Positions 1 through 64,000 of a DNA stretch of 64,000 nt are shown here, piece by piece; positions within the stretch are counted from its first letter, which is position 1; each line of letters opens with the position of its first letter. The DNA lies in contig NC_030679.2 of assembly GCF_000004195.4 (NCBI RefSeq), positions 36,941,712 through 37,005,711 of the forward strand, in the 5' to 3' direction. Source of the stretch: Xenopus tropicalis (taxonomy: Eukaryota > Chordata > Amphibia > Anura > Pipidae). The notes under the pieces were generated by a model, which was given only the letters and a program-made list of their open reading frames with translations, was not told where the DNA came from and made no database searches. Position numbers and translations under genes: made by a program.

Positions 1-1949
1 GTTCACTTTTAGTCTTGCTAGAAATCAGAGTATTTTACAACAGCCACTTGTCGGCTACGAAGAAAAGTCATTACCTCTAAGTGGAATGTGCTGGCGTCAT
101 GATTCCTCACACAACTTGACTGTTCCTGACAAGCATTCAAAGCGGAACAAATGACTCCATTCAGTGCCCCCAAATTAATTTACAAACACAGGCAGAAGCT
201 TTTCTCCCATAGTAAAAAATTATTTATGGTAACAGACAAAAGGGGGCCTTTTACAACCTGCAAGTGCACATGCAGTCACACAATCATTTGCAGCAGTTGT
301 TGCCTAAAAAAATTGTCTCTAAAATCACTCCTTGTGTTTATTTATAGTTGCACCTCTGCCCACCTGGTGTTATGAATTTTGCACGTGTGTGTACACTAAC
401 GCAGGGGGACCCTGGAGCTACCACCACCACCTGTTCTTAGCCCCTGTATGGCAGAGAAGGCTACTGTGTGACCTGAGCCATAGGGCCACACCCATGACAG
501 AAAAGATGTTGCCCTGAAATCCCTCCCCTTTTTCCATATGTACCTGCAGATGTCCAGGCAACACAGTGAACTTGTAGCTTAAGAATGAGAAGCACATGTC
601 ATTTTGATGATTAGTGCCAGAAGTAACACTGACTTGACCAGGGTTTGACTGAGCCGGTGGGACACTGGGAAGAAACCTGGTGGGCCCTGCTGATCTAAGC
701 ACTCTCTCTACTAGGAACTTCAGGCGCTCCACACCCCTTCCCTGACCAAGAGATTGAAGTAAAATGTACAGTGCATTAGGGCAGCAGGGTTTTAGGTATT
801 CATGACTGAGGTGTGTGGCCCCTGAGGTGGCAGCCCTGGTGGGCCCCAGACACTCCAGTCCAACACCGACAGTGGACTTAACTTAGAAAATATTCACCAC
901 AATAGCGTCCCATTTGTATCTAAGCTGCAATGTGGGTTAAAAACATGTAACTGCAACCAAAACTGCACTTGGCACACTGCGAATCTGTAAGTAAATGACC
1001 CCTAAACTCTTCACATAGATGCATTGTGCTGGGCAGTTCACCGAATGTAATGAAATAATATATATTTTGGAGGCAGCTGCTGAGGCTGTGTGCCTCTATA
1101 ACTACTTTACCTACCCAACCATAATATATAGTTTCACACCATGTGGATAACAACCACACTCCCCTACAATTCAGAAGTGATGTCTACCCTCATTGTTGTA
1201 AATATACTGGAAAGTATTGCATTCATCTTTGGGGGTTTGTGGGTATTGAACATTTGCTCAGCAGACTAGGTGCAGAAAGTGTCAGCTGTGATGGAATTAA
1301 CCATGCAGCCAACATAGCATGAAGGCTATAGATGTCAGTGAGTCTAGAACGCCTGGAACAGTTGGGCATTAATAATTGTACTTTTCAAAAATTATCTACG
1401 ATTGAAGAAGATTTTGAACAACTGCCAACTTGGCCAGGCTGCCCCTGCAAGTTCAGCCCAAGATAAGAATTCAGGATGATAAAAGGAGTTTCTAAGAACC
1501 CTAAAATTTAATTACAGGACCAACAGGTAGCTTTCACCATTACTGATGTCAAACTGCATGAATCTACCATTAGAAAGAGACTGCACCAAATAGATCTACA
1601 TGGGGGATGTGCTGGGAGGAAATCTTTATTGTCCTGAAGGAATATCATGGTCAAGACTAAAGTTTGCCCATAAACACCTAGGCAAAGACTAGGGCTTCTA
1701 GAACAATTGTGGTCATTTAAAAAGACTGGGCACATTTGGCAGAAACCTATAGCAACCAATAATTGATTACCTTTTTTATCCAGCTGTAATTTAAACAATG
1801 AAAGAAAATACCTGGCTTTGCAGCAAAATTCTGCATTTCGCCACTGGTGAATTCTTTCGCAAAACTAAGGCAAAAATTTGCAGTGGAAAAAGATTTACAG
1901 AAAATAATGCATTGTTTGTAGCGAGGAAAAAAATGCACATTTAATGCAT
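1..1949. other. Intergenic sequence, nothing recognised
   Basis: Both strands hold only short open frames with no recognisable domain, and no long inverted or tandem repeat was seen. The stretch ends at the TTAA border of the large piggyBac-like element. Confidence 0.5.
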
Positions 1950-2629
1950 TTAACCCTTTAAGTGCCAGCCGAATTCGTCATTTCGGTTCCCCCCAGTGCC
2001 AGACGTTTTTTAAGCATTTTGTACTCATTCACTTTAACAATGTTTTTTGGTAGGAAAACCTCCACGAAACTAGGGAAATTATATATCGTTTTTTTCGTCA
2101 CTAATTGGGCTTCGACATACATACCAAATTTTATAACTTTTCTGGAGATATGATGTGTATTTTGGGTGAAATATGTAAAAAAAAAATAAAATTATGAAAA
2201 ATTTCTGTATATTTTGAGGTTTTTTTCCATAGAAAAGTTAATTTTACTCACTTTTTTTTATTGTTTGTAAAAGCCATGATACTCCCAATGCCAACGATAC
2301 CAAATATGTGGTGGTACCCCACAGTTCCTGTCCAGAAGTAACCCCCAAACTAAAGCAATACAAAGCAGAAAAGCGCTTGTAACAGTTGATGCAGCATAAC
2401 TTATATGTAAATCTAAAATATCCCCTCATGTTTGGTATCTTTAGAAACTACAGACCTTCAGGTTTCTAGGTGCAATGTAGTTTTCACTCAAAAGCCAAAT
2501 ACCTTTTGTCAGTGCATTGTGAAATTTGGAACTTTTTATGACATTTTTTTTTTTTTTCTAAAACGTAAACTTGGACGCATGATCAAATGTGGATTTGACA
2601 AAAAAAAATCTCATAAAAATTTTCTAACA

Positions 2630-5600
2630 AAGGCATATTTGAAAGACAAACTTCTCCTGAATAAAATGATGCCCCATATGTATGGGAGCACATAAAGACA
2701 TGGGCACCAAACACTCCAAAGCAGGGGCAATGCACAAGGGCAATTACAGCTAAAAATGTGGGGGCTGTGCTCTATGTGCACTTCCTGCAGTTTTTCAGTG
2801 TTAACCCCCCCTACCTGTGAAATAACCCCCACAAACTATATATTTCTGAAAAGTGCACACCTTCAGCTATTCAGAGACACCACTCTTCTCTTTCTACATG
2901 GAAAATTGTGGCCGCAGTCCCTTGCAGAAGTAAGCGCTTTGGTCAGAAATTAAGGAAAAACCAGATAAAAAACCTAGATTTCTCCCCAAAATCTCCATGG
3001 CAACTACCAAAAACTTATTAAACATCGATCTGCAAGTTCCCCTGAATAAAACGATACCCCATATGTATGGGTGCACATAAAGACGTGGCCACCAAATGCC
3101 CCAAAACAGGGGCAATGCATAAGGGCAATTTCAGTTGAAATTTTGGGGGCTGCGCTCTATGTGCACTACCTGCAGTTTTTCATTGATAACCCCCCCTACC
3201 TGTGAGATAACCCCCACAATCTATATATTTCCGAAAAGTGCACACCTTCAGCTATTCAGAGACACCACTCTTCTCTTTCTACATGGAAAATTGTGGCCGC
3301 AGTCCCTTGCAGAAGTTAGCGCTTTGGTCAGAAATCAAGGAAAAACTAGATACAAACCTAGATTTCTCCCCAAAATCTCCATGGCAACTACCAAAAACTT
3401 ACTAACCATCAATCTGCAAGTTCCCCTGAATAAAACGATACCCCATATGTATGGGTGCACATAAAGACGTGGCCACCAAATGCCCCAAAACAGGGGCAAT
3501 GCATAAGGGCAATTTCAGTTGAAATTTTGGAGGCTGCGCTCTATGTGCACTACCTGCAGTTTTTCAGTGATAACCCCCCCTACCTGTGAGATAACCCCCA
3601 CAATCTATATATTTACGAAAAGTGCACACCTTCAGCTATTCAGAGACACCATTCTTCTCTTTCTACATGGAAAATTGTGGCCGCAGTCCCTTGCAGAAGT
3701 TAGCGCTTTGGTCAGAAATCAAGGAAAAACCAGATAAAAACCTAGATTTCTCCCCAAAATCTCCATGGCAACTACCAAAAACTTACTAAACCTCAATCTG
3801 CAAGTTCCCCTGAATAAAACAATACCCCATATGTATGGGTGCACATAAAGACGTGGCCACCAAATGCCCCAAAACAGGGGCAATGCATAAGGGCAATTTC
3901 AGTTGAAATTTTGGGGGCTGCGCTCTATGTGCACTACCTGCAGTTTTTCATTGATAACCCCCCCTACCTGTGAGATAACCCCCACAATCTATATATTTCC
4001 GAAAAGTGCACACCTTCAGCTATTCAGAGACACCACTCTTCTCTTTCTACATGGACAATTGTGGCCGCAGTCCCTTGCAGAAGTTAGCGCTTTGGTCAGA
4101 AATCAAGGAAAAACCAGATAAAAACCTAGATTTCTCCCCAAAATCTCCATGGCAACTACCAAAAACTTACTAAACCTCAATCTGCAAGTTCCCCTGAATA
4201 AAACAATACCCCATATGTATGGGTACACATAAAGACGTGGCCACCAAATGCCCCTAAACAGGGGCAATGCATAAGGGGGGGCTGTGCTCTATGTGCTCTA
4301 CCTGCAGTTATTTAGTCTAAACACCCCCATACCTGTGAAATAACACCCGCAAACTATATATTTCTGAAAAGTGCACACCTTCAGCTATTCAGAGACGCCA
4401 CTCTCCTCTTTCTACATGGAAAATTGTGACCGCAGTGCCTTGCAGAAGTCAGCGCTTTGGTCAGAAATCAAGGAAAAACCAGATACAAACCTAGATTTCT
4501 CCCCAAAATCTCCATGGCAACTACCAAAAACTTACTAAACCTCAATCTGCAAGTTCCCCTGAATAAAACGATACCCCATATGTATGGGTACACATAAAGA
4601 CGTGGCCACCAAATGCCCCCAAACCGGGGCAATGCATAAGGGGGGGCTGTGCTCTATCTGCAGTTATTTAGTCTAAACACCCCCATACCTGTGAAATAAC
4701 CCCCACAAACTATATATTTCTGAAAAGTGCACACCTTCAGCTATTCAGAGACGCCACTCTCCTCTTTCTACATGAAAAATTGTGGCCGCAGTCCCTTGCA
4801 GAAGTCAGCGCTTTGGTCAGAAATCAAGGAAAAACCAGATAAAAAAACCTAGATTTCTCCCCAAAATCTCCATGGCAACTACCAAAAACTTACTAAACCT
4901 CAATTTGCAAGCTCCCCTGAATAAAACGATACCCCATATGTATGGGTGCACGTAAAGACGTGGCCACCAAATGCCCCAAAACAGGGGCAATGCATAAGGG
5001 CAATTTCAGTTGAAATTTTGGGGGCTGCGCTCTATGTGCACTACCTGCAGTTTTTCAGTGTTAACCACCCCTACCTGTGAGATAACCCCCACAATCTATA
5101 TATTTCCGAAAAGTGCACACCTTCAGCTATTCAGAGACACCACTCTTCTCTTTCTACATGGAAAATTGTGGCCGCAGTCCCTTGCAGAAGTCAGCGCTTT
5201 GGTCAGAAATCAAGGAAAAACCAGATACAACCCTAGATTTTGGTCAGAAATCAAGGAAAAACCAGATACAAACCTAGATTTCTCCCCAAAATCTCCATGG
5301 CAACTACCAAAAACTTACTAAACCTCAATCTGCAAGTTCCCCTGAATAAAACGATACCCCATATGTATGGGTACACATAAAGACGTGGCCACCAAATGCC
5401 CCCAAACCGGGGCAATGCATAAGGGGGGGCTGTGCTCTATCTGCAGTTATTTAGTCTAAACACCCCCATACCTGTGAAATAACCCCCGCAAACTATATAT
5501 TTCTGAAAAGTGCACACCTTCAGCTATTCAGAGACGCCACTCTCCTCTTTCTACATGAAAAATTGTGGCCCCAGTCCCTTGCAGAAGTCAGCGCTTTGGT

Positions 5601-6055
5601 CAGAAATCAAGGAAAAACCAGATAAAAAACCTAGATTTCTCCCCAAAATCTCCATGGCAACTACCAAAAACTTACTAAACCTCAATTTGCAAGTTCCCCT
5701 GAATAAAACGATACCCCATATGTATGGGTGCACATAAAGACGTGGCCACCAAATGCCCCAAAACAGGGGCAATGCATAAGGGCAATTTCAGTTGAAATTT
5801 TGGGGGCTGCGCTCTATGTGCACTACCTGCAGTTTTTCATTGATAACCCCCCCTACCTGTGAGATAACCCCCACAATCTATATATTTCCGAAAAGTGCAC
5901 ACCTTCAGCTATTCAGAGACACCATTCTTCTCTTTCTACATGGAAAATTGTGGCCGCAGTCCCTTGCAGAAGTCAGCGCTTTGGTCAGAAATCAAGGAAA
6001 AACCAGATACAACCCTAGATCAATCTGCAAGTTCCCCTGAATAAAACGATACCTA
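2630..6055. repeat. Satellite-like tandem array, ~384-bp monomer, about nine copies
   Basis: The motif CCATATGTATGGG recurs near 2671, 3059, 3442, 3826, 4211, 4577, 4936, 5358 and 5717, spacings of 387, 383, 384, 385, 366, 359, 422 and 359 bp. Full monomers (3059-4211) are nearly identical. The later ones include a shortened variant with a GGGGGGGCTGTGCTC junction that alternates with full units. The unit at 5220-5280 carries a small internal duplication. The repeated open frames inside are by-products of the array, not genes. The first and last units are the most diverged, as expected for an array homogenised from its middle. Confidence 0.85.
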
Positions 6056-6140
6056 TGTCTGGTTGCGCATAAGTACATGGCCACCAAACCTGAAAATGCA
6101 TAATATTGGGGCTGCACTCTATGCACCCCTTTTTTTTTGC

Positions 6141-6363
6141 CTGCACCCGAATGAATGGAATACGCTCGGGTGCAGGCACATGTAGCCGATATACGCATGA
6201 AAACGCGTGAGAATGCAAAGTCTCACGTTTTCATGCGTATATCGGCTACATGTGCCTGCACCCGAGCGTATCGCATTCATTCGGGTGCAGGCACAAGTAG
6301 CAGGCGTAGGGCTGAATTTTCGGCAAGCGTTTTTCCACTTGCTGAAAAAATCAGCCCTACGCC
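6141..6363. mobile_element. Hairpin MITE nested in the piggyBac-like element
   Basis: A long near-perfect inverted repeat. The arm CCTGCACCCGAATGAATG...GCGTGAGA folds back on TCTCACGTTTTCATGC...GGTGCAGG. It is followed by a second hairpin, from GTAGGCGTAGGGCTGA to TCAGCCCTACGCC at about 6363. No coding capacity. Confidence 0.65.
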
Positions 6364-6634
6364 ATGTGTGGCATCAGCCTAACCCTTGGCAATAGAAACT
6401 ACCAGAACAATCTTAGCACCTCTGGACCTTTCTAGAACAACTGAAATCAAATGAAGTTAAAATGGAATAAAACCACTAAAAGCAATCAAAGAACAATAGT
6501 TGCAATGAAATCGGTAAGAGCCCTGGATCCACCAATGTCACTGCAAAAGCAACCTTTTTGGGGGCACTAAACACACAAAGAACAATGCAAAGATAAAACA
6601 CCATAAAATCAGTAAAATCCAATAAAACCACCTA

Positions 6635-6945
6635 AGGGCTCTGGTACATGGGGAGATTAGTCGCCCGCGGCAAAACTCCCTGCTCGCGGGCGACTAATCT
6701 CCCCGAGTTGCCTTCCCTCTGCCATCCCACCGGCAGAGGGAAGGCAATTTCGCGCAAATCGCCGAAAAAGACTCGCAAGGCTTTTTCGGCGATTTCCCGA
6801 AATCGCGCCGCCGCGTCTGCCATCCCGCCGGCGACTTACATGTTCGCCGGTGGGATGGCAGAGGGAAGGCAACTCGGGGAGATTAGTCGCCCGCGAGCAG
6901 GGAGTTTTGCCGCGGGCGACTAATCTCCCCGTGTACCAGAGCCCT
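6635..6945. mobile_element. Hairpin MITE, family with GGGGAGATTAGTCGCC arms
   Basis: Starts AGGGCTCTGGTACATGGG and ends CCCGTGTACCAGAGCCCT. The arms are GC-rich and complementary over most of their length (GGGGAGATTAGTCGCCCGCG and its inverse). The centre contains a second fold (TTTTTCGGCGATT). A diverged relative lies at 58543-58729. The internal open frames on both strands are hairpin artefacts. Confidence 0.75.
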
Positions 6946-7179
6946 AAACCAACAGAAGAACAATAATTGCAATGAAATCGGTGGTCAGAGCCCTGGATCC
7001 ACCAACGTCACTGCAAATTCAGCACCCAATAGCAATAAAAAAGTTACAGTGCAATAGAATAATTCAAAAACAGAAATCAATTATGAAAATGCCAAAAAAA
7101 CACTAAAATGCAACCAAATAAATCAGATAATTATAGAGCAAGATCAGAAATAAAGTTTTAGTAAAAAAAAAGACTGCCA

Positions 7180-7372
7180 AAGAAAGCAAAGAAAGAAAGA
7201 AAAGAAAAGAAAGAAAGAAAAAAAAAAAAAAAAAAAAAAAAAAGTGTAAGTGTAAGTGTGTGTGTAAGTGTCTGTGTGTGCTTGGGAAAGTTGTAAATAA
7301 GTGTGTATGTGTACAAAAGTGTAGTAATGACAAAGATAGAAGAAAAAATTGAAAAAAAAAAAAAAAAAAATT
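7180..7372. repeat. Simple repeats: AAAG/poly-A and GT-rich tract
   Basis: An AAAG-type run passes into poly-A (to about 7243), then a GTGTAAGTGTGT-like tract (7243-7290) and a second poly-A at 7352-7370. It lies inside the piggyBac-like element. Confidence 0.85.
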
Positions 7373-7984
7373 TTTAGACAGTTGAGATAGAAATAAGCAA
7401 AATAAACAGTGGTAGAGAGTTGTAGTTCAGCTTACCCAAGGCAGGCAGGCGATCAGAGGCGATCAGGGGCGATAAATCCAGCAGGAAGGCAGCAGGGAAG
7501 CTCCATCCGGTCCAATGTGCGCAGCAGGAGTGAGGGAGCCGACAGTAGGCGGCGACTTTTAAAGGGACAGCAGTGGACACGTCATCAATGCGTGTCCACT
7601 GCTGTCATTGGCTGAGGGACCGGATCGGTGCGGCTGGGCGACCGGATCCGTAAGTATGTCTTCATTCGCTCGTTGCCTAGGGGGTTGTGAAGGCTTTACA
7701 AGCGCTGCGCTGCTTTAAAAGCGAGCGCAGCGCTTGTAAACCCGACAGTGCCATTGGACGTAGATTCTACGTCCCATGGCACTTTGGTCCCTTGGTGCCT
7801 AGGACGTAGAATCTACGTCCCTTGGCACTTAAAGGGTTAAAATGAAAAAAACTAAATATGTGAAGAAATTATTAAAAAAAATGTGTGGTAGCTGCAAAAA
7901 CCAGCCTATTGACTTTAATACATTTCGCCATTTCATAAAAGGGATAAATTCACTCATCACTGCTCATGACTGATTATATATATT

Positions 7985-8330
7985 ATTTATATATTTTATA
8001 TCTGTTATCTGGAAACCCATTATCCAGAAAACTCCAAATTGCGAAATTGGAAAGACCATCTCCCATAATAAGTAAATAATTAAAATGTTTAAAAATGATT
8101 TTTTCTCTTTTCTTTTTCTCTTTTCTTTTTCTCTGTAATAACAAAACAGTAACCTTGTATGTGATCATAACTTAGATATACCTGTAATGAATCCTTATTG
8201 GGGACAAAACAATCCTATTGGGTTTATTTAATTTTTTAATAATTTTTTAGTAGGTCAAAGATATGGTGACCTTATTTGGAAATCCCCAGGCCCTGAACAT
8301 TCTGAATAATAGATCCCATACCTGTATATA
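7985..8330. mobile_element. MITE of the 'tatgggacc/ggtcccata' family
   Basis: Terminal sequences resemble CAGGTATGGGACC...GGATCCCATACCTGTA. The interior shows paired blocks (ATTATCCAGAAAACTCC and CTCTGTAATAATAAAACAG) shared with copies at 13432, 22937, 26964, 31535, 36655 and 57971. About 320 bp, non-coding. Confidence 0.7.
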
Positions 8331-8879
8331 TATATTAGTTTTTTGCAGGTACACCTTCAGTGAAAGCTAGTGGCGAATGTGCTATTGCATATGTGTTTTA
8401 GGTATTACTCAGGGAAATCCAAATGAAATTCAGAACTGGTTTTCTGACCGATACACTAACACTATGAGGTAGAATTTCCACAAAGCAAATGTAACTTGCA
8501 CTGTAAGATGCCTCGTGGGTCTAGAAACTGCGTTTAAAGTCTTTACATAAGAGGAAATAATGTCATCTATACTCTAACCTCAATATGCTGTAGAGTCAAT
8601 CGAGGGAAACTGTGAATTCCTGTTGGCACGATTCCCACTTTCTGTTGGGAAATACTTATGTGTATGAGCGACACAATTGTTTCCTTAAGCAACGGGAAAC
8701 TTTTTTGCCAATGTATTATTCTTAGAATGTGATGTGTTAAACATCTCCATGGCAGCAAGAACCTGGGCAGTATTATAATAGGAAGGGGTTAAAAAGAAAA
8801 AATACACACTGCCAGTTTTCTCATGCTCAACTATTTTATCTCTTAGCACCTATTAGTAGCTGCTTTGAAAACCGATTTT

Positions 8880-9240
8880 CCAAATAAAGCAACTGCTGCA
8901 GACTTGACATCCAGCCTATGATGGTTTATGAATGTCTTCCAGGAAGCCATTGAACAGATTTGGTTTGTGGATAGTTCTGCTCATGAAGTTGTCATTGACC
9001 TAGTCAAATGTGCTTTCAGCCTACTGGGTATCTTAAGATACTTTGAGGTACAGGCTTCCTTAAAAGTGGATATCATCCATCTGGAGAGTGTAGGTGTTGA
9101 TCCTTGCTGTACCTTTATAGGACCAGCTGCTAATGATAAAAATCTGCTTTGTCTTACAGAACTATTCAGTACTGTCAAGATAGACTTTAAGACATCGAGC
9201 AACATCAAGCCTTGCAAGCCTATCCTCTATTGTCTCCTTA
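8880..9240 (-). pseudogene. DIRS-type retroelement tyrosine recombinase, C-terminal remnant
   Basis: Minus-strand translation gives, in order, the blocks STPTLSRWMISTFKEA, LKAHLTRSMTTS, NQICSMASWKTF and NHHRLDVKSAAVALF. This matches the C-terminal half of the tyrosine recombinases of DIRS-like retroelements: an SxxTISRWI box, an AHSTR box carrying the HxxR catalytic pair, then a W-xx-F-xxx-HYRLD box. Two defects are visible. An in-frame stop replaces the expected Trp after MTTS. The position expected for the nucleophilic Tyr reads His (NHHRLD). The recombinase cannot be active. It is the 3' part of the element whose reverse transcriptase and gag-like parts lie at 10147-10605 and 10862-11260. 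Confidence 0.7.
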
Positions 9241-9615
9241 ATTATTGGCAATGTTATTTCTAGAGTCTAGACCAATATAATGTACTGTGACTACTTTTGG
9301 CAAAAAAACTTGAATAGAGCCTAAATTTTACTTTTATCATCAAATAGACCATAAATGGTTCCTCATTGGATACATTCTCTTTGCAGATGTTATATCAATT
9401 AGAAATAGAAGCTTAATGGATAAAAGCTGTAAACTTCTTGAATTGGTTGAAAAGTTGAGGAAGTTAAATATTCTAGCACTACTGGATGATTCAATTTGGG
9501 AAAAAAATGTTTTTGTGGAGGTCTCTCCTTTAGGACAGCTTGAAAATATTGGATTACCAGGGTTCTAGAGTCCAACACTTTTTTGTTAAAGCCAGCAGGG
9601 CTGCTACCTGTGTCA

Positions 9616-10041
9616 TTAAAGGAACAGTAACACCAAAAAATGTATATATTTTAAAGAAATGAAACTATAATGTACTGCTGCCCTGCACTGGTAAAAATTG
9701 TGTGTTTGATTTAGAAACATTACTAGAGTTTATATAAACCCTGGTGTGTAGCCATGGGGGCAGCCATTCAAAAGGAGAAAAGGCACAGGTTATATAGCAG
9801 CTAACAGATAAACCCTGTAGAATACAATGGTGTCTTATCTGTTATTTTCTATGTAACCTGTGCCTTTTCTCCTTTTTTCCAGCTTGAATGGCTGCCCCCA
9901 TGGCTACACAGCAGCATATTTATATAAACTATAGTAGTGTTCCTGAAGCAAACAACTGAGTTTTACCATTGCAGGGCAACAGTACGTTATATTTCAATTA
10001 CTTTAAAAACCTTTCATTTGTTGGTGTTACTGTTCCTTTAA
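9616..10041. mobile_element. TTAA-flanked MITE inserted in the DIRS element
   Basis: Starts TTAAAGGAACAGTAACACC and ends GGTGTTACTGTTCCTTTAA, near-perfect inverted termini with TTAA at both ends. Long internal arms pair around ATGGGGGCAGCCATT and its inverse near 9755 and 9890. A second copy of the family is at 51237-51679. TTAA targets and AAAGGA-type ends suggest a Kolobok- or piggyBac-type transposase; the superfamily is inferred. Confidence 0.8.
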
Positions 10042-10146
10042 GGCACTGACACTTAGTCCTTTATCGTATCCTGACCAAAGAAATGACAAGATAACTGACA
10101 CTGATGGTGTAGATTGTCATGTTTGTCTTGCCCAGGATGTAAATAT

Positions 10147-10605
10147 TTACCGAATCCTAGAATATGTCCTATTTCTTGACTGCTTTCTAGCTTTTTGCAG
10201 CATTTTTACAACCTCCTCAGAGAAACTCAGAACCTTCATAAAGACTCCTGGAGATGTCGAAAGGCAAAATGGAAAACTTAAAAACCGAAAATGGTCCCTC
10301 TCTGTAGCAAATCTCAAAAATCCCTGATATCCTCTTCTAATCGGTGCAGATAGGCATCTGCCAAATCTACAGACATCATCCAGTCGTTGGGTTGAACCAC
10401 CTTCATGATTGTTTGTAAGGATTCCACTATAAATGTTCTTACTAAGATGTATTTGTCTGAGATTTAATAGAGGATGGGAGCCACTTGTTGCCTTTTTGAC
10501 AAAAATCAATGGGGGGAAAAAACATTTTTGTACTGTTCCTGTGGTACTCTGCAAATTGCTCCTGGGAGTTGCAGTCATTGCACATAATCCTTTAATGCCT
10601 GTCAT
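10147..10605 (-). pseudogene. DIRS-type reverse transcriptase fragment
   Basis: A 152-residue open frame contains HPLLNLRQIHL, then GGSTQRLDDVCRFGRC, then FLRFATERDHFRFLSFPFCL followed by STSPGVFMKVL. These match reverse-transcriptase blocks of DIRS-like elements, whose usual form is PVLNLRxLN, then FLRFA..xxFxFxxLPFGLSTAPxVFTK. The catalytic YxDD region expected just downstream is not readable, and the chain is broken by the MITE at 9616-10041. Part of a decayed element reading right to left. Confidence 0.7.
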
Positions 10606-10861
10606 TTTCTTGACTTGTTACTAAACAATTTGTCACCCAAAAAAGGAAAAACACAAACACAAAAAGAAGAGATGTCAGCTGACCATGACCTCAGCCATAA
10701 GCCTCTTCTTGTTGTAACAGACAGACCCATTGCTCTTACCAGTAGTTGAACCAAATCCACAGATGATTCCAGCACAAATTCTGTAGCCAACTTTAATTAC
10801 TTTAAAGCTTGAACTATCATCTCCCTCTCTATTCCTTCTCTCACTTCCTGCTCTTTGTTTT

Positions 10862-11260
10862 CTAAACATACCAACACTGGAAGCCAGGGCTATAGCAGGT
10901 TTTAATGCTGCTCCTATTGTAGAATACATGAGCTGATCTTACTGACTTGATCAGTGGATTTATAAGTTTTACATCAAAGAACATACCCAAAGATTCCTCA
11001 TCCGAAGAACTCTCCTCCTCATTGTATTCAAAACAGAGTTCCTCGTCCTCTGTGACTCTTGCTTTCCTAACCTTCTTTGATGGCCTGGAAGCCTCCTTAA
11101 TGCCTTCTTGAATTGCCTTCTTAATCCAGGACAGAATATTTCTCAATGATGATTCCTCGCCTAGTTTTTTAGTAAAATATTCCTCACAAAGGCTTTTAGA
11201 AGAAAATTGGGTTTTTCCACAAATCAAGCATTGTTTCATTTCCTTTTCTCTCTTCCTCAT
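10862..11260 (-). pseudogene. DIRS-type gag-like ORF1 fragment
   Basis: A 132-residue open frame starts with a lysine/glutamate-rich segment. It continues with a Cys-rich knuckle (CLICGKTQFSSKSLC), a predicted helix (LSWIKKAIQEGIKEA) and an acidic Ser/Glu tract (NEEESSSDEESLG). A short CxxC...C knuckle followed by a W-I-(R/K)-K-x-I helix and an acidic linker is the usual layout of ORF1 in vertebrate DIRS elements. It lies upstream of the reverse-transcriptase fragment on the same strand. The C-terminal third may not be native. Confidence 0.55.
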
Positions 11261-11299
11261 TTTCTTGTTGGCATTTGGCTCAGAATAAGACTCCTCTTG

Positions 11300-13030
11300 G
11301 GTTATGGATTGCCTGTAAGGCTTAAATACTTGTTTAAGTACTTACCAACTTGAAAACAAAAAATAAAGAAACAATACAGCCTTACTTATAAAGCTCATGA
11401 TGTGAACAGCCTTCAGTGGCTAGATCTGACATGACTGAGCCAAACCAAAAAATTAAAATGTTGGGCACAGCAGCTTCTTTCAAGACTGGCAGATGCTGCA
11501 TCCTGACTGCAGGCTGTTTAAGAACCATACAGTGTTCTGCTAAATTGATGTAACTTCCCGACTGCATGTTTGTCCACAAAAATGTCAGCTGCTACTTAAT
11601 TCCATAGAGAAAAATACCCAAATACAATATGGCTGCCACCCTGGTCCACCTACAAACGTCAATGCAAGCTGACAAGTGCTGTGAACCTAAGTTCACCCCA
11701 GGGATCCCATGATCAGAAAAGCCCTTGGAGAGGCCCCTTACACATCGCTTTGCTTTAAGAGGGACAACTTGACCGATTGGATCAACAATGACCCAGACAG
11801 GGCTAAAAAAAAATCATTCCACAAGATCCTACCACCCTGGCCAACTAATGGAAAAAAAAGACACTGGAGAAAGGGCAGGACTCCTTAAATTAAGTGAAAT
11901 TCTATCCAATGACAAGCAGGGCGATATACCCATTAGTGTGCTGCCAATGAGATGGTTGTGAAATTAAGGATGAAGTTTATATTTCTATGACAATTTACCT
12001 ACTTATCCCTGAATGACAAAAAAGCAAGGTCATATAACATAAGTAGGCAAATATTAACTTAATTTACTTGGATCATCTGGTCTGATCAACAACTAGGCCT
12101 TCAAAAATGCCAATAAAAATTATAGTTTAGCTTCCAAGTAAGAGACTGCCATAAGGGCAACTGCAATGTAGTATTCAGTACCAGTGGTTACTGCCATACT
12201 GTATATGTGAAGCAGTCTACCCAAGTCACCGCATTGCTATTTCCTTCCTTGTTTCCAGTTTGCATGTCTAAACCATGCAGTTAAATGCTTATCTGTTTCT
12301 TGGTGGTAGAAGGTAAAGTGCTTAGGAGGAGAAGAGCAGTGACTGTAAAGACAGTTGTGGGAATGTTGAAAGTTGTAGTCAAAGCGAAGGGGCTGCAGGT
12401 TTAATGTCTCTTCCATAAGTCATATTTAACTTCTGTGACCGATCCGAAGGGACAAAGCTACAAACCAGTGCATTACCGTACTTCAAACCGTGGCTCATAC
12501 AACCAATAAAACTGTTTCCATATCATCAGTTGCTAGCAAGCTATCAGTAAAAAAATCTCTGAATAAAAGTTCACCTTTAAATCAATACTACGCATTTTTC
12601 CTGTGATCTCAAACGGAATAATCGCAGTCGATAACAAAATTTCCTTTGTTATACTTATTTTCAACGAGGTTGTAAAATCCTCAATGTATTTACTCACTTG
12701 AAAAAAAATGTTGCTCAAAATCTTCAGACACTTCCTTTTGATTCTAAAGAGACGATGTAGCTTTTAGTTGCCTAGGTTTTTCTTTTGTATTTCCATTTCT
12801 TTTTTGCGTAGTTAAATTAACTTTTAGTATGTTTTACAATGCACTATTCTTAGCAATTTTTCAGCTGTTTTTTTGTAACGGACCGGAGTTCCCCTTTTCA
12901 TTATTTTTAAATGATTTGCTTTCCTTTTCTGCCTCTTTCCAGCTTTTAAGTGGGGGTCCCTGACCCCAGCAGCCAATAAAAAAACTATTCCTCTATTGTC
13001 ATTGTTAGTTTTTGTTACTTCTATTCAGGC
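11300..13030. other. Sequence without a recognised gene
   Basis: May include 5' sequence of the DIRS element up to about 11.7 kb, but no terminal repeat could be placed. From 11.7 to 13.0 kb no gene, tandem repeat or long inverted repeat was seen. Confidence 0.35.
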
Positions 13031-13040
13031 TCTCTAGTAC

Positions 13041-13420
13041 AGGGGTCCACAGACTTTTTAAACAGGGGGCCAGTTCACAGTCCCTCAGACTGTTGGAGAG
13101 CCGGACTATAGTTAGTCCTCAAACTACAGCCCACACTGCATCCTCACCCCTGGCTACTATCTGTCTGCCTCATGGTCCTCGGCCCCAGAGCCTCACTACG
13201 TCACACCAGCCAACAATACTGACGCTGCTTCGGCCATTGGGACGCGGTAATGTGACAAGCTGGGGCCAAGGACCACACCGAGACAGACAGGTAGTAGCCA
13301 GGGGTGAGGATATTTATTTTCTAGTCTCTCATTGCCTGGTTGCTAGGGAAAACTCAACCCAAATTGTAATAAATTTGTCCCACATGAAGTGGAAGTTCTA
13401 GTTTTTCAGCTTTGCACTTA
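13041..13420. mobile_element. hAT-like element fragment
   Basis: The left end CAGGGGTCCACAGACTTTTTAAACAGGGGGCCAGTTCACAGTCCC (start only) resembles the CAGGGGT-type termini of hAT elements. A matching right terminus is not clear. It is truncated against the MITE at 13432. Confidence 0.45.
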
Positions 13421-13431
13421 TGGCACCCAAG

Positions 13432-13760
13432 TATAGGCATGGGACCTGTTATCCAGAATGTTTGGGACCTGAGGTTTTCCGAATAAGGGATCTTTCCTTA
13501 ATTTGAATCTCCATAAACTGTCTGCTAAAATTCATTTAAATATTAAATAAACCCAATAGGATTGTTTTGCCTCCAATAAGCATTAATTATATCTTAGTTG
13601 GGATCAAGTACAAGGTACTGTTTTATTATTACAGAAAAAAAGGAAATCATTTTTAAAAATTAGAATTATTTGCTTATAATAGAGTCTATGGGAGATGGCC
13701 TTTCCGTAATTTGGAACTTTCTGGATAACTGGTCTCCGGTTAAGGGATCCCATACCTGTA
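13432..13760. mobile_element. MITE of the 'tatgggacc' family
   Basis: Starts ATAGGCATGGGACCTGTTATCC and ends GGGATCCCATACCTGTA, with inverted subterminal blocks. Same family as 7985 and 22937. Confidence 0.8.
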
Positions 13761-13896
13761 CTCTGTAATATATATGTGTTGAGTTGTTTTTATTACAATA
13801 AATAGTTTTTTTGTTTACTTGCAGCGCATTGCTGTAATGTTGTGGTGTTTGCAATTTAGGGGTTTATTATAATACTTTTCAGTCTCCCTTCACACT

Positions 13897-16560
13897 AAGG
13901 TGCACATTCATCAAATCAAGAGTTTGAATCCCGAAATAGGTAAAATTTGGATTGCGTACGATAATTTCTGATGATCGCAAATATCATGAAAATGCTTACG
14001 AAAAATCGTAATAGTCGTGATAATAACGTATTGGCGATCCGAAAGTCACAAAATTTTGGTATCTGAATGATTGTAGACGGCAGGAAAACCTTTCCAACTT
14101 TGATCCTTCTGTGCATGATTTTGGAAGCCTCCCATAGGGCTCAATGGCACTCTGCAGCTCCAACCTGGCCCAAGGAAAGCCTCCCATAGGGCTCAATGGC
14201 ACTCTGCAGCTCCAACCCGGCCCAAGGAAAGCCTCCCATAGGGCTCAATGGCACTCTGCAGCTCCAACCCGGCCCAAGGAAAGTCTCCCATAGGGCTCAA
14301 TGGCACTCTGCAGCTCCAACCCGGCCCAAGGAAAGTCTCCCATAGGGCTCAATGGCACTCTGCAGCTCCAACCTGGCCCAAGGAAAGCCTCCCATAGGGC
14401 TCAATGGCACTCTGCAGCTCCAACCTGGCCCAAGGAAAGTCTCCCATAGGGCTCAATGGCACTCTGCAGCTCCAACCTGGCCCAAGGAAAGTCTCCCATA
14501 GGGCTCAATGGCACTCTGCAGCTCCAACCTGGCCCAAGGAAAGCCTCCCATAGGGCTCAATGGCACTCTGCAGCTCCAACCTGGCCCAAGGAAAGTCTCC
14601 CATAGGGCTCAATGGCACTCTGCAGCTCCAACCTGGCCCAAGGAAAGTCTCCCATAGGGCTCAATGGCACTCTGCAGCTCCAACCTGGCCCAAGGAAAGC
14701 CTCCCATAGGGCTCAATGGCACTCTGCAGCTCCAACCTGGCCCAAGGAAAGTCTCCCATAGGGCTCAATGGCACTCTGCAGCTCCAACCTGGCCCAAGGA
14801 AAGTCTCCCATAGGACTCAATGGCACTCTGCAGCTCCAACCTGGCCCAAGGAAAGTCTCCCATAGGGCTCAATGGCACTCTGCAGCTCCAACCTGGCCCA
14901 AGGAAAGTCTCCCATAGGGCTCAATGGCACTCTGCAGCTCCAACCTGGCCCAAGGAAAGTCTCCCATAGGGCTCAATGGCACTCTGCAGCTCCAACCCGG
15001 CCCAAGGAAAGTCTCCCATAGGACTCAATGGCACTCTGCAGCTCCAACCCGGCCCAAGGAAAGTCTCCCATAGGGCTCAATGGCACTGTGCAGCTCCAAC
15101 CCGGCCCAAGGAAAGTCTCCCATAGGACTCAATGGCACTCTGCAGCTCCAACCCGGCCCAAGGAAAGTCTCCCATAGGGCTCAATGGCACTCTGCAGCTC
15201 CAACCCGGCCCAAGGAAAGCCTCCCATAGGGCTCAATGGCACTCTGCAGCTCCAACCCGGCCCAAGGAAAGTCTCCCATAGGGCTCAATGGCACTCTGCA
15301 GCTCCAACCTGGCCCAAGGAAAGTCTCCCATAGGACTCAATGGCACTCTGCAGCTCCAACCTGGCCCAAGGAAAGTCTCCCATAGGGCTCAATGGCACTC
15401 TGCAGCTCCAACCTGGCCCAAGGAAAGTATCCCATAGGGCTCAATGGCACTCTGCAGCTCCAACCCAGCCCAAGGAAAGCCTCCCATAGGGCTCAATGGC
15501 ACTCTGCAGCTCCAACCCGGCCCAAGGAAAGTCTCCCATAGGGCTCAATGGCACTCTGCAGCTCCAACCCGGCCCAAGGAAAGTCTCCCATAGGGCTCAA
15601 TGGCACTCTGCAGCTCCAACCCGGCCCAAGGAAAGTCTCCCATAGGGCTCAATGGCACTCTGCAGCTCCAACCCGGCCCAAGGAAAGCCTCCCATAGGGC
15701 TCAATGGCACTCTGCAGCTCCAACCCGGCCCAAGGAAAGCCTCCCATAGGGCTCAATGGCACTCTGCAGCTCCAACCCGGCCCAAGGAAAGCCTCCCATA
15801 GGGCTCAATGGCACTCTGCAGCTCCAACCCGGCCCAAGGAAAGCCTCCCATAGGGCTCAATGGCACTCTGCAGCTCCAACCCGGCCCAAGGAAAGCCTCC
15901 CATAGGGCTCAATGGCACTCTGCAGCTCCAACCCGGCCCAAGGAAAGCCTCCCATAGGGCTCAATGGCACTCTGCAGCTCCAACCCGGCCCAAGGAAAGT
16001 CTCCCATAGGGCTCAATGGCACTCTGCAGCTCCAACCCGAGCCAAGGAAAGTCTCCCATAGGGCTCAATGGCACTCTGCAGCTCCAACCTGGCCCAAGGA
16101 AAGTCTCCCATAGGGCTCAATGGCACTCTGCAGCTCCAACCTGGCCCAAGGAAAGTCTCCCATAGGGCTCAATGGCACTCTGCAGCTCCAACCTGGCCCA
16201 AGGAAAGTCTCCCATAGGACTCAATGGCACTCTGCAGCTCCAACCTGGCCCAAGGAAAGTCTCCCATAGGGCTCAATGGCACTCTGCAGCTCCAACCTGG
16301 CCCAAGGAAAGTCTCCCATAGGGCTCAATGGCACTCTGCAGCTCCAACCCGGCCCAAGGAAAGTCTCCCATAGGGCTCAATGGCACTCTGCAGCTCCAAC
16401 CCGGCCCAAGGAAAGTCTCCCATAGGGCTCAATGGCATTCTGCAGCTCCAACCCGGCCCAAGGAAAGTCACGATACTGAAGCTTGAATGAATCTGAAACT
16501 TTCGTACTCGGCACAACAATACGATTTTGTCGCATAAATTTTGTTACAAAGCATTTGAAT
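13897..16560. mobile_element. MITE with a hugely expanded internal minisatellite
   Basis: Left flank GTGCACATTCATCAAATCAAGAGTTTGAATCCC... continues to ...GATCCTTCTGTGCATGATTTTGG at 14125. Right flank reads CACGATACTGAAGCTTGAATGAATC...TTTGTCGCATAAATTTTG. Both flanks match, in reverse orientation, the flanks of the compact 392-bp element at 41586-41977. That copy holds only one unit of the repeat which here is present about 45 times. The right terminus appears worn away near 16550. Confidence 0.8.
14127..16467. repeat. 52-bp minisatellite, about 45 copies
   Basis: The unit begins CTCCCATAGGGCTCAATGG, continues CACTCTGCAGCTCCAACC, and ends (C/T)GGCCCAAGGAAAG(C/T). The period is exactly 52 bp across the array with almost no length variation. 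Variants are single-base and clustered: AACCCGG versus AACCTGG, AAAGCCT versus AAAGTCT, and GGACTC versus GGGCTC. They occur in runs of like units, as expected from unequal exchange or replication slippage. There are no unique spacers, so it is not CRISPR-like. Confidence 0.95.
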
Positions 16561-16604
16561 TATTTGATCAAAAATGAAGTCTAAGGAATATAGACTTCGT
16601 CTAA

Positions 16605-16655
16605 TCCAGAGCTTTCCAGATAATACATTTCCGGATAACAGATCCCATACCTGTG
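16605..16655. mobile_element. Right-end fragment of a 'tatgggacc' MITE
   Basis: GAGCTTTCCAGATAATAC followed by GGATAACAGATCCCATACC matches the right end of the family. The rest of the copy is absent. Confidence 0.6.
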
Positions 16656-17075
16656 TAGTCTGATGTGCCTTGTTAGTGTAACTTTAATACAAAAAACAAT
16701 AAATGCACCTATATTCCTTCAATGGGGTCTCACTATTTTTAGAAGCGGGGGATTTCTCTACTGTTATGCACAGCAATCTCAGCACTGTGTCATGCATGAC
16801 AAAATGTCAAATCTTTTCACACCTTTAATCTAGGTCAAATGAAGTGACAATCCAGCAACTCTGCTGAAGCGCCTAGCCCACTCTCTCTTCATTACATAAC
16901 TGAAAGTGAAGCAAGGCCAGCACCAGTAAGTACATGTTCATAATGAGAAAGGAGGTGCCACATTAAATAAACTTCTGAGTTCATTTCAGTGGGTGTTTAT
17001 CAATTTAATGATTCTTGCAATATTATTAAATACATTTATTTGTGACTTTTAAAGATAATTTAATATAATGCATTA

Positions 17076-17283
17076 GGGATTCACCGAATTCACTAGTTTC
17101 AGATTCGGCTAAACCCCGAATCCTTCATAAACGTTTTGGCTGAATACTGAACCAAATCCTAATTTGCATATGTAAAGAAGGGTTAATGAGCGACGCATGG
17201 TGGAAAATGTTCTACTTATTTTCTACTTTTAAGGATTCAAATTCGGAATCCCGAACCGGATCCTGGATTTAGTGCATCCATAT
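17076..17283. mobile_element. hAT-like MITE, TAGGGAT(T/G)CAC family
   Basis: Starts TAGGGATTCACCGAATTC and ends GATTTAGTGCATCCAT. The interior repeats ATTCGG/CCGAAT blocks. Flanks ATAATGCA and ATAATGTA form a 7/8 target duplication, as for hAT. A related copy lies at 22223-22479. Confidence 0.65.
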
Positions 17284-17564
17284 AATGTATATAATGATAT
17301 AGGATATAACAATTTTTTATTCCTTGGGCAATATTATTACGTTCAATGAGAATATAATAAGGCCTGGGACCTATTATTTAGAAATCAGTTAATCTAGAAA
17401 ATGCTAAAATACAACATTTACATCTAGCTGTTCTTTTTGATTGGCTATTTCTCTATGATAATTACAGTACATCGTGCTTGAGTATAACTAACAAACTAAC
17501 ATAATAGCCATGCTCATGGTAAAGCGATTGTGTCATGTGGTGTACTTTTTATTTCTAAATTACA

Positions 17565-18130
17565 CTGTTTACATAGCAAATAATTCACTCTACCATTTAA
17601 AATTTTATTCTTGAACCAACAAATGTATTTTTTAAGCTGTAATATCGGTGTGTAGGCAGCCATCTTAGTGCATTGTGCCTGAGTCTGAGCTTTCAGAAGG
17701 AACTGCTTTGAGATAAGCTATTGTTTCCAGCGCTACACATTAGAACTGCTTTCAAGTAACCTATTGTTTCTCCTACTCCCATGTAACTGGAGGAGTCCCA
17801 AGCTGGACTTGGAGTTGTTACTATTGACTGCTACACTGATGTCTACTGGTAGCTGCTCCTTTCCTATTGTTCTGCTGATTGGCTGCTGGGGGGAAGGGAG
17901 GGGAGTGACATCACTCCAACGTGCAGCGCAGCAGTAAAGTGTGACTGAAGTTTACCTGAGCACAGGTCACATGGCTGAGGCACACTGAGAAATGAAGAAC
18001 ATGGCTAGCCCCATGTGAAATTTCAAAATTTAATATAAAAATATCTGTTTGTGCTTTTGAAAAACAGATTACAATGCAGGATTCTGCTGGAGAAGCTCTA
18101 TTAACTGAGGCATTTTGAAAAAACTAATTT
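17565..18130. other. Possible MITE or dispersed repeat
   Basis: Non-coding, with a G-rich block at 17888-17907 and promoter-like words (CCAAT type ATTGG at 17878). Its composition differs from the AT-rich flanks and resembles repeat interiors elsewhere in the window, but no clean terminal inverted repeat was found. Confidence 0.3.
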
Positions 18131-18895
18131 TTCTCCCAAAACTGAAAAAAAAAACAATAACATAGTGATAATAGATCCTAGTCCAGCAACAAGTATACTA
18201 TGCTTTATGACTCAAAAGCTTTTAGATGGTATTTTTTCTTTGGGATTTGTCGCAGTTTTGACACATGTTTTTTACTACGACAAAATCATATTTTTGATGC
18301 AAAAGAATACGAATTGAGAACAAAAAAAATGTAAACGTTATTAAATGTCCCCTAGGTTCAAGACTTTCTGGGTAAACATGCCACTTGCTGCCATTATAAG
18401 AGAATACAAAAGGGAATGGCACCTGTGCTTTAAAAAATATGTCCTTGCGCTTGTGGTAAGTGAGAACCACATGAGGTTTCAGAAATTTCCATTTCAAGGT
18501 GGTTATTAGTCACTTTCACCACTCATAGTATGGCTTATTAACTGATAAATCAGTGGAGTGGAGAGCTCTAGAATCGCAACCAGTAGCAGTTCTGACAGGG
18601 ACAGAGAAGGGCCCCAAGGCTCAATCAGCGCATTAGTAAAAAGAATTTTGTATAAACTACTGCATGCATTTTTCACTTCTGCCTTTCATTAAGCTGTTAA
18701 GGAATGTGTAATAACTGTTTAATTCCATTATTAAATACAACATGGAAAATAACCAGCAGCCGTTTGGATGAAGGGTCACAGCTTGGATATTCTGGTCATC
18801 AGAAGCAAATATCAGAACATAACTTAACATGACACACACTCTTACTGTTTAAGGTTGCGCAACTGTACGTTGATGCCTGTAAAGTTGTGCAACCT

Positions 18896-19344
18896 TTAAA
18901 GGAGAAGGAAAGTCATTTTGGCATTTTACTGCCAATAGATTTGCCACATTACTGCCACCTAGAACAGTATATTTATTCTGCAGAAAACATTGCCATAGCT
19001 GAGTAAAGAGCCCTAGAAGCTTTCTCCGTTTGCTTAAGATTGCAGCTGCCTTCTTAAATAGCTTCCTGTTTGCAGCGTAGCTTTTATAGCCCAGATCACA
19101 CATTCCTAAGGGAGGGGGGAGGGAGTACTTAGCATTCTTATGGGAGGGGGGAGCAGGAAAGGGGAGAGAGGAGAGAACTGTGCAGAGTCTGGCCACGGGC
19201 AGAACAACGTGTTTACAACAAAGGAGACAAGAAATCCTGTGTTTCTTTTGATAGAGTGCAGCGTTTCTGAGAGCGCTTATGGCTGTATTTACATAGACCT
19301 TTCTGATAAAGCTTACTTAGTTTTTACCTTTCCTTTTCCTTTAA
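18896..19344. mobile_element. TTAA-flanked MITE, AAAGGAGAAGGAAAG family
   Basis: Starts TTAAAGGAGAAGGAAAG and ends CTTTCCTTTTCCTTTAA, with long complementary interior arms. Related copies are at 23740-23930 and 43784-44285, and a half copy ends near 33195. TTAA duplication at both ends. Confidence 0.8.
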
Positions 19345-20324
19345 GACACCAGTTTAGGTAATGGAAATTTGGAGCAATGCAGTAACATACATAAATATAA
19401 AAGGCTATATTTAATAATCCTCTCGCCTGCCCCTCATGAATACAGTGCTGCTCAATGCTGGCAGCACTGTATTCCTGCAGAAAGCTAAGGCACTTGTGCT
19501 CTATTTTCAAGACCCCATTTTGGAGGACCTGCACCTCACCATGGAACAGGGTGAAAAGTGTACAAAAAAACCATAGCAACCTTTGCCTGTTTTTTGCATT
19601 TTGCCCCATTGGTTTTGGTCTACCCAGAAATTAAATTCTTCATAGAGCACCATGATGATCAAAATGTTGGATCATTCAATATGGTTGCAGTACAACAGCC
19701 AAAGTAATGGTTGATGCTGTCATGCCACCTTTAGTAGACTATCTTAAGAAGTAGCTTAATATCCAATGCTTATTTTGCAGAAAAAGAGAATATCCTGTTT
19801 ATGTGTTGAATGTAAAAATCTAGTCACCTTGAATCACACAGTACTGTACACCTGACACAGAGAGAGGCCACTGTGCTGTAAGGGTAATTGCTTTTTTTAT
19901 AATCTGAGTAAGGAAGGAAGTATGTTCACTTGACTTCCCTCTTTGCCCTCCTCTGTATGTAATATAAAGTTGTAGTCATCTTTCTGTCTGCCATCTGATC
20001 TGGTTCCCTCTGTTTTGTTTGTATGGCAACAGAAACCAAAGCAATAAATGAAAAGGTCAGTAACACCAAAAAATAAAGCTTGGGGAGCCTCTTGAGGTAC
20101 AGTCCCGGGTAATAGACACTGGCAAAGGAAATTCTTTGTGGAACTTTGAGCTGGTTAATGTCAGCTGTGAGATGTGAAGGTGTCTAATGTGAAGCTGTAT
20201 GATGTCTAGCTTTATGGGGGAAAATGGTGTGGTAAGTCAAAGTGGTTTGCCAAATTTACTAATGGCAGCATGATATAAAGTTGGTGTACTTACACTAACA
20301 GAGACTGGGGGCGGCGCACTAATG

Positions 20325-20610
20325 TATGTATTTATATCTTTATTTATAAAGCGCTACTTATGTACGCAGCGCTGTACAGTAGAATACATTAATACAAACA
20401 GGGGGTTATTAAGATTATAATAGATAAATACACAGTATAACAATAAACAAAATAATTAAATACAAATAAACACAAGATACAGTTGCAATAAGTTAAGAGT
20501 CAAAGACACAAGAGGATGGAGGTCCCTGCCCCGTAGAGCTTACAATCTATATGGGAGGGGTAACTAACAGACACAAATAGGCAAATTTAGGTGCTGTAGG
20601 TCACAGTGGG
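20325..20610. repeat. Dispersed repeat, 'TTTATTTATAAAGCGC' family
   Basis: Contains TTTATTTATAAAGCGCTAC, TACGCAGCGCTGTACA and the block GGTCCCTGCCCCGTAGAG, then CTTACAATCTA. The same ordered blocks occur at 26345-26600. No coding capacity. Whether it is a SINE or the end of a longer element cannot be told from here. Confidence 0.7.
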
Positions 20611-20799
20611 TGACACTACAATATAAGTGCTGGTTCCCAGATCAGGTGCTGGGTGAGAGCTCCAAAAGGAAGTCTTTAAGTTTAGTTTTAAAAAGACTGA
20701 GGGAGGATTCTCTCCAGAGGAAATAATAATGATAAATTATGTGAGAGCCTACAGTCTAAGTCTGAGGACTAAGGGGTGTGAACAATGCCATTTAAATAT

Positions 20800-20957
20800 G
20801 TCTATGAAGATTTTCATTCATCCAGGTCATGGTATATCTAGTATAAATAAATCTAAAGCAACTGGACTTGTTTGGTAATCATTGAAGACGTTTCACTACT
20901 CATCCGAGCAGCTTCTTCAGTTCAACTGACTGGTATGGGAAGTCCTCAGCATATATA
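20800..20957 (-). mobile_element. Penelope-like element 3' tail with hammerhead-like motif
   Basis: On the minus strand, CTGAAGAAGCTGCTCGGATG then AGTAGTGAAACGTCTTC (20885-20920) shows a core-like CTGAAGA, a stem of seven pairs (two wobble) closed by GGAT, and the conserved GAAAC. This resembles the reduced hammerhead ribozymes known in Penelope-like retroelements. Downstream sequence resembles tails of such elements. The reading frames are absent (5'-truncated copy). A hAT element is inserted at 20966. Confidence 0.55.
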
Positions 20958-20965
20958 CGCTATAT

Positions 20966-22037
20966 CAGTGCTGTTCAACTTCTGCGGTGCCGAGGGCCGG
21001 AATTTCTCTAACATACATGGTGGAGGGCCGCTAATGGAAGCCAGTTTTGGCCACTCCCCCTTTTTGAACCACACCCACTTCAAACCACACCCATTTTATC
21101 ACAATGGTGGTAGTGCAGCAAAAACCCAAATGCTTGGTCCCCATAAAAAAGAATTATAAATATAAAAGAATTATATTATGTCATATTAAGACACACCCTT
21201 AAATCCATATGCCTCCTCCTCCCCTGTGGATAGCACAGCAACCCCCAGCAACATAATTACACACCTTAGGGACCATTTAATGGCTGTTTCCAACTATTAA
21301 CAAACTCCCAGAACAAACCCCTGCCAGGTTCACCTCTCACAGGCAGCATAGGGCAGGCAGAGTATGGCACACACAGGCAGCACTCTGCCTCCCTTATGCT
21401 GCCTGTGTGTGCCATACTCTGCCTGCCCTATGCTGCCTGTGTGTGCCATACTTGGCCTGCACTATGCTGCCAGTGTGTGCCATACTATGCCTGCCCTATG
21501 CTGTCTGTGTGTTCCATACCCTCCCTGCCCTATGCTGCCTATGTGCCATACTATGCCTGCCCTATGCTGTCTGTGTGTTCCATACCCTCCCTGCCCCATG
21601 CTGCCTATGTGCCATACTATGCCTGCCCTATGCTGTCTGTGTGTTCCATACCCTCCCTGCCCTATACTGCCTATGTGCCATACTTTGCCTACCCTATGCT
21701 GTCTGTGTGTGCCATATACACAGGCAGCATAGTCCAGGCACTACATACTGAGGTGTGAAGAAGTGAACAATGGGGGTGATTACAGCCTGAGCCTGAGGTG
21801 TGAACACTGCAGGGGGTGAACAATGCAGAAACTAAAAGGTGTGAAAAACACAGGAGATTACATGTTTAAACAATACAGGGGGATTACAGCCTGAATCTGA
21901 GGTGTGAGCAATGCAGGGGGCCAGTTAATCTCAGTACTGATACTATTTAAAGCTTACACAAGAGTAAGCCATCAAAGCAGCCAGACAGGTGGGGGGCACA
22001 CAGAGGGGGGCCGCGGGCCGCCAGTTGGACAGCACTG
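20966..22037. mobile_element. Non-autonomous hAT-like element with internal minisatellite
   Basis: Starts CAGTGCTGTTCAACT and ends AGTTGGACAGCACTG. Flanks CGCTATAT and CTCTATAT form a 7/8 target duplication. Subterminal blocks (GAGGGCCGG on the left, GGCCGCGGGCCGCC on the right) are shared, inverted, with the element at 45230-46604. The interior holds the minisatellite at 21335-21735. No transposase. A second partial copy of the right arm (TTACACAAAAGTAAG... GGCCGCC) follows at 22050-22137. Confidence 0.8.
21335..21735. repeat. ~31-34-bp minisatellite (GTGCCATACTCTGCCTGCCC)
   Basis: About twelve imperfect units built on GTGTGCCATACT-TGCCTGCCCTATGCTGCCT. From 21500 on the array becomes a higher-order dimer (a GTGTTCCATACCCTCCCTG unit alternating with ATGTGCCATACTATGCCTG). 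Open frames in all three plus frames (114-122 residues, Cys/Pro/Leu-rich) are produced by the repeat and are not genes. Confidence 0.9.
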
Positions 22038-22222
22038 CTCTATATAATGCCATTTTAAGCTTACACAAAAGTAAGAAGTCACAGCAGCCAGATAGATGGG
22101 GAGCCACACAAGGGGAGGGGGCTGCAGGCCGCCATTGTCTTAAGGTATTAAGATGAACATATACTTTGAGCTAAACCAAGAGGTGGGGCTGCAGTGATCA
22201 TTTCACCCCTGGGACAAATATA

Positions 22223-22479
22223 CAGGGATGCACTGAATCCAGGATTCAGTTCAGTATTCGGCCAGCATTCAACCTTTTTCGGCAGGGTTCGGATTCAGCT
22301 GAATCCATGGTCCTGGCCAAACCGAACCCTAATTAGCATAGCATTAGATTTTGCATAAACACGGAAGTGTAAAATTTTTCAACATTTACCCCTTTAAAAT
22401 TCCAATTACCATATGCTAATTAGGATTCGGATCGGTATTCGGCCGAATACCTTAAAAAACTGGGTTTGGTGCATCCCCA
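22223..22479. mobile_element. hAT-like MITE with 8-bp target duplication
   Basis: Starts CAGGGATGCACTGAATCC and ends GGTTTGGTGCATCCCCA. Perfect 8-bp flanking duplication CAAATATA (22215-22222 and 22480-22487). The interior is rich in ATTCGG/CCGAAT blocks. Same family as 17076-17283. Confidence 0.8.
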
Positions 22480-22936
22480 CAAATATAAAATTATATTTAG
22501 AGCCTTTAAGAACACCACATCCACATATAAATGAAGCCTGTCTGGCCTGAACTGTCATTTAAAAAAAAAAAAAAATCAGCTAAAGCTAGCTTGTTCTGAT
22601 AATCATGTTAACATAACTGTTAATATATGTATAGTATAGTATAATAAGTTACTTGGTGAACTACACTACTATCACATTCCTTGCATTGATGAAGTTATTT
22701 TAACATAAAATATGTATATATTGGATGTATTTAGTGAGGTATTTTTTGCCTATTTTTGTGGCCCATGTTTAATTACATGGTATAAGCACTCGAAGATTCT
22801 AAGCAACATAGTTGGGTTGTAGACAAGAAGACAACTGTCCATCTAGTTCAGTACCTTCAAATGATCCTCAGCATGTGTGCATGTAATGTATATATAAACA
22901 CACAGATATACAAATACAATATGTAGTATATATAGT

Positions 22937-23264
22937 ACAGGTATGGGACCTATTATCCAGAATGCTCAGGACCTGGGGTTTTCCAGATAAGGGATCTTTC
23001 CATAAATTGTTTCTCCATACCTTAAGTCTGCTAAAAATCATTTAAATATTGAATAAACCCAATAGGATTGTTTTGCCTCCAATAAGGATTAATTCTATTT
23101 TAGTTGGGATCAAATACAGGTACTGTTTTATTATTACAGAGAAAAAGGGAATCATTTTCAAAAATCAGAATTATTTGCTTATAATGGAGTCTATGGGAGA
23201 TGGCCATTCCGTAATTCGGAACTTTCTGGATAACGGGTTTCCGTATAATGGATCCCATACCTGT
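22937..23264. mobile_element. MITE of the 'tatgggacc' family inside the LINE
   Basis: Starts CAGGTATGGGACCTATTATC and ends GGATCCCATACCTGTA. The best-preserved full-length copy in the window, about 328 bp. Confidence 0.85.
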
Positions 23265-23739
23265 ATATACATATTATGCTTGTCCATGAAATCAGCAAAG
23301 GCCCTGTTAAAGGTATTAATGGAATCTGTCATAACATTAGCCAGTAGAACATTCCACAGCCTAACTGACCTCAACTTGAAGAACAATTTGCAATGAGTCA
23401 TGTACATGTCTAAAGCGGTTGCCTCTTGTTATAAAGAGCAATCATATTCTCTTATAAATGCCTTTACACTACAGAAAAGCAATTCTAACTTCGACTTGAA
23501 CTTCCTGCATAGTTTAATTCTTCCGTTTATTTTAACAGTTTAGTTGCATGTCTCTGAAATCTTTCAAGCTATTTATTAGTAATTTAAAAACTGGGGCTCG
23601 AAACTACAATACATGTTCAAGGTGAAAAGTAAAGTAAATAAATTAAAAAAAAAAAAAAGTAACATTAAAAATGAAGTACTGTCTTTCCTAAAAAAGGAGC
23701 ACTGACTTAATACATGAAAGTATAATTCTGCCCCCCCTG

Positions 23740-23930
23740 TTAAAGGAGAAGAAAATCAAAATCACAATGTTAGGCAAAGAAAGAAGAGGCAGGAAGAGGA
23801 TTGCTTTGTGGTGCTCACTGAAAATTACCCCAGGCTGGTGCAGTTTCAGGGTATCAATTACAATCATTGGGGGTGCCAAACATTTGGCACCCCCCCCCCC
23901 CCAGTGATTTAGACTTTCCTTCTCCTTTAA
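23740..23930. mobile_element. Short TTAA-flanked MITE
   Basis: Starts TTAAAGGAGAAGAAAATC and ends GACTTTCCTTCTCCTTTAA, with TTAA at each border. The C14 run at 23891-23904 sits near its right arm. Inserted in the LINE remnant. Confidence 0.75.
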
Positions 23931-24584
23931 TAGGGAGGCTGAATTATGCTTTATGCATAAAGTTAATGCCCCATTTTAGGAAAGACAGTACTTTATTTGC
24001 TTTAGTAGTCATGGACAAACCCTGCCTAGAGATGCACAGTCTATCTTCCCCAAAAATCACCAAATCTTTCTAAATAAAGGAGGCCCAACACACTTCCATT
24101 TTAGTGTATAACTAGTATTGATGTTACCTTTGCCCAAGTGCATAACCTTGCATTTATCAGCCTTGAAAGTAATTTGCCAGTGTGCTGCCCTAATTCTACT
24201 AGAAAATGTTAAACCTATTACCACCCTTTGTAATCTTTCAATCAGTTTCCTATTTTAATACAAATATTATATTTAAGATAAATACCTTTTGATTTATTCA
24301 GTAACCTTCTGTAAGGTATTGTATCAAATGCTTGAGGAAATGAAAGTAGATCACATCCACTGGAGGTAAGTAAATACTCATAGTATTGTGATTTGAAATG
24401 TATTCAAGAATATTATCCCTTACTACCCCCTCCAAAACCTTTCCTCCCACCAATGTCAAACTAACAGACACAATAGTATTCTAAGATTGGGATTAAATAC
24501 ACACCAGTCTCTTGGGCCATAAAGTATCCTGGAAAATAAAGTAAAGTGGTTTTCTAATATACTGTACATATGCAATCTAATGTA

Positions 24585-24805
24585 TTATCAAGATACCTAC
24601 TATTCAGAATGCCCCAAAATATGCAATTACATTTCCCATTGTTTCAAATAAAATAAACATGTAACATTTTGAATAGGTTTACCATTTCTCTCTGTAATAA
24701 ATAGCCATGTATAAATTTTTTTAGTGGCATGGTACTCCACATTACAAAAAAACCCTTATCTAGACAATGCAAGGCCCCCGGTATTCTGCATAACAGATCC
24801 CAAAT
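24585..24805. mobile_element. Worn 'tatgggacc'-type MITE copy
   Basis: ATACCTACTATTCAGAATGC on the left and GTATTCTGCATAACAGATCCC (start) on the right recall the family termini. Heavily diverged. Confidence 0.4.
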
Positions 24806-24887
24806 ATTTCAGACATGAAAGGTTACTAAAATATGACATTTTTCAAAACACTAAAAAATAAACATAAAATATATAGTTTAAAAAATA

Positions 24888-24893
24888 TTTATT
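24888..24893 (-). terminator. Candidate poly(A) signal of the cytokine gene
   Basis: AATAAA on the minus strand, about 750 bases after the stop codon at 25641. It is the only exact hexamer I found on this strand in the interval after the stop. This would give a 3' UTR of roughly 770 nt, if no further exon follows. Confidence 0.4.
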
Positions 24894-25092
24894 TTTCAAT
24901 ATGCAATAGATAGCAGCTGCTCAAATTTAAACCAAACATCTTAATACAAATACGAATACAATTATATAATAAATATGTAAACTGTTTTTGTAGGCCTTAC
25001 AACAGCCATTACTAAAATCAAACACAGTTTGAATTTTTCTTGACTTTCCAATAAAATATTGTAAAGGTGATCGGTACTCACTTTAAAAATAT

Positions 25093-25110
25093 ATAAATAA
25101 ATAAATATAT
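25093..25110 (-). promoter_or_regulatory. AU-rich element in the cytokine 3' UTR
   Basis: On the minus strand the sequence reads ATATTTATTTATTTAT, containing overlapping ATTTA pentamers and the TTATTTATT nonamer. Such elements bind mRNA-decay factors in cytokine transcripts. It sits about 540 nt downstream of the stop codon. Confidence 0.5.
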
Positions 25111-25640
25111 ATAAAAATGGTCAAATATGACTAGGAATACAGACATTACCTTAAAAGTTTGCAATAAATAATATAAATATAGATTTGTAAAAACATAAAA
25201 TACAAAACTGCAAATAAATATCTTCGTTCCGTATGAAGGATACAAAATAGGGTTTGGCTGATTTAGGTTTATAGTGGGTATGTAGATGATTATTCTCATA
25301 GGTTTGTGGGAAAACACATTTTTTTTCGAAGGGGCACTGTGTCTTAAGTGTGCCCTAAATTAATAACCCACACCAACAACCCAATGCTGAATAATATCTG
25401 CATACCCAATTATAAACATTTTTACGTTAAGATGATTTTTAAATAAAGTATGGTATATTATATCCCCTTTGTTTACATTTGGCATAGTGATTCACATATC
25501 TGGGGTACTTTTTTATGCAACCCCCCCACCCCTAAAAACATATTTGAAATATTTGACTCTAGTGCAATGATTTTGCCGTTCATCTGTTGCTGTAATATTG
25601 ATGTAGTTGTACAGAGATGCGGTTCTGCATCAATGCATGT

Positions 25641-25757
25641 TTACTTATTGGATTCCTGGCTGCAATCATCTTCATTATATCGTTTAAAGAAGCTTTTGAA
25701 CAACTTTTTAGTTTTCCAGGGGACCCATCCATTGAATTCACATTTGTCCTCTTTTAA
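25641..25757 (-). other. il4-like: Cytokine exon 4 (coding part)
   Basis: Acceptor TTATTCTCTTCCAG|TTAAAA. Thirty-eight codons then TAA at 25643-25641, residues 104-141. Contains the strongly basic final helix WKTKKLFKSFFKRY and two cysteines. Confidence 0.75.
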
Positions 25758-28700
25758 CTGGAAGAGAATAAAAATGAGATTTTAGAATACACTTTCCTGG
25801 TTTCATGAGCATTCTTGGCATTAAATGAACTAAACGAAAGTACTGTAGCTGCCATTTAAGATCTTAAATCAGATAGGGTCTGAATATCCAATTGCTGGCT
25901 CCTGTCTATGGTGTTGGGTAATGTATATAAAACTTTTATTGTACTATATGGTTTAAAGGCAGTTGTATTTTATTAATGACTGCGTGTGGAATATCCATGT
26001 ATTTCTCACAAATAAGGGCTTTCATTGGCTATTTGGAAGCCACGTGTGGACTGCTTGCCTGCAGGAGGCTCTGCTTGGAGTAAAACTGTGGGGCTCATTA
26101 ATAAACACAGGGCAAATTTGCACCTGGGCAGTTACCCATAGAAACCAATCAGTGATTGATTGTTTTCAGCCAGCTGAAAGGGGCACCTACATTGAGGCCA
26201 CTGGAAGTAACATCAAAGGGTGTGGTGAGCAACATGTTATCCCCAAGTCACTGGTTGGGGATCACTGCTATAGAGGTTTCCTCATTTTCCTTGAATTAAT
26301 GCTCTTTTAGCAATAATAAAGTTGGGCAAACTAGCCAACCTGCAGTAGTATGTATGTATAACTTTATTTATAAAGCGCCACAAGGGTACGCAGCGCTGTA
26401 CAATCTTGCAAAATACAAGATTACACACAGGGTGGACAAGTATTAAAATAAATAAATACAATAAATATATATAAATGCACAGGGAATAAGTGCCATGTGG
26501 TATGAGAAACAGTAGGAAGGAGGTCCCTGCCCCATAGAGCTTACAATCTAAGTGGTTGGGTAACATACAGGCACAAATTGGAAGGTAAGAGTGCACGAGG
26601 TATGGGCATTTGCCCTTAAGCGCAGAATCAGTAGTGATGCACAAGACTACAAACAAGTATCCACTACCCCACCTCAAAGTGCATTCTCTTAAGTTAAAGA
26701 ACCTCCGCTTGACAAATTTAAGTACAATAAATATCTATTCAGGGCCCATCTGTAATGCAATGCATAAAGAGGGCTTTTTTTTAAGGTACAGGAAAAATGG
26801 CAATAAGGGGGAGATGAACATTTGGCAATTTTATCTTCATTAACATAAAATCATTTTATATATCCTTAACAAAAAGCAAGCTCGAAAAAACCACAAATAT
26901 GTGATGCCATTAAGGTACATATACTATAAGACAAATGTAATAGCACTGTATTTTATTTGTAATAGAGGTATGGGGTCTATCATCCAGCAACCCGTTATCC
27001 AGAAAGCTCTGAATCAAGGGAACACCATCTCCCATAGACTCCATTTTAATCAACTAATTCTGCTTTTTAAAAATGATATCCTTTTTCTCTAAAATAATAA
27101 AGCAGTTTCTTGTATTTATAATTAATCGTTATTGGAGGCAAAACAATCCCACTGGGTTTAATTAATGTTTAAATGATTTGTTTAGGTAGACATAAAATAC
27201 AGTGATCCAAATCATGGAAGGACCCTGTATCTGGAAAACCAGATCCTGAACAGTCTGGATAAGAGAACAATCTGGATAAGAGGTCCTATACCTGTATTAC
27301 AGTAGCCGGATTATATACGTAAGTGAACAGCATTAGATTTTAAAGTGGACATGCTCAGTAATCCACATTGTTTGGACCTGACCACCATCAATCAGTTCTC
27401 ACAGATCCAGTTATACAGCAATACAAAGCATATAACTATCAGTATTATTCATCCTATCCAAAGTGAAAGGACTGCACGTGTAACCAGCTTTATACATAAC
27501 TTTTGCATATTTGACCCACAGCATGCAATGGAAGCACATGTTGTTGTTAAGAATTCCAAGCCTGTGGATATTGAAAACAGCTTTCTGCTCTGTATGAAAT
27601 GGCATAAATATGCTGCCAAGATTATCTCATGCCTCTCTGATTCACTGTTTGCTTAGGAAAAACTCCATTTCATGACTAAACTTCAAATAAATGGAGCTTA
27701 AGGGGCTGTATATAAAACACAAGCAATGTGATTCTGACTTAGCTGAGCTGCGGCCTCTATCAAAGCCCAGATACTTGCCACAAAATGCCTGACAGCTTTG
27801 TGCTCCTAAGGCCACAAAGGCCCGGGCCTAGAGAAGCACAAACTTAGGGGTGGCATGCCATGCGGGGGAAGGGGGGGGCGGGTTAGGGAGGTGCAGAATG
27901 GGGATGGATCAGTATATTATACTGATCTATCAATTCCGGTTAAATGGGTAACTTAGGTGCCTATTACCAAGGTTTGTAGCCAGGAAGCATTGGAATGCAC
28001 CAGACATCCCCACTGTAATGCCATTGTACATTGTAAAGGAACTATGTAAACACAGGGGTTGCCATACATTGCTGCTTTTCAAGACAATATTTTTTTTTTT
28101 GAAGTGTCTGAAGTTGACTTCAATAGGATAAAATAGTTCTGATCTGGTGTAAAAAATTACCATATTTTGAGCTAGTCAAGCATTAAAAATATTCAGAATT
28201 ATGCCTAAATATAAATTTTTTTACTGAATTGGATTTAGTGATAGTGCTAGCATTGCTGCTAACTAGAGCCGTGCCCTAATACAACACTCATGAGAATGGT
28301 GATAAGCTGTGAAAAGCATTCTGACCAACTGAAATCTTCTTTATTAACCATGACAATTCATTAGGGCAAAATACAGAACTGTTGTTCAATATTTTATTAA
28401 TCTCTCCTCGAATGTCTCCAAGCAATTAATGCAAACGAACAATCTCCATGATGTCAAATTGTTGGTCCCCATTTGGAAGTTTCTAATTGGGTGTTATGGG
28501 AAACTGTAATTGCCCAGTATTAGTAAATGAACCCCACTGTCTTAAATGTCCCCCTGATAAAATATACAGAAGAGCAAATGCCCCTGAACTAGAAGCCTTA
28601 GCCTAGGCTCCTCTATCCAAACTTGCCCAGTATTAGTAAACGAACCCCACTTTTAAATGTCCCCCTGATAAAATATACAGAACAACAAATGCACCTGGAT

Positions 28701-30340
28701 CTGCACCCTCATCCTAGGCTTCTCTATCCAAACTTGCCCAGTATTAATGCAGCTTTAATCTAAGAAGGGGGCAGGGGAACCCAAGATTAAGGATAGGCAA
28801 AGTAGAACAATCCTGTTGTTGTGGGACTACATGTCCAGCACCACAGTCAACACCATTTGCTGCCAACTCTAAAGCACACACTCAGCATCAGAGCCGCCCT
28901 TAGTGAGTAGCCAATAGGGGGGAAGCTGCCCCCAGTCCACACTGATTGTAGAAGTATTTGCTTAGCGACAGCTTCATTAATATGGAACTCTGCGCTGCAT
29001 AACTTGCCCTGGGCTCCTCAACCTCTTAGGACTACCCTATTCAACATTTACAAATATATGATTGCATACAAAAACTGTAACGCTAATAACATAAATATAG
29101 AACTGAGCTGTTACAAAACGATACAGTAAAAGAAACTGAAAACATACCGGGTCTGAGATAGTTTTGCGAATTAGAGCATCCAATGTTGCCAGCATTTTTT
29201 TAACCTGGGTGCTGCTTGGATCCCCAGTCTCTTTTAAATACTCCCGAGTAAGTTTCAGCTGGGCTCTCGCACATTGACACTATGCACAAAAAAGAATAAA
29301 AATTGAAACAGGCGCTTCATCAGCATGATCAGTATTGCCATAAACTTTCCCCCAAGCAAGGGGCACAGATCGTTCTCCCCGGCCAGCCAAAAGGAACTGT
29401 TGATTCACTGGCTCATTGTGTTGCTTAAGCGCTTCAACTGTACAGTATTTCCTCTTTTGATTTCACACAGAGGAACTGGAAGAGATTAAACTCTCTTAAA
29501 AAGAAAGCTCCCAGCTCGCAACACTTTTCTACAATAAAGAATTATTTTTTTTCATTTCTGTGGATTTCAGTGGCGTTTTAGGAAATATATGGAAGGCAGC
29601 CACCTAACTCTATAGTGTTCTATTTTGAGAACAGCAAAAATAAAATAAAATCTATTTGATAAATAGATAGACAGAAGACAAATAACATTTTTTTGCTGGG
29701 GGTTAACATTTGCATTTGTGCATTATATTACACCACACTTGCTTTAATGTAAAGCCTTTCTTGAAAACTAGTATTGGCCCACTACATGCAGCCAGTTAAG
29801 CTGCAACTCCCAGTGTGCAATGCAAGGCTTTTGGAAGGATGCTGGGAGTTGAAGCAGCTAGGAAAGCAGATACCCCTTTGTAAGCAAAAACTATGCACAT
29901 AACAAACAAATTCAGGCACAATAGTAAACATCTATATCAGGATACATAATACAGATATTGTCTTACCACTACAACAGATTTAGAGCTTTTCATCAACATG
30001 ATCGTTGCAAGTGAATCCTGGGAAGTGAGAGAGAAAACTTTTTTTAATTAAAATGAGACTAGCATGTTAGAGAACGTTCTGCAGAGGCAAAGGCAAGCCA
30101 ATGAGGATGATTCAGTTAGCTGAACTCTGTCCAATACAAACAAATGCCAGTACATTCTTTAGAAATACTTGAAGATCTCAGCCAATAGGAAGAGACAATA
30201 AGACGTTAACTTACATTTTTGGGCGCAGATAGAAACGGATAGAAATCCTTTTCAAACTCTTCTATTTCCTTCATGGTTTGTGTCAAACACATCGTAGAGG
30301 CACAGAAAAATGTGCAGAGCAGCACACAAAGAATCTGCAT
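25641..30340 (-). CDS. il4-like: IL-4/IL-13-like secreted cytokine, four exons
   Basis: Coding exons are 30340-30215 (126 nt), 30017-29967 (51 nt), 29279-29148 (132 nt) and 25757-25641 (117 nt with stop). Every intron is GT...AG and phase 0 (197, 687 and 3390 bp). The product is 141 residues. Residues 1-18 (MQILCVLLCTFFCASTMC) form a signal peptide, and residues 22-36 (TMKEIEEFEKDFYPF) look like helix A. Exon 3 opens with CQCARAQLKLTREYL, resembling the FCRAATVLRQFY stretch of mammalian IL-4. Exon 4 has KTKKLFKSFFKRY then a late Cys (135), like the C-terminal helix and last Cys of IL-4. Mature cysteines are at 60, 62, 109 and 135. One N-glycosylation sequon (N42-D-S) spans the exon 1/2 join. 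Four phase-0 exons with a tiny exon 2 (17 codons; 16 in human IL-4, 18 in IL-13) is the family gene plan. IL-5 is an alternative, since its exon 3 is also about 43 codons. Th2-type cytokine acting through type I receptors is inferred from the family. Confidence 0.72.
25990..26268. mobile_element. hAT-like MITE fragment in intron 3 / 3' flank
   Basis: The right end AAGTCACTGGTTGGGGATCA followed by CTG matches the family at 35446-35748 and 46827-47090. The left end is missing, and a foreign block (TGGGGCTCATTAATAAACAC...) interrupts it near 26089. Confidence 0.55.
26345..26600. repeat. Second copy of the 'TTTATTTATAAAGCGC' dispersed repeat
   Basis: Contains TTTATTTATAAAGCGCCAC, ACGCAGCGCTGTACAATC and GGTCCCTGCCCCATAGAGC in the same order as the copy at 20325. 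Lies in cytokine intron 3. Confidence 0.7.
26964..27296. mobile_element. MITE of the 'tatgggacc' family in intron 3
   Basis: Starts GAGGTATGGGGTCTATCATC and ends AGAGGTCCTATACCTGTA. The interior retains the poly-A-rich AAAATAATAAAGCAG block. Confidence 0.75.
28511..28746. repeat. Two tandem ~117-bp units in intron 3
   Basis: TTGCCCAGTATTAGTAAA(T/C)GAACCCCAC recurs at 28511 and 28624, and the first bases recur at 28734. Each unit contains CCCCCTGATAAAATATACAGAA and CTATCCAAACTTGCCC. Units differ by several substitutions and a short deletion. Confidence 0.8.
29148..29279 (-). other. il4-like: Cytokine exon 3
   Basis: Acceptor TTTTTTGTGCATAG|TGTCAA, donor GACCCG|GTATGT. Forty-four codons, residues 60-103, open throughout. 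Starts with the CQC pair and carries two amphipathic helices (AQLKLTREYLKE and QVKKMLATLDALIRKT). Confidence 0.75.
29967..30017 (-). other. il4-like: Cytokine exon 2
   Basis: Acceptor CACTTCCCAG|GATTC, donor GTAGTG|GTAAGA. Seventeen codons, residues 43-59. Too short to appear as an open frame alone; placed by splice sites and phase. Confidence 0.72.
30215..30340 (-). other. il4-like: Cytokine exon 1 (coding part)
   Basis: ATG at 30340 is the first ATG after the TATA box and opens directly into a hydrophobic signal peptide. The donor is AAAAAT|GTAAGT. It encodes residues 1-42. Confidence 0.75.
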
Positions 30341-30399
30341 TTTAGACTTTTAAGATGCTTCACCCTGGAATCCAACATTTCTGATATCTTTAGTTCTTG

Positions 30400-30407
30400 T
30401 TTATATA
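30400..30407 (-). promoter_or_regulatory. il4-like: TATA box of the cytokine gene
   Basis: TATATAAA on the minus strand, 60 bases upstream of the ATG, predicting a start site near 30372 and a 5' UTR of about 30 nt. Confidence 0.65.
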
Positions 30408-30433
30408 CAGACTTTTAGTTACCTGTGGGTGTT

Positions 30434-30474
30434 GGAAATGCTCAATCACAGGAAAATGTATACCGTGTGGTGGG
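30434..30474 (-). promoter_or_regulatory. il4-like: NFAT-type P-like element and RUNX-like site
   Basis: On the minus strand ATTTTCCTGTGATTG (30457-30443) matches the form of the mammalian IL-4 P elements (ATTTTCC followed by a TG-containing AP-1-like half). A second NFAT core (TTTCC, 30438-30434) and a RUNX-like ACCACAC (about 30465-30472) flank it. They lie 30-70 bp upstream of the TATA box. T-cell-inducible control is inferred from these words. Confidence 0.5.
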
Positions 30475-30479
30475 AGGGA

Positions 30480-31530
30480 CATGTGGTACAAGTAAAAATT
30501 CCCCGTTTACTTGAATCCTGCAATAAGGATTTATAGTGTAATGCTTCCACTATTGGTGCTTTGGAGGAACAGCAGCGTAAGAAAAAGAAAGCAAAACAGG
30601 TACAGCCCAAAATTCCTTGCTTAAGTAAGTTTATTCATTTTCACAAAACACCCAACATCTGTGATTTTAATCATCACTTCGACTGACCTAGATTTGGTTT
30701 TACACGATTTCATAACGCTTTGCTTCACATTTCTACTGATATTTAGCCTGTCATTATAACAAATGATTTTAGTGCAAAGCATCCGCATACAGAGGGCAGC
30801 TCTGCTAATAACTTGGGGGTTTCCTCAGTCAGTAGAGTTTGCTGCAGTTTACCAGAGGGTTATTTCACACATCTTTATTGAGGCTACACTTTTATTGATA
30901 CTTTAATTACTTATTTTTCTGTTCTATTCAAGTTCCAGCCTCTCCTTCACACCACTGCCTGGTTGCTATGGTAATTTGAACCCTAGAAACCAGATAGCTG
31001 CTGAACTGAAGAGCTTCTGAACAAAATGCTAAATGATTAAAAAAAAACACTAATAAAAGATGAAGACCAACTGCAAATTGTCTCAGAATATCTGAGTGTC
31101 TACTTCATACTAAATGTTAATTTTAAATTCTTTAAATATGCCTCTAAAAATCCTATACAGGTCAACTGAAAGCAGTGATATTTTAATGTATTATTTATAT
31201 ATATAGAATATTATAGAATGTTATAGTTTTCTTCACATCTGATTCTGACCTAAAGAAGTCTATAGAGTGTGTTCCAAGGTATCACAGTTTATCTTGAAGA
31301 GAGTGATAAATATGCTAGTGCGGCTATTACAGTCCATGTCTGCAGCATTTATAGTAAAGCTGTTTGCCGAGGGGTTTATAAGAAGTGTTATACGCTGTTG
31401 TTTTTCCTTCATGGTACATTAGGGACATAATCCAGACTGTATAAATAATCATTTATGGGCCAGGTTGGTAAATGGACAGAAGTCATTCTAAAAAGTATAA
31501 AAATATATATAAATAAATAAATAAATATAC
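30480..31530. other. Upstream flank of the cytokine gene, nothing further recognised
   Basis: AT-rich single-copy sequence with no coding signal or repeat ends found. It could contain enhancers but no clear cluster was seen. Confidence 0.35.
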
Positions 31531-31534
31531 AGGT

Positions 31535-32057
31535 ACAGGTATGGGACCCCTTATCCAGAAAAGCACAAAAGAGACCACCCTAGCACTCCAAAATACTTTT
31601 GCCCGGTGCTCACTGCTAGGGGGATCGGCACCCACCCAGAAAACCAATTGTAGAAACAAAAAGCAGAATGGCACTCAGAGCTGCAAATAAGGGAATAAAC
31701 CCTTTAAAAAGTTCATTGCGGTGATGCAAAGTTTCGGGGCAAAGTGACCCCTTTCTCAAGCATACCCCTTATCCAGAAACCCATTATCCAGAAAGTTCCG
31801 AATTACGGAAAGGCCATCTCCCATAGACTCCATTTTAATTAAAAGAATTCACATTTTCAAAAATGATTTCCTTTTTCTCTGTAATAATAAAACAGTACCT
31901 TGTACTTGATCCCCGCTAAGGCAAAACATTGGGTTTAATTACTGTTTAAATAATGTGTTTAAAAAGCTTAAGGTATGAAGATCCAAATTATGGAAAGATC
32001 CCTTATCCAGAAAACCCCAGGTCCCGGGCATTCTGGATAATGGGTCCCCTACCTGTA
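31535..32057. mobile_element. 'tatgggacc' MITE interrupted by a Penelope-like tail
   Basis: Left end ACAGGTATGGGACCCC at 31535, right end GGGTCCCCTACCTGTA at 32057. The copy is split by a 202-bp insertion at 31562-31763 flanked by a 16-bp duplication. Confidence 0.75.
31562..31763 (-). mobile_element. 5'-truncated Penelope-like element tail with hammerhead-like motif
   Basis: Flanked by the 16-bp target duplication ACCCCTTATCCAGAAA (31546-31561 and 31764-31779). On the minus strand it opens with CTTGAGAAAGGGGTCACTTT, then GCCCCGAAACTTTGC: a GGGG/CCCC stem next to a GAAAC core, like the reduced hammerhead motif of Penelope-like elements. It then runs ...AACTTTTTAAAGGG...CTGAGTGCCATTCTGC, similar in kind to the tail at 56240-56350. 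Confidence 0.55.
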
Positions 32058-32059
32058 TA

Positions 32060-32720
32060 GGATCTATTAACCAGAATTCTTGGGACCTGAGATTTTTAGG
32101 ATAGGGTATTTTTCCATACTTTGGATCTCCATACATGTAGAAGATATATCACTTTTTGTATTTTTTTCCCGCAATTTAAGTTTTTTTAATTAAAAATCTG
32201 ATTAAAAATATGAATAATGATTAAAAAATGTGTAAACTGCAAATGAAAAAACTCAGCAAAAAAAACTCGGCATCTAAAAGCGTGCAAGGTTATGTAGAAG
32301 TCAATGGGAGCAGTCCAATTTAAATTTTTACTATTTAGTCAATTGGAGCTCGCGACCAAAAACTATATGAAGATTCCAAATTTGAGGTTCTTAAGTTTTT
32401 TTCAACAGTTTTATTTGATCACTTTTGGGTTGTTTTTTTATAAATAATGTAGCATTCGTTTTTTTTAATAGATGGTAATTTAAGTAGAAAAAAATAAAAA
32501 AATTACACAAATACAAATTTTGATTAATTAGTTTCCACATCTTGTAAAAATCATTTAAACATGAAATAAACCCAGTAGGACTGTTTTGCCACCAATAGGG
32601 ATTTATGCAGCTTAGTTACCATCAGGTACAAGGTACTGTTTTATTATTACAGAGAAAAGGGAAATCATTTTCAAATATTAGAATTATTTTCATAAAAAGG
32701 ACTCTATGGGGGGCCATTTA
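32060..32720. mobile_element. Further broken copy of the 'tatgggacc' family
   Basis: Fragments at 32060-32140 (AGGATCTATTAACCAGAATTC) and 32540-32715 (AAACCCAGTAGGACTG, AAGGACTCTATGGGGGGCC) belong to one split copy; AT-rich sequence lies between. Confidence 0.5.
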
Positions 32721-32974
32721 CCAATCCTCTGATATATTTTTTCCAATTCAGATTTTTAGAGCTAAAAGTCACAGGAAAAAAAAGTTGAGACTTAAAAATC
32801 CAAATCTGGCAATTTGTCAGCTAAAACTTGCTGAAATTCGATGGCAGATATCTAGTCATGAGCAAAAATTTTTTTCGCCAGGCATGATTTCACAGCGAAT
32901 TTACGCATTTCACCATCGGCAAAAATTAGGCGTGAAAAAATTCAGCGCACTTAAAAAATGCACTGTGTCGCATC

Positions 32975-33196
32975 ATAATGGGCACAGTCATGTCAAAAAT
33001 AGGCGCCGGCGCATGCGCAGTAGAGTAAAAAGCCGTGAAGAAGGAAGAGGAAACGCTCGCTGCTACCCCGGGCTGGTGCGGTTTTCTCCTAACAGGGGCA
33101 CCATCCCCAGGTACAATGTAAGCGATTAAAGTCACTTGGGGGTGCCTAACATTTTGGCACCCCCAAGTGACTAAGCCTTTCCTACTCCTTTAACAA
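32975..33196. mobile_element. Right half of a TTAA MITE
   Basis: The end GTGACTAAGCCTTTCCTACTCCTTTAA matches (start shown by GTGACTAAGCC) the arms of the AAAGGAGAAGGAAAG family. A local hairpin around AGTCACTTGGGGGTGCC and its inverse lies at 33132-33175. The left terminus is missing. Confidence 0.5.
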
Positions 33197-33199
33197 AAC

Positions 33200-35270
33200 A
33201 GAATTATTAATAAAACCTACAGCAGGAAGATACACCTAACATTTATGTAAAACCTATAAAAAGATTATATCTAGATGTCTTCTAAAGCCCTATTTATGGA
33301 ACCACTTAAAATAGTTTCTGATCTATTTCATATTTAATGTACAGTATGTAATGTCATGCAATGTTTGTCTTTAGCGTTACCCTTAAAATCGGCGGCTCCG
33401 TGGCTCTAATAATTCTGTCATTCTCTAAATCATTTGTGTGTACATATAGGAAAACATTTCTAGCAAGCCACTTAAGCATTTCATTTACTGGAAAATCCCA
33501 CTAGTTGTGAAAGCTTGTGAAAGATGTCACCCTGAAACCTGAATTTTCAATTTTTCTTTACGTTTTCACTGAAGATACTTAAGGTTGATTGGTTGGTTGG
33601 TTACCCAATCTTCAAATAAATGACGGTATAATTGTTTATGATGATCTTATAAAGTAGGTCGGCCTGGATTTTGAGAAATAGTAATGCAGCTCTCATTTAC
33701 TTTTGCAGTGTTCCCACTAAGGCACTTGCACAAACAGTAACCACTGAATCACTCACAACCAAACTTAGAAGAAAGTGCTACCGGGAGCCTAAGGGGGCAA
33801 TCTGTGGAACTCCCCAAACAAGACTGGGGGTAGACTAGACACCTTACTGTTTTGCTGTGGTTAAGGTGTACTGTGTTTCCCCACAAACGTTCTTGGGCTG
33901 TCCCAGTTATTAAGAGGCAGTGTTATTTACAAGGCTGCTAGGAAAAAAGGGGTTGAAATAGGATTATATTTTCCTTAGGGGTTGTTTTTTCAACCATGAA
34001 TATGATGTACTCTAGCTTATCAGTGGCAATGCACCGATATCACTTATTAGATAGTACCGACAAATTAGAGGAATCTTCAATAATACAGACAGCAATATTA
34101 ATGTTTGTTTTGAATTTCTTACACATATGGTATCCAAAGGTCCCAGAATTTGTTTAAAATGCACTTTGTACTGGTTAGTGTACAGTATGCTATTATTTTT
34201 TCTTGTATCTTTTGGCTTCTGTGTTTCACTGAATATGTACATACTGTATTGTGTTCTTTAAATCTTGCATATATTGATGTTTTTATCATATAAACTGTCT
34301 AATGTATTAGATATGTACCCAATATTATAAATAATGAAAGGTGAACCACTGGGAAAAAGAATCAAATTATTTCTTGGAAGCCAGAGATTTGATCATTTAA
34401 CACCATTTCTTCTTTTGTTAAGTGGGTTTTTTTTTGTTTTTCACCAAATTGTTTTATATTACTTATACTATATGTTCTTAGTTTCAGTCTTAATTTTTCT
34501 TTTGTGGGTAAACTGTCTTTTGTTCACACCTTATTCAGATGGATGTCACATCTTACAATGTAGCTGAAACCAGAATCAGCAAGCAGGTCTTGACAAACAG
34601 TGGCTCACAAGAAATAGTAACTTGTCGTGACAGTTTCCTTCTGTTAAGAAATATTTTTATGACGTTTTTAGGATCACTAGTTTTATATTAGGTGGAGCCG
34701 CTGTAGTGCTGAGCCCCCTTGAAACCTGTAGGTAATTTAACAAAAGCAATAATCACCATAATGCAAATGTAATAACAACTTGAGCACAGTGAAATCACAT
34801 TCAACCCTTGAATTTCAACGAATGTGCCGAATTTAAAATTAATCTTGAAAACTCAAATTGAAAAACAGCTTGAAATTTGAAAAAAAAACAACTCCAATTG
34901 ACTTCTAAATGAAATTTCCAGCTTTTCATGTAATAAATCTAAAAAAATTGATTTTTTTTGGAAACAAATTCAAATTTGTTTTTTTTTGCCACAAAAAAAC
35001 TTCATTTGTGGTAACAATTCAAATTCAAGCCCTTTATATTATATGGCTTTAGGGTGTTGGATAGCTGAAGGAAGAATATATATATATATATTTTTTTTTT
35101 ACAGCCTGTACTTGGCTGTATCTTATGTGTTTGATTCTGTACAAGACTAACAAACAAAAAAAACTGTATTCAGCAAATCACTAATCCTATGTAACTATTA
35201 TTCTTTACATTAATTGAACAACCACCACATTTATGTCTCTGATTTTTATTGGTTGTGTTTTTCTAGAAAG
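33200..35270. other. Sequence without a recognised gene
   Basis: AT-rich; contains a (TA)n-like patch near 35085 and a weak inverted-repeat region at 34790-35040 rich in AAATTTGAA words. The open frame at 34334-34567 is hydrophobic but has no recognised domain. Confidence 0.35.
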
Positions 35271-35275
35271 GCAAG

Positions 35276-35400
35276 TACAGGTATGAGAATTATTATCTAG
35301 ATTGCTTGATAGCTGGGGGTTTTGGATAAGCGATTTTTCCATAATTTGGATCTTCATATGTTATTTTTATGAATCATTTTTCATTTGTACAAAAAGCACA
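35276..35400. mobile_element. Left fragment of a 'tatgggacc' MITE
   Basis: ACAGGTATGAGAATTATTATC followed by a diverged interior; right half absent. Confidence 0.5.
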
Positions 35401-35445
35401 TTGAGCCGTTATTACACCACATATCTGGAGTACAAGTAATTAGAG

Positions 35446-35748
35446 CAGGGATCCCCAACCTTTCTTACTCGTGAGCCACAGTTAAATGTTAAAAGACTTG
35501 GAGAGCAACACAAGCACCATAAAAGTTCATGGGGGTGCCAAATAAGGGCTAAGATTGGCTATTAGGCAGCCTCTATGCACACTATCAGCTTACAGGGGAC
35601 TTTATTTGGTAGTAAATCTTGTTTTTATTCAACCAAAACTTGCCCCCAAGTCAGGAATTCAAACTCCCTGGTTTGGGGGCACCGAGAGCAACATCCAAGG
35701 GGTTGGTGAGCAACATGTTGCCCCCGAGCCACTGGTTGTGGATCACTG
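35446..35748. mobile_element. hAT-like MITE with target duplication
   Basis: Starts CAGGGATCCCCAACC and ends GGTTGTGGATCACTG. Flanks AATTAGAG and TATTAGAG form a 7/8 duplication. Fragments of the same family lie at 25990, 46827, 54418 and 63356, and give recurring spurious peptides (GVGEQHV). Confidence 0.8.
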
Positions 35749-36899
35749 TATTAGAGAAACCATGGAACAATGCATAGTAAAAGTTAGTATGAGAAACATA
35801 ACATGTCACGTTCTCATACTTTGATCAACAGAGATCACATTTAGCTCATAGGTGAGGGATCCATGGCAAGAGACCTATTAGATCTACTACTGTATATAGA
35901 GATATTTAAGCTAGGCAGTGCACTATGCGTCATGTATATCTTATTTCAAGAAACTGAATAATAATGCTTAGTTATGAAAGTGCATTGGGCGGGGTTCCTC
36001 TAAAAAATTTCTAATGACTGTATCAACAGCTGATGTCACCATGTCAAAGCAATAAACGGTAATCACATAGCAATGCATTGCAGCAGTCACGATTCACATT
36101 TTATATCTGGCACTGAACTTTGTTTGCACGAGTGCTACTATGGTGCAGAAGCCGCAAATTAAACACATTGTTTCTTTATTTATTCTGTTCTAAATAACAT
36201 CCTATATAGAAACAGAATAAATAAACAATGACTTCAGTCTAAACTGCAGGCAACTTACAACTTTAGAGCAAGTTTAGGTAATAGCTGCAGTACCGAGTTT
36301 GCTTCATACAGACATGTACAGAACATGTTGATTTGTTCATATGCCCAGAAGCAAGACGGGAAACTGCAGTTTAGAATGACGGGGGAAGCCCCACATATTT
36401 GTTCTGCTGTTAGACTTTCCAGCACAGACATTACTGCAAGGCCTTATTTGTCTCAGTCTGATTTGAGTGCTGTTGCACAAATTCCATTATTGACCCTTGT
36501 AACACCCAATTCAAACTTAAGGTGGCCATACACAGGCCACATCCTAGCTGCCGATATCGGGATGAGACTGCCTGGAATTAGACAACTAGTTATTTACAAA
36601 AATCCCCAGATCCTTCTCCATTAAGGATCCCCCCAACTACCATAATTTGCATTTACAGGTATGGGACCCCTTGTCCAGAAATCTCCGAATTACAAAAAGC
36701 CTGTCTCCCATAAAGCCTGTCTCCCATAGACTCCATTTTAATCAAATAATTCAGAATTTGAAAACTAATTTCCTTTTTCTCTGTAATAATAAAACAATAC
36801 ATTGTAATTGATCCCAACTAAGATATAAATAATCCTTATTGGATGCAAAACAATCCTGTTGGGTTTAATTAATGTTTTATTGCTTTTTTAGTAGACTAA

Positions 36900-38080
36900 A
36901 GGGCACATTTACTAATCCACGAACATCCGAAAAGCGTCCGAATGCGTTTTTTTCGTAATGATCGGTATTTTGCGATTTTTTCGTAAATTGTTACGACTTT
37001 TTTTTCGTAGCCATTACGGCTTGCTCGTAAATTGTCGCGACTTTTTTGTAGCCATTACGACTTGCTCGTAAACTGTCGCAACTTTTTCGTAGCCATTACG
37101 ACTTGCTCGTAAATTGTCGCGACTTTTTCATAGCCGTCGCGCCGAGTACGAAAGTTTCGGATTCATTCAAGCTTCAGTATCGTGACTTTCTTTGGGCCAG
37201 GTTGGAGCTGCAGAGTGCCATTGAGTCCTATGGGAGACTTTCCTTGGGCTGGGTTTGAGCTGCAGAGTGCCATTGAGCCCTATGGGAGACTTTCCTTGGG
37301 CCGGGTTGGAGCTGCAGAGTGCCATTGAGTCCTATTGGAGACTTTCCTTGGGCTGGGTTTGAGCTGCAGAGTGCCATTGAGCCCTATGGGAGACTTTCCT
37401 TGGGCCAGGTTGGAGCTGCAGAGTGCCATTGAGCCCTATGGGAGACTTTCCTTGGGCCAGGTTGGAGCTGCAGAGTGCCATTGAGTCCTATGGGAGACTT
37501 TCCTTGGGCCAGGTTGGAGCTGCAGAGTGCCATTGAGCCCTATGGGAGACTTTCCTTGGGCCAGGTTGGAGCTGCAGAGTGCCATTGAGCCCTATGGGAG
37601 ACTTTCCTTGGGCCGGGTTGGAGCTGCAGAGTGCCATTGAGCCCTATGGGAGACTTTCCTTGGGCCGGGTTGGAGCTGCAGAGTGCCATTGAGCCCTATG
37701 GGAGACTTTCCTTGGGCCGGGTTGGAGCTGCAGAGTGCCATTGAGCCCTATGGGAGACTTTCCTTGGGCCAGGTTGGAGCTGCAGAGTGCCATTGAGCCC
37801 TATGGGAGACTTTCCTTGGGCCAGGTTGGAGCTGCAGAGTGCCATTGAGTCCTATGGGAGGCTTCCAAAATCATGCAAAGTCACAAAGGTTTGCCCGCCG
37901 TTTACAAACGCTCAATACGAAAAAGTTGCGACAATTTACGAGCAAGTCGTAATGGCTACAAAAAAGTTGCGACAATTTACGAGCAAGTCGTAACGGCTAC
38001 GAAAAAATCGCAAAATGTTAGTTTCCAATCCGAATTTTTCCCATTCGGATTCAGATTCGTGGATTAGTAAATGTGACCCT
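36900..38080. mobile_element. Harbinger-like MITE carrying 13 copies of the 52-bp unit
   Basis: Starts AGGGCACATTTACTAATCC and ends GGATTAGTAAATGTGACCCT, flanked by TAA on both sides, the 3-bp target of PIF/Harbinger elements. Inner arms repeat TCGTAA and TTACGA blocks. The core holds the 52-bp minisatellite. Confidence 0.8.
37184..37867. repeat. 52-bp minisatellite, 13 copies, inverted relative to 14127-16467
   Basis: The unit starts GACTTTCCTTGGGCC, then GGGTTGGAGCTGCAGAGTGCC, then ATTGAGCCCTATGGGA. Period 52 bp. It is the reverse complement of the large array and shows the same CTGGG/CCGGG and GTCC/GCCC variants. Confidence 0.95.
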
Positions 38081-38164
38081 TAAGGTACGGAAATCCAAAT
38101 TACTGAAAGACCCCTTATTCGGAATACCCTTGGTCCCGAGCATTCTCGATAACTGGTCTTATAC

Positions 38165-38410
38165 CTGTATATTATTTCCACCAAAGCTCATAACTTTGCA
38201 CTTTTCACCATTTTCCATTTTGCTGCCCAGTTTTCCAATTTTATCAAATCCCTTTGCAAAGTGGCAGCATCCTGCATCAAACGTTAGTATCGTCAGCAAA
38301 AATAGAAACAGCACTTTGTATGCCCACCTCCGGGTTATTAATAAACAAGTAAAGGAACAAGGACTGACCCCTGTGTTACTCCACTGAATGTTTTCATGGT
38401 CCCGCATTAA
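38165..38410 (-). pseudogene. CR1/L2-like LINE reverse-transcriptase fragment
   Basis: On the minus strand, residues FINNPEVGIQSAVSIFADDT match the catalytic FADD block of LINE reverse transcriptases. They are followed by readable pieces of the downstream region. Truncated on both sides. Confidence 0.6.
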
Positions 38411-39361
38411 AAGCACATGTTTTTAAGGGTCAGATTTATCAAAAGTCAAGTTGACATTTTTTTTGAGAAAAACATTGCGAAAAATGCAGACTGCAAAAAA
38501 AAATGCAAGTATTTTCTGAAACCTTGAATATTTGTTATTTATTAAAGACAAAAAACATATAAAAATTCACCAGGAAAAAAACTGAACAAGCTGGCAAGGT
38601 TGTATAAAAGTCTATAGGAATTGTCTCTTAAACTTTGTTTACCAGTTTACTGGAAAAAGGAACCAAACCCTACATAAATCAAACTGCCTTATACAGACAT
38701 GGCCAATGGGTGGACAAGCAACACAACATGGGATATTTTCTCACCAGCACCCAACTTTTTGTCAGTGATAAAATGCAAACTTTACTTTTTTTGATTTATA
38801 AAAAAAACTGTCCCTATGACATTTTGTGCATTAAGCTACAAAAAATGCCTTCCCTTTAAACAAAACAAGAATTGTTTGCCCATATATTGCACTATATTCA
38901 CACTAGCCATCTACGTCAAAATCATCCCTGGTCTGGCCATGTTGCAGCTAACACCCTTCCCAGCTACAGTCAGGGGATCCCAGTGGTGGGCAATAAAAGG
39001 GCAACCATTTGGGAGTTTTAACAGTGAAAGCACAAAAGATTCAGACCCAGTTTGAACCCAAATCAGCATATTTAAACTTGTAAAAATTGTATGGGTAAAA
39101 AAAAATGTCATATTCAGATGTCCAAACTCCAGAAGTCACATTTCAGATTTCGTTTGGCTGAACACTTACAATTCCGCCGAACTACAAGTTCACTTGTTTG
39201 GTTTATATAAACCACAGCCAGAACTTTAAATTCCTAAACATTTTTGACCTTATGCGCTTTAAAAGATCACTGAGAATAACTTCATACTTCAAATTAATAT
39301 ATATTTTGATTAAAACATGTACAATCGGGATTCTTACAAGAAAACAATTGTTCCCAAACAC

Positions 39362-39665
39362 AGGGGAAGATTTATCAAAGACAGATTTTTTTTCTTGCTA
39401 AATTTCTTTTTTTGGTCACATAATTTCACAACAACAAAAAAAGTATTTCCTCAGTTGTGTTTTACACAAAGTCTTCTCTAGCTCTGAGCTGTCAAAAACC
39501 ATTTTACATCATGGGCCAGTAAGCTTTAGGGAAAATCTGCAAAATGTTTGCGCTGTGGGGAAATGTATCGCAAGTCTATTGGAAAACCAGAAAACCATTC
39601 CATAGTTGCTGATGAAATATGAAAAGAAACATTTTTTTCAGAGCTTTGATAAATCTGCCTTTAAT
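39362..39665. mobile_element. Probable MITE with AGATTTATCAAAG arms
   Basis: Left GGGGAAGATTTATCAAAGACAG pairs with right CTTTGATAAATCTGCC. A diverged relative begins at 38428 (GGTCAGATTTATCAAAAG). Non-coding. Confidence 0.55.
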
Positions 39666-39966
39666 ATTCAGAGTAAAGAATCTATGCATATTATAGTTCA
39701 TCTTTATCAGTTTCAAATGTGTTATCACACAACTGGCCATTTATATCAAAGTTCTTTATAGTGTTAATGGAATACACCATTAATATCAAAAATGCTAATT
39801 CATTAATCGGCCTTGCATTTTTAATACGCGCCCAATAAGCACCCAAACAAGGCACATATTCAAAAAACAACAGGTAGATTGGTCAATTTAAGTTAAATAA
39901 GCTTTGTCCCCATCGCTGCCATGCTAACCTGCTTTTATCAATGTCTAAGAGCATATAGCAACACTT

Positions 39967-40156
39967 AGGGGTATATTTATCATGCTGTGTAAAAAGTGGA
40001 GTGAAGCATTACCGGTGATGTTGCCCAGGGCAACCAATCAGAAATTAGATTTCAACAGTTAGAAAACCAAAGCAAAGCATCTGATTGGCTGCTATGAGCA
40101 ACATCACAGGTAATGTTTCACTCCACTTTTTATACAGCATGATAGATATAGCCCTA
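39967..40156. mobile_element. Short inverted-repeat MITE
   Basis: TAGGGGTATATTTATCATGC...AGTGGAGTGAAGCATTACC pairs with GGTAATGTTTCACTCCACT...GCATGATAGATATAGCCCTA. It also holds CCAATCAGA/TCTGATTGG. Confidence 0.75.
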
Positions 40157-40159
40157 ACA

Positions 40160-41580
40160 CTTGGTTGGGTCGTTTGACCTGGATATGTATTTTAGCCTGG
40201 GGTTTATTTCAACAACCCATCATGCAGTTTTTTTAGATTGCAATCAATATGTCCAAGCCAAAAATGTTATCTTCTGATGCACCTGTCAGCGATTGCATAG
40301 CGCCTGCGCAGATTAGAGAGTGAAACAGTGCAGTAACTCCTTCTTACAGATCAAATATTTTGGGCCGAAGCATGTGGTCATCCCTATGATTGGATGGTCA
40401 TTTGGTCAGATACCTCGAAGTGTATGGTCAGTCTGTGTATGACTATCTAAGCATTTTGAAAATACCTGATTTGTAAAAATACTAGAGTAGCATCAGAGCT
40501 TATCTGAAATCCAGGTGCAAATATTACATAAGCATTCACATTTTTTGCTATAGTTTTGTTATTACATTTGATGCAAACCAACATGTAAATGAGATTATGG
40601 TCTCTCATATATAGTTTGGATTGATTCAAGTATTTTTCCATAGAATAAAATTCTGAAGTATTATAACTGGCTTAACCTACATAAAAATTGTATCCTATCG
40701 CATAAAAATCATATCACATCCTATCGTGTTCCTGCAGAATTTTGTATCCACTGGAAATGTTTTTGCAGTATTCAGCATTTTCAGTATTATAAGGTGCTAG
40801 CATTTAAATGACCCAAGGAAACTGTAAAATAATGGCCTACTGAGCCAAAATACTTCCATTCTGATTCAGTGTTATTTACATTGTTAAGCACTCTAACATT
40901 TCCTCCTGTCACTCGTACTTTCTAATAAAAGATTCTGTGGTTGATAATATCATCCATTATCAATTCATGGTATCAGTCATATATTTGAATCAGCTTACTT
41001 GGACCAATCATCTAGCAAGAGAATGGCAAATATGCTTGCAAACGTAACCTATCTCGTAGTGGAGATAATCTTTATCTTTTCAAAATGAAATTCAAATTTG
41101 GTTTCTAAGAATTTTTAATGGTTATTTCTTTTTAGCAGTATTTTGTGGTTTCATTATGGTAGAGAGAGAACTTGCTTACATTTAGCCCATAATTATATTA
41201 TTACTTTCTTTGTTAAATTTTATGGAATAAAACTAAGAATATTTTTAGACAGACATTACCAGAACAAAAGGCTCTACTGAACACACAGCGCTATATAGCA
41301 AAACTGTCAAGTCTGAAAGTAAGGTTATTTGCTCAATCTCAACTCTTCTGGGAAGGCGGAAAGTCTTTTCACAAGACTTTGGAAAATTGCTTATTGTATT
41401 TACTTTTCTCAAGAGCATGAGAAGTAGTATAATTATAGTACAGTACATAGTAAGAATTGCACTCTGAACCAAGAATGAGTTAATTAAACCCAGCAGGGAT
41501 GTTTCATTATGGACAGTTACATTTATTTTGATCATTATAGATGCAGCAAATAATTCCTATAGTGAAATCTCAGTTTAACA
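40160..41580. other. Sequence without a recognised gene
   Basis: AT-rich, single-copy in appearance. The 96-residue minus-strand open frame at 41245-41535 has one hydrophobic stretch (ILTMYCTIIILLLMLL) but no recognised domain and no supporting splice or promoter signals. Confidence 0.35.
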
Positions 41581-41585
41581 CACCA

Positions 41586-41977
41586 TGGGGGACATTTGTG
41601 CTACAATTTTGTACCTTGCGACAAAATTTGTGCGACAAAATCGTATTGTCGCATTTAGTGTGAAAGTTCCGGATTCATTCAAGCTCTGTTATCGTGACTT
41701 TCCTTGGGCCAGGTTGGAGCTGCAGAGTGCCATTGATTCCTATGGGAGGCTTCCAAAATCATGCACAGAAGGATCAAATTTGGAAAGGTTTTCCCGCTGT
41801 TTACAATCGTTTGGTATGAAAATTTCGTGACTTTCGGAGTGCCAATACGATATCGTAACTATTACAATTTTTTCATAAGCATTTTCGTGATATTTGCGAT
41901 CATCAGAAATTATAGCATCCAATCCGAATTTTACCCATTTCGGGATTCGAACTCTTGATTTGATGAATGTGCCCCTA
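41586..41977. mobile_element. Compact MITE with a single 52-bp unit
   Basis: Left GGGGGACATTTGTGCTAC, right GATTTGATGAATGTGCCCC. The core at 41697-41755 has one copy of the unit (TTTCCTTGGGCCAGGTTGG, GAGCTGCAGAGTGCCATTGA). Flanks match those around the 45-copy array, so it is probably close to the unexpanded state of that element. Confidence 0.8.
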
Positions 41978-42639
41978 TGATTTTAAGTTTACCTTCATTT
42001 AACACCATCTTTGTGTGGCCCCACCAATATATAGTACATACATTTTACCAGAATGGGGGTTCTCTGGTGTTGTTTGTACAACTATTATAGAACACAATAC
42101 ACAGCTGCATTCCTATCTTACACTGCACTCATACAGTATACTAGAAGAGTCTATTTCTAGGCTCCCTAGGCTTCAGTGAACATAGGGCTTCTAGGCAAGA
42201 AATCATTACACAGTTTGCATCAATATTTACAAAGATTGGAGAAGAAGGAGGAAGTCAAAGACCTGCTAATGGGTTTAACTTCTCTATTTCCTAGTTTTGG
42301 TTTCAGCTAAGACTCATAATAGTTTTTTTGTGTGCTAATGATTAAGCAATGAGCCTAAAATATAAAGCACAGTTCGTTAACAGGTCATTTAAAGCAATGG
42401 CTATTAACATGATCAAAAACATACAACCATGCAAATGTATTCACATACTACATAATACCTCTAAAACCCTGGAAAAAAGGGGCAATAGCACTTAAAAATC
42501 TTAAAAGCACCCCTGTTCCAACAATCTCAAACACTTATTTATTACTGTTGAATAGGATAAACACATAAGCCAAAAAAATAATAAAGGCCACCAATAAAAC
42601 AAATGTGGCCTTGGTCTTACACTGATGCTAAAACCTCAC

Positions 42640-43152
42640 TTAAAGGAGACATATCCTATAAAAATTAACAATGTACAAGAGAATTATACTCCTCTAGATA
42701 TAGAAGGATTGTGCTAAAAAAGTTGCATTTCAGACTTTATTGAGAAATTCCCCCAAAACTCCACTAGCCCCGCCCATCTGTTCCACTTCCTGCTGGCTGA
42801 ATTCTCTGGATGAGCTGGGGAGGCGGCGGCCCTCCGTACACTGTAGGATAGGAACCAATCAGCAGCTAGGCTGACCTGATAGGGAACTGAAGCCTGTCTT
42901 TGCTTGTGAGAGTGCAGGGCTGTGATTGGCTCTCCCCCTCCTACTGTGCTTTTGGCAGGGACCGTTAGAACACACCCACTCTCCATTTCAAACTCGGACA
43001 GAGAAGTGATAGGATCTATAGGGAGCTCCAATAAAGGGGCCATTGTTACAGAGAGGATTCATTTTTAGCCCAAAGGGAAACCAGCACCGTATATTATTCA
43101 TAATTGCCTACAGAATTAGGGTTTTCCCATTTATCCAATATGTCTCCTTTAA
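42640..43152. mobile_element. TTAA-flanked MITE, AAAGGAGACATAT family
   Basis: Starts TTAAAGGAGACATATCC and ends AATATGTCTCCTTTAA. The GC-richer interior includes several ATTGG words. The 109-residue minus-strand frame inside is not a gene. Confidence 0.75.
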
Positions 43153-43783
43153 CTAACTAAGTGGCCTATGGCAACTCCTTCTGTGTGTTATCTGTTTTTA
43201 GGGTAAACCAAATGCAGTCATCTTTTGAGACACAGGGGTTTTTGTAATGCTTTCAAGCATTAATGGAAGCTTAATGGCCCAAGCCTTTAAGTGTGTTAGA
43301 AAATAAAACCCTTTTGCAAGTATCCTGTTTCAGACCTTTACCTTCTTAGCTGCTAAGGGTCACCTAAAACCCACTCAATACAGATTTAGGTTTCTAGTAA
43401 TGTATGTAAACAACCTTTACACAAAGCTGTGGGTCAAACAACTTGTTAAAATGTAAATATGCGTTCACCACAAGAAAAAAATGAATTAGCAAAAAAAAGC
43501 AACATCTGCACACACATTATGTCACCTGTAATGTGTATCTACTGACCTCTGGTCAATTATAAATAGACCTAGAAATCAGATGTAGGAAACATTCAGTGCT
43601 CCAAATGGCACAAACCTACAAAATATCTGCATCTCAGGTGGGAATATTGGAGGCTGTAGTTCTGGTAAAGGTTCTCTGTCCCTACACCATAGGAGAGAGA
43701 AGACTGACAGAGTGAAGTTTTAAAGAAAGGTCTTCTTTGGCCTCTCTAAAACTAGTTCTCTAGTTCTTTCTCTTCTGGGATTG

Positions 43784-44285
43784 TTAAAGGAGAAGTAAAA
43801 GTAAAAACTACATAAGCTTTATCAGAAAGGTCTATGTAAATACAGCCATAAGCACTCACAGAAAAGCTGCTGAGTCCTCTATCAAAAGAAACACAGAAGG
43901 TCTTGTCTTCTTTTGTCTAAACATGTTTTTTGGTATCAGTCCCCCTTTCTTTAGGGCTCCTTCATGTTTGAGGCCCGAGTCAGCGCAGCTCTCTCCTTTC
44001 TCCTGCTCCTCCCTACCATAAGAATTTGTAAGTATTCACTCCATCTCCCATCAGAATGTGTGATCTGAGCTACCAAAGGCTAGAAGGCTCAGAAAAAAAG
44101 GCACAGAAGCTGCTGAGACCAAGCAAAAATGGCAGCTGCTATCTTAAACAAATGGAGGACGCTTCTAGGGCTGTTTACTCAGGTATGGTAAAGTTTTCTT
44201 CAGAATAAATATAGTGTTCTTGGTGGCACTAATGTGGCTAATCTATTGGCAGTAACATGCCAACATTCCTTTCCTTCTCTTTTAA
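43784..44285. mobile_element. TTAA-flanked MITE, AAAGGAGAAG family
   Basis: Starts TTAAAGGAGAAGTAAAAG and ends CCTTTCCTTCTCTTTTAA. The interior is clearly homologous, inverted, to 18896-19344 (for example TTTATCAGAAAGGTCTATG and AAACAAATGGAGGACGC). Confidence 0.75.
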
Positions 44286-44480
44286 GGAGTGTCTATTCTT
44301 TATATGACCTAGTTCTACTGTCTATCCATCTTGTAGTCATCTCCTCTAAGGCAACTGAAATATCAAAATAAACAGAGCCAGCAGTAGCAAGCAGAGTAGA
44401 ACTGAACAGGAATTGTCGCTTGATTTCCTCTCCGTTTAATTAGCTTTTCAATCGACTTTGTATTCCTATAGTCCCAGTAG

Positions 44481-44842
44481 AATGCCCAACAGGGTCATTT
44501 ACTGTATGCATGACGTGTATAGATAGCTGGCAGTTTTGTCATTATATGATATATGATGTAACCATGTATTTCCTGTTGGAATTGCAAGCCTGTCTAGCTG
44601 TTACAGTTATTCCAAAATACCTTGCCACAGGTGACATACCTAATATGTATAGTCACATTAGAACCTGTCTGCCTCATTAACCTGTGCAAGATGAGAGGAA
44701 ATTCCCAGACAAAAAAACTGAAAATAATGGTTGGTTCTCAATTACCAATTCAATATGATTCCTTTCCAGGAATTTTTTTTATCTCCATTTTTCCCAAGAC
44801 ACGTCCTAACATATCACATATTTCTCACTCACATTACCTTTT
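44481..44842 (+). repeat. Direct repeat copy A (partner at 49571)
   Basis: From CCCAACAGGGTCATTTACTG to CAGACAAAAAAACTG (about 240 bp) it is almost identical to 49575-49814. It continues with TATCACATATTTCTCACTCA after an extra ~85 bp that the other copy lacks. Confidence 0.85.
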
Positions 44843-45229
44843 TTCGGTATAGAGCTGTAGGTAATAGATGCAATTAGTTGTCTGTGGTATTCGTAAATTA
44901 TTTAATGATCTTGTTAATTCGTTTTTTTGGCTTAATTTTAGTAAATATGTGTTATCTTCTATGGCTAGGTGACATGCCTTATATTAACTAATAGATCACA
45001 TCTGTTTTTGTCCAGCATCTGCAAATATTCTTTCTGGACAACAGCAGTCTTACTTTTTGCCTGTGCAAAGCTTCCCAGAGGTAGAACTGCAAATATATTG
45101 GAAAAAAATACACAATATATAACTTATTTAAGAGCTCTGAAGAGAAAAACTCCCTACTTGCACAGATTAGGGGAAAGGGAAACACAGAAGTATTGCAACA
45201 AAATTCTGTCCACAAAAGTCCCCTTAGTG

Positions 45230-46604
45230 CAGTGCTGTCCAACTGGCGGCCCGCGGGCCGCATGCGGCCCGCGACCCCCCTCTGTGTGGCCCCCCACCTG
45301 TCTGGCTGCTTTGATGGCTTACCCTTGTGTAAGATTTAAATGGTATCAGTACTGAGATTAACTGACCCCCTGCATGGTTCTCACCTCAGATTCAGGCTGT
45401 AATCAGGCTGTATTGTTTAAATATGTAATCCCCTGTGTTGTTCACACCTTTTAATCTCTGCATTGTTCACCCCCTGCAGTGTTCACACCTCAGGCTCAGG
45501 CTGTAATCACCCCCATTGTTCCCCTGTTCACACCTCAGGAGCAGTAGAAACCCACAAATAATCCCTGCATACTACAAAAAGAACATATACTGAGGTGGTA
45601 CTGCAATTAAAAAGTTTTTTAATATATAGTTATTGTGCAGACTGTAGGAGCAGTGCCAGCATTGTGTCACTGTTGGCTGCCTGTGTGTGCCATACCCACA
45701 GGCAGCATAGGGCAAGCAGAGTATGGCACACACAGGCAGAGTAGGGCAAGCAGAGTATGGCACACACAGGCCAAGTTTGGCACAAACCAGCCAAGAATGG
45801 CACACACAGTGAAGGTATGGCACACACAGGCAGGGTAGGAAAGGCAGAGTATGGCACACACAGGCTGGGTAGGGAAGGCAGAGTATGGCACACACAGGCA
45901 GGGTAGGGCAGGCAGAGTATGGCACACACAGGCCAAGTTTGGCACAAACCAGCCAAGAATGGCACACACAGTGAAAGTATGGCACACGCAGGCAGGGTAG
46001 GGAAGGCAGAGTATGGCACACACAGGCAGAGTAGGGCAAGCAGAGTATGGCACACACAGGCCAAGTTTGGCACAAACCAGCCAAGAATGGCACACACAGT
46101 GAAGGTATGGCACACACAGGCAGGGTAGGAAAGGCAGAGTATGGCACACACAGGCAGGGTAGGGAAGGCAGAGTATGGCACACAGGCAGGGTAGGGAAGG
46201 CAGAGTATGGCACACACAGGCAGGGTAGGGCAGGCAGAGTATGGCACACACAGGCCAAGTATGGCACAAACCAGCCAAGAATGGCACACACAGTGAAAGT
46301 ATGGCACGCAGGCAGAGTATGGCATGCACAGGCAGGGCAGGGAAGGCAGAGTATGGCACACACAAAGGCAGGGTAGGGCAGGCAGAGTATGGCACACAGG
46401 CAGGGTAGGGCAGGCAGAGTATGGCAGGTTTTTGCTGTACTACAACCATTAATATGGGTATGGTCATGTGATAACATGGGTGTGGTTTCAAGTGGGTGCG
46501 GTTTCAAAAAGGGGAGTGGTCAAAACTGGCTTCCATTATCGGCCCTCCACCACGTAGGTCGGAAAAATTCTGGCCCTCGGTACAACAGAAGTTGGACAGC
46601 ACTG
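45230..46604. mobile_element. Non-autonomous hAT-like element with minisatellite and perfect target duplication
   Basis: Starts CAGTGCTGTCCAACTGGCGG and ends GAAGTTGGACAGCACTG. Perfect 8-bp duplication CCTTAGTG at 45222-45229 and 46605-46612. It is the inverted relative of 20966-22037: the left arm here matches the right arm there. The interior holds the array at 45680-46430. No transposase. Confidence 0.9.
45680..46430. repeat. ~34-bp minisatellite with higher-order units
   Basis: The basic unit is AGTATGGCACACACAGGCA, then GGGTAGGGCAGGCAG. A higher-order block of about 140-150 bp recurs around 45760, 45920, 46045 and 46240, containing CCAAGTTTGGCACAAACC, AGCCAAGAATGGCACACACA and GTGAAGGTATGGC. 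It yields minus-strand frames of 311, 274 and 255 residues rich in Cys, Leu and Pro (CAILCLPYPACV repeats), in all three frames, which are artefacts. Confidence 0.9.
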
Positions 46605-46826
46605 CCTTAGTGTATTATGAACTAATCTTATCTTTTCCCTTATCAGTAGATTTGTATGTTATAGGCACTTATCAGTGTAGAAAGCATTTGGCTTTGGGTG
46701 GAGCAACTGCCTATGCCCCAAGAAAGGGCACTTAGGGAAGAGGAGAAGGGACGAAGGTGTTGAGGGAAAAGGAGAAGTGAGGAGGGTGCGAGGGAGGCAA
46801 GAGAAACAGGATTAGCTTGTAGACAT

Positions 46827-47090
46827 TGCCCTAGTAATCCCCAACCAGTGGCTCGTGAGCAACATGTTGCTCCCAGTGGACTCAAAGTAGGCGTCCATTT
46901 TTTAATTTCTGGCTTGGAGGCAAGTTTTGGAAGCACAGAGACACAGTTTTACTCCAAGCAGAGCCTTCTGAAAGCTAGCTGTCATGGGGCTACCAAATAG
47001 CCAATCACAGCCCTTATTTGGCATCCCCAAAAAACGTTTTGGCTCACAAACACTTTTTGTAAAAAAGGGTTGGGGATCTCTGCCCTAGAC
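46827..47090. mobile_element. hAT-like MITE copy, CCCCAACCAGTGGCTCG family
   Basis: Left TAATCCCCAACCAGTGGCTC, right AAAGGGTTGGGGATCTCTG, flanked by CCCTAG on both sides. Inverted relative of 35446-35748. Confidence 0.7.
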
Positions 47091-47649
47091 TAAGAGGAGG
47101 GTGCAGGAAATAAATAATTTTACATTTTCCAAAAAAATTCCAACAAATTGTGATGTGCACAAAGAATTTTGCATGACTACAAAATTTAAGGGAACTTGCA
47201 CTTAATGTCAAAGCAGTTAAACAGCAATCACTGCAGGTCTACAAATTTCTTTTTGATTTTCCAAGTGATCTGGTAACCCTTTAGGCATGATACTAAATGA
47301 TTAGTACTAAATGATTATTTCCATTGTGTTGTAATACTCTTTAGTCACCAGCTAAACCATAAGAACAGAAAATGGTAAAGTAACAGCTAAATAAATAATA
47401 AACCTGAAGAAGAGCTATAAAAATTTTCTATTTTTGTACTATTTTTTGTATTTGGCTTTTTTTTGTATAAAACATTTTGTCAACTGATTGCTGAATAATA
47501 TCAATGTAAAGCAATTATAATTAAGGGACATGGATATGGTATTTTTAGGAGCATAAAAGATACTGAAACAAGGTTTAAGAACATGTAAATCAACTTGCAC
47601 ACAGTATTTGTCATCTCAAACTATGAACATGATTAGTGGGTGAGTGTGG

Positions 47650-48570
47650 GTCAATGTAGTCCTAACCAGTTCCTTGGATACTGTAAGTATTTAGCCTCTC
47701 CTTGGACTTTTCCCAGCTATTTTTGTGTTACAACCAGCTGCAGTGGTAGACTTGCATTGTACCATACTAGTAGTTTGAACTTTGTACTTTGGCCAAAAAG
47801 CTCTCTTCCAAACACCAAACATGTCTTCACATTGCTGTTGGGTCAATCTCATGCTTTTTGGCAAACTCCAGGTATACTCTGACATTGTTCTTCTTAAATA
47901 AAGGCTTCTTTACTTAAAAGGTTGCAGTTGTGCAAAGTTCTTTATATTGCAGACTCACAGTACAGACCTACAGTACTGAGAAATACGATGGTGCCAGCAT
48001 CATGCTGTGAGTCTAGGCATTTTGATAAAACAGATGGAGCAAAATACTCAAAGAACATCCATTTGTAGTCGAAGCATCCCAGTACCTCCAAAATTTACAA
48101 AATCAAGAAACCGACCAGCAAACGCAAAGACCCCCCAGGAGCCAACAAATAAACAGAATGTTGGCCACATATCAACAGTGAAAACAAGTTCCCACAGGAT
48201 CTAAGGAAAAACAGGTATGAGCAGAAAGTTCAAAGTTATTGAAACTGTTAAAATCATATGTTTATATTCTTTAATACCTTGTTACAAAAATGATACAAAT
48301 GGAAAAATGTACCATTATTAACATTGTAACAACAATCTTTTTGACTACCAATAAATAAAAACATTGATTAAAAAAAAAAAAAAAAAACAGATGGAGCAGT
48401 GGTTGGTGCAGAATACAGGTAAAAAGAACCAATAAAAACTGAATCATGAGAGAAAGTTCATTTTTCAGCACAAAAATGATTCCAACCACAAAACCTGAGT
48501 AATGAAATAAAGGGTAAATTCCTTGCAATGGCCCATTCAAAGCCCCTGATCGTAATCCATCTTAGAATCT
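47650..48570. pseudogene. Rearranged Tc1/mariner-like transposase remnant
   Basis: Minus-strand frames near 47800-47930 read KKPLFKKNNVRVYLEFAKKH, resembling the KKPLLxxxHxxARLxFAKxH block of Tc1 transposases. On the plus strand, GCCAGCATCATGCTGTGA near 47992 and GCAATGGCCCATTCAAAGCC near 48526 match the GSIMLWG and WPxQSPDxNPIEN blocks. The two parts lie in opposite orientation, so the copy is internally rearranged. It is also split by the retrocopy at 48042-48387. Confidence 0.5.
48042..48387 (+). pseudogene. Processed retrocopy of an unidentified mRNA 3' end
   Basis: Ends AATAAATAAAAACATTGATT followed by a run of about 18 A. Flanked by the 15-bp duplication AAAACAGATGGAGCA (48027-48041 and 48384-48398, overlapping the A-run). 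An open frame enters from the left border and runs about 52 codons to TAA near 48203; it includes RSIPVPPKFTKSRNRPANAK and ends VKTSSHRI. About 165 nt of 3'-UTR-like sequence precede the poly(A). This is the structure of a 5'-truncated LINE-mobilised processed pseudogene. I do not recognise the parent protein; the segment is basic, Pro/Ser/Thr-rich and probably disordered. Confidence 0.6.
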
Positions 48571-48724
48571 GTATATTTAAAAACTGAGGTACACAAGTGT
48601 CATCTGACTAACCTGAATATAATCTGCCAGGAATAATTGGCTAAAATCCCTTCTAAACCAGTGTGCAAATCTGTTATGTACTTAACCCAAAAGACTCGCA
48701 GCTAAGGTCTCTAAGGTACTCTAA

Positions 48725-49225
48725 GGGGCTGATTTACTAACCCACGAATCCGACCCGAATTGGAAAAGTTCCGACTTGAAAACGAACATTTTGCGACTTT
48801 TTCGTATGTTTTGCGATTTTTTCGGATTCTGTACGAATTTTTCGTTACCAATACGATTTTTGCGTAAAAACGCGAGTTTTTCGTATCCATTACGAAAGTT
48901 GCGTAAAAAGTTGCGCATTTTTCGTAGCGTTAAAACTTATGCGAAAAGTTGCGCATTTTTCGTAGCGTTAAAACTTAACGCTACGAAAAATGCGCAACTT
49001 TTCGCGTAAGTTTTAACGCTACGCAAAATGCGCAACTTTTTACGCAACTTTCGTAATGGATAGGAAAACTCGCGTTTTTACGCAAAAATCGTATTGGATC
49101 CGAAAAATTCGTAAAGAATCCGAAAAAATCGCAAAACATACGAAAAAATCGCAAAGTACCGATCATTACGAAAAAAACGCAATCGGACTCCATTCGATCC
49201 GTTCGTGGGTAAGTAAATCAGCCCC
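48725..49225. mobile_element. Harbinger-like hairpin MITE, TAA target
   Basis: Starts GGGGCTGATTTACTAACCC and ends GGGTAAGTAAATCAGCCCC, flanked by TAA (48722-48724, 49226-49228). The whole 501 bp is one long inverted repeat centred near 48977 (AACTTAACGC), with many CG-containing words (TTTTTCGTA, TGCGTAAAAA). Confidence 0.85.
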
Positions 49226-49570
49226 TAAGACTGAATTTAAGGGACCTCTATACTACTCTTTGATTCAGTTTCCTCCTTATAAATTCAGGAAAATGTTGAC
49301 GTATTTTGGGCTGATGAGAATAATGTGATCAAATGCAAACTCACAATAGGAAATCCCCTCCAACATCAGTCAAGGTCAACATGTGCATTGTCTAGTTAGT
49401 ACATACATCTGGGTATTATAAATAATTGACTTCTATGGCACTTAAATCACCCAGAGCCAAAGGGTGGTCTACAACACTTTTTGGACTTTTGAAGTCTAAT
49501 AACACAGCATTTTTAACCTCTAGTATTTATTTAGACAGCATGACATAGTTGCCAAAAGGCCACAGTCTCA

Positions 49571-49845
49571 AATACCCAACAGGGTCATTTACTGTATGCA
49601 TGACGTGTATAGACAGCTGGCAGTTTTGTCATTATATGATATATGATGTAACCATGTATTTCCTGTTGGAATTGCAAGCCTGTCTAGCTGTTACAGTTAT
49701 TCCAAAAAACCTTGCCACAGGTGACATACCTAATATGTAAAGTCACATTAGAACCTGTCTGCCTCATTAACCTGTGCAAGATGAGAGGAAATTCCCAGAC
49801 AAAAAAACTGACATATATCACATATTTCTCACTCACATTGCCTTT
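49571..49845 (+). repeat. Direct repeat copy B (partner at 44481)
   Basis: Near-identical to 44485-44722 for about 240 bp, then rejoined at CATATTTCTCACTCACATT. The ~85 bp present in copy A are missing here. Confidence 0.85.
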
Positions 49846-50520
49846 ATTAAACATAATGGCGAAACATTATTTAAATCAGGTATTGGGCAGTCCCTACTGC
49901 ATTTTCTATAAATGCTTAAATGGACATGGAATTTACGAACACCTATCCTGATGCTCTTCCTCTATTGAGGACATTTCTGTAGTCAGTTCTTGCCCAGTTG
50001 CTAAAAGTGCAGTATTTCCAGGTTAAAGCCTTTCAGTACTGAGGTATGCTGAAAGAATAGACTTCCCATCTGGAGTTTTCTTTCATAGGACTACAGCAGT
50101 GTCAAAAAAAGGAAGCTGTGAGAAAACGGAGAGAAGGAGAGTTACAATGATTTCAAAAGTATTGCATAAGACCACAAAAGCAAATCCTTTATGGCTTGAT
50201 GAAAGCGTCGTTGCCGAGGTTGGTAAGAAAAAATGTCCTTTTAATGCTTTGAGGTTAGCTGGGACAGCTGAAATTTCACAAGGAGGCCAATAAAGCATGA
50301 AAAAAAAAAAGTTATCAGGCAAGCTAAAATAGAGATGGAAAAGAGTATTGCAGCAAGGAGTAGAATGAATCTAAATTATTTTTTAATTATGTAAGTAGCA
50401 AAAAATTGAAGCAAGAAGGGGTGGGACCATTATTATCAGAGGGAGGTCAGTTGGTTGATGAGATCAGGGAAAAAGCAGAAATTCTGAACTGTTATTTTTT
50501 ATCTGTCTACACAACTGAGG

Positions 50521-50763
50521 AGCCTACCGAACCCACAGGCACGCCCAACCTTTCCATATAGTTACTATATAGTTACTGATCCCACTCTGCTGTTCAGATT
50601 GGGATCAGCAAACCTGGAATACTCATAGGAAACACAGAACCAGCGCACATAATTGAACATTTGCCCCTTCGCCACGTGTTTCCCCAAAATATTGCGTGCA
50701 GCCTGTTTGAGACAATAAACACAGTCGATCACCCCACAGAAGAGTAATGCCATGTACCGGTTC
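50521..50763. mobile_element. Short insertion of unknown type in the LINE
   Basis: The sequence ACACAACTGAG occurs immediately before and after (near 50510 and 50764), like an 11-bp target duplication. The insert has no recognised ends; its minus strand is open for 67 codons but unfamiliar. Confidence 0.4.
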
Positions 50764-51236
50764 TGCACACAACTGAGAAACCAACTAATGAAGGCTTCCT
50801 TTTTAACAGACCCAATTCTAGCAATATTGATGCATTGTGTAGCTTTGCATAGTGCTAAGCGATTGGCAAATTGCTAATGTGGTGCTACTATTCAAAAGGG
50901 GATCCCATTGTGAGCCTGCCAACTATAGGCCTGTTAGTCTAACATCAGTTGTAGGAATGCTTTTGAAAGGGGTAATAAGGGATAGGATACTATGAGCAGG
51001 GATCTAGACTCTGGAATGGCACTTGATATGGTCTACTTAGACTTTGGTAAATCATTTAATAAAGTACCACACAGATTACTGTTTAAACTAAGGAATATTG
51101 GCCTGGAATATATTATTTGTACTTGAATAAAGAGCTAGATGAAGGATCTGCTACTTTGGAGTGGGAGGTTATGCACTTTGGTAGAAATAATATAATTGTG
51201 TAGTATGCACTAAATGGTACTGTGTTTGGGGAATTA

Positions 51237-51679
51237 TTAAAGGAAAAGTAACACTAAAATGTTTTAAGTAAAAAAGCTATTCTACCCTGCACCAATAACT
51301 GCCCTATCCTGCAAACCACTTAGTATTTTAAATGCTTTAATAGAAAATACCTGCTAAAACTTGGCTTCCTGTAAATTGAACTACAGCGATACAGCGAAGG
51401 AAGGAGCTGCATCCACTATGCGACGATCGATTGATCGAGCCTAGCCTGACTCCTTCCTATACAGAAAGAAGGCTAGGCTTGATCAATCGATCGTCGCATA
51501 GTGGATGCAGCTCCTTCCTTCGCCGTATCGCCATAGTTCAATTGACAGGAAGCCAAGTTTTAGCAGGTATTTTCCATTAAAGCATTTAAAATACTAAGTG
51601 GTTTGCAGGATAGGGCAGTTATTGGTGCAGGGTAGAATAGCTTTTTTAATTAAAAAAATTAGTGTTACATTTCCTTTAA
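51237..51679. mobile_element. TTAA-flanked MITE inside the LINE
   Basis: Starts TTAAAGGAAAAGTAACACT and ends AGTGTTACATTTCCTTTAA. Long arms pair around CTATGCGACGATCGATTGAT and its inverse. Same termini as 9616-10041. Confidence 0.85.
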
Positions 51680-52978
51680 GAAGAAAAATCTGAGGATTTT
51701 TGTGGATAACAAGCTGTGTAATTCTAGGTAGTGTCATTCAGTGGCTATTAAAGCAAATAAAGTACCATTTTGCATAAAAGAAGAGAGTGCAGAGACATGC
51801 AACTAAATGGAAAAAGGTTTGGAGGATTTAAATGAGGTTAGACTGTCAGGGTTGGGGTTGTTTTCTCTGGAGAAAAGGCGCTTGCGAGGGGACATGATTA
51901 CTCTGTACAAGTACATTAGAGGGGATTATAGACAGATAGGGGGTGTTCTTTTTTCCCATAAAAACAATCAACGCACCAGAGACCACCCCTTTAGACTAGA
52001 GGAACAGAACTTTCAGTTGAAGCAGCGTAGGTGGTTTTTCACGGTGAGGGCAGTGAGGTTGGGGAATGCCCTTCCTAGTGATGTGGTAATGGCAGATTCT
52101 GTTAATGCCTTTAAGTGTGGCTTGGATGATTGAATGCATAGGCATAATATCCAAGGCTATTGTAATACATAAATCTACAGTTTGTACAGGTGTTGGAATA
52201 TATGTGAGTGTATATCATCACTCGCAAGCTGAACACCAGAAATGACATCAGGCAGACATTTGATGTGATTGTGCCTGATTTCCAACAAAGTGCATGCACA
52301 CCCGTGTCTATTTTGGTGAATCCGAAAAAGCTGCGATAGTCACAGTGCAATTGCATCAAGAGAATTGCCTGTTTGAGTCTGCAATGGCTCTGTAATTCTG
52401 GGGAAAATGCTGCATCGTGGAAAAAAACTGGCATCAAGGTAAGTAAATGTGCCCTATTGTTAACTCATACGCAGATGAGGTCCTAGTATGTGACTCACAT
52501 CTCCAACCATTACGATACATTGCCATTAGAATGCCATAGCCATTACACATTCACGCTCATCAGTAATGTTCCACTATTGCTTAATACAACAAATACCAAA
52601 GCTGCTGCCCACATTTCCTACCACACTTCTCAAGCTGAAGGTTCTTTTCTGAAGTCAAGTATCTTCTTTCTGATTGAGCTGAGAGATTCAACAAAGGATT
52701 GTTTCAGGTTTTAGAGGCACAGAAATTATTAATAATATTAATACAACATGTTACAAACAGTTTAGAGGTATACTGTCATAATAACAAAGAAGGTTTTAAC
52801 TATTGCCTGGGAAGTGAAATATTGAATACAAACAGAAAAGGGGATAATTTTTGTGGGGTAGGGTGGAAAATTCAAAAGTAGGCAAATGCTGGCATGTTTG
52901 TCACACTTTGCACACTGCTCCGCCACAAAGCTGTGTTCATATAGGGCAGGAAAGGGGAGGCACATAGGCATTCAGGCA

Positions 52979-54173
52979 TAGAGATGTAGCGAACCTCACA
53001 AAAAAAGTTCGCAAACCCGTTCGCGAACTTCCGCCAAAAAGTGCAAACTTTTGCGAACCCCATAGACTTCAATGAGAAGGCGAACTTTAAAACCTAGAAA
53101 AGCCATTCCTGGCCAGAAACTGATTTTAAAGTTTTTTAAAGGGTGCCACGACCTGGACAGTGGCATGCAGGAGGGAGATCAAGGGCAAAAATTTCTCTGA
53201 AAAATACGTTGTTGACACAGCGTTGCGTTTTGTGCTGTAAAGGGCAGAAATCACACTACATTTCTAAACTTGTGTAATAAACTGCTTTAAAACGTAAGGC
53301 GTCTACATGCCAATCAAGTCGTGTAAAGGTTACAGCCGGTTCACACGCAAAGACAAAACGCCGCAGTAGTGGATACGGAATATATTATTGCTGGTGGAAA
53401 AACATCGCTTAGGTGATTTTATTCCAATGCAATGTCACTACTATGTGTAACGTGTTTGGTGCACTACTATGAACAACAGCAAACAGCACTGGACACATTA
53501 AAGAACAGTAAGTTAAATAAAAAAAAAAGTGATCTCTGGTTGGTGCACTGCAAGGAGCAGCACACCAGTCCCCAACACAGCTAGACTAATAGCACTCAGC
53601 TCTATAAATTACAGTAGCAAAGTAAAAAAACACAAATAAAAAAAAATTATGTGAATGTGTGGTTGGTGCTGGTGCACTACTATGTCTGTCTCCAACACAC
53701 ACAGATGGAGCTGCAGTACACAATGATAAGAAGAGTAACAGTAATCAGAAAATAAAAGCAGTCCTTACAAGGACTATTGGGTTACAGCAGATGAGATCAG
53801 CAGGACAGCTGTCCCCAGCAGCTACATACAGAGCAGTAGAAAGTAGATTACTAGTCAGCAAAGCTACCTAAACTGTCCCTCAAATCCCTGCACAGCTTAC
53901 TCCCTATGCTAACTCTTCGAGCACACACAGGCAGAATGTAAAATGGCTGCTGGGCTTCGGTTTATATATGGAAGGGAGTGGTCCGGGGGTGGTCCAGGAG
54001 GGAGAGCTGCCTGATTGGCTGCCATGTATCTGCTGGCTCTGGGGTGAGAGGTCAAAATTTGGCTCCAGCTAAGGCGAACCCAAAATTGCGAACATCGCTA
54101 AAAGTTCGCGAACTTGCGAACACCCAATTTTCGTGCGAATTAGTTTGCCGGCGAACAGTTCGCTACATCTCTA
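52979..54173. mobile_element. Non-autonomous hAT-like element, TAGAGATGTAGCGAAC ends
   Basis: Starts TAGAGATGTAGCGAAC and ends GTTCGCTACATCTCTA. Flanks TTCAGGCA and TTCAGGCG are a 7/8 target duplication. Both ends are rich in TTCGCGAAC words. The interior (53.1-54.0 kb) is non-coding with a few A-runs. Confidence 0.85.
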
Positions 54174-54671
54174 TTCAGGCGCACAAGTTAGGGAGCATGG
54201 GGGCATAGTGGAAAGGAGTCCTGCCCTTACTACCTGCCTAAAACAGATCATTTTGAATCATTTGAATTTGACAACTACATCTTGACAAGCAGGATGGCAA
54301 CAAAACCAGACTGATGTTAATATGCTGCCTATCATTCCAAGTGGTGAGATCTACTTTGCATAGGACCTCTTTTGATTTTATGATTAAAAATCATGATCTT
54401 TTAAGGCTTCCAGTCTACACAGGGGCTACCAAATAGCCAATCACAGGTCATATTGGCACCCCCAGGAACTTTTTTTTTAGATTTTGTAGGAAGAAAAGCA
54501 AACAAAACATGATTGCTGATATCACACCAGGCTCAGTGTTATGGGTTCTAGTAATCAATAGTTCCTTAGTCACAATAAAGTATGGATACTTGAAATCCAG
54601 GACATGGTTTATGATCTGGCCAAAAAACTAGTACACATTTTACCTCAAGACTAAATTTTGTTGACCTAGAA

Positions 54672-55007
54672 CAGGGGTGGGCAAACTACGGCCCGCGGGC
54701 CACATCCGGCCCGTCAGCCCTTTCAATCCGGCCCGCCGTCTCCGGCCCCCTTAAAAGAATGACGGGCCCTGATTGGTTGCGCCCCGTGCGTGCGCACAGC
54801 GTCAGCACGCACGGGGCGCAACCATATAAAAGAATGCACTGGGGAGCCGGGGAACAGAAGGATGGGACGGAGGAAGCAGCGGGTCGCTGGGGGGGGGAGC
54901 TGAGAGGCCCCATAATTTTTGATGGCAGCCCCGGGCGTAACGCTGTCCCGGTCCGGCCCGTCCGTTAGTTAATGTGGCCAGTGAGCCAAAAAGTTTTCCC
55001 ACCCCTG
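54672..55007. mobile_element. hAT-like MITE with perfect 8-bp target duplication
   Basis: Starts CAGGGGTGGGCAAACTACGG and ends AAAGTTTTCCCACCCCTG. ACCTAGAA is duplicated exactly at 54664-54671 and 55008-55015. GC-rich interior with a hairpin (GCGCCCCGTGCGTGC and its inverse near 54780-54820). Frames inside are not genes. Confidence 0.9.
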
Positions 55008-55204
55008 ACCTAGAACAAATATGAACATACACATTTTTGTTTTCCGATTTGGTTCACAAGATGTTGTCTCGCAATGTGGCTACAGCTAAGGGGCCCTACA
55101 ACTCATATTAGGCCATCCAGAAGTACTAGTCTAGCTCTTTCCAGTATAAACCTGATCATTGGAAGGAGAAATGCTGATTTGCAAGCCCATGAAAGCAGTT
55201 TTAC

Positions 55205-55441
55205 CAGGCTGTCCACAGGACTACAGTTGGCCTCTCTGGTCTATTTGTCTACTGAAATGTCTGCCATTTTCCCTTGAGATCAGTACAATTGAGCTATCCT
55301 GATGTGAGGCCACTTTCTACATCAAGTCACATATCATTTTGAAAAATGTTGCACACTTGAAGAGTAGGGGTAGCAAAAATTACAATTGCACCCCCCGCCC
55401 CTTTTACCTTCTACAACCAGGTTCCTAAGAATTGTGATGTA
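55205..55441 (+). repeat. Left copy of the direct repeat flanking the Penelope-like element
   Basis: CAGGCTGTCCACAGGACTAC to GGTTCCTAAGAATTGTGATGT. It matches 56363-56601 with only a few substitutions and short indels. Confidence 0.9.
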
Positions 55442-56362
55442 ATTTTGTCAAAAAAACAGTCACAAAAAAGAGTTATCCAATCAAACATTTTATAAACCGC
55501 AATACTAGGTTTGTTATTTATCTTCTCACATGTAAGAAATGTGATAAACAATATGTTGGTCAGACTAGTAGAAGGTTAAAGGAGCGAATTCGTGGACATG
55601 TTCTAAATATCACAGATACTAAATCCCATACACCAGTGGCTAGACATTTCCATGAATGTTCAAACAGATCACTATCATACCTCTCTGTCATTGGCATAGA
55701 TAGAGTTTTTCCTAGCCCTAGAGGAGGTAACATTGTTAATAACCTTATAAAAAAAGAAACAAAATGGATTTTTTTTTCTAAACACTAGACAGCCAGAAGG
55801 TTTAAACTTTGAATATGATGTATCATGTTATCTTCAAATGTTTCTTTATTCTCCTTGTTACTTACTGATATTACGAAGTAAACTTTTTCTATCTGATTTA
55901 TTTGTATTCAAATAAAAATGGTACTAACTATATATCATATACTATACATCTCTTTGCAACATATTAACTATACATGTAATGCATTAACTATATATTCCAT
56001 ACATTTATTTGAATATTCTTTCAAATATACATTTAAGATATATACTTATTCTAACACATGTACTTTTTTCTCTGTTTTTAACATTGTACTACTTATACAA
56101 TTAACTCAGAAACGTGATGATGATGATTGGTTAATTACATCTGTAAAGCTATTGGCTCTCTGTGCTGTAAATATCCCCTTTATGTAACCTCTCATTCAGC
56201 CTATGATTAAGTACCGTGAGGTACGAAACGCGTTAGGCTTAATGTACTATGTGTTAGTATAATAAACTTTTTGTGTTTTTACAACACTCTTTCGTGAACA
56301 ACTGCCTTCTTTTTCACTGAAATCCTGGAGTGCCTGCCTTTTCTTTATTTGATGTATCCATG
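55442..56362 (+). mobile_element. 5'-truncated Penelope-like retroelement with GIY-YIG domain
   Basis: From 55442 to 55790 the plus strand is open and encodes KKSYPIKHFINRNTRFVIYL, then LTCKKCDKQYVGQTSRRLKE, then RIRGHVLNITDTKSHTPVARHF. This is the GIY-YIG-type endonuclease module, with a Cys-x-x-Cys insert, found C-terminal to the reverse transcriptase in Penelope/Neptune elements. The YVG and the Arg of LKERIRGH correspond to conserved catalytic positions. A one-base shift in a T-run near 55775 separates it from FLNTRQPEGLNFEYDVS, the end of the domain. The protein would stop near 55915. The 3' UTR carries a hammerhead-like motif at 56198-56238. The reverse-transcriptase part is missing. 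Confidence 0.75.
56198..56238 (+). ncRNA. Hammerhead-ribozyme-like motif in the Penelope-like 3' UTR
   Basis: GCCTATGATTAAGTACC, loop GTGA, then GGTACGAAACGCGTTAGGC. A perfect 5-bp stem GTACC/GGTAC capped by GTGA precedes the GAAAC core. Outer GCCTA/TAGGC can pair as stem I. The CUGAUGA core appears as CTATGAT, so this copy is probably inactive. Confidence 0.5.
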
Positions 56363-56601
56363 CAGGCTGTCCACAGGACTACAGTTGGCCTCTCTGGTCT
56401 ATTGGTCTACTGAAATGTCTGCCATTTTCCCTTGAGATCAGTGCAATTGAGCTATCCTGATGTGAGGCCACTTTCTACATCAAGTCACATATCATTTTGA
56501 AAAATGTTGCACACTTTAGATTAGATTTAGATTAGGGGTAGCAAAAATTACAATTGCACTGCCCCTTTAACCTTCTACAACCAGGTTCCTAAGAATGGTG
56601 A
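56363..56601 (+). repeat. Right copy of the direct repeat flanking the Penelope-like element
   Basis: CAGGCTGTCCACAGGACTAC to GGTTCCTAAGAATGGTGATGT; partner of 55205-55441. Contains an extra TTAGATT-type expansion near 56515. Confidence 0.9.
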
Positions 56602-57970
56602 TGTTCTTCTGTACTTGTCTTCCTAAAGGCATGGAAGATCAGCTCCAGAGAACCATAGAGTGAAAGTAAAGTGGCCAAACATGGCAGCCACCAGTTCCAC
56701 TGTTCAGCTGTCTTAGAAGAAAATGTACAGAGCAGCAGGGCAATGCTCAGTGGCCTGGTTACAGCAGTTGGGGAGTGGGGCCTTCAATCGGGCAGAAGCT
56801 ATATTATATGTAATTGGGTTAAGTGCTTCATTAGCAATGTGATTGTGTTTATAAAGCAAAGGGATATTAACCGAAACCATTGTTGTTTTAAAAATGATTT
56901 TAGGATATTCATAAAGCTCACCCCTGGTTCGGCATTCTCACATGTGTAAATGGCATCTGCACTGCTGGGTACCTTAAAATGTCATCTGCTTTACATAGGG
57001 CATTATTCAAGAAGTGCTCCTTTGACATGGATATAATCTAATTTATAAAGTAAATGTAATGTGAAACATTTCCTATATTTCATAGGGAAGATACATAAAA
57101 CTGAAGGTGCTGTTTAGCAGCAAGGGGGAAGCCAATAGTGCTTTTTATTTCCTCTCATGTTTATGAAATAAAATGGATAATGGAAAAAGCAGAGACCGAA
57201 ACTGTTACCTCCAGTACAATAAATAGCGCATAGCTGTTTCATCATTTTCAGTTGCAGATTTCAGGTTTTCAAAGGTATCAGTGATATATGAATTGTCTGT
57301 TTATTCTGAAAGCAGACTGTAGTAATTTGCTGTTTCCGTTTTCCTTTCTGTTGCAAAACATGTCAATATTTTGAGGGTATTTCCCAAAATAATGCATTTT
57401 CATGCTGCTTTAGTATTAACATAGTGGAGCTTTCCTAGGGATTTTTGGATAAAGCATTACAAAATCAAAATAAAAACAATCACACCAGTTACTAAAAAGT
57501 CCAAGATCTTGTGTCACATGAATGCCTAGGCTGCTGAAGCATCAATATAAATGTCATCAATGTTTATATTTACCTCCCACGTCTGGAACATCCCAAACCT
57601 GGGCATTCAGCTATTGTGGTTTCTTGGTGCAAGTCAAATTTCCTGCAGCACTTAAAGGAATGTTATGCTGGTCAATTTTAAAACTAATAAAGATTTTGAT
57701 AACAATTTGAGTCCAACGAGGGTCCTTCAGTATCAGAGAGGTGCTGCAGTCAATAATAACTGCTGGGTAAAATGAAGAAAGTATTCCACTGTTTTCAATG
57801 ACCATTAAGTCAGTTGTGTTTGGTTTAATGGTTTGTTCTCATAAGGAATGATGGCTAGTGGTATATGTGGAAATTAATAACGCCTCTCTCCTTTGGAGAA
57901 GATGATCTATCCTATAAGGGAGCTGTGACATGTCACCACTAGTCAGTCAAAAACACTTAGATTTGTTTAC
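56602..57970. other. Sequence without a recognised gene
   Basis: Single-copy in appearance. A possible MITE end (TTAAAGGAATGTTATGCTGG, 57652) is seen without its partner. No coding signal. Confidence 0.35.
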
Positions 57971-58287
57971 TACAGGTATTGGACACCTTATCCAGAAATT
58001 TCCGAATTACGGAAAGGCCACCTCCTATAGACTCCATTGTAATCAATTAATTCACATTTTTAAAAATGGTTTCCTTTTTCTCTATAATAATTAAACTGTC
58101 CCTTGTACTTGATCCCAACTAAGATATGATTAATCCTTATTGGAGCCAAATCAATCCTGTTGGGTTTAATTAATGTTTAAATATTTTTTTTCAGTAGACT
58201 TAAGGTAGGAGATGCGAATTACGGAAAGATCCCATATCCGGAAAACCCCAGGTCCCGAGTATCTGGATATCGGGTCCTATACCTGTA
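57971..58287. mobile_element. MITE of the 'tatgggacc' family
   Basis: Starts TACAGGTATTGGACACC and ends CGGGTCCTATACCTGTA. Full length, about 317 bp. Confidence 0.8.
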
Positions 58288-58542
58288 CTTGAAACCAAAA
58301 GTTAAAGACTACAGTATTACTGAAGTAATTAAGTCCAAAAACAGAACACTATGGTATGTGAGTAGTAGATCAGATATACTGTGTAATTGACGTTTTATGT
58401 TCATGATCCTGTAAGCTTACTGGAAGTAAATAAATGCTATGTATCCTATCCATATTTATCAGTTATTATAGGATTTTTGTTTTTTTATCTGGCTCTTTCC
58501 ATTCATACGTTCTGTGATACTGTTTTAACTACCCTCAGTAAG

Positions 58543-58729
58543 GGCCGTGGCAGACAGGGAGATTAGTCACTCACCACAAATCTCCCTTGTCGCGGGCGAC
58601 TTATCTCCCCGATATTCCATCCTACTGGCTTGAATGTAATTCGCCGGTGGGATGGCATATCCGGGAGATTAGTTGCCCGCGACAAGGGAGATTTGTCGCG
58701 GGCAACTAATCTCCCCGTCTGCAACGGCA
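58543..58729. mobile_element. Hairpin MITE, GGGAGATTAGTC family
   Basis: AGGGCCGTGGCAGACAGGGA and GGGAGATTTGTCGCGGGC form inverted arms closing near 58729 with TGCAACGGCACT. Relative of 6635-6945. Confidence 0.7.
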
Positions 58730-59611
58730 CTAAATGTATTCATCATTGGATTACCTCACCATCTGTTTACTTTTTACACTCCAACAACCAAAAACAAAAA
58801 GCAGAAGCTAGACACTAGGCAGAAGTGCTACACATGCCTAAATGACATAAAATAACAGGGAATTCCCTGGGAAAGAATTGTCAGGCCAGATATCACATGG
58901 AACTGTAAAGATGAAATAATTAAGCAGGACAGTAATGAGCGATGCTGTGAACAGTCAAGCAGACAAGGATTTCATCACTGAACTTCCTAGCATCCCTGTA
59001 TTCCAATCAGCAGTCTCACCAGCACATATAGTGAGTTTAAGCATTTTCTTACCCCTGGCTTTCTATTAGCTTTGTGGGTAGTACACTTTCTTGATGAGTT
59101 ATTGATCAACTATACTGTCTTACCATCCAATGAGTAGAGGGACAATTATCCCAAAATTTTTGTCCACCACTAACAAAATACACCCACATGTGAAACAGGC
59201 CTAAAGGGTGGATGCTATATATGCTTCACTTTAGCTACAGGGAAGCATAAATATAAAAAAAAGAGAAATTCAACATTCAGGCAGCTGTGGGATCATTAAA
59301 AGGGAGACTATAGTGGAAATGGAACGAAAAACAATTTTGCAACAAAAAAAAGAATTTTTCCATCGTAAAAATTTAATTTAGCTTTTACCAGCCTGGAAAG
59401 TAATTAGTAACCACATCATCTGCCAGTAGAAGAATTTTATAGTTTGCAGTATATAATAAAACTGCTGACAAAAGTTACTGTTGTGTCAAAATAGCAAGCC
59501 ATTAAAATGCCATAAAGAGCAATTAAAGATTTGTAATGTAATATATGTCTAATAAAGAATATTACACTGCCAAATGCTAATGTTAATCTTATTTAATATA
59601 TACCTCCATAT

Positions 59612-59762
59612 GTAATAAAAGGCACGAAGTTTGCAAGGAGCAGTAACCCATAGCAACCAATAAGATGTTATTTGCTTTTAAGCAGGTGACCAGTAAATTT
59701 TATCTGCTGATTGGTTGCTATGGGTTACTGCTCCAGTGAAACTGTAGTGCTTTTTATTACAT
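59612..59762. mobile_element. Short inverted-repeat MITE
   Basis: ATGTAATAAAAGGCAC pairs with GTGCTTTTTATTACAT. Inner GGAGCAGTAACCCATAGCAA pairs with its inverse at about 59720. Non-coding. Confidence 0.75.
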
Positions 59763-61069
59763 AACCTGTTTTGGGGTAAAAAAAATCAGTTTTGTTTTGC
59801 AAAAAATTGTATTTTGTTGCACAAAACATTCCAAACCACGTACAAAATAAATTACAACCTTTAGGAAATGCCCCCCCCTAAATATTGTAAACTAAAAAGG
59901 GCATTAACTTGAGGGATGAAAACTTACTTTTGCCTCTTTATAGATCCCTGGTAAGGCCTCATGAATATGCTGCCAATCATTTCTTTTTTGAACAGAGTAG
60001 ACCTGTTACTGCAATACTGTTATAGTCAATTAAAACAAGAAGACAAAAGGAAAATAAAATGATTGATGGCTGTCCTGATAATGGTCAGGTTAGGGAAGCT
60101 ATATATTTCCTTATTATGCTAACATTGCTTTCCAAGGTCTGCAACTATATTGCAGCTATATATAAACATAATGAAACAATATATAAATATATTGATAACA
60201 TATTGTATTTAAGGGTAGTACCCACCTCCCAGAGAATTAAGTGAATAGTACTTGTGAATAAAGCCAAGTGAAAAGAGCTGTAAAAGGAAGTAAAAGACAT
60301 ACAGACTAAGAGAACGGCCACAAAGTTCTGCTTAGAGTTCCTCCCTGTTCTCCAAGTGCCAAAATTCAACTAAATCCAGACTACCAACCCTACAGGTCTA
60401 GGGTCCATGACAGCCCAAAGACTCCTCTAATAAATCCCTCTATGTAGAGCACGGAAGCCTATGAATCTCAGCAGTCACTCTTAGCAAGTTCTGGAGGCAC
60501 TTCTTGCCTTCCTGCCACCACCCTGTCATCTCAGAATCCTGCAGCAGCTGCTGTTTCTCTGCTTGCCATCCCACTTTGAGTGTGCGTGCCAAGGTGGGCT
60601 ATGATACATATGCTGGAATATGCTATCTGGAGACTTGCCTGAACAGGAGAGTTTAATTGCTTCTAGGTGATACCTCCATTAGTGTATCAACCAATATTTC
60701 CCACATGATTCCAAAGGCCCCTAGTTCTGCCTCCAACCACACCTACTTCTACCACATCCCAGGATTCCATGAATCTCACAAGACACATCTCAGGGCACAA
60801 GAAAAGCTTTGCAGATGCTCTAGAGGGTTTGTGCATATTACTAATAGCTGTCCCCTGAAGTCCACTAAGCTCCAGTTCCTCCTCTATGGTTTTGTTATTT
60901 CTGACACTAACAAGAATATGAAGGTAGTTTCACCTTTCTACTTCCTGATCCCAACTTCAGAGGAACTGATAAAAGAAATTATACGGTTAATCAGAACTAC
61001 TGGCCATCAAGCTTGCCCTTGAGGACTGACAACAGCTGCTGTAAAGGGAATCATAACCTATTAACACTT

Positions 61070-61169
61070 TCACAGATCATAATATTCAAGCCCTCAAGAG
61101 CCAGAATCCTAGGCAGGCTCAATGGGCTCTCTTCTTTGCCTGGTTCATCTACATTATTATCCTAATTAT

Positions 61170-61170
<1 letters not shown>
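61070..61170 (+). pseudogene. Ty3/gypsy-type RNase H remnant
   Basis: The plus strand reads FTDHNIQALKSQNPRQAQWA then LFFAWF. This follows the TDHKNLEYLxSxxRLNPRQARWALFFxRF pattern at the end of Ty3/gypsy RNase H domains. Nothing readable remains on either side; the following sequence is a TA tract. Confidence 0.5.

Positions 61171-61224
<54 letters not shown>
61163..61224. repeat. (TA)n microsatellite
   Basis: About 30 TA dinucleotides between ATTATTATTA and TTATATTACA. Confidence 0.95.
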
Positions 61225-61226
<2 letters not shown>

Positions 61227-61804
61227 TACATAATTATCCTTGTCATAAGAACAAAAAGGCTGTTACCTTATCAATAATATTTGCTCATGATCCTACAATT
61301 TAGGACAAGGACTGTATCATTCCCAACTATAAAATGATTGCCTCTCTTCATCCTTAAATTGCTTCCAAAATTCAATTCACTCCTTCTAAACTCCCCCATT
61401 TACTTGTGCCTGGCACATTCCTCCTAACCTACAGTGCTCTTTTTGCAGAAGACACATGGTTACAGTAAAGCTGTAGCAGTTTTTAAAATGCCTGTTTTTT
61501 TCTCTGCAGTAACAACACCTCCCACATGTACATCAGGAAAATCATCTATTCTATGTGATTATATCCAGTATCCTCTGTGCCACCCTAATGTTTTTCTCCT
61601 TTCATATCCCAAATTGCAATTATAATATTGCCCATGGGGGACTAATGAAAACGTTAATTTGAAGAAAATCTCTCTTGCACAAAAAAGCCTTTGATGGCAG
61701 GAAGAGAATATCTGGTCAGTAGCAGGCCTCTCTGAAGGTTTCCCTGGGTTATTTCACAAAAGTCTTTCCAGTAACCCCAGAACCCTGTATACAGGCCCAT
61801 GTAG

Positions 61805-61965
61805 CACCCAGCACCCAGCACCCAGCACCCAGCACCCAGCACCCAGCACCCAGCACCCAGCACCCAGCACCCAGCACCCAGCACCCAGCACCCAGCACCC
61901 AGCACCCAGCACCCAGCACCCAGCACCCAGCACCCAGCACCCAGCACCCAGCACCCAGCACCCAG
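61805..61965. repeat. Pure heptanucleotide repeat (CACCCAG)23
   Basis: Twenty-three uninterrupted copies of CACCCAG, 161 bp. As 7 is not a multiple of 3 and the unit lacks stops, all frames stay open; the minus frames give CWVLGAG repeats of up to 111 residues and are not genes. Confidence 0.97.
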
Positions 61966-62109
61966 CCCGCTCACTACACTTATAGACACACTTTATGGAC
62001 ACCAGCCCCTATTTGTACCCGCAATTATTAACAACCAGAAGGCGGGCACACATTTTAAACAGTGATTTGGTTGTCCGTAATGTCAATAATCATGGACCAG
62101 CCTACTCTG

Positions 62110-62345
62110 ATTTGTGATTGGTTTACATACATGCGCCCACCCTAACAAAGTTTCCATTGGCTGACACTTGCTGGGGGTGGGACGGAGTGCTTCATGGCTC
62201 TGCAACTACAGAAAAATATGCAACTGAGTAAAAGCGATGTTTACACTTGGAGGAGGGCACTGGGAGGGGTTTTTACTTAGGGGTGGCAGAGGGAGGATGT
62301 CAATGTTTACACGTCACGAATCATATACGGTTTTACTTTCGCTTC
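62110..62345 (+). promoter_or_regulatory. Candidate housekeeping-type promoter
   Basis: Inverted CCAAT boxes (ATTGG) at 62116-62120 and 62156-62160, a CRE-like ACGTCAC near 62311, and rising GC and CpG content from 62340 to 62480. No repeat signature. It may work in both directions. Confidence 0.5.
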
Positions 62346-62430
62346 CTGGTAGGCGGAGTCTGATGTGAGCGAATTGGAACTCCCGCGCAATTCGACAGGG
62401 AAAGATCACGTTTCCGGAAGAAGCTGCGGG
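62346..62430 (+). other. Candidate non-coding first exon of a plus-strand gene
   Basis: A CpG-containing segment with an ETS site (CCGGAAG, 62414-62420) ends GCTGCGGG|GTGAGTAGCG, a strong splice donor at 62431. It has no usable ATG (one ATG is followed at once by TGA), so it would be 5' UTR. The start point is a guess. The gene continues past the window edge or past 63.2 kb. Confidence 0.45.
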
Positions 62431-63228
62431 GTGAGTAGCGCTTGCTCAGGTAGGGTTGCAGTGCCTTGGCTTCCGGCCGCCTTCATAATAACAATCATAA
62501 TAGTAATGCTTGTTATGTGCGCTATACCCTGCCTGCAGGATGCTTCACATTGGCAGGCATGGCCGGATACAGGGGGCTTCTTTAATTACTAATTCATTCC
62601 CGCTGTGCAGCCTCCCAGCCTGTGCATGTGTTCTGGGAGTTCCTTCCTGGAAGAGCTGTGCTTTAGGTGCAGCAATCATAGCAAATATATGCCTTCAGTT
62701 TGTTAAAAATCTGCACCACTAAACTATTGCTTTTCATTTTTATTTTCTGCACTGCTGGTTGTGATTCTTGATAAAATGTAGCAGAAAGCAGCTGATCAGC
62801 AGATCTGGAAGATACCTAACATGCTATATTGCTTCAACTGAACCAATCGCAGTTAATCATTTACAAACACATATTCCAAAATGATGGCCTTTATTTTTTT
62901 TTATAAATGAATAATAAGCTTCGTAGAATCTTTTATTATGCCCAAAAACTTTTTGCAAGGAAGATGATTAATGTATGCCCTCTTTCGCTGGAAATTCATC
63001 AACTGCTGTAGTGGTGCAGACTGGGCATTACTTGTTTCCAGAAGCCCTACACTCAGCAACTACAAAACCCCTTTGGCCATAAAGCCGTGTATAGGCACAG
63101 CACAGATATACAGTGTTTGTGTTTTACACAGCCTTGCACCAGCGACTAAAAATTGCTGTAAAATTTGCATCTTTGTTAGTTAAAACTTTCCGCCATCAAT
63201 CTGTTTTGAAGAATCTTTTGTTTTACAG

Positions 63229-63330
63229 AGTATGAGATGCCGAGTAATGTGGTGGTGCCCATGGCTGCCCTATGATGCTGACATTTTGGCATATACTTTG
63301 AATTTGCACAGCCCATTATAAAGGATATTG
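63229..63330 (+). other. Possible second exon or 5' UTR part
   Basis: An acceptor-like CTTTTGTTTTACAG precedes AGTATGAGATGCCGAGTAAT. The ATG at about 63238 opens MPSNVVVPMAAL and then meets TGA; another frame runs MRCRVMWWCPWLPYDADILA. Neither is convincing coding sequence. Confidence 0.2.
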
Positions 63331-63355
63331 ACCCTGCACTATGTATTGTTATAGC

Positions 63356-63440
63356 CCAGTGATTGCCAACCAGTGGCTCGGGGGCAACATGTTGCTCACC
63401 AACCCCTTGGATGTTGCTCTCAATGCCCCCAAACCAGGGA
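63356..63440. mobile_element. Fragment of the CCCCAACCAGTGGCTCG hAT-like MITE family
   Basis: CAGTGATTGCCAACCAGTGG and CAACATGTTGCTCACCAACC followed by CCTTGGATGTTGCTCTC; the right half is missing. Confidence 0.65.
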
Positions 63441-64000
63441 GTTGTGTTGTAATGCACTTGAATAAGCAATTAGATAGTGACTAGCTATGTCCTTGATTTT
63501 AAATTGACTGGACATACTATTTTTAACTACTACTCAATAAAAGTTTTACAATTTTTTGTCAAGAGGTCTGAGCTTCATTACACCAGAGGTTGGTGCATAT
63601 ATCCTTTTTGATCGCTTTTTTTTTCATTCTCCTAATTAAATAGGCTGCACCACCAAGCAGCAGACTCCCAGGCCAATAGCGTTTGTTGCTATCTAAAATG
63701 TATTGTCAAAGAGGGGGCCAATTAAAATATAAATGTTGACTCTCTTGTGAATGTTATCGATTACAGTATTTACTAGATTCAAAAATGTTATAGTCCAGTT
63801 TCATATGCATTGGATCACTGTCCTAGAGGAGAATATCAATGGCACAATACAGTCTCATTCAGACCAAAAAAATATTCAAAAATAAAGTTTTTAAATACCA
63901 ACGAGTCCAGTGAAAGTTTAGAAACGAACAAGGGGTCAGTTCTCTGGTAAATTAGGCTTGGGGTTAGAGCTGTTGTCTCCTAGCCATTAGCCAGTTGACT
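63441..64000. other. Window end, nothing recognised
   Basis: Presumed first-intron sequence of the gene starting at 62.35 kb. No exon or repeat end was identified. Confidence 0.3.

Follow-up and report, generated by a model that had tools for sequence, protein, structure and literature searches.

Xenopus tropicalis possesses an intact, functional-looking four-exon gene for a secreted protein of 141 residues, which has been annotated already and carries no name ('hypothetical'). On balance, it is probably functional and encodes a secreted cytokine of the short-chain type I class (four-helix bundle) and of the IL-4/IL-13 kind. IL-4 and IL-13 are messengers of allergy and parasite responses. The gene is located on the minus strand of the window, the 64-kb stretch of X. 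tropicalis DNA analyzed here, on a chromosome which we take to be Chr3 of the v10 assembly.

Gene structure

Four exons of 126, 51, 132, and 117 bp form a phase-0 chain encoding the 141-residue protein. The introns comprise 197, 687, and 3390 bp, and all three are in phase 0 with GT-AG borders. The gene and its flanks have the following features:

30434..30457, minus strand: possible NFAT-type sites ATTTTCC (30457-30451) and CATTTCC (30440-30434), identified by their match to the consensus; predicted inducible-promoter motifs
30401..30407, minus strand: TATA-like box with the sequence TATATAA, located 67 bp upstream of the start codon
30215..30340, minus strand: coding part of exon 1; 42 codons, signal peptide and predicted helix A
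29967..30017, minus strand: exon 2; 17 codons for the expected A-B loop, where the model has a short helix (45-52)
29148..29279, minus strand: exon 3; 44 codons for the predicted helices B and C, with Cys60 and Cys62
25641..25757, minus strand: exon 4; 38 codons plus the stop codon TAA, with Cys109, Cys135, and between them predicted helix D (pLDDT <50)
24888..25640, minus strand: putative 3' untranslated region with an AU-rich element; nine ATTTA, two TTATTTATT, AATAAA, inferred polyadenylation site

Splice sites were scored with matrices built from vertebrate frequencies. The donors rank in the top 1.7, 1.4, and 1.4% of all GTs of the window on both strands, the acceptors in the top 0.02, 3.5, and 0.6% of all AGs. 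The best acceptor of the gene (top 0.02%) is that of exon 2. A mechanical search of both strands for secreted four-exon phase-0 chains yielded five chains, which all lie on the minus strand and contain exon 1 and exon 3 of this gene. The top-scoring chain (30.6) is the gene itself. Because the acceptor threshold of 2.5 was chosen after the exon 3 score (2.65) was known and the exon size limits were tailored to the plan of the gene, the shuffle control (240 windows, 4-kb blocks, dinucleotide frequencies preserved) serves as a guide only: the chain score of 30.6 was reached in 0 of 240 shuffled windows, while any chain appeared in 3 of 240 at the same thresholds (best 26.9) and in 21 of 240 at looser ones (best 28.9). 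The 141 amino acids are identical (100% identity, 100% length) to the GenBank/nr entry 'hypothetical protein XENTR_v10008202 [Xenopus tropicalis]'. A mention of XENTR_v10008202 was not found in the open-licence literature, subscription papers being outside the scope of the search.

Splice scores, chain search, and GenBank match confirm to the base the four short exons, the phase-0 junctions, and the splice sites of the original prediction. Its 17-codon exon 2 (30017-29967) and its 141-residue product with a signal peptide are borne out as well; the signal peptide is possibly cut after residue 15, within exon 1. The description of the exon 3 start as rich in CRA-x-L was loose. The actual start is C-Q-C-A-R-A-Q-L, and a literal C-R-A-x-L is absent.

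Promoter and 3' region

Relative to the ATG, ATTTTCC is located at -117 and CATTTCC at -100, and both are possible NFAT-type sites. The arrangement ATTTTCC..ATTTCC..TATA, its spacings being modelled on this gene, has a single copy in the window, both strands counted, and ATTTTCC..TATA alone within 100 bp has nine. Consensus sites for GATA, STAT6 (TTCN4GAA), and AP-1 were not found within 400 bp upstream of the ATG. In the putative 3' untranslated region, the nine ATTTA and the two TTATTTATT (25171, 25104) are located before or at the AATAAA (24893). At the rate of the whole window, 2.0 and 0.07 copies per 770 nt are expected, respectively. The NFAT-type sites may switch on transcription upon activation of T cells, mast cells, or innate lymphoid cells. 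The mRNA would be short-lived because of the AU-rich element.

Exon plan, predicted fold, and cysteines

IL-4/13 genes consist of four coding exons and three phase-0 introns. In human IL-4, exon 1 encodes the signal peptide and helix A, exon 2 the A-B loop, exon 3 helices B and C, and exon 4 the C-D loop and helix D (PMC4905449, excerpt). The frog gene has the same plan of four coding exons and three phase-0 introns. This plan is common to other short-chain cytokines and therefore not specific for IL-4/13. Published exon 3 lengths are 120-129 bp for the IL-4/13 genes of shark, gar, and amphibians and 126-177 bp for tetrapod IL-4 (PMC4905449, excerpt). With 132 bp, the frog exon 3 lies outside the first range and inside the second. 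Exon 2 comprises 16 codons in IL-4, 18 in IL-13, 11 in IL-5, 14 in GM-CSF, and 20 in IL-2, and the 17 codons of the frog exon lie between IL-4 and IL-13 and above IL-5 and GM-CSF. Exon 3 comprises 43 codons in human IL-5, 42 in GM-CSF, and 48 in IL-2.

A single-sequence AlphaFold2 model of low confidence (pLDDT 51.6; below 50 for residues 99-141 including helix D) predicts long helices at residues 3-33, 57-77, 83-99, and 117-134 and a short helix at residues 45-52. In this low-confidence model, the long helices follow the order A, loop, B and C, D over exons 1 to 4, with the helix 45-52 as an extra element. All four long helices score as amphipathic: the share of shuffles with values as high is 0.5, 4.2, 5.1, and 10.2%, respectively. 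Structure comparison of the low-confidence model revealed no short-chain type I cytokine among the 50 matches listed. The predicted fold is too uncertain to speak for or against the four-helix bundle.

The product contains the cysteines 18, 60, 62, 109, and 135. Cys18, Cys62, Cys109, and Cys135 presumably fall at IL-4 positions 3, 46, 99, and 127. The human IL-4 pair Cys24-Cys65 has no counterpart in the frog product, and Cys60 has no obvious partner. The mature protein of approximately 126 residues would adopt an up-up-down-down bundle, with Cys62-Cys109 and Cys18-Cys135 holding it together; we take these pairs to be the counterparts of Cys46-Cys99 and Cys3-Cys127 in human IL-4. Its receptor may consist of an IL-4R-alpha-type chain and either the common gamma chain or IL-13R-alpha1, and STAT6 signalling would lead to type 2 responses. 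Glu25 sits in the predicted helix A. A functional helix-A glutamate is a trait of the IL-3/IL-5/GM-CSF family, and IL-4, too, has a glutamate-type residue in helix A.

Sequence similarity and family assignment

Searches with the product yielded no Pfam family and no PDB cytokine at E<=10. A word-based protein search, which detects only relatives sharing 5-residue words, found only the protein itself (one of seven candidates at E<=10). Exon-anchored alignments covered eight sequences, five of IL-4/IL-13 and one each of IL-5, GM-CSF, and IL-2. The total z was 0.1, -0.6, 1.1, 0.7, and -0.1 for five IL-4/IL-13 sequences, 0.3 for IL-5, 0.75 for GM-CSF, and 1.28 for human IL-2, the highest value of the eight (108 of 1000 shuffles as good). 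On exon 3, z was 2.1 for mouse IL-4, 2.0 for IL-5, and 1.8 for GM-CSF, and lower for the other four IL-4/IL-13 sequences. By these scores, the product resembles IL-4/IL-13 no more than shuffled sequence does, and no more than it resembles IL-5, GM-CSF, or IL-2. Genuine pairs of the IL-4/IL-13 family can also score as noise, e.g. chicken IL-4 versus human IL-13 with a z of -0.2. Taken alone, the protein sequence does not prove the cytokine family.

Mammalian and bird IL-4 and IL-13 have the exon plan, the predicted helix-per-exon layout, and, at either end of the mature protein, the IL-4-like cysteines in common with the frog gene, whereas their alignment with the frog product stays within shuffle noise. 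The proposal of an IL-4/IL-13-like cytokine is supported in part. Exon plan, placement of the predicted helices, cysteines, and AU-rich 3' region are best read as those of a secreted short-chain four-helix cytokine of the IL-4 type. The shuffle-level similarity, the missing Pfam and PDB matches, and the low confidence of the model either speak against it or are neutral. The same holds for synteny: the place of an IL-4/13 gene is between KIF3A and RAD50, and neither of these two genes nor another neighbor giving synteny was found within the 64-kb window.

Membership in the IL-3/IL-5/GM-CSF family (common beta receptor chain) instead of IL-4/13 is rather unlikely. IL-5, GM-CSF, and IL-3 are likewise four-helix short-chain cytokines with phase-0 exons, the four-exon plan being common to IL-5 and GM-CSF, and the 44 codons of the frog exon 3 are close to the approximately 42-44 codons of these two. 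Their exon-3 z values equal approximately that of mouse IL-4 and exceed those of the other IL-4/IL-13 sequences. However, their exon 2 is shorter, their whole-protein z is low, and they lack the N-terminal cysteine pairing of IL-4, which the frog product would have in a pair of Cys18, close to the mature N-terminus, and Cys135. In mammals, gene order places the members of this family near ACSL6 or on that side of RAD50 where IRF1 lies. Sequence conservation in the family has been described as extremely poor, and its genes as residing in the same locus, next to RAD50 (PMC4690019, excerpt), which would fit a diverged frog member. By name, Xenopus, amphibian, or frog IL-5, Xenopus or amphibian GM-CSF, and Xenopus IL-3 were not found in the open-licence literature (subscription papers outside the scope).

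Exon plan and helix order are common to the whole fold class, and with the top total z of human IL-2, the one member of this group that was compared, they would also suit another short-chain type I cytokine (IL-2, IL-21, IL-15-like, IL-9, or TSLP type) or a cytokine of the same fold found in frogs only. This is improbable: exons 2 and 3 of IL-2 are longer, and IL-2 and IL-21 are located on a different X. tropicalis chromosome. A secreted non-cytokine protein, or a gene that has lost its function, is quite improbable, too. The word-based search without any relative and the low-confidence structure model are in line with it, but the frame is open over four exons, the splice sites outscore all 240 shuffles, the gene has an AU-rich 3' region and a TATA-like box, and the amphipathic predicted helices lie in the expected places.

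Relation to reported frog IL-4

Frog IL-4/13 is not new in principle. X. tropicalis IL-4/13 has been reported from scaffold NW_004668234, Chr03 (Wang et al., 2016; PMC4905449, PMC4928184, excerpts). The 132 bp of exon 3 found here differ from the 120-129 bp which that study gives for shark, gar, and amphibians. Four coding exons with three phase-0 introns, the species, and presumably the chromosome are the same. Compared by published description, and with this difference in exon 3, the present gene is no more than a candidate for the reported one. In Xenopus laevis, IL4 is induced in mast cells and active as a recombinant protein, which was reported to lower skin chytrid loads if given before infection, not after (Hauser et al., 2024; PMC11290838, excerpt). 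This frog cytokine of the IL4 name may be an orthologue of the product of the present gene. With both reports and the protein already in GenBank, the claim of having found 'the amphibian Th2-type cytokine' in an unrecognised gene was too strong. The gene may, as a tentative though serious possibility, be a second and undescribed amphibian type 2 cytokine distinct from the published IL-4/13, either a tandem IL-4/13 copy or the first amphibian gene of the IL-5/GM-CSF family.

Significance

Type 2 cytokines evolve very fast, and their amphibian history is therefore poorly resolved. Dating of the IL-4/IL-13 duplication needs more studies, in amphibians among others, according to a review (PMC9465101, excerpt). 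If the gene is the frog IL-4/13 already reported, the gain is limited to a precise annotation. A tandem IL-4/13 copy, if true, would date the split of IL-4 and IL-13 before or within the amphibians. As a probable cytokine gene of the IL-4/IL-13 kind with defined exons, promoter, and 3' region, the X. tropicalis gene offers a testable entry point to frog type 2 immunity.

Gene structure and annotation

The gene is located on the minus strand and comprises four exons, which join in phase 0 and together encode a protein of 141 residues.

Exons of the gene (window positions)
30340-30215, minus strand, exon 1, phase-0 join
30017-29967, minus strand, exon 2, phase-0 join
29279-29148, minus strand, exon 3, phase-0 join
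25757-25641, minus strand, exon 4, phase-0 join

Introns 1-3 measure 197, 687 and 3390 bp. Every splice site is GT-AG and ranks in the top 0.02 to 3.5% of the window's candidate sites. Gene-body repeats revealed by self-comparison all lie within intron 3. In a word-based protein search, one of seven candidates reached E<=10, the GenBank/nr entry 'hypothetical protein XENTR_v10008202 [Xenopus tropicalis]', which is identical to the product. The gene is real and intact, and it is already annotated without a name. The original prediction was exact to the base in its exon coordinates, and the phase-0 joining is borne out. The contig is presumably Chr3 of X. tropicalis assembly v10.

The window was searched mechanically on both strands for phase-0 chains in which a first exon with a secretion signal is followed by a short second exon, a third of 96-190 bp and a last exon. 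Five chains were obtained. All contained exon 1 and exon 3 of the gene, and the gene itself ranked first, its splice scores adding up to 30.6. Shuffled windows held a chain in 3 of 240 cases at the same thresholds and in 21 of 240 at looser ones; a score of 30.6 was reached in none of the 240. The score comparison carries more weight than the chain counts, because thresholds and size limits were adjusted once the gene had been inspected.

Signal peptide and flanking regions

The product begins with a hydrophobic signal peptide, followed by several plausible cleavage points, e.g. after residue 15. Upstream of the ATG, a TATA-like box (67 bp 5') is preceded by ATTTTCC at -117 and CATTTCC at -100, which we take to be candidate NFAT-type sites. 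With spacings fitted to the gene, this arrangement is found at a single place in the window. The simpler combination of ATTTTCC and a TATA-like site no more than 100 bp further on has nine occurrences, which makes the promoter evidence weak. GATA, STAT6 and AP-1 consensus sites were absent from the 400 bp upstream. By eye, an out-of-frame ATG was seen at 30376-30378, 38 bp 5' of the start codon, with its frame extending into the gene. This ATG is perhaps too cap-proximal to have an effect, or it may reduce translation.

Cytokine mRNAs typically carry AU-rich elements of the ATTTA kind. The region from the stop codon to AATAAA at 24893 and just beyond contains nine ATTTA (2.0 expected per 770 nt) and two TTATTTATT (0.07 expected). 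At least nine ATTTA occurred in 0.8% of 20,000 random segments, a figure without AT correction for an AT-rich stretch and with draws including the gene's own 3' region.

Genomic surroundings

Synteny is the usual criterion for the IL-4/13 family. With human proteins as queries, no coding sequence of RAD50, KIF3A or IRF1 was found in the window; a query with X. tropicalis RAD50 was likewise negative. When translated frames covering some 52 of the 64 kb were searched with Pfam, the single match was sub-threshold, to GIY-YIG (55513-55629, plus strand, 20 bits against a cut-off of 22.6), perhaps a Penelope-like retroelement fragment. Within the reach of these scans the gene is isolated, surrounded by repeat-rich DNA; with no neighbouring gene found, synteny is unreadable in the window.

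A 52-bp unit, recognized by eye, is tandemly repeated in two oppositely oriented arrays, 14125-16469 (45 copies) and 37184-37864 (13 copies), with a single stray copy near 41690. The second array is flanked by 41-bp repeats (37001-37135 and 37916-38007), apparently inverted relative to each other. Arrays and flanking repeats resemble a mobile element that carries a minisatellite inside. An Rfam mir-9223 match (21352-21427, 56.8 bits, cut-off 53) partly coincides with one end of a 34/66-bp tandem repeat (21382-21716) and thus may be a repeat instead of a true microRNA. Further repeats are a tandem array at 2652-6020 (384-bp unit, about 9 copies, 86% matches) and a perfect 7-bp repeat, AGCACCC x 23, at 61803-61966.

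Identity of the product

A single-sequence AlphaFold2 model of low confidence (mean pLDDT 51.6) predicted helices at 3-33, 45-52, 57-77, 83-99 and 117-134; residues 99-141, including the last helix, had a pLDDT <50. Structural comparison of this model was uninformative. The four long helices, with limits taken from the model, are amphipathic, and 0.5, 4.2, 5.1 and 10.2% of shuffles were equally high. Cys18, 62, 109 and 135 of the precursor are presumed counterparts of human IL-4 Cys3, 46, 99 and 127. Unlike human IL-4, the product is devoid of the pair 24-65 and has an additional Cys60.

The product had no Pfam match and no cytokine match among PDB sequences, both at E<=10. In an exon-anchored alignment against eight cytokine sequences, total z was 0.12 (human), -0.61 (chicken) and 1.09 (mouse) for IL-4, and 0.68 (human) and -0.10 (mouse) for IL-13. 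IL-5, GM-CSF and IL-2 gave 0.33, 0.75 and 1.28, respectively. Orthologues scored 8.6 to 18 (IL-4) and 24 to 26 (IL-13). Different cytokines, including IL-4 versus IL-13, scored only -0.4 to 4.2, so the method is unable to resolve a distant member.

A frog IL-4/13 gene was reported from X. tropicalis scaffold NW_004668234, the amphibian plan being four exons with three phase-0 introns (Wang et al., 2016; PMC4905449). The scaffold has been assigned to Chr03 (PMC4928184), and a 2022 review repeats the location of frog il4/13 in the kif3a/rad50 locus (PMC9465101). Recombinant X. laevis IL4 was reported to affect skin mucus, inflammation and chytrid load (Hauser et al., 2024; PMC11290838). In view of these papers, the notion of an overlooked frog type 2 cytokine is no longer current. 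Exon 3 of the gene has 132 bp, compared to published ranges of 120-129 bp (IL-4/13 of shark, gar and amphibians) and 126-177 bp (tetrapod IL-4) (PMC4905449). Set against the published description, this size speaks mildly against identity with the gene of Wang et al. (2016).

The absence of any Pfam match and of a cytokine match in PDB, the low exon-anchored z and the size of exon 3 all weigh against a firm family name. The original assignment as IL-4/IL-13-like overreached in this respect and is retained as a best guess. Most likely, the product belongs to the short-chain type I cytokines, among which IL-4/13 is the best single guess, at slightly better than even chances, ahead of IL-5/GM-CSF as its main rival.
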